From Bradyrhizobium sp. NFR13 (GTDB lineage: Bacteria > Pseudomonadota > Alphaproteobacteria > Rhizobiales > Xanthobacteraceae), in the NCBI RefSeq assembly GCF_900114605.1, contig NZ_FOTP01000001.1:186001-250000 (forward strand): DNA of 64,000 nt, written 5' to 3'. The notes below the pieces were generated by a model. That model was not told the origin of the DNA, did no database searches, and saw only the letters and a program-made list of their open reading frames with translations. Position 1 is the stretch's first letter, and every line of letters begins with the position of its first letter. The translations under genes and the position numbers were made by a program. Of this stretch, positions 1 through 64,000 are shown piece after piece.

Positions 1-59
1 ACGGCAAAAAGCGCCGTAGCGACGTCAAGGCGGGACGCAGCGGCCGCTTCGATCACTGA
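1..59 (+). CDS. C-terminal tail of a gene entering from the left (partial)
   Basis: An open frame runs from base 3 to a TGA at 57-59 and encodes a basic tail rich in Lys, Arg and Ser. It is followed 47 bp later by the glyoxalase-like gene on the same strand. The fragment is too short to name. It is reported because it is the only frame with a long enough open end and a stop just before the next gene. Confidence 0.4.
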   Translation, partial: GKKRRSDVKAGRSGRFDH

Positions 60-106
60 GCCGCGCCCCGCACAACAAGCCAGACCACTCTTCAAGGAAT
101 TTCCCG

Positions 107-502
107 ATGGCCAAACCCGTTCACTCCATGATCCGCGTGCTGGACGAAGTGCGCGCGCTGGATTTCTACAAGCGCGCTTTTGGCCTCGAGATTGCCGAGC
201 GCTTCGCATTTCCCGACTTCGCGCTGATCTATCTGCGCCACCCCTCCTCGCCCTTCGAGCTCGAACTGACGGTGAATTTCGACCGCACCGAACCCTATGT
301 GCTGGGTGACGGTTACGGTCATCTCGCCGTCGTGGTGGACGACGTGGCCGCCGAACATGCCCGGTTCGAACGCGAACATCTCGCGCCTGGCCCGCTGCGC
401 GATTTCAAGCATGAGGGCCGGACGCTGGCGCAGTTCTTTTTCGCCACCGATCCCGATGGCTACAAGATCGAGGTGATCCAGAAGGGCGGCCGATTCGCCT
501 AA
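107..502 (+). CDS. VOC-family glyoxalase (lactoylglutathione lyase-like)
   Basis: The 131-residue protein has the two beta-alpha-beta-beta-beta halves of the vicinal oxygen chelate fold. Residues His6, Glu53, His72 and Glu122 fall where GloA-type glyoxalase I enzymes place their metal ligands, and the length matches GloA. The likely reaction is isomerisation of the glutathione-methylglyoxal hemithioacetal to S-lactoylglutathione in the cytoplasm. The start ATG at 107 follows a weak AAGGAA site. The next gene, mutL, lies 170 bp downstream behind a palindromic repeat, so the two are probably not tightly coupled. Substrate is inferred from ligand pattern only; many VOC proteins act on other compounds. 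Confidence 0.8.
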   Translation: MAKPVHSMIRVLDEVRALDFYKRAFGLEIAERFAFPDFALIYLRHPSSPFELELTVNFDRTEPYVLGDGYGHLAVVVDDVAAEHARFEREHLAPGPLRDFKHEGRTLAQFFFATDPDGYKIEVIQKGGRFA

Positions 503-504
503 AA

Positions 505-552
505 GCGTTTTCGAGCGACGTGGATGTCGGTTCGCGTCGGGAAAACGCGTCA
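505..552 (+). repeat. Dispersed palindromic repeat, family A copy 1
   Basis: This segment begins GCGTTTTCGAGCG and ends GAAAACGCGTCA, so its outer ends are inverted repeats, with a central part that can also pair. A clearly related copy lies in inverted orientation at about 53945-53993. It fills the space between the glyoxalase gene and mutL. Elements of this shape are common between genes in Rhizobiales; that part is from memory, not computed here. Confidence 0.6.
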
Positions 553-672
553 AAACGAAAAGCCAGAACCGGGGAAAAGCGGGTTGCGGCGGGGACATCG
601 GACGCCCGGGGCCATAGAATGGCGCTTCCGGTTCCCTACATAACCCCGACCCATCACCACGCCCCGAGATCC

Positions 673-2493
673 ATGCCCGTTCGCCAGTTGCCAGAAACCA
701 TCGTCAACCGCATCGCCGCCGGCGAAGTGGTGGAGCGGCCGGCCAGCGTGGTGAAGGAGCTGGTGGAGAACGCCATCGATGCCGGCGCCTCCAGGGTCGA
801 GATCTTCACCGATGGCGGCGGGCGGCGAAAGATCGCCATCACCGACGATGGCGGCGGCATGACCCATGCCGACCTGGAACTGGCCGTGGACCGCCACGCC
901 ACCTCGAAGCTCGACGACGAGGACCTGCTGCAGATCCGCACCCTCGGCTTTCGCGGCGAGGCGCTGCCCTCCATCGGCTCGGTCGCGCGGCTGAGCATCA
1001 CCACACGCCACGCCTCGGAGCCGCATGCCTGGTCGCGCACCGTCGACGGCGGCGAGAAGTCGCCGATTGCGCCGGCGGCGCTGTCGCAGGGCACCCGCGT
1101 CGAGGTCAGCGATCTGTTCTACGCAACCCCGGCCCGGCTGAAATTTCTCAAGACCGACCGCACCGAGGCCGAAGCCATCCGCGAAGTGGTGCGCCGCCTT
1201 GCGATGGCGCGGCCGGATATCGCCTTCACCTTGGCCGGCGAGGAACGCGCGCCCGTGACATGGGCGGCTGCGTTGCCCGGCCCGGCCGGACAGTTGACGC
1301 GGCTGGGCGACATTCTCGGGCCCGAGTTTCGTCTCAGCGCCATCGAAGTGCGCAGCGAACGCGAAGGTGTGGTGGTCGAAGGTTTTGCCGCAGCGCCGTC
1401 GCTGACGCGCGCCAATGCGCTTGGACAGTATCTGTTCGTCAATGGTCGCCCGGTCCGCGACAAGCTGATCATCGGTGCGGTGCGTGCGGCCTATTCCGAT
1501 TATCTGCCGCGCGATCGCCACCCGATCGTCGCGCTGTTCGTCACGCTTGATCCGCAGGAGGTCGATGCCAATGTGCATCCGGCCAAGACCGAAGTACGGT
1601 TTCGCAATGCAGGCCTCGTGCGCGGGCTGATCGTGCATGCGCTGAAGGAAGGCCTGGCCCGCGAGGGACGTCGCACCGCGGCCAATAGCGACGGCGCGGT
1701 GCTGGACTCGTTCCGCCCCAACTTCGCACCCAATTTCGCGCCGCGCACGAATGCCAATTGGGATTGGAAGCGATCGCCGTCCTATCCGGTGTCGCCTGCG
1801 CCCGCCTTCGATGGCTCCGCCGCTCTTGCCGAGCGCAGCCAGGCCGCCTTCGATGTCGGCACGCCATCAGCCGATGTCCGCTTTGAGGAAGCACCGCAGA
1901 CCGATCTGATCGACCGCCCGCTCGGCGCGGCGCGGGCGCAGGTGCACGAGAACTACATCATCGCGCAAACGCGCGACGGCATGATCGTGGTCGACCAGCA
2001 TGCCGCGCACGAGCGTATCGTCTATGAGCGGCTGAAGGCCTCGCTGGCCGCCAATGGCGTGCAGCGGCAGATCCTGCTGATCCCCGAGATCGTCGAAATG
2101 GACGAGGCCATCGTGGAAAAACTGTTCGATCGCGCCGAGGAACTCGCGAGCTACGGCCTTGCCATCGACAGTTTCGGCCCCGGCGCCATTGCCGTGCGCG
2201 AGACGCCGTCGCTGCTCGGCAAGACCAATGCCGCGTCGCTGCTGCGCGATCTTGCTGAACACATGGCCGAATGGGACGAGGCGCTGCCGCTGGAGCGCCG
2301 CCTGCTGCATGTGGCGGCGACCATGGCCTGCCACGGCTCGGTGCGCTCAGGCCGCCGACTGCGGCCCGAGGAAATGAACGCGCTGCTGCGCGAGATGGAA
2401 GACACGCCGAACTCCGGCCAGTGCAACCACGGCCGACCGACTTATGTCGAGCTGAAGCTCAGCGATATCGAGAAGCTGTTCGGGCGACGATAA
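673..2493 (+). CDS. mutL: DNA mismatch repair protein MutL (endonuclease-type)
   Basis: The 606-residue protein has the GHKL ATPase N-terminus (ELVENAIDAGA, DDGGGM and GFRGEAL motifs), a variable Pro/Asn-rich linker near residues 340-390 and a C-terminal dimerisation domain. The C-terminal domain holds DQHAAHERIVYE from about residue 441, which matches the metal-binding endonuclease motif DQHA-x2-E-x4-E, and a CNHGRP motif near the end. It should therefore nick DNA itself after MutS binding, as expected in bacteria without MutH. The frame is open upstream to 520, but the homologous N-terminus (PVRQLPETIVNRIAAGE) begins at the ATG at 673, so the earlier start is rejected. It converges on the next gene, 6 bp away. 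Confidence 0.95.
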   Translation: MPVRQLPETIVNRIAAGEVVERPASVVKELVENAIDAGASRVEIFTDGGGRRKIAITDDGGGMTHADLELAVDRHATSKLDDEDLLQIRTLGFRGEALPSIGSVARLSITTRHASEPHAWSRTVDGGEKSPIAPAALSQGTRVEVSDLFYATPARLKFLKTDRTEAEAIREVVRRLAMARPDIAFTLAGEERAPVTWAAALPGPAGQLTRLGDILGPEFRLSAIEVRSEREGVVVEGFAAAPSLTRANALGQYLFVNGRPVRDKLIIGAVRAAYSDYLPRDRHPIVALFVTLDPQEVDANVHPAKTEVRFRNAGLVRGLIVHALKEGLAREGRRTAANSDGAVLDSFRPNFAPNFAPRTNANWDWKRSPSYPVSPAPAFDGSAALAERSQAAFDVGTPSADVRFEEAPQTDLIDRPLGAARAQVHENYIIAQTRDGMIVVDQHAAHERIVYERLKASLAANGVQRQILLIPEIVEMDEAIVEKLFDRAEELASYGLAIDSFGPGAIAVRETPSLLGKTNAASLLRDLAEHMAEWDEALPLERRLLHVAATMACHGSVRSGRRLRPEEMNALLREMEDTPNSGQCNHGRPTYVELKLSDIEKLFGRR

Positions 2494-2499
2494 CCCGGC

Positions 2500-2889
2500 T
2501 CACGTATATTTCGGATCGCGTTCCAGCAACTCAATCGACACGCCCTGCGGCGCGCGGATGAAGCAGATGCGCAGGCCGGGCTTGAGCGTATGCGGCTCCT
2601 TGGTGAACTCCACGCCCTTGGCCTTCAGCGACGCAGCCACGGCATCGATGTCCTTCACCTTCAGGCCGAAATGGTCGAGGCCCTGATAGGGCGTGACCGG
2701 CGGCGGGTTGACGCCCATCTCCGGCGTCACCGGTGCGAGGAAGATCATGCCGCCGCCGAGCTTGATATCAACGCGGCCAGGCGCGCGCAGGATCTCGGCC
2801 CCGAGCATGTCGGCAAACCACTGCGCGGTCGCTTCGGTGTCCGGCGTACGGATATGGACGTGATCCCAGGTATATTCGATCGCAGACAT
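2500..2889 (-). CDS. VOC-family protein (glyoxalase/dioxygenase-like)
   Basis: The 129-residue protein has the VOC fold signature, with candidate ligands His10, His73 and Glu120 and the typical phrase 'GLDHFGLKV' opening the second half. It is not closely similar to the VOC protein at the left end. It lies 23 bp downstream of rsmD on the same strand and may be co-transcribed with the rluB-like gene and rsmD. The metal-binding pattern supports an isomerase, lyase or dioxygenase role, but the substrate cannot be read from sequence. Confidence 0.75.
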   Translation of the reverse strand: MSAIEYTWDHVHIRTPDTEATAQWFADMLGAEILRAPGRVDIKLGGGMIFLAPVTPEMGVNPPPVTPYQGLDHFGLKVKDIDAVAASLKAKGVEFTKEPHTLKPGLRICFIRAPQGVSIELLERDPKYT

Positions 2890-2912
2890 AGGCTGCTCCT
2901 TTTGACGTCTTC

Positions 2913-3467
2913 TTACACAGATCGCAGAAACGTAAATTCGGTGTCGTCATAGGCGCGGCGCTCGAGCTCTTCAAAGCCCTCGGGCGCAGCAAATTCCGCA
3001 TTCTTCGCCTCTTCCACCACCAGCAGCGCACCCGGCGTCAGCCAGCCACCATCGCGCAGCGAGGCCAGCGCCTTTTCGGCGAGCTTCATGCGATAGGGCG
3101 GATCGAGGAACACCAGCGAGAACGGCTCGACCGGATGGGCGGGGCCGAGATCACTGGCATCGCGGCGATATACTTTGGTGACACCGCCGAGACCGAGCGC
3201 CTCGACATTGTTACGCAGCAAGGCACGCGCCTCGGAACCGTTGTCGACGAACAGCGTGAACTTCGCGCCGCGCGATACGGCCTCGATGCCAAGCGCGCCG
3301 GTGCCGGCAAACAGATCGAGCACACGCGCGTCCTCGATCGGATTCTCGTAAGCGTGGATCAGGATGTTGAACAGCGACTCGCGCAGCCGATCCGCCGTCG
3401 GACGGATCGCCTGCGTCGTAGGCGATGCGATGCTGCGGCCCTTCAGCCGGCCACCGACGACACGCAT
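2913..3467 (-). CDS. rsmD: 16S rRNA (guanine(966)-N(2))-methyltransferase RsmD
   Basis: The 184-residue protein shows the RsmD order of motifs: RPTADRLRESLFN at 22-34, SAM-binding DLFAGTGALGIE at 51-62, and catalytic DPPY at 122-125. RsmD methylates the exocyclic amine of G966 of 16S rRNA on the assembling 30S subunit. The ATG at 3467 lies 3 bp after the stop of the upstream pseudouridine synthase gene, so the two rRNA modification genes are very probably translated as an operon. Length and motifs are normal for the family. Confidence 0.93.
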   Translation of the reverse strand: MRVVGGRLKGRSIASPTTQAIRPTADRLRESLFNILIHAYENPIEDARVLDLFAGTGALGIEAVSRGAKFTLFVDNGSEARALLRNNVEALGLGGVTKVYRRDASDLGPAHPVEPFSLVFLDPPYRMKLAEKALASLRDGGWLTPGALLVVEEAKNAEFAAPEGFEELERRAYDDTEFTFLRSV

Positions 3468-3470
3468 GGC

Positions 3471-5750
3471 TTACTCGTCCTGCGGCTTCAGATCGCGCTT
3501 GCCGTGATAGCCGCGCTTCGGCTTCTTCGGCGGGCCGCCGAACAGGGCTTCGGCTTCATTGCGGGCGCGCGACTCCTCCGAGCCAGACCGCTGCACCAGG
3601 ACGCGACGGCCCTTGCGGTCTTCCACCGTCGAGCGCTTCAGGACCGGCTTCTTCACGACCACCGGATCGAGCGAGACGTCGCCCTTGCTCGGCAGTTGCC
3701 GGCCGAAGTCGGCACCTGAGGCTTCGGCGATCTTCTCGCCGAGCTGCTCGCGCAGCACGCGGGTCTTCACCTCGTCGACCTCACCTTCCTCGATTTCGCC
3801 GAGCTGGAACGGACCGTAGGAGATACGGATCAGGCGGTTCACCTCCAGGCCGAGATGCGCGAGCACGTTACGCACTTCGCGGTTCTTGCCTTCGCGGATC
3901 GCAAACACGATCCAGACATTGGCGCCCTTGTCGCGCTCCAGCGTCGCATCGATCGAGCCGTATTTGACGCCATCGACCTCGACGCCGTTCTTGAGCTCGT
4001 TGAGCTGCGCCTGGGTGACTTCGCCATGGGCGCGCACGCGATAGCGGCGCAGCCAGCCGGTCTCCGGCAATTCGAGCGTGCGCGCGAGGCCGCCGTCATT
4101 GGTGAGCAGCAGCAGGCCTTCGGTGTTGAAATCGAGCCGGCCGATGGAGATCAGGCGCGGCAGGCCTTCAGGCAGATGATCGAACACCGTCGGCCGCCCT
4201 TCCGGATCGGCATGGGTCGTCATCAGGCCACGCGGCTTGTGGTACAGGAACAGGCGCGTACGCTCCGGCGCCGGCAACGGCTTGCCATCGACGGTGATGA
4301 CATCATTGGTCGAGACATCGAGCGCCGGCGAATTGATCACGCGGCCATTCACCGCGACGCGGCCCTGCGTCACCCACTCCTCGGCATCGCGGCGCGAGCA
4401 TAGGCCGGCACGCGCGACGACCTTGGCGACGCGCTCGCCGCCCGCTTTCTTTGCGGCAGGCAGACGCGCCGGACGGCGCGCTTCGGGATCACGCTCGCGA
4501 TATTCGCCGCGGCCACCGAAGGCAGGACGCTTCCTGAAGATCTTGCTGTCGTCCTCGTTGTCGCGGCGCGGACGCTCATCACCATCGCGGCGCTCGCTGC
4601 GTCCATGCTCCTGCCAGTCCATGCGGCCACGCGGCTCGCGCGGCCGATCGAAGCTCGGACGGTCCTCGCGCGGACGGGAGAAACGCGGACGTTCGCTCTC
4701 GCTACGCTCGGGGCGATCATCACGCGAACGATCGAATCTTGGCTTGTCGAATTTCGGACGATCGAAATTGCGCGCGCCATCGCGCGGCGGACGGGAATCG
4801 CGATCGCCACGATCGCTGCGATCGCCATCCTCACGGTTCTGCCATGGCTTCCGCTCGCCGCGATCGGGGCGTTCAAAATCGCGTCCACCGCGATCGGGAC
4901 GATCGCCAAAGCTCTTGCGCGGGCCGCCACGGTCCGGCGCGCCGCGCGAGAATTTGCCGCCGCCGAACTTCTTCTCGGCGCTGAACGGCCGGTCACTGCG
5001 CGGACGATCGCCATCGCGCGAGGGACGCGGACTGAACGGACGATCGCCCTGCGGCCGATCACTGCGATCCCCCCGCGGACGATCGTTGCGATCCCCCTGC
5101 GGGCGATCAAAGCGCGGACGCGGACGGTCACCATCCCCGCGAAAGCCTTCGCCGCGCGGCGTATAGGGGCGCTTCTCACCTCCGCCATCGCGCGACGCAT
5201 AGGGCTTCTTGTCACCAAACTTCTTGTCGGAGAAACGTCCGGCCGGACGCGCATCGCCGCGGTCGCCCCGCGGGGCGCGATCATCGCGGTTGAAATTCGG
5301 ACGCTCGCCGCGCGGCGAATAGGGACGCTTCTCGCGGTCACCGAAGTCCTTGCGCGGGCCACGGTCCGGACGATCGCCACCACCGCTGCGCGCGGGACGA
5401 TCGCTGCGATCGTAGCGGTCTTCGCGATTGAAACGCGCCGGACGCGCATCGTCACGATCGCGGCGCGGCGCGCGGGTGTCGTCGCGCTTGCCGGCGTAAG
5501 GCTTTGCTCCAAAAGACTTGGCGCCGAACGACTTCTCGCCAAAGGACCGCTTCTCGCCGCCGCCGGCACGAGCCGGCCTCGCGTCTGCAGATTTGGGTGT
5601 GTAGGTGCCGTCGCGCTTGGCGAATTTCTTTTCCGGTCCGCGCGCCGCGCCGGAGCGGCCGCCCTTTGAAAAGCTTTTGCCGACTCCGCCTTTGCCACCG
5701 GGTGGCCGGCCGCGCGAGGGGCCGTTGTTTTTGTTGTTGTCGCGGGGCAT
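3471..5750 (-). CDS. rluB: RluB/RsuA-family pseudouridine synthase with a very long Arg/Asp/Gly-rich N-terminus
   Basis: The last ~320 of 759 residues form a standard rRNA pseudouridine synthase: an S4 RNA-binding domain at about 440-500 and an RsuA/RluB catalytic domain from about 505, with catalytic Asp in GRLDFNTEGLL near residue 536. RluB-type enzymes isomerise a uridine in 23S rRNA. The first ~430 residues are low complexity, made of irregular repeats of Arg, Asp, Gly, Pro and Ser (for example RSDRP, RGDRSDRPQGDRP). The frame extends upstream to 6278 across tadA, but that part is antisense to tadA. The ATG at 5750 (MPRDNNKNNG) is chosen because the charged region starts there. Upstream it faces tadA across a divergent 159-bp gap. 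Confidence 0.88.
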   Translation of the reverse strand: MPRDNNKNNGPSRGRPPGGKGGVGKSFSKGGRSGAARGPEKKFAKRDGTYTPKSADARPARAGGGEKRSFGEKSFGAKSFGAKPYAGKRDDTRAPRRDRDDARPARFNREDRYDRSDRPARSGGGDRPDRGPRKDFGDREKRPYSPRGERPNFNRDDRAPRGDRGDARPAGRFSDKKFGDKKPYASRDGGGEKRPYTPRGEGFRGDGDRPRPRFDRPQGDRNDRPRGDRSDRPQGDRPFSPRPSRDGDRPRSDRPFSAEKKFGGGKFSRGAPDRGGPRKSFGDRPDRGGRDFERPDRGERKPWQNREDGDRSDRGDRDSRPPRDGARNFDRPKFDKPRFDRSRDDRPERSESERPRFSRPREDRPSFDRPREPRGRMDWQEHGRSERRDGDERPRRDNEDDSKIFRKRPAFGGRGEYRERDPEARRPARLPAAKKAGGERVAKVVARAGLCSRRDAEEWVTQGRVAVNGRVINSPALDVSTNDVITVDGKPLPAPERTRLFLYHKPRGLMTTHADPEGRPTVFDHLPEGLPRLISIGRLDFNTEGLLLLTNDGGLARTLELPETGWLRRYRVRAHGEVTQAQLNELKNGVEVDGVKYGSIDATLERDKGANVWIVFAIREGKNREVRNVLAHLGLEVNRLIRISYGPFQLGEIEEGEVDEVKTRVLREQLGEKIAEASGADFGRQLPSKGDVSLDPVVVKKPVLKRSTVEDRKGRRVLVQRSGSEESRARNEAEALFGGPPKKPKRGYHGKRDLKPQDE

Positions 5751-5909
5751 GAAAGGTCTCACTGCAGCGGAAGCTGAATTGGGTTGAGCGGTGCGGAACG
5801 GTTCGCGGGCCGAAAATGCGCGCTCATTGGGGCGCATTCTCACGCAAAACCAGTCTCCACTTTTGCTGAATGCAACTCCGTAGCAGAGTTTTGCGCAGGA
5901 AACGAGCCG

Positions 5910-6356
5910 TTGACCGCACCTTCTTTCATGGATTTGGCGCTGAAAGCGGCCGAAAGCGCCGGAAATGCCGGCGAAGTGCCGATCGGCTGCGTCATCGTCG
6001 GGAATAACGAGGTGATCGCCACGGCCGGCAACCGCACCCTCCGGGACCGCGACCCGACCGCCCATGCCGAAGTCCTGGCCATCCGGGAAGCCGCCGCCAG
6101 GCTGGGCAGCGAGCGGCTGGTCGACTGCGACCTGTATGTGACCCTGGAGCCCTGCACGATGTGCGCGGGAGCTATTTCGTTCGCCCGGATCCGGCGGCTG
6201 TATTACGGGGCAGCCGATCCCAAGGGCGGCGGCGTCGATTCCGGCGTACGCTTCTTCGCCTCCCCGACCTGTCACCACGCGCCGGAGGTCTATCCGTCCG
6301 TGGGGGAAACCCAGTCTGCGACGCTGTTACGGGAGTTTTTTAAAGCGCGGCGTTGA
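5910..6356 (+). CDS. tadA: tRNA-specific adenosine deaminase TadA
   Basis: The protein is a zinc-dependent deaminase with HAE at 52-54 (zinc His and catalytic Glu) and PCTMC at 81-85 (zinc Cys pair). TadA converts A34 to inosine in tRNA-Arg(ACG) and is usually essential. I place the start at the TTG at 5910, giving 148 residues, because AGGA lies 9 bp upstream. The ATG at 5928 has no ribosome-binding site, and the frame open to 5784 encodes an unrelated extension. It is divergent from the rluB-like gene, a common arrangement. Its 3' end overlaps the convergent DUF6894 gene by 30 bp. Confidence 0.92.
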   Translation: MTAPSFMDLALKAAESAGNAGEVPIGCVIVGNNEVIATAGNRTLRDRDPTAHAEVLAIREAAARLGSERLVDCDLYVTLEPCTMCAGAISFARIRRLYYGAADPKGGGVDSGVRFFASPTCHHAPEVYPSVGETQSATLLREFFKARR

Positions 6357-6587
6357 GACCTTGCTGGCCGTCACATCCACGGGAACGCGCGTCACTTCGT
6401 GCCCGTCTTCGTGGATGATGCAGATATGGCGCTCATGACTGTGATGGGACGCAGGGCGCATCCTGACCTCATCGGCCATCGCATAGGCCTGCGCAATCGC
6501 CTCGGCGTCGCTGCCGAAATCCTGACCAGCGTGATCACGCTGGGTCGTGCCATTTCTGAGATCGAAATAGTAACGCGCCATGGGCAC
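6327..6587 (-). CDS. Small DUF6894-type protein
   Basis: The 86-residue protein begins MPMARYYFDLRNG and continues with a QDFGSDAEAIAQA helix, the pattern of the small DUF6894 proteins (xRYxFDLxDG...D..G.....A.A) that are numerous in Rhizobiales. Their function is unknown. The start may be the first Met or the Met two residues later. The gene converges with and overlaps the 3' end of tadA by 30 bp and lies 62 bp downstream of purD on the same strand. Confidence 0.7.
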   Translation of the reverse strand: MPMARYYFDLRNGTTQRDHAGQDFGSDAEAIAQAYAMADEVRMRPASHHSHERHICIIHEDGHEVTRVPVDVTASKVSTPRFKKLP

Positions 6588-6620
6588 CTCACTGGCCCAT
6601 CAACGCGCCACGCAACCTTC

Positions 6621-6638
6621 GGTTCCCCGAAGGGAACC
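6621..6638 (-). terminator. UUCG-loop hairpin downstream of purD
   Basis: Read on the minus strand this is a 7-bp stem GGTTCCC/GGGAACC closed by a TTCG tetraloop, a very stable RNA hairpin. It lies 12 bp past the purD stop. No T-run follows, so it may protect the mRNA end or help a Rho-dependent stop rather than terminate by itself. Confidence 0.45.
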
Positions 6639-6649
6639 CCGGATTACCA

Positions 6650-7933
6650 CTACTTGCCTTTTCGCTCCCGCGCCACCGCCTGCCAGCCGATATCGCGGCG
6701 GCAGAAGCCTTCGGGCCAGTTGATCAGGCCGATGGCTTCATAGGCGCGGCGCTGGGCCTCGCCGACGGTTTTGGCAGAGGCCGTCACGTTGAGGACGCGG
6801 CCGCCATTGGCGAGAATCCAGTCGCCGGAGGCCTTGGTCCCGGCATGAAACACCTCGACGCCTTCGATCTTCTCGGCCCGGTCGAGACCCGCGATCCGTG
6901 TGCCCTTCTCATAGTCGCCGGGATAGCCCTTGGCGGCCATGACCACGGTCAGTGCGGGATCCGGGAACCACCGCAGATCGAAATGCTTGAGCTGCCCGTC
7001 GCAGGAGGCGATCAACGCGGGGAGCAGATCCGACATCAGCCGGACCATCAGCACCTGGGTCTCGGGATCGCCGAAACGGGCATTGTATTCGATCAGCTTC
7101 GGGCCTTCGTCGGTGATCATCAGTCCGGCGAACAACACGCCCTTGTAGGGATAGCCCATCGCGCTCATGGCGCGCAGGGTTGGCAGGATAATCTCATTCA
7201 TGGTGCGATCGCGGATCGCGTCGGTAAACACAGGCGCCGGCGAATAGGCGCCCATGCCACCGGTGTTCGGCCCCTTGTCGCCATCGAAGGCGCGCTTGTG
7301 ATCCTGCGCCGCGACCAGCGGAAGCGCATGCTCGCCGTCGCACAGCACGAAGAACGAGGCTTCCTCGCCGGTCATGAATTCCTCGACCACGGCTTCCGCA
7401 CCGGCTGCGCCGAAGCCGCCGCCGAGCATCATGTCGATAGCGTCTTCGGCCTCCTTCAGCGTCATCGCGACGACGACGCCCTTGCCGGCGGCAAGGCCAT
7501 CGGCCTTGATCACGATTGGCGCGCCCTGCGCGCGGATATAGGCCTTGGCGGCATCCGCATCGCTGAAGCGCTCATAGGCTGCGGTCGGGATGTTGTTGGC
7601 CTTGCAAAGATCCTTGGTGAAACCCTTGGAGCCTTCGAGCCGGGCGGCGGCCTTGCTCGGCCCGAACGACTTGATACCGGCAGCAGCCAGATCGTCGACG
7701 ATGCCCGCCGCCAGCGGCGCCTCGGGGCCGACCACGACGAAATCAACCTTGTTCTCCTTGCAGAACGCAATCACGGCGGCATGGTCCGCGACATCCAGCG
7801 CAACACATTCCGCCTCCTTGGCGATGCCGGCATTGCCGGGTGCGCACCAGAGCTTGGTCAGCAGCGGAGAGGCGGCGAGTTTCCAGGCGAGCGCGTGCTC
7901 GCGGCCACCGGAACCGATGAGGAGAATGTTCAT
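6650..7933 (-). CDS. purD: Phosphoribosylamine-glycine ligase
   Basis: The 427-residue protein begins [19 protein letters not shown], the hallmark N-terminus of PurD. It has the ATP-grasp region ([17 protein letters not shown]), [23 protein letters not shown], and the C-terminal half ending in [12 protein letters not shown]. It catalyses ATP-dependent ligation of phosphoribosylamine and glycine in the second step of purine synthesis. The frame opens 21 bp earlier, but the canonical start is the ATG at 7933. It is followed by a stable hairpin and preceded by a separate membrane protein gene on the same strand. Confidence 0.96.
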
Positions 7934-8012
7934 GTAGAGCCAGACCAATTGCAATCAAACACGCCCACCGTTTAGCACGGCGCACCGGCACGGCAATCAG
8001 TGGTCTGAGTAA

Positions 8013-8540
8013 TCAACCGGTCAGGTTACTGCCCGGCACGACGGCGTCGGCGCGCGTTTCCTCGCGATAATGGCGGATCAAACCCACCGTCCAGCCTAGG
8101 AAATAGCCAGCGCAGGCCCCCGACACCAATTGGCCGATCAGCGGGACGGCAATACCCGAACCCAGCTTCATCGCAGTTGCGACCGCCACGGCATATTGCA
8201 GCAGGAAGACCGACAGGTTGCGGATCAAAGGCAGCCAGCTCCCGGGCCGCAGAATGGTGCCGTCCTGCCGATCGACCACCATCTCACCGGGACCAATCCA
8301 CAGGGCGACAGCCGCCATCACGATGGCCGCGGCCAGCCACGCCCCGATCAGATGCAATTGGCCGCCGGCAAAGATCAGCCGCGAGAGCCCCATCAGGAGA
8401 AACACCATCGGAACGATCAGCAAACGGCGCAACGGCGTCTTGCGCGGCCGGAGCGACAGACTTCCGAGCCAGATCAGCAGCGCCAGCAACGCGAACACCC
8501 AGATCGGCGTGTTGGTCAGAATGCGCCACGCGATGTCCAT
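8013..8540 (-). CDS. Integral membrane protein (DUF6622-like)
   Basis: The 175-residue protein has about five hydrophobic segments (near residues 13-28, 41-58, 66-85, 108-126 and 129-152) and a short polar tail. The pattern NTPIWVFALLALLIWLG followed by SLRPRKTPL resembles small membrane proteins annotated DUF6622; this is from memory and is tentative. No enzymatic motif is visible. It lies 35 bp downstream of the winged-helix regulator gene on the same strand and could be the fourth gene of that operon. Confidence 0.6.
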   Translation of the reverse strand: MDIAWRILTNTPIWVFALLALLIWLGSLSLRPRKTPLRRLLIVPMVFLLMGLSRLIFAGGQLHLIGAWLAAAIVMAAVALWIGPGEMVVDRQDGTILRPGSWLPLIRNLSVFLLQYAVAVATAMKLGSGIAVPLIGQLVSGACAGYFLGWTVGLIRHYREETRADAVVPGSNLTG

Positions 8541-8575
8541 GACAATCTCCCGAGCTCTACGTTACCTGCTTTGCT

Positions 8576-8878
8576 CTACTTGCCTTCCGCAGCCGCGATG
8601 ATCTCACGCAAGGTGGCGACGTGCCGCGCGAAAGCGGCACGCCCGGTCGCGGTGGCCGTTACCGTCGTCTGCGGCTTCTTGCCGACAAAGGCCTTTTCGA
8701 CGCTGACATAACCGGCCTTCGCCAGCGTCTCGATATGCGCACCGAGATTGCCATCGGTGGCGCCGGTCAGTTTCTTCAATCGCGGGAAATCCAGTCCCTG
8801 CGCCGGATGCAGAACATTCAGCGCTGCCATGATCTTGAGCCGCAGTGGCTGATGGATGATGTCGTCGAGTTCCGCCAT
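8576..8878 (-). CDS. Winged-helix transcriptional regulator (HTH_34/MarR-like)
   Basis: The 100-residue protein contains a winged helix: HQPLRLKIMAALN, then the recognition region LKKLTGATDGNLGAHIETLAKAGYVSVEK and a wing with KPQTTVTATATGRAAF. Compact proteins of this type often sense a signal through dimerisation and regulate their own operon. The stop of the upstream membrane protein gene and this ATG form TGACATG, with 1 bp between them, so translation is coupled. A natural target is the palindrome at 10445-10473 in front of the first gene of the operon; that link is inferred. Confidence 0.82.
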   Translation of the reverse strand: MAELDDIIHQPLRLKIMAALNVLHPAQGLDFPRLKKLTGATDGNLGAHIETLAKAGYVSVEKAFVGKKPQTTVTATATGRAAFARHVATLREIIAAAEGK

Positions 8879-8879
8879 G

Positions 8880-9431
8880 TCAGCTGCGCCGCATCCAGAG
8901 GCCGCCGAGCAACAGGCCGCCGCCATTGACCACGGCCATCCAGAGCGTGAACCACGGGCCGGCCAGGAAGTAACCGAGCAATGTCAGCGCGATCACGCTC
9001 ATGCCGATCACGACAAAGACGCGGCCGAACCAGAACCCTGTCATCACGTAAGGCAACATGAAGTAAGTCGTCCAGAACGCCGCGATCTGCCGGATCGTCA
9101 TCGTCCCGAAGACCATGCTCCACAGACAGCCGAAAGCCACGAACGCGATGAAGGCTGCCGTTGCACGGGCATCGAAGGTGCTGACACCTTGGCGCTTCTT
9201 GTTGAGGCCCCCGATGATGATCGCGCAGATCACACCCGCGACGATGACGACCGACCAGATGACGGGAGCCGCAGCAGGCGCGAAGAACGAGAGCAGATAA
9301 CCGATAAAAGTCGCAACGCCCCATAGAATGAGCATCGTGCTGGCGTGCCGATAGAACACCGACTGCCGGACCAGCCGACTGAGGCTTTCGATCTCCATCA
9401 ACGCAGCACTGGCTTCCTGGCTGTTGATCAC
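8880..9431 (-). CDS. Six-helix membrane protein of unknown function
   Basis: The 183-residue protein starts with a polar helix (NSQEASAALMEIESLSRLVRQS) followed by six predicted membrane segments. I choose the GTG at 9431 because AGGTGA sits 4 bp upstream. That ribosome site contains the stop codon of the preceding hydrolase gene, which suggests translational coupling. The gene lies between the alpha/beta hydrolase and the winged-helix regulator. The arrangement of a small membrane protein next to an HTH_34 regulator occurs in stress or membrane-modification operons, but no specific role can be read here. Confidence 0.75.
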   Translation of the reverse strand: MINSQEASAALMEIESLSRLVRQSVFYRHASTMLILWGVATFIGYLLSFFAPAAAPVIWSVVIVAGVICAIIIGGLNKKRQGVSTFDARATAAFIAFVAFGCLWSMVFGTMTIRQIAAFWTTYFMLPYVMTGFWFGRVFVVIGMSVIALTLLGYFLAGPWFTLWMAVVNGGGLLLGGLWMRRS

Positions 9432-9435
9432 GATG

Positions 9436-10422
9436 TCACCTCGTTGCGAGATTGTCAGCGACGACGGCGACGAAACTTGCCGTGCTGACGACGTCCATAT
9501 GATTTGCATTGTCGAGGACGCGCACGTCGATATTGGCTTTCGACTGCATCGCCTCGCGATATTTGTCGGCGAACATCAGCTCGTCATCGCGCCCGGCGAT
9601 CACCGATATGGGTCCATTCGCCGGATCGAGATCGAGGCGGTAGTCGCGATGCGTGCCGAAATTCTGCAGCAGCCGAAACGAATATTCGGACGTCAGAATG
9701 CGCGTCATGCCCGGTTGCACGGCAAAGGCGACCACCGGGAGCTGCGAACAGCATGTCACCCCGACCGACTGCAGCATACTGAGCGCGATGATGCGCAGTA
9801 CACTCGGACTGGCCCATCCGCCTGCGTTCTCGCGCGTGGATGGCGACTTCAGGCCGAGATAGGGGGACAGCAGCACGGTGCGTGTGAACAGCCCCTGATT
9901 GGCAGATCCCGCCACGCGCAGCGCAAACCCGCCGCCCGACGAATGCCCAACAAGCGTCAGTGGCAGTGCCAGTCCCTGCCCGCGCAAATGACCGACAAGA
10001 TCCGCGAGATCATCGTCGAGCTGGCCGAGATAGGCGATATCGCCGCGGGTCCCCGATGCGCCATGGCCGCGCATGTCGGGCGCGATGCTTTCGACGCCCC
10101 GCGCGGCAAGCGCTTTCGCCAAAGCATGCATCGCCATGCTCGAGCCCGACGAGCCATGAATGAGCAGCGCGGCGCGGCCCACGGATGGCCCCGATGGCGC
10201 GTAGCGCCGGTAAGCCAGACTCGAGCCGTCTCTGGCCTGGAAATACTGCAGTAGCGGCGTGCCACTGCGATCCGCGCTGCGTGCCGTGTCCGCAATGGAG
10301 GCCAGCGCCTTTGGCCGGGACACCGGCACCGCAATCATGCCGGCCAGCACCAGGGCCACCAGGCCTGCTCCAGCGAGGAGCCAAACGATGCCACGAACCG
10401 CAAAGGTCAATATCGACGCCAT
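9436..10422 (-). CDS. Membrane-anchored alpha/beta hydrolase
   Basis: The 328-residue protein starts with one membrane segment (residues ~5-32), then an alpha/beta hydrolase fold with oxyanion-region HGSSGSS near residues 90-95, nucleophile Ser161 in GHSSGG, acid Asp in AGRDDEL and a C-terminal His in NANHMD. It resembles the Hydrolase_4/lysophospholipase group and is likely tethered to the inner membrane. The start at 10422 has a GGGAGTGG-type site upstream; the earlier open frame crosses the palindromic operator and is rejected. It is the first gene of a coupled operon with the membrane protein and regulator. The natural substrate is unknown; a lipid or ester is likely. Confidence 0.82.
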   Translation of the reverse strand: MASILTFAVRGIVWLLAGAGLVALVLAGMIAVPVSRPKALASIADTARSADRSGTPLLQYFQARDGSSLAYRRYAPSGPSVGRAALLIHGSSGSSMAMHALAKALAARGVESIAPDMRGHGASGTRGDIAYLGQLDDDLADLVGHLRGQGLALPLTLVGHSSGGGFALRVAGSANQGLFTRTVLLSPYLGLKSPSTRENAGGWASPSVLRIIALSMLQSVGVTCCSQLPVVAFAVQPGMTRILTSEYSFRLLQNFGTHRDYRLDLDPANGPISVIAGRDDELMFADKYREAMQSKANIDVRVLDNANHMDVVSTASFVAVVADNLATR

Positions 10423-10444
10423 AATACCCGCCACTCCCTGAAAA

Positions 10445-10473
10445 CAGATTACTCTGTATAACAGAGTTATCTG
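10445..10473. promoter_or_regulatory. 29-bp imperfect palindrome, candidate operator
   Basis: The element reads CAGAT-T-ACTCTGT-ATA-ACAGAGT-T-ATCTG. Both the 7-bp inner arms and the 5-bp outer arms are perfect inverted repeats, and only the base pairs at the T/T positions and the 3-bp centre break symmetry. It lies 22 bp upstream of the hydrolase start and 72 bp upstream of xseA, in the divergent promoter region. The length and symmetry suit a dimeric or double-dimeric HTH repressor. Confidence 0.7.
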
Positions 10474-10544
10474 CAATTCAACATCTGATTGGCGTTTTGC
10501 GACCGACATCCCTACTTTGCGACGATCCTGAAAGCCGAGATTCG

Positions 10545-12146
10545 ATGCCCAAAGCCGCCGCCCCCCTCACCAATTCCCTCGAATTCACCGTCTCCGAGCT
10601 GTCCTCAGCCCTGAAACGGACGGTGGAAGACACTTACGGGAACGTCCGGGTGCGCGGCGAAATCTCGGGTTTTCGCGGGCCGCATTCCTCCGGCCACTGC
10701 TATTTCTCGCTCAAGGACGAGAGCGCCAAGATCGAGGCGGTGATCTGGAAGGGCGTCCATGGCCGGATGCGGTTCAAGCCGCAGGAAGGCCTCGAGGTTA
10801 TCGCCACCGGCAAGCTGACGACCTATCCGGGCTCATCGAAATACCAGATCGTCATCGAGGCCATCGAGCCTGCCGGGGTCGGCGCGCTGATGGCGCTGAT
10901 GGAAGAGCGCAAGCGCAAGCTCGGCGCCGAGGGCCTGTTCGACGAAGCGCGCAAGCAGCTGCTGCCATGGCTGCCGGAGGTGATCGGCGTCGTCACGTCG
11001 CCGACCGGCGCTGTCATTCGCGACATCCTGCATCGGCTGGAAGATCGCTTCCCGCGCCGCGTGCTGGTCTGGCCGGTGAAGGTTCAGGGCGAAGGCTCGG
11101 CCGAACAGGTCGCCGCCGCGATCCGCGGCTTCAATGCGCTAACGGAAGGCGGCCCCATTCCTCGGCCGGATCTGCTGATCGTCGCGCGCGGCGGCGGCTC
11201 GCTGGAAGACCTGTGGTCGTTCAACGAAGAGATCGTGGTGCGTGCCGCTGCCGACAGCATGATCCCGCTGGTCTCGGCCGTCGGCCACGAGACCGATATC
11301 ACGCTGATCGATTTTGCCGCCGACAAGCGCGCGCCGACGCCGACAGCGGCCGCCGAAATGGCGGTGCCCGTGCGCGCCGAACTGATGGTGGAGATCTCCG
11401 GCTTCGAGCGCCGCATGATGCTGTGCTGGCAGCGCGGGCAGGAATCCCGCCGCAACGAGCTGCGTGCCGCAGCGCGCGCTCTGCCGGATCTCAGCGAATT
11501 GCTCGCCATTCCGCGCCAGCGTCTCGATGGCGCAACCGCATCGCTGCCTCGTGCGCTCAAGGCCAATACCCACGCGCATCATCGCCGCTTCGCGCAGGCG
11601 AGCTCAGGTCTCACGCTGCGCGTGCTGCGCGCACAGATCGCCCATGCCACGCAGCGGCTGACGGTATCGGGCGAACGCTTGAGCCTCTCCGCGCGTGCAC
11701 TGCTTCGACAGCGCCGCGACCGCTTCACTGGTCTTGAAGCACGATTGAAGGCCTCAAAGCTCGCCAATGCGCAGGCGCAGCGCAATGCCATCACGCGCGA
11801 TCGGGAACGCGCGCTGCGTCTATCCGAACGCGCCCGCCGTGCGCTAACGACTCTGGTGCAGCGCCAGCAGGCGCGCGTGCAGGCATCCAGCCAGTTGCTC
11901 GGCGCCCTCTCCTATCGCAGCGTACTGGCCCGCGGTTTTGCCCTGGTGCGCGACGAGCAAGGTGCAGCGCTGCATGCCGCCGCCAATATCGGAGCGGGCG
12001 CCCGCCTGAGCATCGAATTCGCCGATGGCCGCGTGGGCGTGACCGCCGATGGCGACCGCCCGGCCGCTGCAGCGCGTGAAGCGAAGCCTACGTCGTCGGC
12101 CGCGCCGAAAAAAGCACCGAAAATCGATCAGGGCAGCCTGTTCTAG
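10545..12146 (+). CDS. xseA: Exodeoxyribonuclease VII large subunit
   Basis: The 533-residue protein has the N-terminal OB-fold ([29 protein letters not shown], then [19 protein letters not shown]) and the central catalytic region with [16 protein letters not shown] and [28 protein letters not shown], followed by a long Arg/Ala-rich coiled-coil region. With XseB it degrades single-stranded DNA in both directions. The small subunit gene is not in this window. The start ATG at 10545 is the first that gives the canonical N-terminus. A DUF2093 gene follows 120 bp later. Confidence 0.96.
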
Positions 12147-12266
12147 AGGTTGCGCGGGCCGCCTTTATTGGGCGACGCCGCGGCCCTATTTATGCTACGA
12201 GATGACGACATTCAGGGCCGGTAGCCGATCCGGCAAGACGACTTAGTGACGATCCAGGAGACAGCC

Positions 12267-12494
12267 GTGCTGAACAAATTTGGCCCTTCGGGCCACGGCG
12301 AAGCCCAGTTGCAATATCTCGACGGCGATTTCCGCGTGGTGTCGCCCGGCACCTATGTGACTTGCGCCATCACAGGCGAGCGCATTCCGCTGGATGAGCT
12401 GAAGTACTGGAGCGTCGACCGGCAGGAAGCCTATGCGGTGCCGAATGCGGTGCTGGCGCGGCATTATCCGGATGCAGTCAAGACGCAGAAGTAA
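12267..12494 (+). CDS. DUF2093 domain protein
   Basis: The 75-residue protein reads as the small DUF2093 family found next to xseA in Rhizobiales (FGPSGHGEAQLQYLDGDFRVV, then CAITGERIPLDELKYWSVDRQEAY). I choose the GTG at 12267 because AGGAG lies 6 bp upstream; a GTG at 12246 in the same frame lacks a good site. The ERIPLDELKYWSVDRQE part looks like a small zinc-ribbon-like or DksA-adjacent fold, but has only one Cys, so metal binding is doubtful. Function unknown. Confidence 0.85.
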   Translation: MLNKFGPSGHGEAQLQYLDGDFRVVSPGTYVTCAITGERIPLDELKYWSVDRQEAYAVPNAVLARHYPDAVKTQK

Positions 12495-12533
12495 GCTCGT
12501 ATCGGTCGTTCCGCAGGGTGGGCCCGCTTCGTC

Positions 12534-13544
12534 CTACGTTCTGAGCGTCTTCACTCGAGCCCGATTGAGCCGTTCGATCACGAAAGCCTGCAGCGCCGCC
12601 TTGTCCTCGAAGGCCAGCGTGACGGCGAATGGTACAATCTCCGCCGCAGCCGGCATGCTGCCGAGTTTGACGAAATCCTTCTCCGTCGTCACCAGCGAGA
12701 GCCCACCATGCTTCGCTTGCGCGGCCAGCGCGTCGATCTCACCGGGCGCATAGGGGTGATGATCGGCGAAGGCCTTCTCCACCGCCACGTCCACACCTGC
12801 ATGACGCAGCGTCCGGAAGAAGCGCTGGGGATCGCCGATCCCCGCAAAGGCCAGCACGCGCTTGCCGCGCAAGGCAGTCACTGACGTCTCGTCCGGCACG
12901 AGGCGCGCCGTCAACACCGGGCCGCCCTGACCCGCGACCAGCGCGGCAACACCCGTCGCCGCAACACCATCGCCGATTACGACCAAGGCATCGGTGCGCG
13001 CGATCTGCAGATCGAGCGGCGCGCGCAAAGGTCCCGCAGGCAGCACACGGCCGTTGCCGAGACCGCGATTGCTGTCGATCACAATGAACGACGCATCCTT
13101 GGTGATGGCCGGATTCTGGAAACCGTCATCCATCACGATGACGCTGGCGCCGGTTGAGCGCGCCAGCGCTGCGCCCGCGACGCGATCCCGGGAGATAACC
13201 ACCGGCACCTGCCGTGCCATCATCAGCGGCTCGTCGCCAACATCTGCAGCCTGATGCCTCGACGGATCGACTTTCACCGGGCCGTGCAGTCTGCCGCCAT
13301 AACCGCGGCTGAGCACCACCGGCGTCTCGCCGAGATCGCGCAGCACCTGCACTAGTGCCAAAGTCGTCGGTGTCTTGCCGGCACCGCCGACGTGATAGTT
13401 GCCGACGCAAAGAACGGGAATGCCGACATCGACGCCCTTGCGCGCCATGCGGCTACCTGCGACTTCCCCATAGATGGCGCCAAGCGGCATCAGCAGACGC
13501 GACAGCCATGTCGATGGCGGATACCAGAACGCCGGCTCACGCAT
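12534..13544 (-). CDS. lpxK: Tetraacyldisaccharide 4'-kinase
   Basis: The 336-residue protein begins MREPAFWYPP and has a Walker A motif HVGGAGKTPTT at 51-61, then SRGYGG and DEPLMMA and the DDGFQNP motif. LpxK phosphorylates the 4' position of the lipid A disaccharide at the inner membrane. The start overlaps the waaA stop by 8 bp (ATGCGTGA); a second ATG is directly before it, and both share a GGGAG site. It is the last gene of the lipid A/Kdo operon and converges on DUF2093. Confidence 0.95.
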   Translation of the reverse strand: MREPAFWYPPSTWLSRLLMPLGAIYGEVAGSRMARKGVDVGIPVLCVGNYHVGGAGKTPTTLALVQVLRDLGETPVVLSRGYGGRLHGPVKVDPSRHQAADVGDEPLMMARQVPVVISRDRVAGAALARSTGASVIVMDDGFQNPAITKDASFIVIDSNRGLGNGRVLPAGPLRAPLDLQIARTDALVVIGDGVAATGVAALVAGQGGPVLTARLVPDETSVTALRGKRVLAFAGIGDPQRFFRTLRHAGVDVAVEKAFADHHPYAPGEIDALAAQAKHGGLSLVTTEKDFVKLGSMPAAAEIVPFAVTLAFEDKAALQAFVIERLNRARVKTLRT

Positions 13545-14841
13545 CATAGGCTCCCGCCTCAATCCGGAGCTGCATCAGATAGGGCTCCAGCGCATGCAGC
13601 GTACGGTCGAGCGCACCGCCAAGCCGTTCAACCACGCGACGCCCGGCCTCGATTGCGGCATCGCGTGCCGCCTCGTTGCCGAGCATCTGGCCGAGCTGTT
13701 TCACCAATTGCTCCGAGGAGTCGGCGAGCTTCGCGCCGCCGGCGCCATCCAGCGCCTCATAGACGTCGGTGAAATTGAAGACATGCGGACCATGCACCAC
13801 GGACGCACCGAGCTTCACGGCTTCAATCGGATTCTGCCCGCCATGCGGCACCAGCGAACCGCCCATGAACACCACCGGTGACAGGCGATAGAACAGGCCG
13901 AGTTCGCCCATGGTGTCGGCGATGTAGATGTCAGTGGTCCCCTGCGGCAACTCCTCGCGCGACCGCAAGGCGACCTGCGCGCCGGTCGCCGTGATCATCT
14001 GCGCGATGTCCTGGCCGCGATGGGCGTGGCGCGGCACGATGACCGTCAGCAACTTCGGAAAGAAACTGGTCAGCGTCTTGTGAGTCTCGAAGATGATCTC
14101 TTCTTCGCCGGGATGCGTCGACGATGCGACGATGATGGGGCGACCGCGCGTCACCGCCATAAGCTTGTCCAGCTTCACGGCGTCATTGGGCGGCGCCTGC
14201 ACATCGAGCTTCAGATTGCCCGTGACGACGACGCTGCGCGACCCCAATGCGCTGAAGCGCTCGGCGTCGGTTTCGGACTGCGCCAGGCAGATCTCGAAAC
14301 GGCCGAGCAACGCACCGATGGTCGCCGAAAATTTCTGCCAGCGCGGGAATGAGCGCTGCGACATGCGCGCATTGATCAGCACCATCGGCAGACGGCGTTT
14401 GGCGGCGGAGATGATCAGGTTTGGCCAGAGATCACTCTCGATGAACAGCGCAAGGCTCGGCTTCCAGTGATCGAGGAAGCGCGCCACGAAGCGCGGTGAG
14501 TCATAGGGAATGTATTGATGGATGATATCGGCCGGAAAGCGCTTGGCGATGATCTCGGCCGACGTCACCGTGCCGGAGGTCAAGAGGATGCGCATACCCA
14601 GCGCGCGCAGCCGCTCGATCAGCGCCGCCGCGGCCAGCACCTCGCCGACGCTGGCGCCGTGGATCCAGACCAGCGGTCCATTGGGCCGCGTGATCCGCGA
14701 AATGCCGCGGCGCTCGTCGAGGCGGGCGGGATCTTCCTTGTTGTTCTGCAGCCGCCGCTTGATCAGGACCGGCGCAAGCGGCGCGAGCGCCGCCGACAAT
14801 CTGCGATAGGCGCGCAGCGTGATCGGCAGCGCGTTAGGCAC
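13537..14841 (-). CDS. waaA: 3-deoxy-D-manno-octulosonic acid (Kdo) transferase
   Basis: The protein is a GT30 glycosyltransferase with an N-terminal membrane-associated segment, the WIHGASVGE motif (Glu67 as likely catalytic base), LFIESDLWPN and the C-terminal MGGSLVPHGGQNPIE donor-binding region. It adds Kdo from CMP-Kdo to the lipid A precursor. Start choice is between GTG at 14841 (8 bp after GGAAGG, 434 residues) and GTG at 14850 with almost no spacing; I use 14841. It overlaps the DUF374 acyltransferase upstream and lpxK downstream. Confidence 0.94.
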   Translation of the reverse strand: MPNALPITLRAYRRLSAALAPLAPVLIKRRLQNNKEDPARLDERRGISRITRPNGPLVWIHGASVGEVLAAAALIERLRALGMRILLTSGTVTSAEIIAKRFPADIIHQYIPYDSPRFVARFLDHWKPSLALFIESDLWPNLIISAAKRRLPMVLINARMSQRSFPRWQKFSATIGALLGRFEICLAQSETDAERFSALGSRSVVVTGNLKLDVQAPPNDAVKLDKLMAVTRGRPIIVASSTHPGEEEIIFETHKTLTSFFPKLLTVIVPRHAHRGQDIAQMITATGAQVALRSREELPQGTTDIYIADTMGELGLFYRLSPVVFMGGSLVPHGGQNPIEAVKLGASVVHGPHVFNFTDVYEALDGAGGAKLADSSEQLVKQLGQMLGNEAARDAAIEAGRRVVERLGGALDRTLHALEPYLMQLRIEAGAYDA

Positions 14842-15547
14842 GACGCGCACCTTCCGGCCGACCTACCGCGTCATAGGCACGCTGCGTGGCCTCGTTCAGC
14901 GTGGCTTCGAGCTGCAGGCGCAGCGCCTCCATCGTGGCAGCGTCGGCATCGGCAGGAACGCTCAGCGGCTCGCCGCCGACCAGTACGCCGCGACCGAAAG
15001 GCAGATTGATCGTGGTGCGGTCCCAGTTGTTGAGCTGGACGTAGCGGCTGGTGGCCATGGCAAACGGCATGATCGGCCGGCCACTTTCGCGTGCCAGCAT
15101 GATGATGCCCATGCCGGCGACACGCGAACGCTTCGGCACGTCGGCGGTCAGCGCCATATTGATACCGCGCTCCAGCACCCGCACCATTTCCTTGAACGCA
15201 CCGACACCGCCCTTGCGGTGAAACGCGCCGCCATGATCGCCGGAACCGCGGACGGTGGCGATGCCGAGCCGTTCGGCAGCCAACGCATTGAACTCGCCAT
15301 CGCGATGCTTCGAGATCAGCACCGCACCGCGATAGTCCTTCTGCTTGATAAACGGCGTCATGAAGTGCTGGCCGTGCCAGAACGCCAGGATGACGGGCAT
15401 CTGCGGCTCGACGATGTCATAGACATCGACGGGATCGAAGGTGAACTTGTTGGTCTTCCAGACCAGACGCAAGAATTCGGCCGCGAGAAAACCCGCGGCG
15501 CGCTGAACCCAGCTGCTGCGCAGCGTGTTTCGGAGCAGTCGTTTCAA
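14834..15547 (-). CDS. DUF374 lysophospholipid acyltransferase-family protein
   Basis: The 237-residue protein belongs to the DUF374/LPLAT group, with FWHGQHF at 57-63 and SKHRDGEF as conserved blocks and a single hydrophobic N-terminal helix. Members are regularly linked to waaA and are thought to modify lipid A or Kdo-lipid A; the acyl group and site are not known. The start is a TTG overlapping the TGA of the DUF4170 gene (TTGA), and its 3' end overlaps waaA, so it is translationally coupled on both sides. Confidence 0.88.
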   Translation of the reverse strand: MKRLLRNTLRSSWVQRAAGFLAAEFLRLVWKTNKFTFDPVDVYDIVEPQMPVILAFWHGQHFMTPFIKQKDYRGAVLISKHRDGEFNALAAERLGIATVRGSGDHGGAFHRKGGVGAFKEMVRVLERGINMALTADVPKRSRVAGMGIIMLARESGRPIMPFAMATSRYVQLNNWDRTTINLPFGRGVLVGGEPLSVPADADAATMEALRLQLEATLNEATQRAYDAVGRPEGARRA

Positions 15548-15789
15548 GCGGCCGGCTTCGCGTCTTGGCCGGGATCGAGCAACCGATGAAGATGGACGAT
15601 GAAGTAACGCATATGGGCGTTGTCGACGGTCATCTGCGCCTTGGCCTTCCAGGCCACGAAAGCCGAGGCGTAATTCGGATAAACGCCCACCACTTCAACC
15701 TGGTTGAGATCCTTGAAGGTTGTCCCCTTCAGATCGGTGAGTTCGCCGCCGATGACCAGATGAAGCAGTTGCTGTGGTGTGTCCGACAT
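15544..15789 (-). CDS. DUF4170 domain protein
   Basis: The 81-residue protein has the DUF4170 pattern: LHLVIGGELTDLKGTTFKDLNQVEVVGVYPNYASAFVAWKAKAQ. It is small, soluble and of unknown function, and is almost always found in this lipid A/Kdo gene neighbourhood in alphaproteobacteria. The ATG at 15789 has an AGGA site. The stop overlaps the start of the acyltransferase gene by 4 bp. Confidence 0.88.
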   Translation of the reverse strand: MSDTPQQLLHLVIGGELTDLKGTTFKDLNQVEVVGVYPNYASAFVAWKAKAQMTVDNAHMRYFIVHLHRLLDPGQDAKPAA

Positions 15790-15850
15790 GAATCCTGTTC
15801 CTGCAGCGGCCGGCTGCGATCCGATAAGTCAAAGATAATGATGCAGCCGG

Positions 15851-16660
15851 TTAAACCCGGCGGTTCTGGAATTGCTCGACGATGTAAGCATGGCGATCGC
15901 CCCCCGCTGCCACCAGCAACCCGTGCGTGACTTCCCGGCGATTATAGAGGATGGGATCGCCCGAAAGCTCGGTCATCCTACCATTCGCTTCGTGCACGAT
16001 CAAATCTGCGGCGGCCAGATCCCAGTCCCGGCTCTGCCCCCCCGCAAAGGCCGCATCCAGCCGGCCATTGGCGATCCAGCACAAGCGCAGCGCCAGCGAG
16101 CCAATTCGCGGATAGAGGGTAATGTCCTGCCGGGGATGGACCATTCGCTCGACCAGAGGCTTCGGGCCTGCCACGCGCGAAAAGTCCATCGCGGAACCGG
16201 TCGTGGCCCGAACCGGAACGCCGTTGCAGGTGGTGCCCTGCCCGCGGATCGCCAGAAAAAATTCATCTGTGGATGGCGCAAATACCGCGGCCATCACCGG
16301 CCGGGCGTCCTCGACCAGCGCGACACAAACACACCAATCCTCGCGACCGGCGAGATAGCTGCGGGTACCGTCGATCGGATCGATGATCCATGTCAGCCGC
16401 TTGCCGAGACGAGATTCGTCATCGGCGCTCTCCTCCGAGAGCCAGCCGTAATCGGGCGTCGCGGCGCGAAGCCGCTTCTCGATCAGATCGTTGAGGGCGA
16501 TATCCGCTTCGGAGACGGGGGAGGATTCGCCCTTGGTCCATTTCCTGAGTTCTGTACCGAACATTGCGAGGCCGAGCTCGCCGGCCGCCCGCACCGTGTC
16601 CGCCATCAGGGCAACATCGTGCGCAAGCCGTTTGTCGGTGTCGAGATCAGCGTCCGGCAA
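15851..16660 (-). CDS. Inositol monophosphatase-family protein (CysQ-like)
   Basis: The 269-residue protein has the metal-binding motifs of the FIG superfamily: SEES at 75-78, DPIDGT at 94-99 and WDLAAADL near residue 216. The family includes 3'(2'),5'-bisphosphate nucleotidase CysQ and inositol monophosphatase; in this operon context a CysQ-like label is common but substrate is uncertain. The start is a TTG at 16660, 7 bp after GAGGGG and inside the last codons of pmbA, giving a 14-bp overlap. No ATG in frame preserves the N-terminal helix. Confidence 0.85.
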   Translation of the reverse strand: MPDADLDTDKRLAHDVALMADTVRAAGELGLAMFGTELRKWTKGESSPVSEADIALNDLIEKRLRAATPDYGWLSEESADDESRLGKRLTWIIDPIDGTRSYLAGREDWCVCVALVEDARPVMAAVFAPSTDEFFLAIRGQGTTCNGVPVRATTGSAMDFSRVAGPKPLVERMVHPRQDITLYPRIGSLALRLCWIANGRLDAAFAGGQSRDWDLAAADLIVHEANGRMTELSGDPILYNRREVTHGLLVAAGGDRHAYIVEQFQNRRV

Positions 16661-18047
16661 TCGTCAGCCCCTCGACGCGCACGGTCGGCGCGTTGACGCC
16701 GTATTTGAAAGCGAGGTCGTTCGCAGGCGTCATCGACTTGAAGATCTCGAACAGATGACCTGCGATGGTGATCTCGCTGACGGCATAGGTCAGCTTGCCG
16801 TTCTCAATCCAGAATCCGCCGGCGCCGCGACTATAGTCGCCGGTCACGCCATTGACGCCCGAGCCGATCAGATCGGTGACGTAAAAGCCTTCCTTGATAT
16901 CGGCGATCAGGTCTTCCGGGCTCACGTCGCCTGCTTCCATATGCAGGTTATAGGCGCCGGGCGATGGTGACGACGACACGCCGCGATGCGCATGGCCTGT
17001 CGTGGTCATGCCGAGTTCGCGCGCGGTCGCGCAATCCAGCAGCCAGGTGGTGAGCACGCCGCCATCGATGATCGCCTGCTTGCTGGTGGCGACGCCTTCC
17101 GCATCGAAGGACTGCGAGCGCAGGCCGCGGACGCGGAGGGGATCATCGATGATGCGGATATTGCTGCTGAACAGCTGCTTGCCGAGACTGTCCTTGAGGA
17201 ACGTCGTCTTGCGCGCGACGGACGCGCCATTGGCGGCGCCGATGACGTGACCGACCAGCGAGTTCGAGACGCGCGGATCGTACACCACCGGCACCTTGCA
17301 GGTCGGCACCTTGCGCGGATTGGCCCGCGCCACCGTGCGCTCGCCTGCGAGCTTGCCGACGCTGGCCGGCGACTCCAGATCGGACGCATGCAGCGCCGAG
17401 GTGAAGGCGTAGTCACGCTCCATATTGGTGCCGTCGCCGACGATCGCGGTCATCGACACGCCGTGGCTCGAGCGCAGATAAGATCCGTGAAAACCGGTGG
17501 AGGTGACCAGCACCATGCCGCCGATGCCGGTCGAGGCGGATGCGCCGCCGGACTTGGTCACGCCCTTCACCGCAAGCGCCGCTTCTTCAGCTTCCACTGC
17601 GCGGCGTTCGAGTTCGCTCACCGACGGCACGACGGGATCGAGCAGATCGAGATTTGCAAAGTCGCGCGCAAGCAGCGCCGGGTCCGCAAGGCCGACATAT
17701 TGATCGTCGGGCGCAACGCGGGCCATCGCGACAGCACGTTCGGCCAGCTGCGCGACATTATCGCCGGACATGTCATTGGTGGAGATCACCGCCTGACGGC
17801 GGCCAACGAACACGCGCAATCCCATATCGTCGCCTTCCGAACGCTCGGAGGCTTCGACCTTGCCGTCACGCACTTCGACACCATGGGACACGCCACGCAC
17901 CGCCACCGCATCCGCGGCATCCGCGCCGGCCTTCTTGGCGGCTTCGACAAGACGCTGCGCCAGCGTGGAAAGCACTGACTGATCGAGCAGATCGGAATTG
18001 TCGGATTTCGTGGAGACAGACGACGACGCGTTTGGTGAAGAGTTCAC
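16647..18047 (-). CDS. pmbA: TldD/PmbA-family metallopeptidase component PmbA
   Basis: The 466-residue protein matches PmbA (TldE): AVAVRGVSHGVEVRDGKVEASERSE near the N-terminus, VYDPRVSNSLVGHVIGAANGASVARK in the middle and the C-terminal GVTGDYSRGAGGFWIENG block. It lacks the TldD zinc HExxxH motif, as expected for the PmbA partner of the TldD-TldE protease that matures peptides such as microcins and degrades unfolded peptides. No tldD is in the window. The start is probably the GTG at 18047, 8 bp after GGGA, with a TTG at 18053 as alternative. It heads the overlapping operon that ends with lpxK. Confidence 0.92.
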   Translation of the reverse strand: MNSSPNASSSVSTKSDNSDLLDQSVLSTLAQRLVEAAKKAGADAADAVAVRGVSHGVEVRDGKVEASERSEGDDMGLRVFVGRRQAVISTNDMSGDNVAQLAERAVAMARVAPDDQYVGLADPALLARDFANLDLLDPVVPSVSELERRAVEAEEAALAVKGVTKSGGASASTGIGGMVLVTSTGFHGSYLRSSHGVSMTAIVGDGTNMERDYAFTSALHASDLESPASVGKLAGERTVARANPRKVPTCKVPVVYDPRVSNSLVGHVIGAANGASVARKTTFLKDSLGKQLFSSNIRIIDDPLRVRGLRSQSFDAEGVATSKQAIIDGGVLTTWLLDCATARELGMTTTGHAHRGVSSSPSPGAYNLHMEAGDVSPEDLIADIKEGFYVTDLIGSGVNGVTGDYSRGAGGFWIENGKLTYAVSEITIAGHLFEIFKSMTPANDLAFKYGVNAPTVRVEGLTIAGR

Positions 18048-18332
18048 GAACAAAATCCCAACATTGAGAGACGATTTTCAACAGGTCCGAAGCGGCAATG
18101 GCCGCTGTTAGAGATGTGCTTATTTCGCAGGGACTTCAAGCATTTGCCGGACCGAAAAGGAAAGAATTTCAGGGCTCTCGCAACGCTTCGTCAATCATGC
18201 CTGCCAAGCTTCTGTCAATCATGAAGGGCAGTCGGATTCGATTAACCAGCCTTTTTAAGCCGATTCCGAACGCGCTCTGGCAAGCTCTCCACATCGACCG
18301 GGAACATAATTCCGGCGGGGAGATAAAAAGCC
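18048..18332. other. Divergent intergenic region, pmbA / DUF6101
   Basis: No gene is supported here. It should hold the promoters of the pmbA-lpxK operon and of the DUF6101 gene. A 10-bp direct repeat GTCAATCATG occurs at 18190-18199 and 18214-18223, a 24-bp period, which could be a pair of half-sites on the same DNA face. A GGGGAGA ribosome site lies just before 18333. Confidence 0.4.
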
Positions 18333-18857
18333 GTGAGGCATCAAACAGCGACAGGTGGGGCCCATGCCCCGGGATCGAGCAGCGCATTGCGGCTCGATCC
18401 CCATTCACTTCCGGTTCGTTTCGAGGCGCATGATACCCGCGCCGACGGAGCGATCCGCCATATCGAACTGCATCGTGAGCGGGTCGTCCTGCATCGCGCC
18501 GTTGGCGGCATGCGCATGGCGATCAATGTGCGCGTCAGCGATTTTCTCGGCGTCACCCTGCGCGGTCTCGACGACGGCAAGATGCTGATGCTCGCGCATC
18601 GCGATCCCTCACTGTCGATTCCATTGCTGATCAGTTCGGATCGCGAAGAAATCGACATGGCCTGGCAGATGTGGAGCGAGATCTTCGCGCTTCCGCAATT
18701 GCCGGAAGAGAAGACTTACGAACCATCGCAGCGCCGTCGCCGCCGCAATGCGATCCGCGAGCGCCGCCCGAAATTCCTGGTACGTCGCCGTCCCGGCGGA
18801 CTGCTCGGCGAAGCCGGCATCTACAAGGGCGAGCGCGAGATCATCGCGCGACACTAG
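18333..18857 (+). CDS. DUF6101-type basic protein
   Basis: The 174-residue protein starts at a GTG behind a good GGGGAGA site. The middle (HIELHRERVVLHRAVGGMRMAINVRVSDFLGV, then ISSDREEIDMAWQMWSEIFALP) matches small DUF6101 proteins of Bradyrhizobium relatives, and the C-terminus is strongly basic (QRRRRRNAIRERRPKFLVRRRPGG). The basic tail suggests nucleic acid or membrane surface contact. Function unknown. A palindromic repeat follows its stop by 8 bp. Confidence 0.75.
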   Translation: MRHQTATGGAHAPGSSSALRLDPHSLPVRFEAHDTRADGAIRHIELHRERVVLHRAVGGMRMAINVRVSDFLGVTLRGLDDGKMLMLAHRDPSLSIPLLISSDREEIDMAWQMWSEIFALPQLPEEKTYEPSQRRRRRNAIRERRPKFLVRRRPGGLLGEAGIYKGEREIIARH

Positions 18858-18865
18858 TAATTCAT

Positions 18866-18903
18866 CGTAGGGCGGATTAGCCGCAGGCATAATCCGCCCT
18901 ACG
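18866..18903. repeat. Palindromic intergenic repeat, family B
   Basis: A perfect 14-bp inverted repeat, CGTAGGGCGGATTA and TAATCCGCCCTACG, flanks a 10-bp loop. The motif TAGGGCGGATTA...TAATCCGCC is familiar to me from many bacterial genomes as a dispersed REP-like element. It lies between the convergent DUF6101 and flavoprotein genes and may also act as an mRNA 3' hairpin; no T-run follows. Confidence 0.7.
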
Positions 18904-18913
18904 CATATAACGA

Positions 18914-20353
18914 TCACGGCAATCGCAACACCTTGACCGGATTCATGATCCGGTCCGGATCGAGCGCAAGCTTTACACGCCGCATCAGATCGAGTTCGAC
19001 CTCCGACGTATAGAGCGGAAGCCGGTCGATATGCATGCGGCCGATGCCATGCTCGGCGCTGATACTGCCGCCACAGGCGACGCTTTCCTGATGCACAATG
19101 GTGTTGGCCTCATGCGCCGCAGCCTCGCGGACCTGCGCATCGCCGATGTCGTAGGGAAACACGACGATCACATGCACATTGCCATCGCCGACATGGCCAC
19201 AATGCGCGACCTGCGCGTTCGGCAACTCGCGCTGCAGCCGGCGCGTGACGCGGGTGATGAATTCCGGCAGCGCCGAGATCGGCACCGACGTATCGTTCGA
19301 CACGGTGAAGCCTTCACGCTTGTTGGATTCCGAAATCGTGTGACGCAGATTCCAGATCCGGTCGGCCTTGGCCTGATCGGTGGCGATCACCGCATCGCCG
19401 ATGAGCCCGTCCTCCATCGCTGCGGCCAGTGCCGTCTCGAGGCTTTCCACGGCATTCCAGTCCGCGGCGCTGTCCGCCAGTTCGAGCAGCACGTACCATG
19501 GTGCTTCATCTGCCATCGGACTGCCGCTCGCAGAACCATGGCGCAGCACGATCTGCAATTGATTCTGCGACATCAGTTCAAAGGCCTCGACACGCCCGCC
19601 CGTCGTGCGCTGTAGATATTGCAAGAGCGCAATCGCCTGGCCGACCTCATCCATCGACGCCATTGCCGTCGCTGACACCATGAGCTTCGGATACAGTTTC
19701 AGCACAGCGGCAGTGACGATGCCGAGCGTGCCCTCAGCGCCGATGAAGAGCTGTTTCAGGTCGTAGCCGGTATTGTCCTTACGCAGCGCCTTGAGGCCAT
19801 TCCAGATGCGACCGTCTGCCAGCACCACTTCCAGCCCGAGCACCTGCTCGCGCATATTGCCGTAACGCAGCACACCGGTGCCGCCGGCATTGGTAGATAT
19901 CAGCCCGCCGACCTCGCAACTGCCGACGCTGCCGAGCAGCACGGGAAACTGCCGGTCATGCTGGTCAGCCAGCGCACGCACATCCGCCAGAATGCAGCCG
20001 GCTTCCAGCGTCACCGCATTGTTGAGCGGATCGAGATGACGCACACGCTTGAGCCGCGAGACATTGACGATCAGACAGTCCAGTCCATCCGGCGCAATGG
20101 CACCGCCGGTGAGCCCGGTATTGCCGGCTTGCGGCACGACCGCCACACCGAAGCTGCGGCAGACGCCCATCAGTGCTGCAACTTCCTCCGTACTTCCCGG
20201 CAGGGCTACAGCGACAGCAGCCCCGCGATAACGGGCGCGCCAGTCTTGCTGATAGGAATCGGCATCCGCACCAGTACGCACATATTTGCCGCCAATGACT
20301 GCGGCCACGGCAGCAAGAAATGCAGCAGGATCAGCTTTCAGAGACGTCAACAC
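18914..20353 (-). CDS. GlcD/SlcD-like FAD-linked D-2-hydroxyacid dehydrogenase
   Basis: The 479-residue protein has a FAD_binding_4 domain (about 35-220, with PQAGNTGLTGGA at 74-85 and GSVGSCEVGGLISTNAGG at 141-158) and a FAD-oxidase C domain. The C domain includes GHVGDGNVH at 386-394 and SAEHGIG at 432-438, a pattern shared by GlcD, D-lactate and D-2-hydroxyglutarate dehydrogenases and by sulfolactate dehydrogenase SlcD. It oxidises a 2-hydroxyacid to a 2-oxoacid. The GTG start follows GGAAGGA, 17 bp after the binding protein gene, so it is in one operon with that gene and probably with the split decarboxylase genes. Confidence 0.85.
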   Translation of the reverse strand: MLTSLKADPAAFLAAVAAVIGGKYVRTGADADSYQQDWRARYRGAAVAVALPGSTEEVAALMGVCRSFGVAVVPQAGNTGLTGGAIAPDGLDCLIVNVSRLKRVRHLDPLNNAVTLEAGCILADVRALADQHDRQFPVLLGSVGSCEVGGLISTNAGGTGVLRYGNMREQVLGLEVVLADGRIWNGLKALRKDNTGYDLKQLFIGAEGTLGIVTAAVLKLYPKLMVSATAMASMDEVGQAIALLQYLQRTTGGRVEAFELMSQNQLQIVLRHGSASGSPMADEAPWYVLLELADSAADWNAVESLETALAAAMEDGLIGDAVIATDQAKADRIWNLRHTISESNKREGFTVSNDTSVPISALPEFITRVTRRLQRELPNAQVAHCGHVGDGNVHVIVVFPYDIGDAQVREAAAHEANTIVHQESVACGGSISAEHGIGRMHIDRLPLYTSEVELDLMRRVKLALDPDRIMNPVKVLRLP

Positions 20354-20370
20354 GCTATCCTTCCGCAGAG

Positions 20371-21366
20371 CTACTCAGCCTTCAGACCGGCGGCCTGGAT
20401 GATCGGACCCCACTTCACGCCCTCGGCCTTGACCTGCGCCTCGAGCTCGGCGCCGGTCGAGCCCACCGGATCGCCGCTCAGCTCACGCAACTGCTTCGCC
20501 ACGTCCGGATCCGCCACGGCCTTGCGGAACTCCGCGCTCAACCGCTCTGCAAGCGCCGGCGCCATGCCCGGCGGGCCGAACACCGCGTTCCACGTATAGG
20601 TCTCGTAATCGGGCAGGCCGGACTCCGCGATGGTCGGAATATCCGGGAACGATGGCGATCGCTTCTTGGTCGTGACCGCCAGCGTGCGGATCGAGCCGGC
20701 CTTGATGAACGGCGCCGCGCCGCTCAGCACGTCGAACAGAACCGGGATCTGTCCGCCCATCAGGTCGTTCATGGCCGGCGCACCGCCGCGATAGGGCACG
20801 TGCTCCATCTTCACGCCCGCCTGCACCTTGAACAGTTCTCCGGACAGATTGGGCGGCGTTCCCACGCCCGACGACCCGTAACTATACTTGGTCGGATCGC
20901 CCTTGAGCAGCGCGATGAGTTCCTTGATGGTGGTCGCTTGCACCTGCTTGGACACCATCAACACATTGGGCACCGTGACCAGCATCGAGATCGCGGTGAA
21001 ATCCTTGACCGGATCGTAAGGCGGCACCTTCGCCATCAGAGGATTGATCGTGTGGGTGGAAATGGTGCCCATCAACAATGTCAGCCCATCTGGCTTGGCG
21101 CGCGCAACCCGCGTGGCACCGACCACACCGCCAGCGCCGCCGACATTTTCAATGAGGATCGTCTGCCCGAGTTGATCGGAGACCTTCTTGGCGACATGCC
21201 GACTGACGATGTCGGTGGCCCCGCCAGCTGCGAAAGGCACGACCAGCGTAATCGGGCTTTTCGGCAGGTCTGCCTGCGCCCAGACACTGGTATCCGGAAT
21301 CATCATGCTGGACGCCGCAACGGCTGCCGAGCGGCAGAACGTGCGGCGTGTGATCTTGCTCGCCAT
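20371..21366 (-). CDS. Bug-family (TctC) solute-binding protein 1
   Basis: The 331-residue precursor has a signal peptide with TRRTFCRSAAVAAS, close to a twin-arginine motif, and the Bug-family body (PITLVVPFAAGGATDIVSRHVA, then GGAGGVVGATRVARAKPDG and PYRGGAPAMNDLMGGQIPVLFD). Bug proteins bind carboxylic acids in the periplasm for tripartite tricarboxylate transporters. No TctA or TctB membrane gene is in the window, so it must use a transporter elsewhere or act as a sensor. The start at 21366 has a GGGTAGGGAAA site; the longer frame is rejected. Confidence 0.9.
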   Translation of the reverse strand: MASKITRRTFCRSAAVAASSMMIPDTSVWAQADLPKSPITLVVPFAAGGATDIVSRHVAKKVSDQLGQTILIENVGGAGGVVGATRVARAKPDGLTLLMGTISTHTINPLMAKVPPYDPVKDFTAISMLVTVPNVLMVSKQVQATTIKELIALLKGDPTKYSYGSSGVGTPPNLSGELFKVQAGVKMEHVPYRGGAPAMNDLMGGQIPVLFDVLSGAAPFIKAGSIRTLAVTTKKRSPSFPDIPTIAESGLPDYETYTWNAVFGPPGMAPALAERLSAEFRKAVADPDVAKQLRELSGDPVGSTGAELEAQVKAEGVKWGPIIQAAGLKAE

Positions 21367-21479
21367 TGTTTCCCTACCCTTGATGATTTTTGTTTCCCAC
21401 ACTGGTTTTCCAGCATTGGGTCTTCCAGCGATCGTCAGAAGCGCGCCTCATCTATTTCGATGGGCGCCCTTCCGTTGGT

Positions 21480-22076
21480 TCAGAGCGGCGCGTGTCCCAG
21501 CGCTGCGCGGAATCGGTTCTTCACATAGACACCATCACGCGGCGGCAGCACGCGCGGCGGGTTTTCCGCTTTCACTTTGATCGTCGCGAGCTTGACGCCA
21601 TCGCGCGACGACAGGCGACCGCGCAGATCATCGACTCCAGCCATGTCGCGGATCTCGCGCGTCCAGCCGAAACCGCAGGCCTGCGCCACGCGATCGAGAT
21701 TGACGCCGAGCCCGGCATGGCTGACCTGCATGCCGGTTTCGCCGAAATGTCCATTGTCGAGTATCGCGATGGTGAGATTGGCAGGTTTGCGCGTGGCGAT
21801 GGTGGCGAGTCCGCCCATACCCATCAGCATCTCGCCATCGCCGGTGATGACCAGCACCGAATGATCGGGCTTCGCCGTCGCCAGCCCGAGCCCGACCATC
21901 GCGGCGCTGCCCATGGCCGCCCAAAGATAGTAGTTATTGTCGTGATCACCGGCAGCCATCACGTCATAGGATGGTGAGCCGAGGCCAGTCACAACAAGCA
22001 GATCCTTGCGGCCGGCCAGCAGCTTCTGCACGACCTCGCGGCGATCGAGCGCGCCGGTTGCGTTTACTTGACCCAC
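21480..22076 (-). CDS. ThDP-dependent decarboxylase, beta (ThDP-binding) subunit; ComE-like
   Basis: The 198-residue protein is the C-terminal half of a thiamine diphosphate decarboxylase. The ThDP/Mg motif runs from GDG at 79-81 to DN at 107-108, with the intervening spacing expected for GDG-x(24-27)-N. Paired with the upstream half-length protein it resembles sulfopyruvate decarboxylase ComDE and phosphonopyruvate decarboxylase. Its GTG start overlaps the end of the alpha gene by 13 bp, which supports equal synthesis of a heteromer. The substrate is inferred from neighbours, not seen. Confidence 0.82.
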   Translation of the reverse strand: MGQVNATGALDRREVVQKLLAGRKDLLVVTGLGSPSYDVMAAGDHDNNYYLWAAMGSAAMVGLGLATAKPDHSVLVITGDGEMLMGMGGLATIATRKPANLTIAILDNGHFGETGMQVSHAGLGVNLDRVAQACGFGWTREIRDMAGVDDLRGRLSSRDGVKLATIKVKAENPPRVLPPRDGVYVKNRFRAALGHAPL

Positions 22077-22606
22077 TGCTTCTCTCCGATCAAACGCTGC
22101 CCCAGAAGCAATGCACAGGCTGCATCGCCATTGAATGCCATCGATGCGGCGCCATGCAACAGCGGCGCAACATCTTGCGGCTCATCGGCGCGCCAGGTCA
22201 GCACGCCCATCAGATTGAGCGCCTTCTCCGTCGCCTGCCCCATCGGATTCTGCCACGCATTGAACTCCGCCCAGTCGCCGCGCATGGTCACGACCATCAG
22301 CAGCGGGAAGCGCGTGCAGGCCTGCAGCGCCAGCGTGTTGATGCAGTTTCCGACGCCGCTCGACTGCATCAGCAGCGCGCCGCGCTCGCCGCCGAGCCAG
22401 GCACCCGCGAGATAGCCGATGCCTTCCTCCTCGGTGGTCAGCACCACTGAATTGATCGCATTGTCCTCATCGGCGAGACGGATCGCCGTGGAATGGCCGG
22501 CATCGGGTACATAAACGACGTGCTTGACGTCGGCCTCCTTCAGGATGCGGAATACATCGTGCCGCCAATCCACCTGTGAACCGGGCGTGGGCCCTGCATC
22601 TGACAT
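22064..22606 (-). CDS. ThDP-dependent decarboxylase, alpha (pyrimidine-binding) subunit; ComD-like
   Basis: The 180-residue protein is the N-terminal half of a ThDP decarboxylase. It carries VVYVPDAGHSTAIRLAD and TTEEEGIGYLAGAWLGG, where a Glu at 59-61 is the likely residue activating the cofactor pyrimidine ring. Split alpha/beta enzymes of this size include sulfopyruvate decarboxylase. I start at ATG 22606 (MSDAGP) rather than 22630. Genes for the beta subunit, Bug protein and hydroxyacid dehydrogenase follow on the same strand. Confidence 0.8.
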   Translation of the reverse strand: MSDAGPTPGSQVDWRHDVFRILKEADVKHVVYVPDAGHSTAIRLADEDNAINSVVLTTEEEGIGYLAGAWLGGERGALLMQSSGVGNCINTLALQACTRFPLLMVVTMRGDWAEFNAWQNPMGQATEKALNLMGVLTWRADEPQDVAPLLHGAASMAFNGDAACALLLGQRLIGEKQWVK

Positions 22607-22698
22607 TCCAGTCTCCGTTGCTTGCAGCATAGCGCTGACTCACGCTTAGCCCAAAGCAGACAGCCCGACGCATACCGATTTGCTCGAAGAGATATGCC

Positions 22699-22711
22699 GA
22701 GATGTGATCTC
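22699..22711. promoter_or_regulatory. Possible LysR-type site GAGAT-GTG-ATCTC
   Basis: A perfect 5-bp inverted repeat with a 3-bp centre lies in the 147-bp gap between the LysR gene and the decarboxylase operon, with a further GAGAT half-site at 22689-22693. It is placed as expected for regulation of the decarboxylase operon by the adjacent LysR protein. Short arms make this tentative. Confidence 0.35.
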
Positions 22712-22753
22712 TGGCGGTGCAGCACTCGACAGCGCGTGAATGGTGCGACGCAG

Positions 22754-23692
22754 CTACGTTTTCCTGGGATCAATCATGTGTCCAACCCAGATATTCCGGG
22801 CGACGAGATCGGCCGCGATCTCCGTGAATGTATCGCCGACAAAGCGCGCCGCCGCGCTGACCGAGCGGTCTGCCGGATAGGCCAGCACCAGTTTCCGCGC
22901 CGGGGTGGGATCGACCAGCGGCGCCGCACAGAGTGCACCGCTCTCGACCAGCGCATGGATCGGCGCAAGCGGCAAAGCCGTAGAGCCGACGCCGTTGCGC
23001 ACCAGATCGATCATCGCGCCAAAGGAATCCGCCTCGACGCTGCCGCGCAATTGAATGCCGGCCTGCCGTGCACACTCTTCCATGATTCCGCGCAGGCCAT
23101 GGCGCAGGCTGGGGAGAACCAGCTCTTCGTGGGCCAGCGCCGCGAACGGAACGGGACGGTCCATCCGCAATCCCTTGCTGCCCGCGCTGACGAACAGCAG
23201 GTTCTCCATCATGACAGGCATGATGCGCAGTGAACGCAACGGCTGCGGATCGTAGGACACGGCGAGCTCGAGTTCGCCGCGCTGCAGCCAGTCCAGCAGA
23301 TGCCCGGTGAAAGCCGATGACAGCCGGATCGAAAGCTGCGGATGCGCGTCCTTGATCTTCTTGACCAGAGGAACGGTGACGATCTCAGCCACGGTCGGCG
23401 TCGTACCGATGGAGACGAGCCCCTTGAACGACGCGCTTTCCTCCGAGGTGACGTTGCGGATGGCATCAAGCTCGGTCATCACGCGTGTGGCATGGTTGAG
23501 AACCTCACGGCCGATCTCGGTGATCACCATGCCGCGCCCGTGCCGCTCGAACAGCACAGCGCCGAGTTCCTTTTCCAGCAATCTGATCTGCCGGCTCAAG
23601 GCCGGCTGCGCGATGCGAAGGCGATCGGCTGCCTTGCTCAGGCTGCCCAATTCGGCCACGTGAATGAGTGTCTTGAGCTGCGCGACGTCCAT
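22754..23692 (-). CDS. LysR-family transcriptional regulator 1
   Basis: The 312-residue protein has the LysR N-terminal helix-turn-helix (LKTLIHVAELGSLSKAADRL, then IAQPALSRQIRLLEKELGAVLFERHGRGM) and a two-lobe effector domain. Its gene is on the same strand as, and directly upstream of, the decarboxylase operon rather than divergent from it. It probably controls that operon with the 2-oxo or 2-hydroxy acid substrate as coinducer; this is inferred from position. It starts 34 bp downstream of the ubiA stop. Confidence 0.93.
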   Translation of the reverse strand: MDVAQLKTLIHVAELGSLSKAADRLRIAQPALSRQIRLLEKELGAVLFERHGRGMVITEIGREVLNHATRVMTELDAIRNVTSEESASFKGLVSIGTTPTVAEIVTVPLVKKIKDAHPQLSIRLSSAFTGHLLDWLQRGELELAVSYDPQPLRSLRIMPVMMENLLFVSAGSKGLRMDRPVPFAALAHEELVLPSLRHGLRGIMEECARQAGIQLRGSVEADSFGAMIDLVRNGVGSTALPLAPIHALVESGALCAAPLVDPTPARKLVLAYPADRSVSAAARFVGDTFTEIAADLVARNIWVGHMIDPRKT

Positions 23693-23726
23693 TGGCGTGG
23701 TTCACCAGAGCTAGCGGTCCTGGCGA

Positions 23727-24659
23727 TTACGCCGCCCGCATGATGGCATCCACGAGCAATCCTGCAAACAGCAGCAGCCCCGCGTCGCGGTTGGATTTGA
23801 ATAGCCGCAAACACAGCGCGGAGTCGCTGATATCGATGCGCGTGATCTGCCAGGCCAGATGCACCGCGAATGCCGCGAGGCCGAGCCATGCCGGCCAGCG
23901 CGCACCAGCCAGCAACAGCGCCGCTCCGATCAACACCACTGCCACGCCGTAGAACATCATCAATGCCTGACGCGTGCGTTCCCCGAACAGCAGCGCGGTC
24001 GATTTCACGCCGATCAGTGCATCATCCTCGGTGTCCTGATGGGCGTAGAGCGTATCATAGGCGATCACCCAGCAGATCGAACCGGCATACAGAGCCAGCG
24101 CTGTCGCGTCGATGCGGCCGAACACGACAGCGAAGCCCATCAGCGCGCCCCATGAAAAGGCAAGACCCAGCACGCTCTGCGGCCAGTAGGTGATGCGCTT
24201 CATGAAGGGATAGGCAGCAACGATACCCAGCGAGGCGATGCCGGTAGCGATCGCGAAGCTGTTGAACTGCAACAGCACCACGAGACCGATCAGGGCCTGC
24301 AGCACCAGAAATGCAAAAGCCTGTTTCGCCGTAACCTGCCCGGCCGGGATCGGCCGCGAGCGCGTGCGCTCCACCTTCGCATCGAGATCGCGATCGGTGA
24401 TGTCGTTCCAGGTGCAGCCGGCGCCGCGCATGACGAAGGCGCCGATGAAGAACAGCGCGATCATCTTGGGGAGTTGATGGATATCATGCGCCATGCCGGA
24501 GGCGAGTGCCGCCGACCACCAGCACGGCATCAGCAGCAGCCATGAGCCGATCGGACGGTCGAAGCGCGACAGCCGCAGATAGGGCCGCGACCACAACGGC
24601 GCCGAGCGATCGACCCAGTTGCCGGTCGCGTCCGCAACGCGGGCGGCCGCGTCGCTCAT
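23727..24659 (-). CDS. ubiA: 4-hydroxybenzoate polyprenyltransferase
   Basis: The 310-residue protein has about eight membrane helices and both prenyl diphosphate-binding motifs: NDITDRDLD at 85-93 and DTLYAHQDTEDD in the second half. It attaches the polyprenyl chain to 4-hydroxybenzoate in ubiquinone synthesis at the inner membrane. The start is taken as ATG 24659 (MSDAAARVADATGNW); a GTG at 24680 is possible, just after the upstream stop. It shares its strand with the Pro-rich protein gene 25 bp upstream. Confidence 0.94.
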   Translation of the reverse strand: MSDAAARVADATGNWVDRSAPLWSRPYLRLSRFDRPIGSWLLLMPCWWSAALASGMAHDIHQLPKMIALFFIGAFVMRGAGCTWNDITDRDLDAKVERTRSRPIPAGQVTAKQAFAFLVLQALIGLVVLLQFNSFAIATGIASLGIVAAYPFMKRITYWPQSVLGLAFSWGALMGFAVVFGRIDATALALYAGSICWVIAYDTLYAHQDTEDDALIGVKSTALLFGERTRQALMMFYGVAVVLIGAALLLAGARWPAWLGLAAFAVHLAWQITRIDISDSALCLRLFKSNRDAGLLLFAGLLVDAIMRAA

Positions 24660-24684
24660 TGGAACAGAATGATCTGCCACCCGG

Positions 24685-25395
24685 TCATCGGGTGAGCACG
24701 TTGCCGTTCAGCGTATCGAAGGTGGTGCCGCCGCTCTTGCGCGCATTATTCGCTTCCGGCAGCGAGGCCGAGGAACCCAGCACGTCGCTGAGACGCGGCG
24801 CGGGCGCCGGGCCACCGCCACCACCGTTCCGTTGCTGCTGCGCGACGCTGCAGACCTTCTGTCGCATGCCTTCGGTGTTCTTGTGGCCGGTCTTCATCTG
24901 CTCGCCGACATTGGGCGGGATGCCGCACTTCTGCGCATTCGCCTCGATGTATTTGATCATCTTCACTTCGGTCTGCGAGAAGGAGGTGATCAGCTTGCAG
25001 GCTTCATCCGGCGGCGCGCGACGTTCGCTCGCAGCCTTGATGGCAGCGCCCTTCTTTTCGGCGTCCTGACGCAGGGGCAGAAAGCCCTTCATGCAATCCT
25101 CGCCGCCGGGCGGGCCCGCCTGTTGCTGCGGAGGAGCGCCGAAGCCGCCACCACCAATCGGCGCAGCGCCGTTGGAGGGAAACGCACTGGGTGCGGCAGC
25201 CGCACCATTGACCGGCGGAAATGGCGACGCACTCGCAGGCGCACCATTCACCGGCGGGAACGGCGACGAACTCGCAGGCGCAGCCGAGCTGTTGCCCGGC
25301 AGCGGCGCGGGAAACGCGCCCTGGGCATGAACTTCGATAGCCTGCATGGCGAACACGGCCATGGACAGCGGCACAATCAAACGACGGATGATCAC
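24685..25395 (-). CDS. Secreted Pro/Ala-rich protein with tandem repeats
   Basis: The 236-residue protein has a signal peptide cleaved near EVHAQG, then a low-complexity region with tandem copies of SPFPPVNGAPAS-like units, followed by a helical domain with conserved Cys (GGEDCMKGFLPLRQDAEKKG, DEACKLITSFSQTEVKMIKYIEANAQKCGIPP and RQKVCSVAQQQ). The C-terminal domain looks like a folded Cys-bridged domain seen in unnamed Bradyrhizobium periplasmic proteins. Function unknown. It sits upstream of ubiA on the same strand, apparently by chance. Confidence 0.75.
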   Translation of the reverse strand: MIIRRLIVPLSMAVFAMQAIEVHAQGAFPAPLPGNSSAAPASSSPFPPVNGAPASASPFPPVNGAAAAPSAFPSNGAAPIGGGGFGAPPQQQAGPPGGEDCMKGFLPLRQDAEKKGAAIKAASERRAPPDEACKLITSFSQTEVKMIKYIEANAQKCGIPPNVGEQMKTGHKNTEGMRQKVCSVAQQQRNGGGGGPAPAPRLSDVLGSSASLPEANNARKSGGTTFDTLNGNVLTR

Positions 25396-25419
25396 AGATA
25401 TTCCTCCGGCAGCTCAGTG

Positions 25420-25435
25420 CCCCGATTGATCGGGG
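25420..25435. promoter_or_regulatory. Palindrome CCCCGAT-TG-ATCGGGG before the Pro-rich gene
   Basis: A perfect 7-bp inverted repeat with a 2-bp centre lies 25 bp upstream of the start at 25395. It may be an operator or a hairpin in the 5' leader that could affect translation. It is in the divergent region shared with rsmE. Confidence 0.4.
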
Positions 25436-25597
25436 GCGAAGCCCATCCTGATTCAGGACTTTCTACGATTCCTGCCAAGCCTTAACAACCCACCAAGAGC
25501 ACGCGGATTCGGGCGGCAGCACGGCGTAAAGCCGCGTTCTCGCATGATAATTCGTCGCAGTTGGGCTAAAGCTCGCCCTCTGAATGGAACATGAACG

Positions 25598-26362
25598 ATG
25601 CCGCAAGCCGATTTCCGCAGCCCCCGCCTCTTTGTCGATGCGCCTTTTGCAGCCGACGCAACCATTTCGCTCGATCGCAACCAGAGCAATTACCTCGGCA
25701 ATGTGCTGCGGCTGGGCTCCGGCGCCTCGGTGCTGGTGTTCAACGGCAAAGACGGCGAATGGCAGGCCGCCATTTCCGGCGGCAAGCGGGCAGACCGCCT
25801 GACCCTGCTGGCCCAGGTCCGGCCGCAGGACCACCTGCCCGACGTGACCTATGTATTCGCGCCGCTGAAACACGCCCGGCTCGACTACATGGTCCAGAAG
25901 GCCATCGAAATGGGCTCCGCCGCGCTGCAGCCGGTCATGACGCGCTTTACCCAGGCCAGCCGGGTCAATACCGAGCGGATGCGCGCCAATGTGGTCGAGG
26001 CGGCCGAACAATGCGGAATTCTGAGCGTGGCCGCTGTCGCCGAGCCGCTGAACCTGCCCAAATATCTCGACCAGCGGGATGCCAAACGGCTGCTGATCTT
26101 TTGCGACGAGGCCGCTGAAGTGACCGATCCCATGACCGCGCTGACCGGCGCCCGGGAGGCCGCCTCCGCCGGAATCGATGTCCTCATCGGCCCGGAAGGC
26201 GGCTTTGCCGAGGAAGAACGGGCCCTTCTGCTGAAACAGGTCAATATTCTCCGGTTGGCGCTGGGCCCGCGGATCATGCGGGCCGATACGGCGGCCGTGG
26301 CGGCACTGGCGCTGGTGCAGACGGCTCTTGGTGACTGGAATGGTAACCAAGTAGGCAAATAA
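25598..26362 (+). CDS. rsmE: 16S rRNA (uracil(1498)-N(3))-methyltransferase
   Basis: The 254-residue protein is a SPOUT methyltransferase: an N-terminal PUA-like part (RLFVDAPFAADATISLDRNQSNYLGNVLRL), then IGPEGGFAEEE and the knot motif LGPRIMRADTAAVAAL. RsmE methylates U1498 of 16S rRNA. The ATG at 25598 is used; an out-of-frame ATG lies 7 bp earlier. It is divergent from the Pro-rich gene and followed by hisZ 113 bp later. Confidence 0.94.
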   Translation: MPQADFRSPRLFVDAPFAADATISLDRNQSNYLGNVLRLGSGASVLVFNGKDGEWQAAISGGKRADRLTLLAQVRPQDHLPDVTYVFAPLKHARLDYMVQKAIEMGSAALQPVMTRFTQASRVNTERMRANVVEAAEQCGILSVAAVAEPLNLPKYLDQRDAKRLLIFCDEAAEVTDPMTALTGAREAASAGIDVLIGPEGGFAEEERALLLKQVNILRLALGPRIMRADTAAVAALALVQTALGDWNGNQVGK

Positions 26363-26475
26363 CCCGCTGCCATGACCCGACATTAAGGCCGCCGGGCGAT
26401 GGTGGTCGAAACGTCGCAACCGCCATGCTATGGGCTGCGCCAACGACCACTCTGTTGAGATTGCTGGACTTCGAG

Positions 26476-27642
26476 ATGACCAAACCCGCCGCCCCTCGCG
26501 CGACCGGATCCGCCGCCTGGGCGGATGCGCTGCTGTTGTCGTTTGCCGAGGCCGGCTACGCCCATGCCGAGCCGGCGATCCTGCAGCCGGCCGATCCGTT
26601 CCTCGACATGTCCGGCGAAGACATCCGCAAGAGCCTGTATCTGACGACCGACGCGTCGGGCGAAGAACTGTGTCTGCGGCCGGATCTCACGATCCCCGTG
26701 GCGCGCGATTATCTCGCCTCACCGCAGGCCGGCCAGCCCGCCGGCTTCAGCTATCTCGGCCCGGTGTTCCGTTATCGGCATGGCACGCCCAGCGAATTCC
26801 AGCAGGCCGGCATCGAATCCTTCGGCCGTCAGGACCGCGCAGCCGCCGACGCCGAAATGCTGGCGCTCGGCCTCGAGGCCACGGCCGCCTTCGGCCTCGG
26901 CGATATCGAGATCCGCACCGGCGACGTCGCGCTGTTCGCGGCGCTGATCGAGGCCCTCGATCTCTACCCGGTGTGGAAGCGCCGGCTGATGAAGGACTTC
27001 AACCGCAAGGTCAGCCTGACCCAGGATCTCGACCGGCTGACGCTGGCGGAGTCGCCGGTGCGCAACGAATATGAAGGCGTGCTCGCGGCGCTGGCCGGCT
27101 CCGACCGCAAGGCTGCGCTGGCGCTGGTCACCGACCTGATGTCGATCGCCGGTGCGACCAATGTCGGCGGACGTTCGGTAGCCGAGATCGCCGACCGCTT
27201 CCTCGAACAGTCGACGCTGAAAGGCGGCGCACTGCCGAAGGATGCGCTGGTGCTGATCAAGCGCTTCCTTGGGATCTCGGGCGATCCCGACGACGCCTTG
27301 CAGCAACTGCGCAAGCTCGCCTCGGATGCCAAGCTCAACATCACGGCCGCCATCGACGAATTTGAAAGCCGCATCGGCTTCATGGCGGCGCGCGGTATCG
27401 ATACCACCAAGACGCGTTTCTCGACGTCGTTCGGCCGCGGCGTCGATTACTACACCGGCTTCGAATTCGAACTGCACCGCAAGGGCAACGGCACCGAACC
27501 TCTGGTAGCCGGCGGCCGCTATGACGGACTGCTGACGCAGCTCGGCTCCGCCACGCCGATCCCCGCGGTTGGTTTCTCGGTCTGGATCGAAACCTTGACC
27601 CAACACGCCTCCTCGGCGCTCGTTTCCGGGAGCGCGTCATGA
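26476..27642 (+). CDS. hisZ: ATP phosphoribosyltransferase regulatory subunit
   Basis: The 388-residue protein is a histidyl-tRNA synthetase-like paralogue with class II motifs ([18 protein letters not shown], then [27 protein letters not shown], and [18 protein letters not shown] and AGGRYDGLL). It lacks the anticodon-binding domain, as HisZ does. It forms a complex with the short HisG and confers histidine feedback. The ATG at 26476 gives the usual N-terminus. It overlaps hisG by 4 bp (ATGA). Confidence 0.95.
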
Positions 27643-28616
27643 CCGCACCATTCGTTCTCGCAGTCCCGTCGAAAGGCCGCCTGCAGGAAAACGCCGAAGC
27701 CTTCTTCACCCGCGCCGGCCTGACGATGACCAAGCCCGGCGGCGTGCGCGACTATCGCGGCACCATCGCCGGCTTCGACAATGTCGAAATCGCCTATCTC
27801 TCGGCCAGCGAGATCGCCTCGAACCTGGCGCGCGGCGCCGTGCATCTCGGCATCACCGGCGAAGATCTGCTGCGCGAGAGCATTCCCGACGCCGACAAGA
27901 AGGTCGCCTTGATCGAGGGCCTCGGCTTCGGCAGCGCCAATGTGGTCGTTGCCGTGCCGCAGGCCTGGATCGATGTGCGCACCATGGCCGATCTCGATGA
28001 CGTCACCACCGGCTTCCGCGCGCAGCACAATCGCCGCATGCGCGTCGCCACCAAATATATCAACCTGACGCGCAACTTCTTCGCGTCCCATGGCGTGGTC
28101 GACTATCGCATCGTCGAAAGCGCCGGCGCCACCGAAGGTGCGCCCGCCACCGGCACCGCCGAACTGATCGTCGACATTACCACCACCGGCGCGACCCTCG
28201 TCGCCAACGGCCTCAAGGTACTCGATGACGGCGTCATCCTGCGCAGCCAGGCCAATCTCGTCGCCTCGCGCGCCGCCGACTGGTCGTCGCAATCGCTGGA
28301 AACCGCGCGCATCATTCTCGACCACATCGCCGCGCGCGCCCGCGCCAGCAAATACAAGGAAGTGCGCACCCGCTTCGCCGGCTGCAATCAGGCGCTCCTC
28401 GACGAAGCGCACAGCCGTTTCGGCGTGGTGTCGCCGTTCGGCGGCCCGACCTCGTCGGGCATGATCACGCTGCACTGCCCGCCGGCGCAGCTTTACGCGC
28501 TGAGCAGCTTCCTGCGTGCCAACGGCGCGGACACCGTCTCGGTCGCCTCGCTCGACTATGTGATGGACCGCGAGAATCCGCTGTTCGCCAAACTTGAGGC
28601 CTTCCTGCGGCGGTAA
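27639..28616 (+). CDS. hisG: ATP phosphoribosyltransferase catalytic subunit
   Basis: The 325-residue protein begins [19 protein letters not shown] and carries [13 protein letters not shown]-type and [25 protein letters not shown] motifs (PRPP-binding region [13 protein letters not shown]). It condenses ATP and PRPP in the first step of histidine synthesis. Coupled ATGA overlap with hisZ fits the HisG-HisZ hetero-octamer. The remaining his genes are not nearby. It is somewhat longer than the ~210-residue short HisG of other phyla, in line with the Rhizobiales form. Confidence 0.94.
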
Positions 28617-28706
28617 TGCGCAGCGCGGCGTTTCGCCTTGCTGGCGGACGCACCGGCTGATTACCATATGATTCATGGGCATATTTTGGATATCGGAATC
28701 TGATCG

Positions 28707-29753
28707 ATGATGCTGGGCAGTGACGTATCGAGCCTGTCGACCGATGCCGCGACCGCCGCGGCACAAGGCCTGTCGATCGTTGTGCCTGTTTACAACGAGG
28801 CGCCCGGCCTTGCTTTGTTTCATGAGCGGCTGGCTACGCTTGCGACTACACTGAAAGAACGCCACGGCCTCGACTGTGAAGTCGTCTATGTCGATGACGG
28901 CAGCGCTGACGGTACGCTGGCGATCGCGCAGTCGCTGCCGGCGACCACGCTCGATGTGCAGGTCGTGTCGCTGTCGCGCAATTTCGGCAAGGAAGCGGCG
29001 TTGATGGCAGGCATCGACCACTTCACCAAGGGCGCCGTGCTGTTCATGGACGGCGACGGCCAGCATCCGCCGGCACTGGTCGAACAACTCGTGCGCCACT
29101 GGATCGTCGAAGGCTATGACGTCGTCTATACCGCCAAGGCGCATCGCGACAACGAGTCCTTCCTGCGCCGCCAGGCGGTGCGCGGCTTCTATGCGCTGAT
29201 CAACTGGGGCGCGCGGCAGAAGATCCCGGAAGACGCCGGCGACTTCCGCTTGCTGTCACCGCGCGCAGCAGCAGCGCTGCGCCAGTTGCCGGAGCGCAAC
29301 CGCTTCTTCAAGGGACTGGCGACCTGGATCGGCTTCCGCCAGCTCCGCGTCGATTATGAACCCGCCGCACGCGAGCATGGCGTCACGTCGTTCAATCCGA
29401 AGCAGTTGATCGGCCTGTCGATCGAGGGCCTGACCTCGTTCTCGGTGGCGCCGCTGCGTCTCGCCAGCCTGCTCGGGCTGCTGCTCGCCTTCGGCGCATT
29501 CCTGTTCGGCATCTCGATCCTGTGGGAGACGTGGGTGTCGGGCAAATCGGTGCCCGGCTATCCATCGCTGGTGGTTGGCCTGATGACGATCGGCGGCGTG
29601 CAACTGCTGATGATCGGCGTGCTCGGCGAATATATCGGCAAGATCCTCTCCGAGCTCAAAGCACGGCCGATCTACTTTGTGGCGGAACACAGCGTGAAGC
29701 GCAGTGCCCCAGATAGCACGGCGCAAACCACCGACCGGACCGCAGCCGAATGA
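28707..29753 (+). CDS. GT2 glycosyltransferase with C-terminal membrane anchor (GtrB/ArnC-like)
   Basis: The 348-residue protein has a GT-A domain (LSIVVPVYNEAPGLALF, VVYVDDGSADGTL, donor-metal motif MDGDGQHPP) and two C-terminal membrane helices (about 250-275 and 288-312). Such enzymes transfer a sugar from a nucleotide to a polyprenyl phosphate at the inner membrane. It overlaps by 4 bp a ChbG/HpnK-type deacetylase, so the sugar may be an N-acetylated one that is then deacetylated; this pairing is inferred. Two adjacent ATG codons mark the start. Confidence 0.87.
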   Translation: MMLGSDVSSLSTDAATAAAQGLSIVVPVYNEAPGLALFHERLATLATTLKERHGLDCEVVYVDDGSADGTLAIAQSLPATTLDVQVVSLSRNFGKEAALMAGIDHFTKGAVLFMDGDGQHPPALVEQLVRHWIVEGYDVVYTAKAHRDNESFLRRQAVRGFYALINWGARQKIPEDAGDFRLLSPRAAAALRQLPERNRFFKGLATWIGFRQLRVDYEPAAREHGVTSFNPKQLIGLSIEGLTSFSVAPLRLASLLGLLLAFGAFLFGISILWETWVSGKSVPGYPSLVVGLMTIGGVQLLMIGVLGEYIGKILSELKARPIYFVAEHSVKRSAPDSTAQTTDRTAAE

Positions 29754-30595
29754 CCGGTGCAGCGCTGCGCCGCATCACGCTCTGCGCCGACGATTACGGC
29801 ATCAGCCCCGGCGTCAATCAGGGCATCCGCGAACTGATCGCACTCGGACGACTCAACGCCACATCGGTGATGGTGGTCGGTCCCGCGATCTCGCGCGATG
29901 ATGTCAGCGCCTTGCAGGAGGCGGTCGCGAAGAACCCTAACTGCGAGATCGGGCTGCACGCGACGCTGACTGCGCCGTTTCATCCGCTGACGATGCACTA
30001 CCGGCCGCTACTCGATGAACTGTTCCTGCCGCTCGGCAGGATGCTGCGCTTCAGCCTGTTGCGAAAACTCGATCGCGAGGCAATCGAAACCGAGCTGACG
30101 GCGCAGATCGCGAAATTTGCGACACTGTTCGGGCGTGCACCTGACTATGTCGACGGGCACCAGCATGTGCAGACGTTCCCGCAGGTGCGCAATGCGCTCC
30201 TCGCCGCGGTGAAGAAGAATGCGCCAAGGGCCTGGGTCCGCCAATCCGGCCGTTTGCTGCCTTTAGGCCAGCGCCTCGATAATCCGAAAGCGCTGCTGCT
30301 CGACACACTCAGCGCCACGTTCCGCCGACGTGCAACGCGCGCCGGCGTGACGTTCAATCCCGGCTTCGCCGGCGCCTATGACTTCACCAAGCAAGCCGAT
30401 TTCGGCACGCTGATGCCAGGTTTCCTCAACGATCTTCCGGATGGCGGGCTGGTGATGTGCCATCCCGGCCATGTCGACGAGGTTCTGATCGATCTCGATC
30501 CGTTCACCGACCAGCGCGAGCGCGAATATCAGTATCTGGCAAGCGATGCCTTCGCGCAGTTGCTGGCGGCAAGCAACGTCACGCTGGCGCGTTAG
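29750..30595 (+). CDS. hpnK: ChbG/HpnK-family carbohydrate deacetylase
   Basis: The 281-residue protein starts with RRITLCADDYGISPGVNQGI, whose Asp pair at 14-15 is the metal/catalytic site of the YdjC (ChbG/HpnK) fold, and contains DGHQHVQTFPQVRNAL and GLVMCHPGHVDEVL. The family removes acetyl groups from sugars; HpnK is tied to hopanoid glycan modification. It is coupled to the GT2 gene. The hopanoid link is by family only: no shc or other hpn gene is in the window. Its stop overlaps the convergent Bug gene by 4 bp. Confidence 0.82.
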   Translation: MTGAALRRITLCADDYGISPGVNQGIRELIALGRLNATSVMVVGPAISRDDVSALQEAVAKNPNCEIGLHATLTAPFHPLTMHYRPLLDELFLPLGRMLRFSLLRKLDREAIETELTAQIAKFATLFGRAPDYVDGHQHVQTFPQVRNALLAAVKKNAPRAWVRQSGRLLPLGQRLDNPKALLLDTLSATFRRRATRAGVTFNPGFAGAYDFTKQADFGTLMPGFLNDLPDGGLVMCHPGHVDEVLIDLDPFTDQREREYQYLASDAFAQLLAASNVTLAR

Positions 30596-31560
30596 TCGGC
30601 AAACTGTCCGCTCGCCTTGATGATCGGCGCCCAGCGATCAACCTCGCTATCGAGCTGCTTCTTCAACGCCTGCGGCGTCGCCTGATCCTGGGGTACCGGA
30701 TCGGTGTTGATGTCGTTGAAGCGCTTGATCAGTTCGGGATCGCGCAGCGACTCCTGGAGCGTCTTGGCGAGCTTCTGCACGACATCGTCCGGCGTACCCT
30801 TCGGCGCATAGATGCCGTGCCAGGCGCCGGCTTCGAAGCCTTTCAGGCCGGCCTCATCGGCGGTGGGGAGATCCGGCATCGACGACAGGCGCGTCTTCGT
30901 CGTGATGGCGTAGGCCTTCACCAGCTTGGACCCGATCGGCCCGGTGGTGTTGGTGGTCTGATCGCAGGTGAGGTCGATCTGGCCGGCGATCAGGTCGTTC
31001 ATCACCGGGCCGTTGCCCTTGTAGGGCACCGACAGGATCTGCTTGTCGACGGCATTCATGAACATCAGCCCGCACAGCTGCGACGCAGCGCCGAGGCCGG
31101 CATTGCCGAACGTCATCTTGTCGCCGTTGGCCTTGATATAGGTGATCAGCTCGGCAAGCGTGTTCGGCGGCAGGTTCGGCCGCGCGATGATGGTCATCGG
31201 CGCATTGGTGACGAGACCTATCGGTGCGAAGGCGGTCTTGGTGTCGTAAGGCAGTTTGCGATACAGCGTCGCCGCCGTTGAAATTCCGATGTGATGGATC
31301 AGGATTGTGTAGCCGTCCGGCTCGGCGCGGGCCGCACGGGCGGCCGCGATGGTGCCGCCGGCGCCCGTGGCATTTTCGATGATGATGGTCTGGCCGAGGA
31401 TCTTCGACATTGTCGCAGCGGTGACGCGCGCAACGGTGTCGGTGGCGCCGCCGGCTGCGAACGGCACGAGCATGGTGATCGGCCTGTTGGGATAGCCCTG
31501 CGCGAAGGCAGCGGAGCTTGCCAACGTAATCGCAAACGCAAGTGTAGCTGTGGCTTTCAT
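30592..31560 (-). CDS. Bug-family (TctC) solute-binding protein 2
   Basis: The 322-residue precursor has a clear signal peptide ending AFAQG, then PNRPITMLVPFAAGGATDTVARV, GAGGTIAAARAARAEPDGYTIL and VPYKGNGPVMNDLIAGQIDL, the Bug-family signature. It lies downstream of the tartrate/D-malate dehydrogenase gene on the same strand, which suggests tartrate, malate or a similar dicarboxylate as ligand. There are no TctAB genes beside it. The ATG follows AGGGAGAA. Confidence 0.92.
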   Translation of the reverse strand: MKATATLAFAITLASSAAFAQGYPNRPITMLVPFAAGGATDTVARVTAATMSKILGQTIIIENATGAGGTIAAARAARAEPDGYTILIHHIGISTAATLYRKLPYDTKTAFAPIGLVTNAPMTIIARPNLPPNTLAELITYIKANGDKMTFGNAGLGAASQLCGLMFMNAVDKQILSVPYKGNGPVMNDLIAGQIDLTCDQTTNTTGPIGSKLVKAYAITTKTRLSSMPDLPTADEAGLKGFEAGAWHGIYAPKGTPDDVVQKLAKTLQESLRDPELIKRFNDINTDPVPQDQATPQALKKQLDSEVDRWAPIIKASGQFAD

Positions 31561-31596
31561 GAGATTCTCCCTGAATATTGTTTTGATTATTGAAAG

Positions 31597-31625
31597 CGAA
31601 CGCCCCGGTGAGGCCGGGGCGTTCG
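31597..31625. terminator. Hairpin between dehydrogenase and Bug gene
   Basis: A perfect 12-bp stem CGAACGCCCCGG/CCGGGGCGTTCG with loop TGAGG lies 10 bp past the dehydrogenase stop. Read on the minus strand it is followed by CTTTC, a poor U-run. It may attenuate transcription so that the Bug gene is expressed at a different level, or be an mRNA-stabilising hairpin. Confidence 0.6.
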
Positions 31626-31634
31626 GAAATCGCG

Positions 31635-32708
31635 TCAGACGTTCGAACTATGGATCGCGTCCACCACTGCGTCGGTCACTTCTTTCGTCGTGGCTTTGCC
31701 ACCGACATCCGGTGTGATGATGCCCGCTTCGCAGACCTTCTCCACCGCACGCATCAACCGCGCCGAGGCATCGGGTTCGCCAAGGTGATCGAGCATCTGC
31801 GCTGCGGTCCAGAAGCTGGCCACGGGATTGGCGATGCCCTTGCCGGTGATGTCGAAAGCCGAGCCGTGGATCGGTTCGAACATCGAAGGGAAGCGGCGCT
31901 CCGGGTCGATATTCGCCGTCGGCGCGACACCGAGGCTACCGGCCAGTGCGCCGGCGAGGTCGGAGAGAATGTCGGCGTGAAGATTGGTGGCGACGATGGT
32001 GTCGAGGCTCTGCGGCTTCAGCGTCATACGCACGGTCATGGCGTCGACCAATATCTTGTCCCAGGTGACGTCAGGGAAGTCCTTCGACACTTCGTCGGCG
32101 ATCTCGTCCCACATCACCATGCCGTGGCGCTGCGCGTTCGACTTGGTGACGACGGTGAGCAGCTTGCGCGGACGTGACTGCGCGAGCTTGAACGCGTAGC
32201 GCATGATCCTGACCACGCCGACGCGGGTGAACACCGACACTTCGGTACCGACTTCCTCCGGCAGCCCGCGATGTACGCGACCGCCGCAACCGGCATATTC
32301 GCCTTCGGAATTTTCGCGCACGATCACCCAGTCGAGATCGCCGGTTTCGACACCGCGCAGTGGCGAGGTGATCCCGGGCAGGATCTTGGTCGGGCGCACA
32401 TTGGCGTATTGGTCGAAGCCCTGGCAGATCGGCAGCCGCAGGCCCCACAGCGTGATGTGATCGGGCACATCGGGCGCCCCCACCGCACCGAAATAGATCG
32501 CGTCGAACTTCTTCAGCTTCGGCAGGCCATCGGCCGGCATCATCACGCCGTGCTTGCGGTAATAGGCCGAGCCCCAGTCGAACGTCTCGACATTGAAAGT
32601 CACGTCGCCGACGCGCTTTTGCAGCGCTTCCAGCACGCGTGTACCGGCGGCGATGACTTCGGGTCCGATCCCGTCGGCCGGGATGGCCGCGATGGAATAT
32701 TCGCGCAT
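31635..32708 (-). CDS. Tartrate dehydrogenase / D-malate dehydrogenase (decarboxylating)
   Basis: The 357-residue protein belongs to the isocitrate/isopropylmalate dehydrogenase family (IPADGIGPEVIAAG, then LRLPICQGFDQYANVRPTKILPG, DWVIVRENSEGEYAGCGG, ATNLHADILSDLAGALAGSLGVAPTANI and MFEPIHGSAFDI). The pattern WGLRLPICQGFDQYANVRP and RENSEGEYAG is that of tartrate/D-malate dehydrogenases (TtuC/DmlA) rather than LeuB. It uses NAD and a divalent metal to oxidise tartrate or decarboxylate D-malate. It is divergent from a LysR gene and followed by a Bug binding protein, a plausible uptake-and-use unit. Confidence 0.9.
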   Translation of the reverse strand: MREYSIAAIPADGIGPEVIAAGTRVLEALQKRVGDVTFNVETFDWGSAYYRKHGVMMPADGLPKLKKFDAIYFGAVGAPDVPDHITLWGLRLPICQGFDQYANVRPTKILPGITSPLRGVETGDLDWVIVRENSEGEYAGCGGRVHRGLPEEVGTEVSVFTRVGVVRIMRYAFKLAQSRPRKLLTVVTKSNAQRHGMVMWDEIADEVSKDFPDVTWDKILVDAMTVRMTLKPQSLDTIVATNLHADILSDLAGALAGSLGVAPTANIDPERRFPSMFEPIHGSAFDITGKGIANPVASFWTAAQMLDHLGEPDASARLMRAVEKVCEAGIITPDVGGKATTKEVTDAVVDAIHSSNV

Positions 32709-32782
32709 GGTGAGGTCTCTGCTGGGTTGAACTGGCTCTCCCCACCCTGCAGGCGGGCAGCGCCCGGCTCAATCGAGGTTGT

Positions 32783-32803
32783 TTATATAAATAAATGATA
32801 TAA
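32783..32803. promoter_or_regulatory. AT-rich LysR-type operator candidate, TTATAT-N9-ATATAA
   Basis: Perfect 6-bp arms with a 9-bp spacer lie in the divergent gap between the dehydrogenase and LysR genes. The AT-rich stretch stands out strongly from its GC-rich surroundings. The T-N11-A core, symmetry and position are those of a LysR autoregulatory site; the stretch could also contain the overlapping -10 regions. Confidence 0.6.
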
Positions 32804-32843
32804 TGACTTCCGAGGCGGCCGAAGGGCGCCATCGGGAGGCTTG

Positions 32844-33749
32844 ATGGATCTGCACCAGTTGCGCTGTTTCGTAACGGCGGCGGACGAACTGCATTTCGGC
32901 CGCGCGGCGCAGCGGCTCGAGATGATGCCGTCGGCACTCGGCCGCTACATCCGCCTCCTTGAGGACGATCTCGGCACACGCCTGCTGACGCGCACGACGC
33001 GCAGCGTCGCCCTCACCGATGACGGCGTCGAGTTTCTGAAACAGGCACGCGACCTGCTCGCCCGCGCGGATCAGATCGCGTCGTCCTTCCGCGCACGCGT
33101 GCGGGCCCGTGCAGCCACGATCCGGGTCGGCGCAATCGACAGCGCCGCCGCCGGGCTTCTGCCGGCGCTGCTTCACGATCTTCGCGAACGCGCCCCTGAC
33201 CTTGCCATCAAGCTGGATGAGGACAAGACGATCCGGCTGCTGCCGCGCCTGCTGTCGGGCCGGCTCGATCTCGCTTTTGTCCGGCCGCCCGAGAGTGCCG
33301 ACAAGCGGCTGGAATTCATGTTTCTGTTTCACGAGACAGCCGTCGTGGCTGTCTCCGAACGCCATCCGCTGGCATCGCGCACGCATCTGACGATTGCAGA
33401 CATCGCCGACGAGCCGCTGATCGTGCCGGAGCGGCGGTCACGGCCGCACAGTCACGACCTGACGATGAAGCTGTTTGCGGAATCCGGGCTACAGGCGAAT
33501 GTCGTTCAGATCGCCGACGAGAAGCAGACCATCGTCAATCTCGTCGCCGCCGAAATCGGGCTGGCGATCGTGCCGCGCTGGACGTCTCGCATGCCCGCAC
33601 GCGGCGTTCGCTATATGCCGCTAGGCATGGCGGCGATGAACAGATTGCCGCTCGCCGCAGCCTGGGTCAGAGGGACCCGCGATCCGGCACGGGATCAGAT
33701 TCTTGACATGCTGAAGGCCAATCTGGCGCGCTACGCGCAGGAAGCATGA
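32844..33749 (+). CDS. LysR-family transcriptional regulator 2
   Basis: The 301-residue protein has the LysR helix-turn-helix ([42 protein letters not shown]) and the effector domain (SDRPL-type core [13 protein letters not shown] near the end). The ATG at 32844 follows GGGAGG; a TTG directly before it is in frame but too close to the site. It is divergent from the dehydrogenase and Bug genes and is their likely activator, with a hydroxydicarboxylate as coinducer by inference. Confidence 0.93.
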
Positions 33750-33885
33750 CACGAGGAAGCACGACAAGGCCTGCCGGTCGTTTTGTCGCATAACTAAATT
33801 TAATCCGGGCGGCACTTATTGCGACACAAAGCGTCACTACATCTCCAGCGCGCAAAGCAAGCGCGCTTTGAAGACAGAGGACGCC

Positions 33886-34692
33886 ATGACACCGCAAGAA
33901 CGCCAACTGGTTGACGATCTCTTTGACCGGCTCAGCAAGGTCGAAGGCGCGCCACGCGATCCAGACGCGCTCGACGCCATTGCGCAGGGCCAGCGCCGCG
34001 CATCCAATGCGCTGTATGCGCTGGTGCAGACCGTATTGCTGCAGGACGAAGCGCTGAAGCGCGCCCATGAGCGCATCCAGCAATTGGAAGGCAACGGCGC
34101 CCCCGAACAGGCCGCGCAGGGCGGTTTCCTCGATTCGATGCGGGACGCCCTGTTCGGTCAGGGTCAGAACCCGAACCAGCCGCGCGGCTCCGTGCCGAGC
34201 GTTCGCCCGCCCGAGCCGAGCCGTCCCGCCTGGAACACCGGGCAGGTCATCGGCCAGCCCCAGCCACAGGGTGGCTATGGTCAGGGCGGATACGGCCAAG
34301 GTCAGGCGCCGGGACAGTTCGGCCAGCAACAACCGCAAGCCGGTGGCAGCGGCTCATTCCTGGGTACAGCTGCGGCGGCAGCAGCCGGCGTGGTCGGCGG
34401 CTCGTTATTGCTCGGCAGCATCCGTTCGATGATGGGCGGCAGCCACCAGCAGGGTTTCGGTGACGCCGCCAATGCCAGCGAGAGCAAGAGCCCGTGGAGC
34501 TCCGGTTCGGATTCCTCCGGCGGCAACCTCGGCAATCAGGCCGGCGTCAATGATATCGGTTCGTCCAGCGGCTCCCGCGCCGGATCCTTCGATCAGGCGC
34601 AGGCCGATGCCGATCAGGACCAGGATCAAGACCAGGACGACGGCGATTACGACGCCATGGACATGGATTCCGACGATAGCGATTTCGCGTAG
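33886..34692 (+). CDS. DUF2076 domain protein
   Basis: The 268-residue protein starts MTPQERQLVDDLFDRLSKVEGAPRDPDAL, the DUF2076 N-terminal helical block with an ALYALVQTVLLQDEALKRA helix. It continues with a Gly/Gln-rich stretch (about 125-160), a hydrophobic Gly/Ala segment (about 163-185) and an extremely acidic Asp-rich tail (DQDQDQDQDDGDYD). Family function is unknown; the acidic tail and Gln-rich part suggest a periplasmic or surface-facing binding role. The ATG at 33886 is preferred over 33868 by homology of the N-terminus. Confidence 0.85.
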   Translation: MTPQERQLVDDLFDRLSKVEGAPRDPDALDAIAQGQRRASNALYALVQTVLLQDEALKRAHERIQQLEGNGAPEQAAQGGFLDSMRDALFGQGQNPNQPRGSVPSVRPPEPSRPAWNTGQVIGQPQPQGGYGQGGYGQGQAPGQFGQQQPQAGGSGSFLGTAAAAAAGVVGGSLLLGSIRSMMGGSHQQGFGDAANASESKSPWSSGSDSSGGNLGNQAGVNDIGSSSGSRAGSFDQAQADADQDQDQDQDDGDYDAMDMDSDDSDFA

Positions 34693-34714
34693 TCGCCGGG
34701 ATCAAAAAAAAAGC

Positions 34715-34744
34715 AAAACGGCCGCTCAGGTGAGCGGCCGTTTT
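34715..34744. terminator. Bidirectional terminator, DUF2076 / L,D-transpeptidase
   Basis: A perfect 14-bp inverted repeat AAAACGGCCGCTCA/TGAGCGGCCGTTTT with a 2-nt centre lies between convergent genes. On the plus strand it ends in TTTT. On the minus strand the stem is followed by a T-rich run that includes nine Ts. It should terminate both the DUF2076 and the transpeptidase transcripts. Confidence 0.9.
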
Positions 34745-34763
34745 CATGTCCGGTGATAGTTGA

Positions 34764-35555
34764 TCAGATCACGACCACCCGGGCGCCAACGCCGACGCGG
34801 CCATAGAGATCGATGACATCCTCGTTGCGCATGCGGATGCAGCCCGAGGAAACGTTGGTGCCGATCGTCCATGGCTCGTTGGAGCCGTGAATACGGTACA
34901 GGGTCGAACCGAGATACATCGCGCGTGCGCCGAGCGGATTTTCCGGACCGCCTTCCATGTAACGCGGCAGGTCAGGACGGCGCGCCAGCATTTCCTTCGG
35001 CGGCGTCCACGACGGCCATTCTTTCTTCGCGGTGATCGTCTTCACGCCGGACCAGGTGAAGCCCGGCCGGCCGACGCCGATGCCATAGCGCATCGCCTTG
35101 CCACCACCCTGTACCAGGAACAGGAACTTGTTCGGCGTATCGACGACGATGGTGCCGGCGCTCTCGCTGCCCTGATATTCGACCATCTGCGGTTGATACT
35201 TGGGATCGAGCGCCGGGCGCGCGGCATCTGCCGTCTCCTCCTGCTGGTAGACGCGCTGTTGCGGATCCATCGGCGGCAACAGCGAACGTCGCGGCTCGTA
35301 AGAGTAGTACGGCTGTTGCTGATAACGATGACCCTGCTGCGCCGGACTATCGCTGAACAGAAACTCGATGAAGCCACCGCCCATGCGCGAACGCTCGGCG
35401 TAGGCCGTGCGCTGCATCGGGCGCTGCGGCTGCTGCGCATACACCACCGGAGGCTCTGCGAATGGCGCCGCGGCTTCCACCGCCAGCGTCTGATGCGATC
35501 CAGCGGCGATGACAGATGCGCTGGCAAGAAGCGTGAGAGAGAACTTTTTGAACAT
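34764..35555 (-). CDS. L,D-transpeptidase (YkuD domain)
   Basis: The 263-residue precursor has a signal peptide (MFKKFSLTLLASASVIAAGS), a Pro/Gln-rich spacer to about residue 125 and a YkuD domain with His223 and catalytic Cys239 in IGTNVSSGCIRM. Such enzymes form 3-3 peptidoglycan cross-links or anchor proteins to peptidoglycan. The motif here is SSGC where SHGC is most usual, a common variant in Bradyrhizobium relatives. The start at 35555 gives the signal peptide; the longer frame is rejected. Confidence 0.9.
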   Translation of the reverse strand: MFKKFSLTLLASASVIAAGSHQTLAVEAAAPFAEPPVVYAQQPQRPMQRTAYAERSRMGGGFIEFLFSDSPAQQGHRYQQQPYYSYEPRRSLLPPMDPQQRVYQQEETADAARPALDPKYQPQMVEYQGSESAGTIVVDTPNKFLFLVQGGGKAMRYGIGVGRPGFTWSGVKTITAKKEWPSWTPPKEMLARRPDLPRYMEGGPENPLGARAMYLGSTLYRIHGSNEPWTIGTNVSSGCIRMRNEDVIDLYGRVGVGARVVVI

Positions 35556-35851
35556 CGACGTACTCTGTACTGTTTCGTCGTGCGCATTCTCACCTGAGAA
35601 GCGCTTTGCACACTCCGACTTAAGGTTAAAATTGCCTCGGTTTGGTAAACACAATCGCCGTTTCGATTCACCACGTCGTCAAACGGCGCTGTTCTGTCGA
35701 GTAGCGTTTATTTTGAATAAACGCGAAAGCCCCATGGTTAACTAACAGTTTGCGCAGCGACTATCGGCTATCGGTGCGATGTTCCCGCGTGAACTTCACG
35801 TTAAACTCATGCGTATACGAACGGGGGATTGATTGAACGTTGGGGGACCTG
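35556..35851. other. Divergent intergenic region, transpeptidase / CheZ-like
   Basis: This ~300-bp stretch is relatively AT-rich and holds no gene I can support. It contains the 21-bp palindrome at 35704-35724 and presumably the promoters of both flanking genes. GGGGGA at 35844 is the ribosome-binding site of the CheZ-like gene. Confidence 0.5.
35704..35724. promoter_or_regulatory. 21-bp palindrome GCGTTTATT-TTG-AATAAACGC
   Basis: Nine-base perfect arms surround a 3-bp centre, about 150 bp upstream of each flanking gene. The symmetry and AT-rich core suggest a protein-binding site. It might also be the stem of a short transcript end, but no T-run follows on either strand. Confidence 0.55.
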
Positions 35852-36625
35852 ATGTCTGTTCGTCGCAAGCGATTTCGCATTGAAGAAGTTTTCGGTACCG
35901 CACCTATGCCCAATGAAGTGGTGGGCAGCAGCGAGCCGATGCCGATGCATCGCGAAATCATGGCTGAGCTCCGCGCGATCCGCGCGCAGATGGGAGCCCC
36001 GGCCCGCAACGCCGTGACAGATCAGGTAGGCGCTGCCGCCGATCAGCAGGTTGCGGAAGCACAGGCGCTGCTGGCAACCTATCGCGCTCAGATCGAGCAG
36101 TGCGAAAAGCTTAAGATCGAACTCGACCTCATCCACGACGCCATCACCCGCACCAAGATGGAAATCGCAGTTCTTCACGGCAAGAGCTTCGAAGGCGACG
36201 AAATGGCGAAGGTCAACGGTGAACTCGGCGCCGTCGTCGGCGGCACCGAAGAAGCCACACAGCAGATCCTCGCCGCAGCCGAAGCCATCGACAATGCGTC
36301 GACAGCGCTCGGCAAGGTGACCTCGCCCGATCAGCAGAAGCAGATGCTGGAAGAGATCGGCGATAACGTCGTCGCGATCTTCGAAGCCTGCAACTTCCAG
36401 GACCTCACCGGCCAGCGCATCAGCAAGGTGATGACCACGATGAAGTTCATCGAAAACCGCATTACTGCGATGATGGACATCTGGGGTGGCGTCGACGAAA
36501 TCAAGGCGCATGCGCCGGCCAAGGTCGATGACCGCAGCGAAGACGACAAGCTGCTCAACGGCCCGAAGCTGGACGGCGACGTTGGTCACGCTTCGCAGGA
36601 CGATATCGACGCGCTGTTCGGCTAA
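35852..36625 (+). CDS. CheZ-like protein phosphatase
   Basis: The 257-residue protein is mostly helical (about 60-215) and contains ACNFQDLTGQRISKVM, which matches the CheZ active-site helix with catalytic Asp184 and Gln188. The last residues ASQDDIDALFG form a short acidic amphipathic tail like the CheY-binding C-terminus of CheZ and the N-terminus of FliM. It should dephosphorylate a CheY-type response regulator. No other chemotaxis gene is in the window. The ATG at 35852 follows GGGGGA; an in-frame TTG at 35840 lies too close to that site. Confidence 0.83.
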   Translation: MSVRRKRFRIEEVFGTAPMPNEVVGSSEPMPMHREIMAELRAIRAQMGAPARNAVTDQVGAAADQQVAEAQALLATYRAQIEQCEKLKIELDLIHDAITRTKMEIAVLHGKSFEGDEMAKVNGELGAVVGGTEEATQQILAAAEAIDNASTALGKVTSPDQQKQMLEEIGDNVVAIFEACNFQDLTGQRISKVMTTMKFIENRITAMMDIWGGVDEIKAHAPAKVDDRSEDDKLLNGPKLDGDVGHASQDDIDALFG

Positions 36626-36654
36626 GATAATTTTCGACCACAGTTAGAGATCGT

Positions 36655-37863
36655 TTAACGCCGGGCCGCAACGCCCGGCGTTTTTATCATCACGAAGCAG
36701 ACCAGTACGATCAACGCTCCCGCCGTCCCGAGCAGCAGTACAGTGCGGTCCGATAGCGTCTCGACTGCGGATGCCACCACGAATGGTGCAAAGGCCTGAA
36801 CGAACAGAGCCGGCCGCGCGATACGGCCGATGACGCGGCCATACCCCGCCGGACCGAACATCAGCAGCGGCAGCGCACCGCGCGCGATGGTCATGACGCC
36901 ATTGGCCGCGCCAAAGCCGATGGCGAACAAGGCCGCCAGCGGAAACGAAATCCCCGCAAAGGCCAGCATCGCGAAGGCCGACACCACTAGCACCACCGCC
37001 CCGCGCGCGATCCATAGCGGATGGGTGCGTCCCGCCAGCATGAAGTCAGCCAGCCGCGATGCCACCTGTGCCGGGCCGAACATCGCACCGATGGTCACCG
37101 CCGTTGCTGCACTGAGCCCGCCGCGCTCCAGCAGTGCCAGCAGGTTCGAGGTCACGCCCGACAGAATGAAGCTGTAAAGCGAGAAGGCCGCCGCCAGCAG
37201 GATGAACGGCCAGCCTTCCGGCCGCAGGGTTGCTTGCTGGGGAACGACAACGGCGTCCACCACAGGCAGAGGTGCGATGGCGACATGGCGCGGCAATGCA
37301 AAGGCATGAAGCGGCGCGACGACCAAGGCGAAGACGGCTGCGAAGGTCAGATAGGTCCCGCGCCAGCCGACATTTTCCAGAAGCAGATGCGTGGCAGGCC
37401 AGCCGACCGTCGAGGCGAAACCGCCAGCAAAGGTCACGAAAGTGATCTGCCGCCGCGCAGAAGCCCCGAAGATACGCGTCAGCGTGGCGAAGGCGGGATC
37501 GTAAAGCGACGCCGACATTGCAGCGCCCAGCAAGAGCCAGCAGGCCAGATAGGTCGCGGGATGATCGGCGACTGAAAACAGAGCCAGACCCAGGGCACCA
37601 GCCACTGCGCCCGATGCCATGATGACATTGCCGCCGTGGCGGTCGATCAATCCACCAACCACCGGCGACAGCAGGCCCGATACGATCAGCCCCAGCGAAA
37701 AGCCCGCCATGCCGAAGGCCAGCGACCAGCCATGTGCCGCCGTGACATGCGGCATGGTCAGCACAGGTGGATAGATCAGGATGCCCCAGGTCAGGATCTG
37801 GGTGAATGCCAGCACGAGGACCGCGCGGCCCGGTCCGAAAACAAGGTCGCGCAATCGGTGCAT
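36655..37863 (-). CDS. Major facilitator superfamily transporter
   Basis: The 402-residue protein has twelve hydrophobic segments and the MFS loop motif GGLIDRHGGNVIM between helices 2 and 3. It resembles the monocarboxylate-type or YbfB-like MFS proteins, but substrate cannot be read. It converges on the CheZ-like gene; the terminator hairpin of that gene lies inside the last codons of this one. It follows the lipoprotein gene on the same strand by 35 bp. Confidence 0.88.
   Translation of the reverse strand: MHRLRDLVFGPGRAVLVLAFTQILTWGILIYPPVLTMPHVTAAHGWSLAFGMAGFSLGLIVSGLLSPVVGGLIDRHGGNVIMASGAVAGALGLALFSVADHPATYLACWLLLGAAMSASLYDPAFATLTRIFGASARRQITFVTFAGGFASTVGWPATHLLLENVGWRGTYLTFAAVFALVVAPLHAFALPRHVAIAPLPVVDAVVVPQQATLRPEGWPFILLAAAFSLYSFILSGVTSNLLALLERGGLSAATAVTIGAMFGPAQVASRLADFMLAGRTHPLWIARGAVVLVVSAFAMLAFAGISFPLAALFAIGFGAANGVMTIARGALPLLMFGPAGYGRVIGRIARPALFVQAFAPFVVASAVETLSDRTVLLLGTAGALIVLVCFVMIKTPGVAARR
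36657..36685 (+). terminator. Terminator of the CheZ-like gene, inside the MFS 3' end
   Basis: A perfect 10-bp stem AACGCCGGGC/GCCCGGCGTT with loop CGCAAC is followed by TTTTT on the plus strand. It starts 31 bp past the CheZ-like stop and overlaps the final codons (PGVAARR) of the convergent MFS gene, so one sequence serves as both coding region and terminator. Confidence 0.88.
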
Positions 37864-37898
37864 GATCTCACATTGTCAGCAGAATGGCGGGGCCCGCT

Positions 37899-38426
37899 CT
37901 ACGCCTTCGGTGCGCAGCGGACATAGACCATGTTGCCGTAGCGGACTGCTGCGTCCTTGTCGATGAAGCGCGTGACGAGAATCCGGCCGTCGAAGGAGAC
38001 GATCTCGCGATCCTTCTCGCCACCGGCGGGACCAGCCGGGCCGATATAGTTCTTGCCGCTCTGTGAGCCCTTGAGGCGCAATTCCTGCGGCGTCGCTTCG
38101 TCGGCGAGATGCATGATGACACCACCGGTGGCGCCCTGGCCGATGATATAGGGCTGCTTGCACTGGCCGCGCGCGGCGTTCTCGGTGCGAACACGATCGT
38201 TGGGATTCATGTAGGACGCCAGACCCCAGCGGCCGACGAGTTCTTCCGAGCGGATCGAGGCTGGCAGTTCCGGCGCCGGCGGAGGCTCCGGCGGCGGTGT
38301 CGGCTGCGAGTTGCCCAGACTGAAACCACTGAAGCCGCTATACGAGCCGCACCCGCCCAGCGACAGCGCCAAAGATGAGGCGATCGCCAGATTGGCGACC
38401 GTGCGGGCGTAGCGTGACCTGATCAT
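37899..38426 (-). CDS. Putative lipoprotein of unknown function
   Basis: The 175-residue precursor has a lipoprotein signal with lipobox SLGGC, making Cys26 the acylation site, then a Pro-rich spacer (PTPPPEPPPAPELP). The folded part (SEELVGRWGLASYMNPNDRVRTENAARGQCKQPYIIG to the C-terminus) resembles small domains annotated only as hypothetical in Bradyrhizobium. The start at 38426 gives the signal; the longer frame is rejected. Likely located at the inner leaflet of the outer membrane. Confidence 0.78.
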   Translation of the reverse strand: MIRSRYARTVANLAIASSLALSLGGCGSYSGFSGFSLGNSQPTPPPEPPPAPELPASIRSEELVGRWGLASYMNPNDRVRTENAARGQCKQPYIIGQGATGGVIMHLADEATPQELRLKGSQSGKNYIGPAGPAGGEKDREIVSFDGRILVTRFIDKDAAVRYGNMVYVRCAPKA

Positions 38427-38577
38427 ATCATCCCCTAGAGCAAATTCCCCGGCTGCCCATCCCGCCAGCCAAGCGCAAAACACCTGACAGAGCAATGAGG
38501 TCGGCAGAATTACGCCGACTCTCCATTATGGTTTCCAGATCATCCTATATTGGCCTCACCAAGGCCTTAAGGCCTCG

Positions 38578-38606
38578 CTTGACTCAAAAAGCGTCTGGCC
38601 ATATCT
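38578..38606 (+). promoter_or_regulatory. Candidate RpoH-type promoter of groESL
   Basis: CTTG at 38578-38581 and CATATCT at 38600-38606 are separated by 18 bp, close to the alphaproteobacterial heat-shock consensus CTTG-N17/18-CYTATNT. The same stretch can be read as a sigma-70 promoter (TTGACT, 17-bp spacer, TATCTC). It sits 14 bp upstream of the CIRCE element. Confidence 0.55.
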
Positions 38607-38619
38607 CCCGGACGCTCAA

Positions 38620-38646
38620 TTAGCACTCCCGGAGCGCGATTGCTAA
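38620..38646 (+). promoter_or_regulatory. CIRCE element (HrcA operator) of groESL
   Basis: TTAGCACTC at 38620-38628 and GATTGCTAA at 38638-38646 are separated by exactly 9 bp. This is the CIRCE operator TTAGCACTC-N9-GAGTGCTAA with one mismatch in the right arm. It lies 90 bp upstream of groES, near the expected transcription start, so HrcA should repress groESL at normal temperature. Confidence 0.92.
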
Positions 38647-38736
38647 GGGAATGAGCCGGCCGCCTTGAGCGTTCCGGCTGGATCCCTGCCCGCCTCCGTG
38701 ATGGCACCCAGATCGCAAACCCAAAGGGACACTCCC

Positions 38737-39033
38737 ATGGCCAAGACCAAATTCCGCCCGCTGCACGACCGCGTCGTCGTCAAGCGCATCGTCGCCGACG
38801 AGAAGACCAAGGGCGGCATCATCATCCCGGACAGCGCCAAGGAAAAGCCGTCTGAAGGCGAAGTCGTCGGCGTCGGCCCTGGCGGCCGCGACGAAGCCGG
38901 CAAGCTCATCCCGATCGACATCAAGGTCGGCGACAAGGTTCTGTTCGGCAAGTGGTCGGGCACCGAGATCAAGCTCGACGGCGAAGAACTCCTCATCATG
39001 AAGGAGTCGGACATCATGGGCGTGATCGCCTAA
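38737..39033 (+). CDS. groES: Co-chaperonin GroES
   Basis: The 98-residue protein is canonical GroES ([13 protein letters not shown], mobile loop [23 protein letters not shown], and [23 protein letters not shown]). It caps the GroEL ring. The ATG at 38737 gives the usual N-terminus; the frame open upstream crosses the leader. groEL follows 83 bp later in the same operon. An HrcA/CIRCE site controls it. Confidence 0.98.
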
Positions 39034-39098
39034 ACCGTTTCGGATTTCCATTGCGCCCCAAGCCGGCCAAGTCCGCGCGGGGCGCTTCGTCGCATTGA

Positions 39099-40769
<1,671 letters not shown>

Positions 40770-40798
40770 GCCCTGCGCGCTCCACCGCTTTGTGATCG

Positions 40799-40827
40799 AA
40801 GGCCGCCTCCGGGCGGCCTTCTTTTTT
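40799..40827 (+). terminator. groESL terminator
   Basis: Stem AAGGCCGCC/GGCGGCCTT with loop TCCG, followed by C and six Ts, lies 29 bp after the groEL stop. It is a standard Rho-independent terminator. Confidence 0.93.
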
Positions 40828-40951
40828 GCCGTTTGGCCAATACGGCTCCGGCTTCCGGTCTTTCGCCGCGGTCGCGGTTCTGATTCAATCGCGCTTTAAG
40901 CTTATGGGTGGAATCAGTTGTCACCCGAGGAACGTCCAGGGATATTTTGAA

Positions 40952-42160
40952 ATGCGCGCGCTTCGCTATTGCCTGCTGGGCCTTGCAGCCACGGCCTCAG
41001 TTGCCACCATCAATCTCGCTTCGGCGCAGATGAAGGCAGCCCCGAAGAACCAGGTGAACGGCCCCGAGACGCGCTATTTCACCTCGATCGACGGCGTCAT
41101 GAATGGCAATGCCGACGTCATCCTGCGAGAGACGCGGCAGGGCAAGGCCGTCACCGCCGCAACGCTTGATGTCTGCTATCCCGCCGAAAAGGGCAGCGAC
41201 CGCAAGGATCGCTTCGTCGCCAATCTCACGGTCAGCGGCTCGACGCTGACCGGCGCGACGCAGACCCAGGTCGACAAGCTGCCGGTGACCATCAAGCTGA
41301 ACCGCCGGCCAACCGGCGACACGTTCGAATTCAAGGGACAGATCTCGGTCGGCCAGACCACCAACAACGTGACCTCCTCGGACAATTCCGATCAGAGCGA
41401 GAAGGAATTCCAGGACAACCAGTCGACCGAAGACAATATCGCGCCCGCGCCGAAGGATTTCACCGAAGTGTCGCCCGAAGCGATCGCGGTCAAGATCAAG
41501 CTCGAAGCTGCGCTCGATTTCGTGCGCACACTGCGTGGGCAGAGCGTTGAAGTTGCGCTCAACAGTCTTGTGGTGTCGTGCGATGCACTGCGCGCCGGCG
41601 AGCAAGTCATCAGCCTCGCGATCGATCCGGAACGCGCGGCTGCTTTCGTCGCCAAGACCAAGACCTATCCCGGCGTCGTCAATGTCGGCTGGACCACGGG
41701 CGCCATCGACATGGATCGTACCGTGCGCTTTGCGGCCGCCGGCTGGCGCGATGGCGACAAGATCAATCGCGACAAGGTTGCGACCGCGCTGGCGAATGTG
41801 CTGGCCAGAACCATGTCGGGCAAACCTGCCGCCACGTCATGGGACGACGAGACCGGAAAACTCAAGCTGACCTTCAAGCGTCCGAGTCAGGTTCTGCCCG
41901 CGCTCGAATTGACGGAAACGGTCGAGGTCAGCGCGATCATCGCTCCCGACAAGCCCGGCACGACGGATAAGCTCATCCTGTGGATCAGCACACCGTCAGT
42001 GACGACCGCGGATGAGACTTCGGGTGCGAAGCTGGCTCTCGCGGATTCGCCGACGGCCGATGAAGAAAGCGATCCGCGCGATGACAACGGCGCGGTTGCA
42101 GCCGTTGCAGCGGAGTTCAAGGCCCAGCGTTGGGATGCCGATAATTCGAACTGGAAGTGA
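40952..42160 (+). CDS. Secreted protein of unknown function
   Basis: The 402-residue precursor has a signal peptide cleaved near residue 25 (LASAQ). The mature protein alternates beta-like segments and a helical middle (SEKEFQDNQSTEDNIAPAPKDF, then EAIAVKIKLEAALDFVRTLRGQSVEVAL). No catalytic motif is visible. It lies after the groESL terminator with its own leader and ribosome region, so it is not part of that operon. I do not recognise the family beyond hypothetical proteins of Bradyrhizobium type. Confidence 0.72.
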   Translation: MRALRYCLLGLAATASVATINLASAQMKAAPKNQVNGPETRYFTSIDGVMNGNADVILRETRQGKAVTAATLDVCYPAEKGSDRKDRFVANLTVSGSTLTGATQTQVDKLPVTIKLNRRPTGDTFEFKGQISVGQTTNNVTSSDNSDQSEKEFQDNQSTEDNIAPAPKDFTEVSPEAIAVKIKLEAALDFVRTLRGQSVEVALNSLVVSCDALRAGEQVISLAIDPERAAAFVAKTKTYPGVVNVGWTTGAIDMDRTVRFAAAGWRDGDKINRDKVATALANVLARTMSGKPAATSWDDETGKLKLTFKRPSQVLPALELTETVEVSAIIAPDKPGTTDKLILWISTPSVTTADETSGAKLALADSPTADEESDPRDDNGAVAAVAAEFKAQRWDADNSNWK

Positions 42161-42170
42161 GCTACGGCAA

Positions 42171-42207
42171 TTTCTTCCCCTCTCCCCTTGTGGGAGAGGG
42201 GAAGAAA
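42171..42207. repeat. Palindromic intergenic repeat, family C
   Basis: A perfect 16-bp inverted repeat TTTCTTCCCCTCTCCC/GGGAGAGGGGAAGAAA with loop CTTGT lies 10 bp after the preceding stop. The CCCCTCTCCC...GGGAGAGGGG element is one I know as widely dispersed in many Proteobacteria. It can also form the end hairpin of the two convergent transcripts. Confidence 0.75.
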
Positions 42208-42239
42208 GGCAGTTCACCGCTACTAATGCGGAGAAATTC

Positions 42240-42644
42240 TCAATTCGTATTCAACCTGAATCGCAGTGACTTCGGACCGACGAAGGTCACACTGTCCCCC
42301 CGCCGCTGCCAGTTGGTAGCCGCGCCGAGATCGGCCAGCAGCTGATCATCCAGCGTGACCTGCGCATCCGAGCAGCTGCGTTGCTCCATTGCACCCGCAA
42401 CAAACACGATAGTGTTGCCAGCAACCGAGAACTGGCCCTTTCCACCCTTGCACCACAACTCCACCCTCACCTCGCCAGCCTCGCCGATTTCCAGATTGGG
42501 AATCCGCTTCGAGCCGGGCTGACGCTGCGCATCCAGAGTCATTTCCATGCCGAATGGAAACTCGTCGGCGGCATGCACGGGGGCAGCAGTCAGAAACGCA
42601 GCACCGGCAAGAGCGGCGCGCAGCAAAGAGGTCATGGCAGTCAT
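42240..42644 (-). CDS. Small secreted protein (META/HslJ-like end)
   Basis: The 134-residue precursor has a signal peptide (SLLRAALAGAAFLTAAPVHAA) and a beta-rich body with a Cys pair (ELWCKGGKGQFSVAGNTIVF and MEQRSCSDAQVTLDDQLLADL). The C-terminal DDQLLADLGAATNWQRRGDSVTFVGPKSLRFRLN resembles META/HslJ-type domains, which give resistance to novobiocin-like stress in E. coli; this similarity is weak. The ATG at 42644 or 42635 begins the signal; the earlier frame is rejected. Confidence 0.65.
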   Translation of the reverse strand: MTAMTSLLRAALAGAAFLTAAPVHAADEFPFGMEMTLDAQRQPGSKRIPNLEIGEAGEVRVELWCKGGKGQFSVAGNTIVFVAGAMEQRSCSDAQVTLDDQLLADLGAATNWQRRGDSVTFVGPKSLRFRLNTN

Positions 42645-42745
42645 ATGAATTCTCGGCGTGATGGGATCGGCAACAATGGCCGCGGTTCTACGCGCGGTGG
42701 CGCTGGTTGACCAGAACCGTCGGGAAACAATATGGCGCGACAACG

Positions 42746-42778
42746 AAAAATCCCCGCGGCCTTACGGCCACGGGGATT
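42746..42778 (-). terminator. lldP terminator
   Basis: On the minus strand AATCCCCG-TGGCC and GGCC-G-CGGGGATT pair around GTAA with one internal mismatch and are followed by TTTTT. It lies 25 bp past the permease stop. Confidence 0.88.
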
Positions 42779-42802
42779 CGTCACTGATTTATTGCGTACG
42801 CC

Positions 42803-44470
42803 CTAGGGCGCCAGAACCATCAGTGTGAACGGATAGACATAGGCCTGCAGCATCACGAACAGGCCGACCATGCAGGCCAGCACGATCGAATGCCAGAACA
42901 CAAAGCGCAGGATCGTGCCCTCATGTCCGAACCAGTTGGTCGCAGTGGACGCCACAACGATCGATTGCGCATCGATCATCTTGCCCATCACGCCACCGGA
43001 CGAGTTCGCCGCGCTCATCAGGATCGGCGACAGACCGAGTTGTTCGGACGTGATCCTCTGCAGGTTGCCAAACAGCACGTTCGATGCGGTGTCCGAACCG
43101 GTGAGCGCAACGCCGAGCCAGCCAAGCAGCGTGCCGAAGAACGGGTACAAGACGCCGGTCGCAGCGAAGGCCAGACCGAGCGTCGCGTCGACACCCGACA
43201 GACGCGTAAGCGTACCGATCGCCAGCATCGCCGAGATGGTGATCAGCGAGTAGGCGCAGATCTTGATGGTGCGGCCATATTCCACAATCATCTTCGCAGG
43301 CGAGAAGCCCATGATGAAGCCGGAGATGATCGCAGCCAGCAACATGCCGCTGCCGGTATAGGAGACGTAGGTGAACGCGAACACCGCGCCTTCCGGCGTT
43401 GGCTTGGCAGCCACCGGCGGCACCTTGTTGATCATGTTGTGCAGCTCAGGCACCGGAAAATTCCAGGAGAAGATCGGGTTGACGATCCCCTTGAACCAGT
43501 TGGTGCCCCAGACCAGCAGAATGACGCAGAGGATGATCCACGGTGTCAGTGCGCTCCAGACCTGAGCCGAGGTCAGCTTCTCGGTGCTCATCGGCTTCAC
43601 GGGCGGCACGGTCGACGCCGAGTCGTCATGCACGCGCAGCGCAGCCGAGGTCCAGATCGTCTTGGGCTGCCAGACTTTTAGGAACAGGATCAGCGCGCCC
43701 ATGGAGATCAGCGAGGCGCCGATGTCGACGATCCATGGATTAATGAAGTTCGAGATCACGAATTGCGGGATCGCAAAGGAGAGCGCGGTGACGAGGATGG
43801 CGGGCCAGACTTCCTTCATGCCCCTCCAGCCGGCGAAGGCCCAGACCACCCAGAACGGAACGATCATGGAGAAGATGGGCAACTGCCGGCCGACCATCGC
43901 ACCGAGAACGAAGGGATCGAAGCCGGTCACGGTGGCGAGGCCCTGGATCGGGGTGCCGAGCGCGCCATAGGCGACGGGCGCGGTGTTCGCGATCAGCGAC
44001 AGGCCGGACGCCGCCAGCGGCGAGAAGCCGAGACCGATCAGCACGGCGCCGGTGACAGCTACCGGCGTACCGAAGCCCGATGCGCCCTCGAAGAATGCAC
44101 CGAACGAAAACGCGATCAGCAGGATCTGCAGACGCCGGTCATTGGTCACGCCGCCGATGGCGCGTTGCAACACCTCGAAGCGGCCGCTGTCCACCGTGAG
44201 GCGATACATGAAGATGACGTTGAGAACGATCCAGCCAATCGGGAAGAAGCCGGTGACGATGCCAAGCGCCGATGCGCGAAGCGACATGTTGGCAGGCATC
44301 GTGAATGCGTAGATCGCCACAAGATTGGCCAGCACCAGCGCGATGATCGCGGCGATATGCGCCTTGACCTTGTTGGTGGCGATCAGCACCAGCAGGACGA
44401 CCACCGGTATCGCGGCGACGAGCGTCGAGAGCGCGCTGTTGTTAAATGGATTGTAGACCTGATTCCACAT
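42803..44470 (-). CDS. lldP: L-lactate/glycolate permease
   Basis: The 555-residue protein has about 13 membrane segments and the LctP family signature (AFSFGAFFEGASGFGTPVAVTGAVLIGLGF, then SANSSGGVMGKMIDAQSIVVAS near the C-terminus). It imports L-lactate, D-lactate and, in the GlcA form, glycolate with protons. The glycolate oxidase genes glcDEF lie 5 kb away, so glycolate import is attractive but unproven. The ATG follows GGGGGAGAA. Confidence 0.93.
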   Translation of the reverse strand: MWNQVYNPFNNSALSTLVAAIPVVVLLVLIATNKVKAHIAAIIALVLANLVAIYAFTMPANMSLRASALGIVTGFFPIGWIVLNVIFMYRLTVDSGRFEVLQRAIGGVTNDRRLQILLIAFSFGAFFEGASGFGTPVAVTGAVLIGLGFSPLAASGLSLIANTAPVAYGALGTPIQGLATVTGFDPFVLGAMVGRQLPIFSMIVPFWVVWAFAGWRGMKEVWPAILVTALSFAIPQFVISNFINPWIVDIGASLISMGALILFLKVWQPKTIWTSAALRVHDDSASTVPPVKPMSTEKLTSAQVWSALTPWIILCVILLVWGTNWFKGIVNPIFSWNFPVPELHNMINKVPPVAAKPTPEGAVFAFTYVSYTGSGMLLAAIISGFIMGFSPAKMIVEYGRTIKICAYSLITISAMLAIGTLTRLSGVDATLGLAFAATGVLYPFFGTLLGWLGVALTGSDTASNVLFGNLQRITSEQLGLSPILMSAANSSGGVMGKMIDAQSIVVASTATNWFGHEGTILRFVFWHSIVLACMVGLFVMLQAYVYPFTLMVLAP

Positions 44471-44746
44471 GGTCGTTCTCCCCCTTTATATTATTGCAGC
44501 GGCTCGATCGTTATCGATCGGCAAATTGCTGATTGTTCGCTTGCGAGGGCATCCGGGATCGGTCAAAGCCGATAATACCCATGGCTACGCGATGGGAGGC
44601 CCCCATGCCTCGCCTTGGTGTCATGCTAGGGTGAATCACAGTTTCGCGACAAGGCGTCGCAGGCCATCAAACCAGCTACTTTAGTCTAAACGTTGGAATT
44701 CATTTCTGATTTTAAGGGCTTAGGGCCCTCTTCCCGGAGACGATCT
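44471..44746. other. Divergent intergenic region, lldP / ABC transporter
   Basis: No gene is supported. It contains two CGATCG blocks separated by TTAT at 44505-44520 near the lldP start, which may form an operator, and otherwise GC-rich leader. A GGAGA site precedes the GTG start of the ABC transporter at 44747. Confidence 0.35.
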
Positions 44747-46492
44747 GTGAATAACATCCGCTCCACGCTCGCGACCGTCTGGCGGATCGCGGTTCCTTAT
44801 TTTCGTTCCGAGGACAAATGGGCGGGACTTGGCCTCCTCACCGCGGTGATCGCGATCGAACTGGCGGTGGTCGGTCTGAGCGTCTTGTTCAATCGCTGGA
44901 ACAACACCTTCTACAACGCACTGCAGGACAGAAACCTCGACGTCTTCACCTATCAGCTCGCTTACTTCAGCGTACTTGCGGCGATCAACATCGCGCTGAA
45001 AGTCTATCAGCTCTATCTCAACCAGTGGCTCCAGATCCGCTGGCGGCGCTGGATGACCGAGCGCTATCTTGGCAACTGGCTCGCCGACGCCAACCACTAT
45101 CGCATGCAGCTGCAGGGCGACGCTGCCGACAACCCCGATCAGCGCATCGCGGAAGACGTCCGGCTGTTCGTCGAAAAGACGCTCGACATCGGCATCGGCC
45201 TGCTGAGTTCGGTCGTCACGCTGTTCTCCTTCGTGATCATTCTGTGGGGCCTGTCCGACGCGGCGCCGCTGCATGTGTTCGGCCGGGAAATCCCGATCCC
45301 CGGCTATCTCGTCTGGGGTGCGCTCATCTATGCCGTGATCGGCACTGCGCTGACGCACTATATCGGCGCGCCGTTGATGGCACTGAATTTCCAGCAGCAG
45401 CGCTATGAAGCGGACTTCCGCTTCAATCTGGTGCGTGCGCGCGAAAATGCCGAGCAGATCGCTCTGCTGCGCGGCGAGCCGGTCGAGCGCCAGCGTCTCT
45501 CGACCCGCTTCCAGCTGGTCGTCGGCAACTGGATCGACATCATGCGCCGCACCAAGAAGCTGACATCCTTCACGGTCAGCTATCAACAGATCGCAATCAT
45601 CCTACCCTATGTTCTGGTTGCGCCTGCCTATTTTGCGGAGAAGGTCCAGCTCGGCGCCGTGATGCAGACCGCGGATGCTTTCGGCACCGTACAGGGTGCG
45701 CTTTCATTCTTCGTCACGGCCTATCGCACACTGGCGGAGTGGCAGTCCGGCGTGATGCGCCTTGATGGCTTCGAGACAGCCATTGCCAACGCACAGGCGC
45801 TCACCACGAAGCCCGATATCGTTCACGTCGGTGAGACCGCCGGCGGTGACATCGCGCTGAGCGATCTGACGCTGGCGCTCCCCAACGGCACAGCCATGGT
45901 GCAGACGCCGGGCTTCAGCTTCCGCCGCGGGGAACGCACGCTGTTCACCGGCCCATCGGGCTCAGGAAAATCCACGCTGTTTCGCGCCATCGCCGGCATA
46001 TGGCCGTTCGGCAAGGGCAAGATCTCCATCCCCGCGAATGCGGCGATCATGATGCTGCCGCAGCGGCCGTATTTCCCGGTCGGCACGCTGCAGGATGCAG
46101 TGGCCTATCCTGCCGAGACCGACGCATTCAGCCCACAGGAAATCGCCGATGCCGTCAGGGCCGTAGGTCTGCCTGCGCTGGCGACCCGGCTTGACGAAGA
46201 TGCCCACTGGAATCGCATGCTGTCGCTCGGCGAACAGCAGCGTCTCGGCGTCGCCCGCGCGTTGCTGCAAAAGCCGCAATACCTCTTCCTTGACGAGGCT
46301 ACCGCATCGCTCGACGAGCCGTCAGAAGAAGCACTTTATCGGCTGCTCGAAGACAAACTGCCGGACACGACCATCGTATCGATCGGCCATCGCAACACGC
46401 TCGATGACTTGCATCAGCGCAAGGTGTCGCTGACGCGGTCCGGCGATCACTTCGCGCTAAGAGATGCAAAGGCCGGGGCAGAAACCGCCTGA
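44747..46492 (+). CDS. SbmA/YddA-type ABC transporter, fused permease and ATPase
   Basis: The 581-residue protein has an ABC_membrane_2 domain with about six helices (residues ~15-330) and a C-terminal ATPase with Walker A GPSGSGKST, signature LSLGEQQR and Walker B YLFLDEATASLDE. This architecture is that of YddA and relatives of the SbmA/BacA peptide transporter, fused to an ATPase. It may act on peptides or very long-chain acyl groups. The GTG at 44747, 6 bp after GGAGA, is chosen over the longer frame from 44693. Confidence 0.88.
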   Translation: MNNIRSTLATVWRIAVPYFRSEDKWAGLGLLTAVIAIELAVVGLSVLFNRWNNTFYNALQDRNLDVFTYQLAYFSVLAAINIALKVYQLYLNQWLQIRWRRWMTERYLGNWLADANHYRMQLQGDAADNPDQRIAEDVRLFVEKTLDIGIGLLSSVVTLFSFVIILWGLSDAAPLHVFGREIPIPGYLVWGALIYAVIGTALTHYIGAPLMALNFQQQRYEADFRFNLVRARENAEQIALLRGEPVERQRLSTRFQLVVGNWIDIMRRTKKLTSFTVSYQQIAIILPYVLVAPAYFAEKVQLGAVMQTADAFGTVQGALSFFVTAYRTLAEWQSGVMRLDGFETAIANAQALTTKPDIVHVGETAGGDIALSDLTLALPNGTAMVQTPGFSFRRGERTLFTGPSGSGKSTLFRAIAGIWPFGKGKISIPANAAIMMLPQRPYFPVGTLQDAVAYPAETDAFSPQEIADAVRAVGLPALATRLDEDAHWNRMLSLGEQQRLGVARALLQKPQYLFLDEATASLDEPSEEALYRLLEDKLPDTTIVSIGHRNTLDDLHQRKVSLTRSGDHFALRDAKAGAETA

Positions 46493-46507
46493 GGAATGGC
46501 GCCCCCG

Positions 46508-47020
46508 TTAAAGCCAGTGCCGCGGCCAGTCGCGGCCTGCCGCGTAGCGATGCCAGACAAAGGTGAAGCTCGCGAGCAGCAGTGCACCGACCAGCACCGG
46601 TGCGAACAGAAACGTCCAGGGCAGCCCGTGAGACACGACAAGTAGCGGATTGATCCCGGCAGGCGGGTGGAATGTGCCGGTGACATACATCGCCAGCACA
46701 GCAAGGCCGACCGCCATGGCGGCCGCCCAGGCATGCGGCCCCGTCAGTTTGAGCACCGCCAGCCCCACCAGCGTCGCGATCAGGTGTCCCCCGATCAGCG
46801 CGCGCGGCTGCGCCGGCTCGGCTTCCGGGGAGCCGATCACGAGGACGATCGAGGTCGCAAAGGGGATGATGACCAGCGGATAGTGTGCAACGGCCGAGAA
46901 GAACTCCATCAGACCGATGGCGATCCCCGCCCCCAGCCCGGCAACGGCACCAGCCAGCGCATTGCGATGATTATTACGACGGATCGTCTTCGCTGCGCGC
47001 CGCAACCAGTCCCGATTCAT
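46508..47020 (-). CDS. HPP-family membrane protein
   Basis: The 170-residue protein has four membrane helices and the family motif TGTFHPPAGINPLL at about 114-127 (HPP). HPP proteins are linked to nitrite transport in chloroplasts; the bacterial role is not settled. It converges on the ABC transporter gene with 15 bp between stops and lies downstream of the porin terminator. Confidence 0.9.
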   Translation of the reverse strand: MNRDWLRRAAKTIRRNNHRNALAGAVAGLGAGIAIGLMEFFSAVAHYPLVIIPFATSIVLVIGSPEAEPAQPRALIGGHLIATLVGLAVLKLTGPHAWAAAMAVGLAVLAMYVTGTFHPPAGINPLLVVSHGLPWTFLFAPVLVGALLLASFTFVWHRYAAGRDWPRHWL

Positions 47021-47034
47021 GGAAGCTCTATCCC

Positions 47035-47072
47035 AAAAGAAAAGGGGCGGCAGATTGCTCTGCCGCCCCTTT
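47035..47072 (-). terminator. Porin gene terminator
   Basis: A perfect 14-bp stem AAAGGGGCGGCAGA/TCTGCCGCCCCTTT with loop TTGC, followed on the minus strand by TTTTCTTTT-type sequence, lies 17 bp past the porin stop. It also sits just upstream of the HPP gene start. Confidence 0.88.
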
Positions 47073-47089
47073 GATCTCAGTCGAAGGTC

Positions 47090-48094
47090 TTACTTCAGGT
47101 TCGACATCGCGGTCAGGTCAGCCGAGAGCTTGACGATGCCGGTCGCGCCGCACCAGTTGGAGCCAATGCCAGGAGCCGGATTGATGGCAGTGACAAAGCC
47201 GGTCTGGCTTGCAGTGAAGTCGCCGGTGAATGCGTTACAATCACCCTTCGACATGTTGGTGTCGCTGTAGCGCAGATCGAGCGTGAAGACCTTGTAGGTG
47301 AAGCCGATGCCCACGTTCCAGGTATTGTAGTCCGGATACTTGATGCCGCCGTTGCCGAGGCCGAGCGGGATCGAATAGAAGGCGTCCGTCACGCCCAGCC
47401 ACTGACGACCGAATTCACCCGACACATACATGCCGACGCCCGACGAACCGAACCAGGTCGTCGGAGCGATCACCTTACCGGTGATCGAGGCGTAGGTGCC
47501 GTCAGCACCCGAATTCAGGTAGCTGGGGGTGTAGTAAGCGTTACCACCGAGCGAGAAGTAGTCATTGAAGGTATAGGTGAGCTTTGCATAGCCTTCATAG
47601 AAGCTCACATCCTTCTTGAGGACGTTGCCGTTCAGCAGCGCATTGGCACCCGAGTTCGCGCCGCAAACGCCAGCCTGGCCGCCCTGGACAGAGTCGATGC
47701 ACTGGCCGCCGGGATAACCGTAGTACCAGAAGCCGAAGTCAAAAGCGGCTGCGCCCCAGGTCGGGCGGATACCGACATAGCCGTCGAGTTCCATCGAAGC
47801 GCGGTTGGTGAACGAAATGCTCGAACCCGACACACCTGCGTAGAGCTGGACGTCCTTGGTGACGTTGTAACGCGGCTCGAAGTAGGCAGTGACCGACGGC
47901 TTGTGGTTCGACTGGGTGATGCCACGGAAGACGTAGTCGTTGGTGATCGACGAACCGAACGCGATGTCCCAGGGATCGAAGGCGGCCACAACCGGGGGCG
48001 CCTTCTTGTACATCTTCGCGCCCAGGTCGGCTGCGGAAGCCGCGCTCATCCCCATGGCGAGCACCGCAGCTGAGGCGACAACAATCTTCTTCAT
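47090..48094 (-). CDS. TorF-like outer membrane porin (Gcw_chp family)
   Basis: The 334-residue precursor has a signal peptide (MKKIVVASAAVLAMGMSAASA) and repeated short beta-strands (WDIAFGSSITNDYVFRGITQSN, then GVSGSSISF, DGYVGIRPTWGAAAFDFGFWYYG, and so on). This matches the TorF family of putative porins. Two Cys pairs (QCIDSVQGGQAGVC) may form a surface disulfide. The start at 48094 has a GGGGAATGTC context; the longer frame is rejected. It has its own terminator, so it is monocistronic and probably highly expressed. Confidence 0.88.
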   Translation of the reverse strand: MKKIVVASAAVLAMGMSAASAADLGAKMYKKAPPVVAAFDPWDIAFGSSITNDYVFRGITQSNHKPSVTAYFEPRYNVTKDVQLYAGVSGSSISFTNRASMELDGYVGIRPTWGAAAFDFGFWYYGYPGGQCIDSVQGGQAGVCGANSGANALLNGNVLKKDVSFYEGYAKLTYTFNDYFSLGGNAYYTPSYLNSGADGTYASITGKVIAPTTWFGSSGVGMYVSGEFGRQWLGVTDAFYSIPLGLGNGGIKYPDYNTWNVGIGFTYKVFTLDLRYSDTNMSKGDCNAFTGDFTASQTGFVTAINPAPGIGSNWCGATGIVKLSADLTAMSNLK

Positions 48095-48556
48095 GACATT
48101 CCCCATCACTTTTGAAACCAGAGGCAGTTCCGTGTCCGAAAGACGGCGAGACCGCGAAAATTCATCGACTGAACGCAACTTTGAGGCGCAAAGCCGGAGC
48201 GGTGAAGGAAAAAAAACGAGCAAGTGCCGCCTAAATAGGCGTTCTGACGTTTGCGTGAGAGGTTGTGGCGGGGTGTTGCAAAAGCACAACGTTTTTGGAC
48301 AGATTCCAGTCGAAAATTACCGTGACAAGGAATTCCCGGTGGGCGGGAATTGTGGACTGCGGTCCGACAAGAGGTCGATCGCCCCTTGGAGCCCTCTAAA
48401 CAGGGTCATTCGAATCGCCTGCACATTCCCCCCCCCCATCGATTGATACGCGCCGTTCGCGGATGGACCTTCACCAAACAAAAAACCGCAGCGGCGAGCG
48501 CTGCGGTTTTCCGAAGTTTATTAGCGGATCAGGAACGCGGACTGAATCCGGTTCGA
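48095..48556. other. Intergenic region, porin leader to histone-like gene 3' end
   Basis: This 460-bp stretch contains no gene I can support; short frames in it are low-quality. It should hold the porin promoter and a long 5' region. A run of ten Cs occupies 48428-48437, and the histone-like gene's terminator is at 48481-48510. Confidence 0.5.
48481..48510 (-). terminator. Terminator of the histone H1-like gene
   Basis: A perfect 12-bp stem AAAACCGCAGCG/CGCTGCGGTTTT with loop GCGAG is followed on the minus strand by TTTTTTGTTT. It lies about 50 bp past the stop of the histone-like gene. Confidence 0.9.
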
Positions 48557-49159
48557 CTATCTGTTTTCGTCGTGATCGGGCGACGTATCGCCGGGAGATT
48601 CGATCGCCGTCGTCTCGCCTGACGAATGCCCTTCAACCGGCGACGGATCAGGCTCCGGCGTCGCCCAGCTCGGTGTCTCAGCGATTGCCGGCGCGACCGG
48701 CTTGGGCTTGGGAGCACGCGGCTTGCGCGGCGGCTTCGGCGGCATAGCAACCGGTGCGGACGCTTCGACCACGGCCGGCGCGGGCGCCGTGCTCGACAGC
48801 AGCATAGAAGGAACCTTCACGGCCTTCTTGGCGGCTTTCTTCGGTGTCGCTTTCTTGGCAGCCTTCTTCGGCGCGGCCTTCTTCACTGCCTTTTTGGCGG
48901 AAGCTTTCTTCGGCGCCTTCTTGGCAGACTTCTTCGCGGCTTTCTTGACGGTCTTCTTGGTGGCTTTCTTGGCCGCCTTCTTCACCGTCTTCTTGGCTGA
49001 TTTCTTCGCAGCCTTCTTGGCCGCTTTTTTCACAGTCTTTTTCGCGGATTTCTTGACCGACTTTTTGGAGGACTTCTTCGCGGGCTTTGCCGCCGTCAAA
49101 AGCTTCTTCTGCTTTTTCTTGTCCTTCTTGTCTTTTTTCGATTTCTTGCCTTTAGCCAT
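48557..49159 (-). CDS. Histone H1-like Lys/Ala-rich DNA-binding protein
   Basis: The 200-residue protein is about half Lys and Ala in its first 115 residues, built on repeats such as KKAAKK, KKSAKK and KKTVKK, then a Pro-rich, less basic tail (KPPRKPRAPKPKPVAP) and an acidic end. It looks like eukaryotic histone H1 tails and bacterial AlgP/Hc1-type proteins that bind and condense DNA. The number of repeats is likely to vary between strains because of slippage. A strong terminator follows. Confidence 0.85.
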   Translation of the reverse strand: MAKGKKSKKDKKDKKKQKKLLTAAKPAKKSSKKSVKKSAKKTVKKAAKKAAKKSAKKTVKKAAKKATKKTVKKAAKKSAKKAPKKASAKKAVKKAAPKKAAKKATPKKAAKKAVKVPSMLLSSTAPAPAVVEASAPVAMPPKPPRKPRAPKPKPVAPAIAETPSWATPEPDPSPVEGHSSGETTAIESPGDTSPDHDENR

Positions 49160-49243
49160 CGTGGTCCTCCTGTTGGCGCCGATCCAAAAGGGACCAGCGT
49201 TTCAAGTCTTCCGCGCCAGCGCGGGGCCGTTGTCACAATTAGA

Positions 49244-50557
49244 TCAGTTCAATCCTGGCCTGGGACCGCCTGTCGCCCAATCGAGTAGCTCAATCGTATG
49301 TACGACCGGGACTGACGTCCCTCCGGCGATCTGAACCATGCAGCCGATGTTGCCGGCAGCGATGATATCCGGCTTGACCATCGCGATGTTGGCGACCTTT
49401 CGATCGCGCAACCTATTCGCAATATCAGGCTGGAGAATGTTGTACGTCCCCGCCGAACCGCAACACAAATGGCTCTCTGGGATATCTTTCACCACGAATC
49501 CATTCTTGGAAAGCAATTCTTTGGGAGCCTGTGTGATTTTCTGCCCATGCTGCAGCGAACACGCCGAGTGATAGGCGACGACGAGGTCGCTTTGTTTGTC
49601 AGGCTTCGGCAGATCCATGGCGCTGACATACTCGCTGATATCCTTCGCTAGCGCAGAGACCTTGGCGGCCGGCGCGGCAAACTCCGGGTCCTCGCGCAGC
49701 ATGTAGCCATAGTCCTTGATGACGGTTCCACAGCCGGACGCCGTGACCAGGATGGCGTCGAGACCGCCCCGGTCTGCCTCCCCGAGCCAGACGCCGATAT
49801 TGGCCTTGGCCCGCGCCAGCGCATCCCCGTCGCGGCCGAGATGATGGGTCAGCGCACCGCAGCACTGTTCGTCCCGAACCAGCACGACCTCGACGCCATG
49901 TCGGGTCAAAAGGCTGATCGCAGCCTGATTGATCCGCGGCGCCAGCACCTGCTGGGCACAGCCCTGCAGCAAGGCGACCCGGCCACGGCGAGCGCCGATA
50001 GCGGGAAAAACGCTGCCGCCCAATGGACCGGCGGCGGGTAACTGCTTCGGCGACATGGTCAACATCGCCTTCACGCGGCTGAGCAGGTTCGGGTTGGATT
50101 GCTTGCTGGTCGAGGGCAGCAGCGCCGCCAGCGGTCGCGCCAGCCGGGCCATGGTCATGCTCAGGCGAAACAGCCCGGGCCGCGGCAGTACCCAGGCCAG
50201 CACGTCACGCAGCAACCGCTCGGAGAGCGGCCTTGTGTAGTCCTTCTCGATCTTCACCCGCGCCTGATCGACCAGATGCATGTAGTTCACGCCGGACGGA
50301 CAGGTCGTCATGCAGGCGAGGCAAGAGAGGCAACGGTCGACATGTTTGACTACCTCCTGAGTCGGCTTCTGGTTCTTTTCCAGCATCTCCTTGATCAGGT
50401 AGATGCGGCCGCGCGGACTATCGAGTTCGTCGCCGAGCAGCACATAGGTCGGACAGGTCGCCGTGCAGAATCCGCAATGCACGCATTTGCGCAGGATCTT
50501 GTCGGCCTCGGCGATATCCGGATCGGCCAGCTGGGTCGGAGTGAATTCGGTCTTCAT
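49244..50557 (-). CDS. glcF: Glycolate oxidase iron-sulfur subunit
   Basis: The 437-residue protein has two 4Fe-4S clusters: Cys25, 28, 31, 35 and Cys76, 79, 82, 86, plus two CCG-type domains (ALLQGCAQQVL and RDEQCCGALTHHLG; HSACSLQHGQ and ESHLCCGSAG). GlcF transfers electrons from GlcD/E flavins toward the respiratory chain at the membrane. It is the last gene of glcDEF, 27 bp after glcE. Confidence 0.96.
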   Translation of the reverse strand: MKTEFTPTQLADPDIAEADKILRKCVHCGFCTATCPTYVLLGDELDSPRGRIYLIKEMLEKNQKPTQEVVKHVDRCLSCLACMTTCPSGVNYMHLVDQARVKIEKDYTRPLSERLLRDVLAWVLPRPGLFRLSMTMARLARPLAALLPSTSKQSNPNLLSRVKAMLTMSPKQLPAAGPLGGSVFPAIGARRGRVALLQGCAQQVLAPRINQAAISLLTRHGVEVVLVRDEQCCGALTHHLGRDGDALARAKANIGVWLGEADRGGLDAILVTASGCGTVIKDYGYMLREDPEFAAPAAKVSALAKDISEYVSAMDLPKPDKQSDLVVAYHSACSLQHGQKITQAPKELLSKNGFVVKDIPESHLCCGSAGTYNILQPDIANRLRDRKVANIAMVKPDIIAAGNIGCMVQIAGGTSVPVVHTIELLDWATGGPRPGLN

Positions 50558-50584
50558 ATCGCAAGTCTTTCAAGTACCAAGTCT

Positions 50585-51835
50585 TCAAACACCAGGCCCA
50601 CGCGACATCCGGCCGCGATTGAGAATGTTCTTTGGATCAAAACTATTGCGCACCCGCTCGCCGAGGGCAGCGATGCCCTGAGGCTGCGGGTGAAACACAT
50701 CGATAGCGCGGCGCACATCTTCCGGCGCGCGGATCAGCGTCGCATGGCCACCGGCTGCATTGACCAGCTTGCGGAGTTGCGCTGCCTGCGCATCGGCCGA
50801 TGGCGGCAGTGCCGCCCAGATCAACCCACCACCCCAGTCATAGATGACCTCGCCTTGCGAGCCTTTGGCGATAGCCTGCCCGAGCGCACCGCCGGATGCC
50901 GGCGGCGTCACGATGCGCCACACCGGCCACATCGCGCGGGGCCCGCTGGCCGCAAACGGCGTCACGTCGCGGACAGCCGTCCACAGCACCGCGGATCCAG
51001 CGTCTTCAAGTATCTCGGCGACGCCGAATGACTTCAGCGTCGTGCTCAGTGACACCGCGCGCTGCGACGCGGACGCGGTAATACCTTCAAGGCGGATCAG
51101 CGTGACCGACTGGTCGGGCGCCGCGATCTCGCCAAGCGCCTCTTGCGTGGTGCGCAACGCCGAGCCCGGCAGATGCGCGGCACCTGAAACATCGAAGGGC
51201 GATCCGAGCGCCGCGGTCATCGCCTTGTTCGCTGCGATATCATCGAGCCCGCGCAGTACCAGCGTGCGCTCGCTCTCCGCCCGCGGCATCACTTTCAGCG
51301 TGACTTCGGTCATCACGGACAGCGTGCCCCACGCTCCGGCAAGCAGCTTGCAGACATCGTAGCCGGTGACATTCTTCACCACCCGGCCGCCAGCCTTGTA
51401 GCTATCGCCAAAGCCGGAGACCGCATGCACGCCGAGCAGATGATCGCGTGCACCGCCTGCCTGAATGCGCCGCGGCCCGGCGAGCCCGGCCGAGATCATG
51501 CCGCCGATGGTGCCGATATCCGGCGTGCCCAGAAGCTGCGACGTATTCATCGGCTCGAACGAAAACTGCTGATTTTTGGAATCGATCAGTGACAGCAAAT
51601 CGGCCATGGGCGCGCCGGCCTGTACGGTGAGGATCAATTCGTTCGGCTCATAGGACGTCACGGCGTTCAGCGCCGACAAATCGAGCACCGCATTGGTCGC
51701 AATGGGCTGGCCGACCATGCGCTTGCTGCCATGACCGATGATCTCCAGCGGCTGCTCGCTGGCAATCGCCGCCCGCACCGCCTGCTCGACGTCCTGGGCG
51801 TCTCTGACTTTCAAAATATCCACGGATGCGTCCAA
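50585..51835 (-). CDS. glcE: Glycolate oxidase FAD-binding subunit
   Basis: The 416-residue protein has a FAD_binding_4 domain (EPLEIIGHGSKRMVGQP, then GTPDIGTIGGMISAGLAGPRR, GLGVHAVSGFGDS-type and YDVCKLLAGAWGTLSVMTEVTLKV) but lacks the GlcD-type GDGNxH motif, as expected for GlcE. Start is TTG at 51835, directly after the glcD stop, or GTG at 51823 with GGA 7 bp upstream. Together with glcD and glcF it forms glycolate oxidase. Confidence 0.93.
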   Translation of the reverse strand: MDASVDILKVRDAQDVEQAVRAAIASEQPLEIIGHGSKRMVGQPIATNAVLDLSALNAVTSYEPNELILTVQAGAPMADLLSLIDSKNQQFSFEPMNTSQLLGTPDIGTIGGMISAGLAGPRRIQAGGARDHLLGVHAVSGFGDSYKAGGRVVKNVTGYDVCKLLAGAWGTLSVMTEVTLKVMPRAESERTLVLRGLDDIAANKAMTAALGSPFDVSGAAHLPGSALRTTQEALGEIAAPDQSVTLIRLEGITASASQRAVSLSTTLKSFGVAEILEDAGSAVLWTAVRDVTPFAASGPRAMWPVWRIVTPPASGGALGQAIAKGSQGEVIYDWGGGLIWAALPPSADAQAAQLRKLVNAAGGHATLIRAPEDVRRAIDVFHPQPQGIAALGERVRNSFDPKNILNRGRMSRGPGV

Positions 51836-53329
51836 CTAAAATCGCGGCAAATCAGGGAAAGCGAGCTTGCCGCCATGCACGTGCACACGGCCGAGTTCGG
51901 CACAACGATGCAATGTCGGGAACACCTTGCCGGGATTGAGCAGACCCTGCGCGTCGAACGCGCATTTGATGCGTTGCTGCTGATTGAGATCGACCTCGCT
52001 GAACATCTCCGGCATCAGATCGCGCTTCTCGATGCCGACGCCGTGCTCGCCGGTCAGCACGCCGCCGACCTCGACGCACAGCCTCAGAATATCTGCGCCG
52101 AAATCTTCCGCGAGCTGCAACTCGCCGGGCTTGTTGGCATCGTAGAGGATCAACGGATGCAGATTGCCGTCACCCGCATGAAACACATTGGCGACGCCGA
52201 GGCCGTATTTGGCAGACATCTCCTTCATGCGGCGCAGCACCAGCGGCAAGGCCGCGCGCGGAATGGTGCCGTCCATGCAAAGATAATCCGGCGAGATGCG
52301 ACCAACGGCAGGGAATGCCGCCTTGCGGCCGGACCAGAACAGCAGGCGCTCCTGTTCGGAGGTCGAGATCTGGCAGGTGGTCGAGCCGCAGCCCAGCGCG
52401 ATCTTTTCGACGCGCTTGATGAGTTCGTCGACCTCGACACCAGGGCCATCGAGTTCGATGATCAGCAGTGCTTCGACGTCGAGCGGATAGCCCGCATGAA
52501 CGAACGCCTCCGCGGCATGGATCGCCGGCTTGTCCATCATCTCCATGCCACCGGGAATGATGCCGGCGCTGATGACATCGGCAACGCATTGGCCGGCGTG
52601 CTCGACTTCGGCAAAGCCGATCATCAACGCACGCGCCGTTTCCGGCTTCTGCAGGATGCGCACGGTGATTTCGGTGATGACACCCAGCAGACCTTCGGAG
52701 CCAGTAATGATCCCCATCAGGTCGTAGCCCGATGTTTCCGCGGTCTTGCCGCCGACGCGGATGACTTCGCCCGACATCAACACGATCTCGCAGCCGAGCA
52801 GGTTGTTGGTGGTCATGCCGTATTTGAGGCTGTGCACGCCACCGGAATTCTCCGCAACATTGCCACCGATCGAACAGGCGATCTGCGATGACGGATCCGG
52901 CGCGTAGTAGAAGCCCGCATGCGCCACCGCCTGGCTGATGGCGAGATTGGTGACACCGGGCTCGACGACCACGGCGCGGTTGTCGAAATCGATCTCGCGC
53001 ACGCGCTTGAACTTGCCAAGACCAAGCAGCACGGCGTCGGCCAGCGGCAGCGCGCCGCCGGATAGTGACGTGCCCGAACCGCGCGGCACCACCTTGATGC
53101 CATTCTCGTGACAATATTTGAGAACTTTGGAGACTTGCTCGGTCGTATCAGGCAATACGACGACCATGGGCGGCTGGCGATAGGCCATCAGCCCATCCGA
53201 CTCATAGGGCAACATTTCCGCTGCACTGGAAATCACGCCCTCGCCCGGTACCAGCTTTCGCAATGCAGCGATAATGGCCTCGCGCCTTGCGAGGACAGCC
53301 TGATCCGCCGCAGGCATCATGATGGTCAT
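51836..53329 (-). CDS. glcD: Glycolate oxidase catalytic FAD subunit
   Basis: The 497-residue protein has a FAD_binding_4 domain (VPRGSGTSLSGGALPLADAV, then CSIGGNVAENSGGVHSLKYG and TGSEGLLGVITEITV) and the catalytic VFHAGDGNLHPLILYD and TGEHGVGIEKRDLM motifs. It oxidises glycolate and D-lactate to glyoxylate and pyruvate. The start is taken at ATG 53329, with ATGs 3 and 4 residues later. The gene leads glcDEF and is divergent from a cytochrome c gene. It is more like E. coli GlcD than is the flavoprotein at 18914. Confidence 0.96.
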   Translation of the reverse strand: MTIMMPAADQAVLARREAIIAALRKLVPGEGVISSAAEMLPYESDGLMAYRQPPMVVVLPDTTEQVSKVLKYCHENGIKVVPRGSGTSLSGGALPLADAVLLGLGKFKRVREIDFDNRAVVVEPGVTNLAISQAVAHAGFYYAPDPSSQIACSIGGNVAENSGGVHSLKYGMTTNNLLGCEIVLMSGEVIRVGGKTAETSGYDLMGIITGSEGLLGVITEITVRILQKPETARALMIGFAEVEHAGQCVADVISAGIIPGGMEMMDKPAIHAAEAFVHAGYPLDVEALLIIELDGPGVEVDELIKRVEKIALGCGSTTCQISTSEQERLLFWSGRKAAFPAVGRISPDYLCMDGTIPRAALPLVLRRMKEMSAKYGLGVANVFHAGDGNLHPLILYDANKPGELQLAEDFGADILRLCVEVGGVLTGEHGVGIEKRDLMPEMFSEVDLNQQQRIKCAFDAQGLLNPGKVFPTLHRCAELGRVHVHGGKLAFPDLPRF

Positions 53330-53400
53330 TGAACGCGCACTCCCGAAGATCGCAGCGATCACTCGGCTGCTTTGCGATGAATCAACCACGTCCGGACGAC

Positions 53401-53418
53401 TTTGGGTAGCTTACCAAA
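53401..53418. promoter_or_regulatory. Imperfect palindrome TTTGG-N8-CCAAA
   Basis: Five-base arms and a central AGCT are symmetric in an 18-bp element in the gap between glcD and the cytochrome c gene. It may be an operator for glc genes. Symmetry is 14 of 18 positions, so confidence is low. Confidence 0.35.
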
Positions 53419-53530
53419 GCATGACGCGTCACATGGTGCCGGAACGCGCCGCGACCGTCATCGCACTTGTGGACTATTCGGAGCGTGTGCAACAAACTAA
53501 GCTGGAAAGCCACAACAAGAAGAGCCATCC

Positions 53531-53926
53531 ATGAAGTCTGTCACTTTCGGCGCCCTGATCGTCCTCGCCGCCTCGACCGCCTCCTCCTTCGCACTTGCAC
53601 AGGACGTCGCCGCCGGGAAATCCTCCTTCAACAAGTGCCTCGCCTGCCACGCCGTTGGCGAAAACGCCAAGAACAAGGTCGGTCCGGAACTCAACGGATT
53701 GAACGGCCGCAAATCCGGCACTGCCGAGAGCTATTCCTATTCGGACGCCAACAAGAATTCCGGCATCACCTGGGATGAAGCGACGTTCAAGGAATACATC
53801 AAGGACCCGAAGGCCAAGATCCCCGGAACCAAGATGGCCTTTGCCGGCATCAAGAAGGAATCCGAGGTCAACGACCTCTGGGCCTTCCTCGCGCAGTTCG
53901 ACAAGGACGGCAAAATCAAGCCGTAA
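53531..53926 (+). CDS. Class I cytochrome c (c2-like)
   Basis: The 131-residue precursor has a signal peptide cleaved near ALAQD, a heme motif CLACH with Cys36, Cys39 and His40, and an axial Met101 in GTKMAF. The size and GTKMAF sequence are those of soluble periplasmic cytochrome c2. It could carry electrons between bc1 complex and an oxidase or reaction centre. It is divergent from glcD but not obviously tied to it. Confidence 0.94.
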   Translation: MKSVTFGALIVLAASTASSFALAQDVAAGKSSFNKCLACHAVGENAKNKVGPELNGLNGRKSGTAESYSYSDANKNSGITWDEATFKEYIKDPKAKIPGTKMAFAGIKKESEVNDLWAFLAQFDKDGKIKP

Positions 53927-53944
53927 GCGCTGAAGCTTTTTGAT

Positions 53945-53993
53945 CTGGCGCGTTTTCTGGACGCGAAGCGGGCACCGCTTCGCTCGAAAGCGC
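53945..53993 (-). repeat. Dispersed palindromic repeat, family A copy 2
   Basis: Read on the minus strand it begins GCGCTTTCGAGCGAAGCGG and ends GAAAACGCGCCAG, closely like the element at 505-552. It contains an inner perfect hairpin GCGAAGCGG/CCGCTTCGC at 53963-53983. It lies between the convergent cytochrome c and TetR genes. Confidence 0.65.
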
Positions 53994-53994
53994 G

Positions 53995-54669
53995 CTAGGC
54001 GCCGGCCGCCATCTTCGTCGGCAACACGGCCTGCACCACGAGGCCGCGTGCGCGGGCATCCATCACGCCGACGGCGCGCAGCGCCAGCAGCGTGACGGTC
54101 TGCACCGCGTCGCGCAGCTTGGCCTGATCTTCGAGATTGTCCGGCGCCATCGGCCCGACCAGCGCTTCATGCAACGCGCCGAGCAAGGCGGCGGCTGCGA
54201 GCGCCGTGTCCTGCGCCGGCAAATGACCCGCGCGAATGGCGGCCGCAATGCGGGATTCGATCTCGCCGGCGATCTCGCGCCGGCTAGCCAGTCGCGACTC
54301 CGTCACATCGACCTCGACCGGTTCAGCCAGGATGCCCCACGACAATTTGCGGTGTGACACGACATGCACGGCGACCGTGGTGACCGCCGCGGCGAGCGCT
54401 GATGACGGTCCCGGCGCGGCATCCGCCGCACGGCGGATCGCGGCGAGTTCGTCGCGCGAAACGTCAGCGATGAGTTCGGAAATCAAGTCGGCCTTGGACG
54501 GAAAATATCGGTAGACCGTGCCCGCCGCGACATTGGCGCGAACCGCAACCGGCGCGATCTGAACCGCCGCCATGCCACCTTCGGCGCATGTTTCGCGTGC
54601 TGCCGCCAGAATGGCGCTGCGCCGCGCTGCAAGCCGCTTCACAACTTGATGGGTCCGTCGGTAAACCAT
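53995..54669 (-). CDS. TetR-family transcriptional regulator
   Basis: The 224-residue protein has the TetR helix-turn-helix near the N-terminus (RRSAILAAARETCAEGGMAAVQIAPVAVRANVAAGTVYRYFPSKADLISELIADV) and an all-helical ligand domain. ATG at 54669 is used; 54690 is in frame. A 16-bp palindrome lies about 100 bp upstream in its own promoter region. Which genes it controls is open; the AzlCD genes are upstream on the same strand. Confidence 0.92.
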   Translation of the reverse strand: MVYRRTHQVVKRLAARRSAILAAARETCAEGGMAAVQIAPVAVRANVAAGTVYRYFPSKADLISELIADVSRDELAAIRRAADAAPGPSSALAAAVTTVAVHVVSHRKLSWGILAEPVEVDVTESRLASRREIAGEIESRIAAAIRAGHLPAQDTALAAAALLGALHEALVGPMAPDNLEDQAKLRDAVQTVTLLALRAVGVMDARARGLVVQAVLPTKMAAGA

Positions 54670-54773
54670 GAGCGTTCTCGTCCCGGGCACCCCTTGGCCA
54701 ACCTGACGGCTGTCACAAATAAGGTGCGTAACTTCAAGGTTTTGAGCGAGCTGCGAGGTGCCCGCGATAAGAA

Positions 54774-54789
54774 CTGAACACTAGTTCAG
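54774..54789. promoter_or_regulatory. Candidate TetR operator CTGAAC-ACTA-GTTCAG
   Basis: A perfect 6-bp inverted repeat with a 4-bp centre lies upstream of the TetR gene and downstream of azlD. Size and position are those of an autoregulatory TetR site. Confidence 0.6.
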
Positions 54790-54841
54790 ACTCGTTGACA
54801 AGGTGTTTTGCGCATAGCGGGATTCAACTTTTCGGGTAGGC

Positions 54842-55159
54842 CTAGCCGCCGAATCCGAGCGCGCGGGCAGCCGCAGCCACTGCCATCCCGGTGATGACGG
54901 CAATGAAGTCGTTGCGGCGGATGATGGTCACGGCCATGGCGGCCAAAATCGCGAATACCACCACCGGCCCGCCGTTGACGGCCACAGGCAGCGCGGCAGC
55001 AACGATGATCGAGCCCGGCAATGCGTCGAGCATCCGGCGAACCCGCGGCGTGACGTTGACGTAGCCCATCAGCCAGTAGCCGCCGAGGCGCGAGGCCACT
55101 GTGACCGCCGTCATGACAGCAAACGCGATCATGACATCGCTGCGCAAAAATTCCGTCAC
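54842..55159 (-). CDS. azlD: AzlD-family branched-chain amino acid export subunit
   Basis: The 105-residue protein has about four membrane helices and the AzlD pattern (MTAVTVASRLGGYWLMGYV, then RMLDALPGSIIVAAALPVAVNGG). With AzlC it forms an exporter for branched-chain amino acids such as leucine and 4-azaleucine. Its start overlaps the azlC stop by 4 bp. Confidence 0.92.
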   Translation of the reverse strand: MTEFLRSDVMIAFAVMTAVTVASRLGGYWLMGYVNVTPRVRRMLDALPGSIIVAAALPVAVNGGPVVVFAILAAMAVTIIRRNDFIAVITGMAVAAAARALGFGG

Positions 55160-55905
55160 GCGGGTACATCCGCCGGACGTTGCGGCTCGGGCTCATCCAT
55201 CAGCCCCGCACTCACCGCACCGGATAGCGCACCGGCGATGATGAACCACCAGCCCGGCACCAACCAATGCACCACCAGGGCAACGATGCCCGAGACGACC
55301 CACGGGATAGCGCGGCGTGACCCCTTCCAGGCAGGAACCAGCATTGCGGCATAAAACGCCGGCATCACCAGATCGACGCCGTATTTTCTGGGATCAGTCA
55401 GTTGCTCGGCGAGCAAGAACCCGGGGATCGCCGAGAACAGCCATGTGAAATACAGCACGATGCCGCCGCCGAGATAAAACGACGCATCGGCGCCACCATG
55501 ATCGCGGTAGCGCATCGCTGCGAGCCAGCCACCATCGGTGACCAGCAGCATAGACGGATAGGCCTGCCATGCCGGCAGCGTGCCGAACCATGGCCGCAGT
55601 GTCGCACTCATCAAGAAGAAGCGGATATTCACAGTAAGTGTGAGCAGCGCCAGCGTCGCGATCGCACCTGGCGTCAGCACCTCAGGCCATGACTGCACTG
55701 CAACAAATTGCGATAGCCCGCCATAGACCGTCGCCATCATCACTTCGACTTCGACGAGCGAGAGGTTCTTCTGCGCACACAACGCACCGAACGCCATGCC
55801 GAAAGCGAGCGTGCCGGGCAGCATCGGCCCGATAGCGATGATGCCGGGCACGATAGCGGCCGTCGACCAATAGGCCCGCGCTTTGGGAATATGAGTGGCG
55901 TGCAT
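55156..55905 (-). CDS. azlC: AzlC-family branched-chain amino acid export permease
   Basis: The 249-residue protein has about eight membrane segments and the AzlC signature (AFGMAFGALCAQKNLS, then ATVYGGLSQFVAVQSW and TLTVNIRFFLMSATLRPW). ATG at 55905 is chosen, with a GGA site 7 bp upstream; a GTG at 55935 has no good site. It is the first gene of azlCD. Confidence 0.9.
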   Translation of the reverse strand: MHATHIPKARAYWSTAAIVPGIIAIGPMLPGTLAFGMAFGALCAQKNLSLVEVEVMMATVYGGLSQFVAVQSWPEVLTPGAIATLALLTLTVNIRFFLMSATLRPWFGTLPAWQAYPSMLLVTDGGWLAAMRYRDHGGADASFYLGGGIVLYFTWLFSAIPGFLLAEQLTDPRKYGVDLVMPAFYAAMLVPAWKGSRRAIPWVVSGIVALVVHWLVPGWWFIIAGALSGAVSAGLMDEPEPQRPADVPA

Positions 55906-56058
55906 CGGCTGATCCGCGTGATGCCCCGCAAACACGATCGAAGGGCGAGATCATGCCTGCGGGTCTCACGCGATCAGGTCAAGCGATGCAGCCTCATATG
56001 CGCCATGCAACGGCGGATATGCGACCAAAGGCCAAGGCCTTACTCAGCCATAGATGCC

Positions 56059-57183
56059 CTACTCCCAGTTCAGCGCGCCGCCGTTCTGATATTCGATCAC
56101 GCGGGTCTCGAAGAAGTTCTTCTCCTTCTTCAGGTCCATGGCTTCCGACATCCACGGGAACGGATTTTCCGTCTCGTTGAACACCGGCGCGAGACCGATC
56201 TGGGCGCAGCGGCGGTTGGCGATGAAGTGCATATAGGTCTCGCACAGCGCCGCATTCAGTCCGAGGAAGCCGCGCGGCATGGTATCGCGCCCGTAGGCCG
56301 CCTCAAGTTTGGCCGCCGTGCGGATCATGTCGCGGATTTCCTCCTGGAACGCCTTGGTCCAGAGATGCGGGTTCTCGATCTTGATCTGGTTGATGACATC
56401 GATGCCGAAATTCAGATGAATCGATTCATCCCGTAAAATGTACTGATACTGTTCGGCGATGCCGACCATCTTGTTACGACGCCCGAGCGACAGGATCTGC
56501 GCGAAGCCGGTATAGAACCACATGCCTTCGAAGATCACATAGAAGGCGACGAGATCGCGCATGAAGGACTGATCGTTTTCCGGCGTCCCCGTTTTGAAAT
56601 CGGGATCGTCGAGATGCTGGGTGTGCCTGAGCGCCCAGGCGGCTTTCTCGGTGATCGACGGCACCTCGCGATACATGTTGAACAGCTCGCCCTCGTCGAG
56701 GCCCAGGCTTTCGACGATGTACTGGAACGTGTGCGTATGCACCGCCTCCTCGAAAGCCTGACGCAGCAGATATTGCCGGCATTCCGGATTGGTGAGGTGG
56801 CGATAGATCGCCAGCACGATATTGTTGGCGACGAGGCTCTCCGACGCGGCGAAGAAGCCGAGATTGCGCTTGATGGCGCGGCGCTCGTCCTCGGTCAGAC
56901 CGTCACGCGACTTCCATAGCGCAATATCAGCCTGCATGGAGACTTCGGTCGGCATCCAATGGTTGTTGCAACCCGCGAGATATTTCTCCCACGCCCATTT
57001 GTATTTCAGCGGCAGCAGTTGGTTGACGTCGGCGCGACAGTTGATCATGCGCTTCTCGTCGACGGAGACGCGGCCGCCGGCGCGGTCGATTGTGCCGAGG
57101 CCGGTGGCATCGGCAGGCGCTTGCGGCAACGGGATGAAAGCGGCCGCCTTGGAGGCGGATGAAGTGTCGGACCAGTCGAGCAT
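56059..57183 (-). CDS. nrdB: Ribonucleotide reductase small subunit, class Ic-like (Mn/Fe, Phe in place of Tyr)
   Basis: The 374-residue R2 protein has metal ligands Glu115, Glu146, His149, Glu219, Glu253 and His256. In the motif EAVHTHTF the position of the E. coli radical Tyr122 is Phe153, and the first ligand is Glu115 where class Ia has Asp84. Both changes are hallmarks of class Ic R2 proteins of the Chlamydia trachomatis type, which use a Mn(IV)/Fe(III) site instead of a tyrosyl radical. The length and [20 protein letters not shown] stretch also resemble that enzyme. It lies 150 bp downstream of nrdA across an inverted repeat pair, so it is part of the riboswitch-controlled unit. Confidence 0.94.
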
Positions 57184-57211
57184 GGGGTGTTCTTTCTAGT
57201 GTCTATCTCAG

Positions 57212-57311
57212 CCCTCATGGTGAGGAGCCGGCCGTTTGGCCGGCGTCTCGAACCATGGGCGTGGGGCACATCCTTCGGGACGCGGCTAAGTGGCCGCTCC
57301 TCAGGATGAGG
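57212..57311. repeat. Head-to-head pair of palindromic repeats (family D) between nrdA and nrdB
   Basis: Copy 1 (57212-57259) begins CCTCATGGTGAGGAGC and ends GCGTCTCGAACCATG. Copy 2 (57269-57311) is the same element inverted, reading on the minus strand CCTCATCCTGAGGAGC ... CGAAGGATG. Elements of this type, CCTCATNNTGAGGAGC...CTCGAANNATG, are known to me as very common in Bradyrhizobium relatives. The pair could form one long hairpin in the nrdA-nrdB transcript. Confidence 0.82.
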
Positions 57312-57333
57312 TCTGCATGTGTGGAGGTGCGCC

Positions 57334-60267
57334 CTACTGGCACGCCTCGCATTCGGGATTATCGATCGAGCAGGCCATTGCGACGTTCAGCTCCGGCACA
57401 CTGACTACGGACGGCTGAACGAGGATCGGCGCACCTGTCGTCTTCGCTGCCGCGACGGTTGCCGACACTGCATTGAGCTTGCCGTCTGTGCCCTTCAGCG
57501 TCGACTTCTCCACATGTGTGGCACTGCGCGAGCGCAGGTAATAGGTCGTCTTCAATCCCAGGGTCCAGGCCAGGCGATACAGCTGGTCGAGCTTCTTGCC
57601 GGATGGGTTGGCGATATAGAGATTGAGCGACTGCGCCTGATCGATCCATTTCTGACGGCGCGAGGCCGCCTCGATCAGCCACGCACTGTCGATCTCGAAC
57701 GAGGTCGCATACAGCGCCTTGAGATCATCAGGTACGCGGTCGATCGATCCGACACTGCCGTCGAAATATTTCAGGTCCGAAACCATCACCTCGTCCCACA
57801 GCCCGCGCTTCTTCAGATCGCGCACGAGGAAGGCATTCACCACTGTGAAGTCGCCCGACATGTTCGATTTGACATAGAGGTTCTGATAGGCCGGCTCGAT
57901 CGACTGCGCGACGCCGCAGATATTGGAAATCGTCGCCGTCGGCGCGATCGCCATCACGTTGGAATTGCGCATGCCGGTGGACTTCACGCGGTCACGCAGG
58001 CCGTTCCAGTCCAGCGTAGTGGACCGATCCATCTGCACGCCGCCCCGCGCCTCGGCGAGGATTTCTATGGAGTCGATTGGCAGGGTGCCGCGGCTCCACA
58101 GCGACCCATCGAAGGACGGATAGCGACCGCGCTCGGCGGCAAGATCGACCGACGCCGAGATGGAATGGAAGGCAATCGCCTCCATGCTGGTGTCGGCAAA
58201 TGCCACAGCCGCGTCCGACGCCATCGCGATGCCCTGAACCTGCAGCGCATCCTGGAAGCCCATCAGGCCGAGACCGACCGGACGGTGCTTGAGGTTGGAA
58301 CGGCGCGCTTCCGGGATGGTGTAAAAATTGATGTCGATGACATTGTCGAGCATCCGCATCGCCGTGGTCACGGTGCGCTTGAGCTGCGCATGGTCGAGAC
58401 CGTTCTGACCGGTGTGGTTGAGCAGGTTGACCGAACCGAGATTGCAGACGGCGACTTCGTCGTCGGACGTGTTCAGCGTGATCTCGGTGCAGAGATTCGA
58501 GGAGTGAATCACGCCGGCATGCTGCTGCGGCGAGCGCAGGTTGCAGGGATCCTTGAAGGTGATCCAGGGATGGCCGGTCTCGAACACCATGGTCAGCATG
58601 CGGCGCCACAGGTCTGTCGCGCGCACTGTCTTGAACACGCGGATCTCGCCGCGCGCGGCCTTTTCTTCATAGGCCACATAACGTTCGGCAAACGGCTTGC
58701 CATAGAGATCGTGCAGTTCCGGCGTCTCATCGGGCGAGAACAGCGTCCATTCGCCGTCCAGCTCGACGCGCTGCATAAACAAATCCGGCACCCAGTTGGC
58801 GGTGTTCATGTCATGGGTGCGGCGACGGTCGTCGCCGGTGTTCTTGCGCAGATCCAGGAACTCTTCGATGTCGATGTGCCAGGTCTCGAGATAGGCGCAG
58901 ACCGCGCCCTTGCGCTTGCCGCCCTGATTGACAGCGATCGCCGTGTCGTTGGCGACCTTGAGGAACGGCACCACGCCCTGGCTCTCGCCATTGGTGCCCT
59001 TGATATGCGCGCCGAGACCGCGCACCCGCGTCCAGTCATTGCCGAGACCGCCGGAATATTTGGCCAGCAGCGCATTATCCTTCACCGACTTGAAGATGCC
59101 GTCGAGATCGTCGGCCACCGTGGTGAGGAAGCAAGATGACAGTTGCGGCCGCTGCGTGCCGGAGTTGAACAGCGTCGGCGTCGAGGCCATGAAGTCGAAC
59201 GACGACAACAGATTGTAGAATTCGATGGCGCGGGCTTCGCGGTCGATCTCGCGCAGTGCGAGGCCCATGGCGACGCGCATGAAGAACGCTTGCGGCAGTT
59301 CGATCCGGTTGCCCTGCACATGCAGGAAGTAGCGGTCATACAGCGTCTGCAAGCCCAGGAACTGGAACTGCAGATCGCCTTCAGGCTTCAGCGCCGCGGC
59401 GATGCGCTTGAGATCGAAGCGCGCGAGTTCGGGATCGAGCAAGTCGGCCGCGATACCGGTCTTGATATAGGCGCCGAAATATTCGGCGTAGCGCGTGCTC
59501 ATATCAGCCTGCGACGCGTACGTCGGCGTGCCCCCGACAAAGGACAGAACTTCCGTGCGCAGCTTGTCGAGCAGCAGGCGAGCGCTGACAAAGGTGTAGT
59601 TCGGCTCCTGCTCCACCAGCGTGCGGGCAGCCATAATGCCGGCCAGCGCCAATTCATCCAGCGTGATGCCGTCATAGAGATTGCGGCGGGTTTCCTCCAG
59701 CACAGGCGCAGCGTCGACGCCGTCGAGCCCGGCGCAGGCCTCGTTGACGATCAGCTCAAGGCGCACCGAATCGAGCGGCGTGCGGGTGCCATTCGCGAGG
59801 GTGACATGCAGCACTGGCGCGGTGGAGACGAGCGCTGGCTTGGCGGCCTGTTCCTCGGCGCGGGTACGCGCGCGTTCCTCACGATACAGCACATAGGCGC
59901 GGGCGACCTTGTGGTGCTCGCTGCGCATCAGTGCCAGTTCGACCTGATCCTGCACGTCCTCGATATGAAAGGTGCGGCCCTCACCGACGCGGCGAGTCAG
60001 CGCCGCCACGACTTCGCCGGTGAGCTGTTCCACCGCCTCATGGACGCGGCGCGACGCGGCAGCCGTGTGGCCCTCGACCGCGAGGAAAGCCTTGGTCATG
60101 GCCACGGAAATCTTGCTGCCGTCGAAGGGCGACACGGTGCCGTTGCGCCGGATGATCTGCATCGCGGGCTCGCGCGCAGGCGCGGCGAGCGTCTCCGGTG
60201 ACAGTTGAAGCAGCGGCGCATGAGCCGCATCGCGGCCATTGGACAAAACGGAAGATGAAGTAGGCAT
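57334..60267 (-). CDS. nrdA: Ribonucleotide reductase large subunit
   Basis: The 977-residue protein has an N-terminal ATP-cone (MQIIRRNGTVSPFDGSKI...), the catalytic barrel with SSCF, and NLCTEITLNTSDDEVAVCNLG, where Asn-x-Cys-x-Glu and the following Cys match the E. coli active site. A redox Cys pair at the C-terminus is in PECEACQ. It reduces ribonucleoside diphosphates with radical chemistry from NrdB. The start is ATG 60267 (MPTSSSVLS). The frame open to 60591 is the translation of a cobalamin riboswitch and is rejected as protein. Its length, near 970-980, fits the ATP-cone class Ic large subunits. Confidence 0.95.
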   Translation of the reverse strand: MPTSSSVLSNGRDAAHAPLLQLSPETLAAPAREPAMQIIRRNGTVSPFDGSKISVAMTKAFLAVEGHTAAASRRVHEAVEQLTGEVVAALTRRVGEGRTFHIEDVQDQVELALMRSEHHKVARAYVLYREERARTRAEEQAAKPALVSTAPVLHVTLANGTRTPLDSVRLELIVNEACAGLDGVDAAPVLEETRRNLYDGITLDELALAGIMAARTLVEQEPNYTFVSARLLLDKLRTEVLSFVGGTPTYASQADMSTRYAEYFGAYIKTGIAADLLDPELARFDLKRIAAALKPEGDLQFQFLGLQTLYDRYFLHVQGNRIELPQAFFMRVAMGLALREIDREARAIEFYNLLSSFDFMASTPTLFNSGTQRPQLSSCFLTTVADDLDGIFKSVKDNALLAKYSGGLGNDWTRVRGLGAHIKGTNGESQGVVPFLKVANDTAIAVNQGGKRKGAVCAYLETWHIDIEEFLDLRKNTGDDRRRTHDMNTANWVPDLFMQRVELDGEWTLFSPDETPELHDLYGKPFAERYVAYEEKAARGEIRVFKTVRATDLWRRMLTMVFETGHPWITFKDPCNLRSPQQHAGVIHSSNLCTEITLNTSDDEVAVCNLGSVNLLNHTGQNGLDHAQLKRTVTTAMRMLDNVIDINFYTIPEARRSNLKHRPVGLGLMGFQDALQVQGIAMASDAAVAFADTSMEAIAFHSISASVDLAAERGRYPSFDGSLWSRGTLPIDSIEILAEARGGVQMDRSTTLDWNGLRDRVKSTGMRNSNVMAIAPTATISNICGVAQSIEPAYQNLYVKSNMSGDFTVVNAFLVRDLKKRGLWDEVMVSDLKYFDGSVGSIDRVPDDLKALYATSFEIDSAWLIEAASRRQKWIDQAQSLNLYIANPSGKKLDQLYRLAWTLGLKTTYYLRSRSATHVEKSTLKGTDGKLNAVSATVAAAKTTGAPILVQPSVVSVPELNVAMACSIDNPECEACQ

Positions 60268-60331
60268 CGGCAAGACCCCGTGTGATGCATCAAGCTGTGG
60301 GGCTGGGGCCGAAAGGACGCTGCAAAATACA

Positions 60332-60347
60332 CGGCGGAGATCCGCCG
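60332..60347 (-). promoter_or_regulatory. Hairpin in nrdA leader, possible expression platform
   Basis: CGGCGGA and TCCGCCG flank a 2-bp centre between the riboswitch and the nrdA start; on the minus strand TGTATTTT follows. It may be a weak terminator or part of the switching fold. Confidence 0.45.
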
Positions 60348-60389
60348 GCATTGCCTGCAAGCGACCGCTGGGACACCCCGCCCATGGAC

Positions 60390-60568
60390 GTTCTGGTGTC
60401 GCGGCAGGTCTCCTGGCTCGCAGGTCAATGTCTGTTTTCAGCCTTCCCGATGCTTGCGCATCAGTGACTTCAATCGAAACAGACTCACTGCTTACAGTTG
60501 CGGGGGCAGCGCCGGAATATGACGCAAAAACAGCGTCTTCACCGGCTTCCCTCTTAGCCACCAAGTCT
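60390..60568 (-). promoter_or_regulatory. Cobalamin (B12) riboswitch upstream of nrdA
   Basis: Read on the minus strand the leader has the conserved blocks of a cobalamin riboswitch in order. GGGAAGCCGGTGAA is at 60538-60551, the core box CCCCCGCAACTGTAAG at 60491-60506, and GCGAGCCAGGAGACCTGCC at 60403-60421. A likely P1 closing pair is TGGTGG (60558-60563) with CACCA (60394-60398). It ends about 120 bp before nrdA. B12 should repress expression, a known logic when a B12-dependent class II reductase is also present. Confidence 0.95.
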
Positions 60569-60791
60569 TGCGACCAGGCGGACCGTGACATCTACATTTG
60601 GTGTGACCCGCGGTGAAGTGTCAAGCGAGCATTGGCGCCGAACGCAACAAATTCGGTAGGGCTGTTGGTTCAGTGGACAACCGCTTGCGTGGCTGAAACC
60701 GCGGGATCGTTGGCGGTTTCTGCACGATGCGATTCGTTGTCCGAAAGGACCGTGAGGCGCAGAAGAGCCACATCAATCGATGGAGGATGCC

Positions 60792-60977
60792 ATGCGGAAC
60801 CTGGCAACGAGCACTGAGAGAACCGAGTTCAACGCTTTCGTGGGGCACGCAGGCGCGGTCACGGCGTTCGAGACGACGGAGCAGATCGCCCGCCTTCGCC
60901 TCGACGACATGCTCAACGACGCGTTGATGGACAGCTTTCCTGCGAGCGATCCGATTTCTTCGTTGCAACTCGCCTGA
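60792..60977 (+). CDS. Small protein with SFPASDP motif
   Basis: The 61-residue protein ends DDMLNDALMDSFPASDPISSL. A DxFPASDP-type ending recurs in many unnamed small proteins of Proteobacteria. GGAGG lies 5 bp before the ATG at 60792; an ATG at 60780 overlaps that site. No membrane or signal segment is visible. Function unknown. It lies between the divergent nrdA leader and the GlxA-type gene, which converges on it with 5 bp between stops. Confidence 0.75.
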   Translation: MRNLATSTERTEFNAFVGHAGAVTAFETTEQIARLRLDDMLNDALMDSFPASDPISSLQLA

Positions 60978-60982
60978 GCGGA

Positions 60983-61942
60983 TCAGACCGCGCGAAAGCT
61001 GGCCCGATACTGGCTGGGCGTCAGGCCAAGCCGCCGCACAAAGACCTGACGCATATGTTCGGCGGTGGTGAAACCGGATTCATAAGCCACCACCTTGAGC
61101 GGCAGATCGCTGCCTTCGAGACGGTTACGCGCCGTGTCGATCCTGGCGCCCTCGACAAAATCAGCCGGCGTCATCTTTGTTTCGTGCTTGAACACCCGCG
61201 CGAAGGTCCGCGCGCTCATGCCCGCCACATCGGCCAGCTCATCCACGCTGTGCGCATCACGCAGATGGGCCATCACATGGGTATGGACTCGCGCAATCGG
61301 TGAATCCGGCTCGGCCGGCGGCACCAGATAGGGACTGAATTGCGACTGGCCACCCTGGCGCTGCGCCACCACAACCAGACGCTTGGCTACGGCCAGCGCG
61401 ACATCCGCGCCATGATCTTCCTGGACCAGTGCGAGACCGAGATCGATCCCTGCGGTGACGCCGGCCGACGTCACCAGCGCGCCGTCACGACTATAGATGC
61501 GATCGAACTCCACATGCGCTTTGGGGAATCGCACCGCCAATAGCGGCGCATTCTGCCAGTGCGTCGTCACCGTCTTGTCGTCGAGCAGGCCTGCATGGCC
61601 GAGCGCGAATGCCCCGGTGCACACCGAGCCATACCGCCCCGCATGAAGCGCCGCATTGGCCAGCCACTCCGTGAGCTGGGGATCGGCTTCCGCCGTCGGC
61701 AGCTCTGGCCCGCCGGCCACCAGCACCAGATCCCAGGGCTTGTTCGCATCACTGAACGCCAGATCGGCGGATATCCGCAAACCGTTCGATGCACGCAGCG
61801 GTGCACAGTCTGCTGCGACAAGCGTGATGTCATATCGGTCACCTGGAGCAACGAAGCTATTGGCTTCCATGAACACATCGAGCGGACCGGCAACGTCCAG
61901 CGACTGGACGCCAGGAAAAATCGCGAGAGCGACAGTCTTCAT
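60983..61942 (-). CDS. GlxA-family transcriptional regulator (DJ-1/PfpI plus AraC)
   Basis: The 319-residue protein has a DJ-1/PfpI domain (about 1-185, with nucleophile-elbow-like VCTGAFALG) and a C-terminal AraC helix-turn-helix pair (DELADVAGMSARTFARVFKHETKMTPADFVEGARIDTARNRLEG, and VAYESGFTTAEHMRQVFVRRLGLTPSQYRASF). GlxA-like regulators usually activate catabolic genes with a small ligand in the first domain. It is divergent from an HD-domain gene, its most likely target. Confidence 0.94.
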   Translation of the reverse strand: MKTVALAIFPGVQSLDVAGPLDVFMEANSFVAPGDRYDITLVAADCAPLRASNGLRISADLAFSDANKPWDLVLVAGGPELPTAEADPQLTEWLANAALHAGRYGSVCTGAFALGHAGLLDDKTVTTHWQNAPLLAVRFPKAHVEFDRIYSRDGALVTSAGVTAGIDLGLALVQEDHGADVALAVAKRLVVVAQRQGGQSQFSPYLVPPAEPDSPIARVHTHVMAHLRDAHSVDELADVAGMSARTFARVFKHETKMTPADFVEGARIDTARNRLEGSDLPLKVVAYESGFTTAEHMRQVFVRRLGLTPSQYRASFRAV

Positions 61943-62081
61943 GGTGAAGTTTCATTCCATCAAACGGCAGTGAGCCCAGAGCGCTACGGAACAGATAGTC
62001 ACATTCCGGCAGGAAATCACGGGCGAATGGCAGTTTTGCAGGGCGCCGCATGATTGCGATGACACAACCCACGGACGACAA

Positions 62082-62098
62082 CGGATGCATCACATCCG
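62082..62098. promoter_or_regulatory. Palindrome CGGATG-CATCA-CATCCG before the HD gene
   Basis: Perfect 6-bp arms with a 5-bp spacer lie 19 bp upstream of the HD-domain gene start. It may be a site for the divergent GlxA-type regulator or a leader hairpin next to the ribosome-binding site AAGGAG. Confidence 0.5.
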
Positions 62099-62116
62099 CA
62101 ATGGAAGGAGCATCCC

Positions 62117-62758
62117 ATGAGCAAGACGATCGCCGGCATCAAAGTGCCTGACAGCGCCCTCGCCCGTCAGGTCGATCAACTGGTGCGCGATACCGAGAGC
62201 GATCTTCTGTATCATCACTCCAATCGCGTTTTCCTGTTCGGCGCGCTCGCCGGACAGCGCAAGGGTCTCAAGGTCGATTCCGAGTTACTTTATGTCGGCG
62301 CGATGTTTCACGACATGGGCCTGCAAGCGCCCTATGCGAGCAAGGACGAGCGCTTTGAAGTCGATGGCGCGAATGCTGCCGCCGACTTTCTGCGCAGCCA
62401 TAGTATCGATGAGCGCGACATCGACGATGTCTGGGACGCCATCGCGCTTCACACGACACCGGGTATTCCCAAGCACAAGCGGCCGGTGGTGGCGCTCGTG
62501 ACGGCTGGTGTCGAAATGGATGTGCTGGGTCTGGAGTATGAGGCCTTTACGGAACATCAGCGCCACGAAGTCTGCGCGTGCCATCCGCGGGGCCATGACT
62601 TCAAGAACGGGATCATCGATGCATTTGCCGCGGGGACGATCCACAAGCCGGACACGACCTTTGGCAACGTCAAGGCTGACGTACTGGAACTCCGCAACTC
62701 CACCTACAAGCGCGCGAATTTCTGCAGCATCATCCTGAACTCGGCGTGGAGCGAATAA
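62117..62758 (+). CDS. HD-domain hydrolase
   Basis: The 213-residue protein has an HD-domain core: His residues in LYHHSNRVFLFG, the HD pair in YVGAMFHDMGLQAPY, and His in DVWDAIALHTTPGIPKHK. Such folds bind one or two metal ions and hydrolyse phosphoesters or, in cyanamide hydratase-type members, small nitriles. Start ATG 62117 follows AAGGAG. It is divergent from the GlxA-type regulator and overlaps the 3' end of the GT87 gene by 29 bp. Confidence 0.85.
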   Translation: MSKTIAGIKVPDSALARQVDQLVRDTESDLLYHHSNRVFLFGALAGQRKGLKVDSELLYVGAMFHDMGLQAPYASKDERFEVDGANAAADFLRSHSIDERDIDDVWDAIALHTTPGIPKHKRPVVALVTAGVEMDVLGLEYEAFTEHQRHEVCACHPRGHDFKNGIIDAFAAGTIHKPDTTFGNVKADVLELRNSTYKRANFCSIILNSAWSE

Positions 62759-63926
62759 ACTCCCGCACGCGTATGGCGATCAACGCTGCCACCAGCAGCG
62801 TTGCGCCAAAGCCCGTGGGAGCGCCGAGAAACGGATAGGCGATCAGGAGCACAGCGGCGAGGCCAAGCACCGGCAGTTCGTGACGGCGAAAGCCTTCAAC
62901 GAGACCGATACGGGCGATGAAGCCGACGGCGATGGCCAGCACCATGACGTCATAGAGAAACAGGTACGGCGTCGTGAGCAGCGCGCCGACTGCCAGCGCA
63001 GCGGCTTTCAGTTCATAGCGCGTGCTGCTGCGCCACAGTGGCACGAGCACCGCCACGACGGCTGCAATCATGATCCATTGGAACGTCCAGGCCAGCGGCT
63101 CGCTGCCATCGAAGTAACGCACCAGCGCGAAGATGCTCTGCATCTTTCCCCAAGGCGCGCGGCCTTCGGTGAGGAAAGCCTGCGAGAACATCGGCATCCA
63201 GTGAATGAAGGCCTGCCAACTCTCGGTGCCGAAAGCGAGCCACGACACCGCGGCCAGCAGCACTGTGGTAATGCCCGCGCTGACGAAGGCCTTCCATTGC
63301 GACGCTGCGATCAGCACCAGCGGAAACAGAAATCCGTATTGCGGCTTGTAGCTGAGCAGGCCCAGACAGATGCCCGACAGGATCGGCCGCGTCGGCAGCA
63401 GCACCAGCATGCCGCCGATCAGCGCCGCCGTCAGAAATCCGTTCTGCCCGACAAGGCCGTTGGTGATCACCACCGGAAAAGCCGCAGCCAATAACAGGCC
63501 GAAGGGACGACCGACGATCGCACGCATCGTCGCCAGATATGGCACGAAGCTGACGGCAGCCCAGCCCGCGAAAGCAACAGCATAAGGCAGTTTCGCGAGC
63601 AGTGCCGCGATGAACAAAAACGGCGGCGGATAGTGCCAAGCGAAATTGCCGGGATAGGTCTGACCAAGGACGGCGATCTGGACCTTCTTCTGAATATCCC
63701 AGTCATAGGCCCAGGCCGGATGACCATCGAGCACCAATCGCCCGGCAGACCACACATTGACGAAATCGGTGGGCGAGCCGAGGTCACCTTCGTAGATCCA
63801 GCCGCGACCGTAGAAGGTCGGAAAGAAGGCGATGTTGAGCACGGCCAACACAACGCAGACAATCAGCAGCGCCGGCGGAACGGGGCTGCGCTCGGGTGTC
63901 GAAGTCATGCTGAGCGACGCTGGCAT
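62730..63926 (-). CDS. GT87 (DUF2029) membrane glycosyltransferase
   Basis: The 398-residue protein has about ten membrane segments and the GT87 pattern: GDLGSPTDFVNVWSAGRLVLDG with catalytic-type Asp, then NFAWHYPPPFLF and KPQYGFLFP. GT87 enzymes use polyprenyl-phosphate mannose to build lipomannans in actinobacteria; proteobacterial members are uncharacterised. ATG 63926 is chosen because GGGGA lies 4 bp upstream; in-frame starts at 63944 and 63947 lack a site. It converges on the HD gene with 29 bp overlap. Confidence 0.82.
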   Translation of the reverse strand: MPASLSMTSTPERSPVPPALLIVCVVLAVLNIAFFPTFYGRGWIYEGDLGSPTDFVNVWSAGRLVLDGHPAWAYDWDIQKKVQIAVLGQTYPGNFAWHYPPPFLFIAALLAKLPYAVAFAGWAAVSFVPYLATMRAIVGRPFGLLLAAAFPVVITNGLVGQNGFLTAALIGGMLVLLPTRPILSGICLGLLSYKPQYGFLFPLVLIAASQWKAFVSAGITTVLLAAVSWLAFGTESWQAFIHWMPMFSQAFLTEGRAPWGKMQSIFALVRYFDGSEPLAWTFQWIMIAAVVAVLVPLWRSSTRYELKAAALAVGALLTTPYLFLYDVMVLAIAVGFIARIGLVEGFRRHELPVLGLAAVLLIAYPFLGAPTGFGATLLVAALIAIRVREFIRSTPSSG

Positions 63927-64000
63927 AGGGTCCCCAATGCGCATCAAGGGCGCCGGGCGACAGTGCCGGGGGAAGTTTGAGGAAGGTTTAAGTGGGGCGT

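Follow-up and report, generated by a model that had tools for sequence, protein, structure and literature searches.

A cobalamin riboswitch before a class Ic type ribonucleotide reductase operon in Bradyrhizobium sp. NFR13, a very probable backup to the B12-dependent enzyme NrdJ

Features of the nrdAB locus

The window, i.e. the whole stretch of 64 kb of Bradyrhizobium sp. NFR13 DNA that was analysed, carries on its minus strand the genes for both subunits of a class I ribonucleotide reductase (RNR), nrdA and nrdB, preceded by a leader with a cobalamin riboswitch (Table 1). The riboswitch was identified using cmscan: the match to RF00174 runs from 60602 to 60386, covers model positions 1-189 with an E-value of 3.2e-32 and a score far above the gathering score of 31.5 bits, and is the sole Rfam hit at gathering score across the window. 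A search of the entire genome (6.22 Mb, 17 contigs) placed it again at the identical position with the identical score, as one of five cobalamin riboswitches. The strength of this covariance-model match bears out the first-pass annotation, which had read the nrdA leader as a B12 riboswitch; the interval given there (56059-60568) ends within the aptamer, whose start is 34 bases further upstream. The further suggestion that manganese availability is also sensed found no support, and a manganese riboswitch as second sensor was dropped, none having reached the cut-off in the Rfam scan of the window.

Table 1. Coordinates of the features of the nrdAB locus (positions in the window)
Feature	Position	Strand	Basis or remark
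Probable -35 element TTGACA	60619..60624	-	Alignment of leaders
Proximal NrdR box (probable); overlaps both -10 region and aptamer 5' edge	60589..60604	-	C/G nine bases apart
Cobalamin riboswitch aptamer (RF00174)	60386..60602	-	129.4 bits, full model length
P13/L13 hairpin (TGGG-CGGGGTGT-CCCA)	60369..60384	-	Expected kissing loop with CCCC of aptamer L5
CCCC, predicted sequestering strand for the Shine-Dalgarno GGGG	60299..60302	-	Pairs in the fold with P13/L13 fixed
Shine-Dalgarno-like GGGG of nrdA	60276..60279	-	GGGG in 30/30 leaders with a start picked
nrdA, large subunit of the class I ribonucleotide reductase (977 aa, with two ATP-cone stretches)	57334..60267	-	PRK07207, 1713 bits; PF02867, 630 bits; PF03477 in two stretches
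nrdB, radical subunit R2 of class Ic type (374 aa)	56059..57183	-	PRK07209, 682 bits; PDB matches; site pattern

An open frame runs from an ATG at 60591 through the riboswitch into nrdA. The start of NrdA was placed at ATG 60267 because a GGGG Shine-Dalgarno sequence is conserved in relatives shortly before the equivalent ATG; with both the Shine-Dalgarno sequence and the start conserved, translation of the riboswitch as part of NrdA was rejected. By including the open frame at 60591-60268, automatic annotation may overextend NrdA by 108 residues (1085 vs 977 aa).

Two other elements of the neighbourhood were recorded. The gap between nrdA and nrdB (57333-57184) contains a palindromic, repeat-like stretch (CTCATCCTGAGGAGC ... 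GCTCCTCACCATGAGG), spotted by eye. A gene for an AraC-type regulator with a DJ-1/PfpI domain (60983-61942, same strand) ends about 380 bases before the riboswitch; it was considered as an equivalent of NrdS and dropped, since tblastn gave hits in only 4 of the 80 loci of relatives (best 80 of 580), three of them over the HTH part only and all below 38% identity.

Leader and mode of control

The aptamer, which lies directly upstream of nrdA, has an invariant core. Elements between aptamer and start codon were compared in the leaders of 47 relatives, 9 of which had no readable nrdA frame, while no start was picked in 5 others (4 alphaproteobacteria and 1 acidobacterium). Of the 34 alphaproteobacterial leaders whose frame could be read, 30 showed an ATG with a Shine-Dalgarno-like site. 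The 4 remaining acidobacteria were left out of the fold and CCCC counts, which refer to 30 leaders, window included.

A kissing loop between L5 and L13 is described in the accessible part of PMC9600662. Judged by pairing potential, such a loop can form in the nrdA leader, because the CCCC of the L5 region is invariant across 34 aligned riboswitches; its counterpart, the GGGG of the L13 loop, is present in 38 of the 39 leaders with a readable nrdA frame. The closing pair of P13 is T-A in the window and in locus L011, and C-G in most others. When P13/L13 was fixed with its loop unpaired, the Shine-Dalgarno GGGG was paired in all 30 leaders, in 28 of them with CCCC. A CCCC is found 3-40 nt upstream of the GGGG in 28/30 leaders, against 12.6 expected from shuffled leaders. 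Unconstrained folding gave Shine-Dalgarno pairing above 0.5 in 29/30 leaders (mean 0.86); folding alone does not show a switch, because the Shine-Dalgarno sequence is already paired without constraint.

These leader elements make translational control, by B12-induced hiding of the Shine-Dalgarno sequence, the probable mode of regulation. When B12 is plentiful, the aptamer would fold and its L5 loop would capture L13 just downstream; CCCC would then be free to pair with the Shine-Dalgarno GGGG before ATG 60267, and translation of nrdA, and of nrdB with it, would be blocked. When B12 is scarce, L13 could compete for CCCC, the ribosome-binding site would open and the B12-free enzyme would be made.

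Termination of transcription, in which B12 binding would let the hairpin 60347-60332 (followed by TGTATTTTGC) stop transcription before nrdA, is an unlikely alternative. A terminator-like site was indeed found at this place, and the Streptomyces nrdABS riboswitch is published as acting on transcription (Borovok 2006, as cited in the accessible part of PMC4991794), but the scan gave 2 sites against an average of 0.9 in shuffles, the T run after the hairpin is short and broken, and hairpin and tail vary among the 14 leaders compared, whereas the Shine-Dalgarno GGGG, its CCCC partner and L13 are conserved. An intrinsic terminator was thus rejected as weak and, among these 14 leaders, unconserved.

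Promoter and NrdR site

TTGAC is present upstream of the aptamer in 39 of 42 alphaproteobacterial nrdA leaders (that of the window among them), beginning at a distance of 18-30 bases. The probable -35 element rests on this alignment, since a sigma-70 consensus scan of 60200-60990 found no promoter-like site.

For NrdR, a motif scan was performed using what we take to be the NrdR box consensus. Of 42 alphaproteobacterial nrdA leaders, 31 have C and G spaced nine bases apart at aptamer offsets +1/+10, vs 1 of 22 other riboswitch leaders; at offsets -30/-21 the counts are 20/42 vs 1/22. These two offsets, which are 31 bp apart, are the best of 154. The spacing is the geometry of the paired NrdR boxes in PMC9110341, where the accessible text gives GC pairs at 9 and 18, 40 and 49. 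The window leader keeps the proximal box, and the distal one, 31 bp upstream, is unrecognisable in it. As judged from this spacing, an NrdR site overlapping the nrdA promoter is probable, and NrdR, for which a gene is present in the genome (nrdR, 170 bits), presumably binds there. With NrdR site and riboswitch in succession, dNTP level and B12 level would be sensed in turn.

NrdA, NrdB and the class Ic assignment

Both proteins matched NCBIfam models with high scores (Table 1), and NrdA contains a full barrel domain besides its two PF03477 stretches. The seven active-site positions of NrdB (E115, E146, H149, F153, E219, E253, H256) read EEHFEEH: as the first-pass annotation had noticed, Phe153 occupies the radical position, where Tyr is absent, and Glu115 is the first ligand. 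In pairwise alignment NrdB shares 205 identities over 341 positions (60%) with chain 1syy of Chlamydia R2c, and it scores 463 bits to the Chlamydia R2c chains 1syy and 4d8f; E. coli class Ia R2 chains, 1pm2 among them, reach no more than 57 bits. The closest solved chain is PDB 6y2n (288 identities over 338 aligned positions, 85%), whose source is presumably the actinobacterium Saccharopolyspora erythraea. The class Ic-like character proposed earlier was thus recovered by alignment, and NrdB is most likely a tyrosine-free class Ic type R2 with a predicted Mn/Fe centre.

It is improbable that this Phe-type R2 is tyrosine-free and yet not an Mn/Fe enzyme, i.e. that it uses another metal pair or is inactive. 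Sequence cannot reveal metal content, and a 2014 review states, in its accessible text, that binding of Mn/Fe in vivo had been demonstrated for no R2c (PMC4118035); against this stand the match of all seven active-site residues to the class Ic pattern and the identities to Chlamydia R2c and to 6y2n. From these we infer an Mn/Fe content for NrdB.

B12-related genes elsewhere in the genome

A B12-dependent class II enzyme, expected from the outset, is encoded elsewhere in the genome (NrdJ, 1262 aa, PRK07562, 2349 bits). Among cobalamin synthesis genes, those for CobD, CobU, CobW, CobN and CobQ were seen downstream of riboswitches. The first of the five riboswitches precedes genes for a TonB receptor, a BtuC-like permease, an ABC ATPase and CobD; the best model for this receptor is that of the B12 receptor (239 bits, below its cut-off of 600), and the permease and ATPase beside CobD are likewise below cut-off. 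The second precedes cobU-cobW-cobN-cobQ, the third and fourth are located before nrdAB and before metE (1129 bits), and the fifth before a siderophore-type TonB receptor with a PepSY gene. Both B12-independent isozymes found in the genome, nrdAB and metE, therefore stand behind B12 riboswitches. The proposal that a B12 switch holds the class I enzyme off when the class II enzyme can work is supported, and fits the metE riboswitch and the isozyme rule as stated in the accessible part of PMC545781.

Distribution in the order

RNR genes were compared in a sample of 150 genomes of the order, class II being scored by PRK07562 and class I by an R2 match at cut-off. Class II was above cut-off in 136/150 genomes and gave some match in 148/150. 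The weak class II match in G005, G051 and G122 is probably the class I protein, which is their only PF02867 locus, and these three genomes were counted as having no class II. A class I R2 above cut-off was found in 19/150 genomes, of which 11 are class Ic (NrdB 83-100% identity, EEHFEEH, a pattern thus shared by 10/10 other class Ic genomes of the sample), 5 have DEHYEEH and 3 have EEHYEEH.

A riboswitch is located upstream in 10 of the 11 class Ic genomes, and in the remaining one, G064, only downstream of nrdB. It is also found upstream in 4 of the 5 DEHYEEH genomes (G023, G035, G116 and G146, with a weak score of 40.6 bits in G035, where a PRK09102-type large subunit adjoins the DEHYEEH R2). 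None was found upstream of the class I loci of G005, G051 and G122; in G088, which has class II, the contig ends soon upstream of nrdA and the riboswitch state was counted as undecided. The class I loci of the order other than class Ic thus comprise 4 with both switch and NrdJ, 3 with neither and 1 undecided. That the riboswitch targets class Ic in particular was rejected, because the class Ia-like (DEHYEEH) loci of the order carry it too: B12-riboswitch regulation is not specific to class Ic.

G051, G088 and G122 belong to one genus (code g53); their R2 pattern EEHYEEH keeps the Tyr and has Glu as first ligand. Two of these 3 genomes are without class II, and no riboswitch was seen at the locus, which in G088 is cut by the contig end.

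Distribution among the closest class Ic loci

The named loci were the best 80 of 580 confirmed stretches, with NrdB at least 78% identical. Relatives were scanned for riboswitches using a model built from Rfam-found riboswitches, some of them nrdA ones, and weaker hits were confirmed with Rfam. Among these best 80 of 580, the nearest NrdB is that of a Tardiphaga record (94%), and EEHFEEH was read in 80/80. A riboswitch is located upstream of nrdA on the same strand in 56 of the 80, and is missing in 20, while contig ends cut off the remaining 4. By group, again among the best 80 of 580, there are 41 with, 7 without and 4 cut off in alphaproteobacteria, 6 of 6 with in Acidobacteria, and 9 with and 13 without in actinobacteria. 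In the NrdB tree, Acidobacteria form one group and actinobacteria another, with two Acetobacteraceae beside the actinobacteria. The aptamer is kept together with the downstream elements in many genera, and the combination of B12 riboswitch and class Ic enzyme recurs in this order and beyond.

Additional cobalamin riboswitches were noticed at several of these loci: a second one near that of nrdA on the opposite strand (L020, L021, L023, L026, L043, L045, L052, L064, L072), or one after nrdB on the same strand (L014, L016, L028, L029, L034, L036, L040, L045, L050, L053). The Amycolatopsis loci L078, L083, L085 and L086 have a single cobalamin riboswitch in the stretch, and it follows nrdB on its strand. 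Locus L072 is from Streptomyces nanshensis, whose R2 is class Ic (82% identity), possibly through horizontal transfer.

Riboswitch presence and the class II enzyme

Presence of the upstream switch was tabulated against presence of NrdJ. Outside the 150-genome sample, NrdJ was called from a second PF02867 locus on the basis of its length and split pattern; a family model was applied to the NrdJ of the window's genome and to five other loci only. Several genomes in the counts are metagenome-assembled (MAGs), and L011 has its NrdJ-like gene split over two contigs. The two-way counts omit L047 and L048, plus L009, L031, L049 and L061 (nrdA cut by contig ends); another contig of G150 and G172 (of L009 and L031) carries an nrdA fragment preceded by a riboswitch.

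Among alphaproteobacterial class Ic genomes, 44 have the switch and a second, NrdJ-like large subunit, 5 the switch only, 3 the NrdJ-like gene only and 5 neither (Fisher p 0.003, kinship ignored). Adding Acidobacteria and actinobacteria gave 59, 5, 15 and 6 (Fisher p 0.023, kinship ignored). A combined table in which G088 was counted as riboswitch-absent gave p 0.00009, and G088 is treated here as undecided. In the tree-based test, supported branches offered 3-4 independent pairs, of which about 1.9 follow the expected direction and 0.1 run against it, a result that is not significant and cannot become so because the pairs on the tree are too few. The link between riboswitch and class II across genomes is suggestive.

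Genomes departing from the link are of both kinds. An NrdJ-like gene without upstream switch occurs in G064, L060 and L062, and the upstream switch is missing from 12 actinobacterial genomes that have a second large subunit. A switch without NrdJ was seen in L010, L025, L034, L045 and L057 (L010, L045 and L057 being MAGs, L025 an isolate assembly). In L034 (Erythrobacter), L055 and L058, a PRK09102-type class I large subunit occurs where class II was expected, and only L034 keeps the riboswitch. L034 (Erythrobacter tepidarius) stands out by a class Ic nrdAB with a strong riboswitch and no class II seen; the usual isozyme logic does not fit it, because its other RNR large subunit is the PRK09102-type class I protein.

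Interpretation

Very probably, nrdAB encodes an oxygen-dependent class Ic enzyme (most likely Mn/Fe, tyrosine-free) that serves as a backup to NrdJ and is run by an adenosylcobalamin riboswitch leader. Five results computed here underlie this: the aptamer, the class Ic site pattern, the class II enzyme, metE behind a riboswitch, and the conservation. Most likely, cells make the backup enzyme only under B12 shortage; ligand binding by the nrdA aptamer and the direction of regulation are what we infer from these results. It is very improbable that the riboswitch is a relic or has another role, with the class Ic enzyme as main RNR expressed at any B12 level: some relatives do have a riboswitch without visible NrdJ and others an NrdJ-like gene without switch, but the full-length aptamer, with invariant core, is kept directly upstream of nrdA with its downstream elements in many genera, and class II is above cut-off in most genomes of the order.

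More tentatively, the observations could belong to a wider pattern in Hyphomicrobiales and in part of the Acidobacteria and actinobacteria, in which a B12 sensor would choose between a cobalt class II and a manganese/iron class Ic enzyme, with NrdR and riboswitch stacked on one promoter-leader. This module would have either spread between phyla together with the class Ic nrdAB operon or arisen anew in each of them; we regard this whole pattern as possible rather than probable. According to the accessible part of a 2014 review, Mn/Fe enzymes are found primarily among extremophiles and pathogens (PMC4118035). The host bacteria considered here mostly look free-living, and a backup for B12 shortage is the simpler reading. 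In the NFR13 genome, which can be put to the test, a single RNA sensor apparently switches two forms of an essential enzyme, one with cobalt and the other probably with Mn/Fe. This combination further raises the question whether B12 shortage goes along with manganese uptake in such genomes.

Comparison with known systems

Chlamydia trachomatis R2c (PDB 1syy, 4d8f, 4m1i) and NrdB have in common the metal-ligand set and the Phe at the radical position, and differ in sequence, with 60% identity. We know of no riboswitch or class II partner in the Chlamydia class Ic case. The R2 chain of PDB 6y2n is closer, being 85% identical to NrdB over 338 residues. As for regulation, Rodionov (2003) and Vitreschak (2003) are said to list nrdAB operons in several bacteria.

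B12 control of a class I RNR was, as pointed out in the first-pass annotation, already known in Streptomyces: the class Ia nrdABS of Streptomyces coelicolor is under a coenzyme B12 riboswitch (Borovok 2006, as cited in the accessible part of PMC4991794). Also in Streptomyces, NrdR binds both promoters, nrdABS and nrdJ, according to the accessible portions of PMC9110341 and PMC4009431. As far as these sources go, S. coelicolor and NFR13 share a cobalamin riboswitch before an oxygen-dependent nrdAB and a class II NrdJ in the genome; they differ in that the S. coelicolor enzyme is called class Ia, whereas NFR13, an alphaproteobacterium, has the site EEHFEEH and a leader of translational appearance. 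That Streptomyces nrdAB is class Ic in disguise was rejected, since 29 of the 30 R2 sequences fetched (of 59 hits) have DEHYEEH, the exception being S. nanshensis with EEHFEEH.

The same logic is documented for other enzymes. B12-elements are located before nrdDG in the delta-proteobacteria Desulfovibrio vulgaris and Desulfuromonas, with the isozyme rule stated in the available text of PMC545781, and metE is found behind B12-elements (PMC2211319, PMC9600662, each as far as accessible), the rule being stated for metE in the former. On the evidence of these texts, the rule common to those cases and to nrdAB here is that a cofactor-free isozyme is repressed by the cofactor its twin needs; the target is NrdDG or methionine synthase there, with no mention of class Ic in the accessible text, and a class Ic enzyme here. 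No report of a B12 riboswitch on a class Ic enzyme was found in the literature searched, mostly without subscription papers. The control principle and the class Ic enzyme are each known; B12 control of nrdAB being known already, the NFR13 locus is therefore a further case, and nrdAB here a clear new example, of a known principle.
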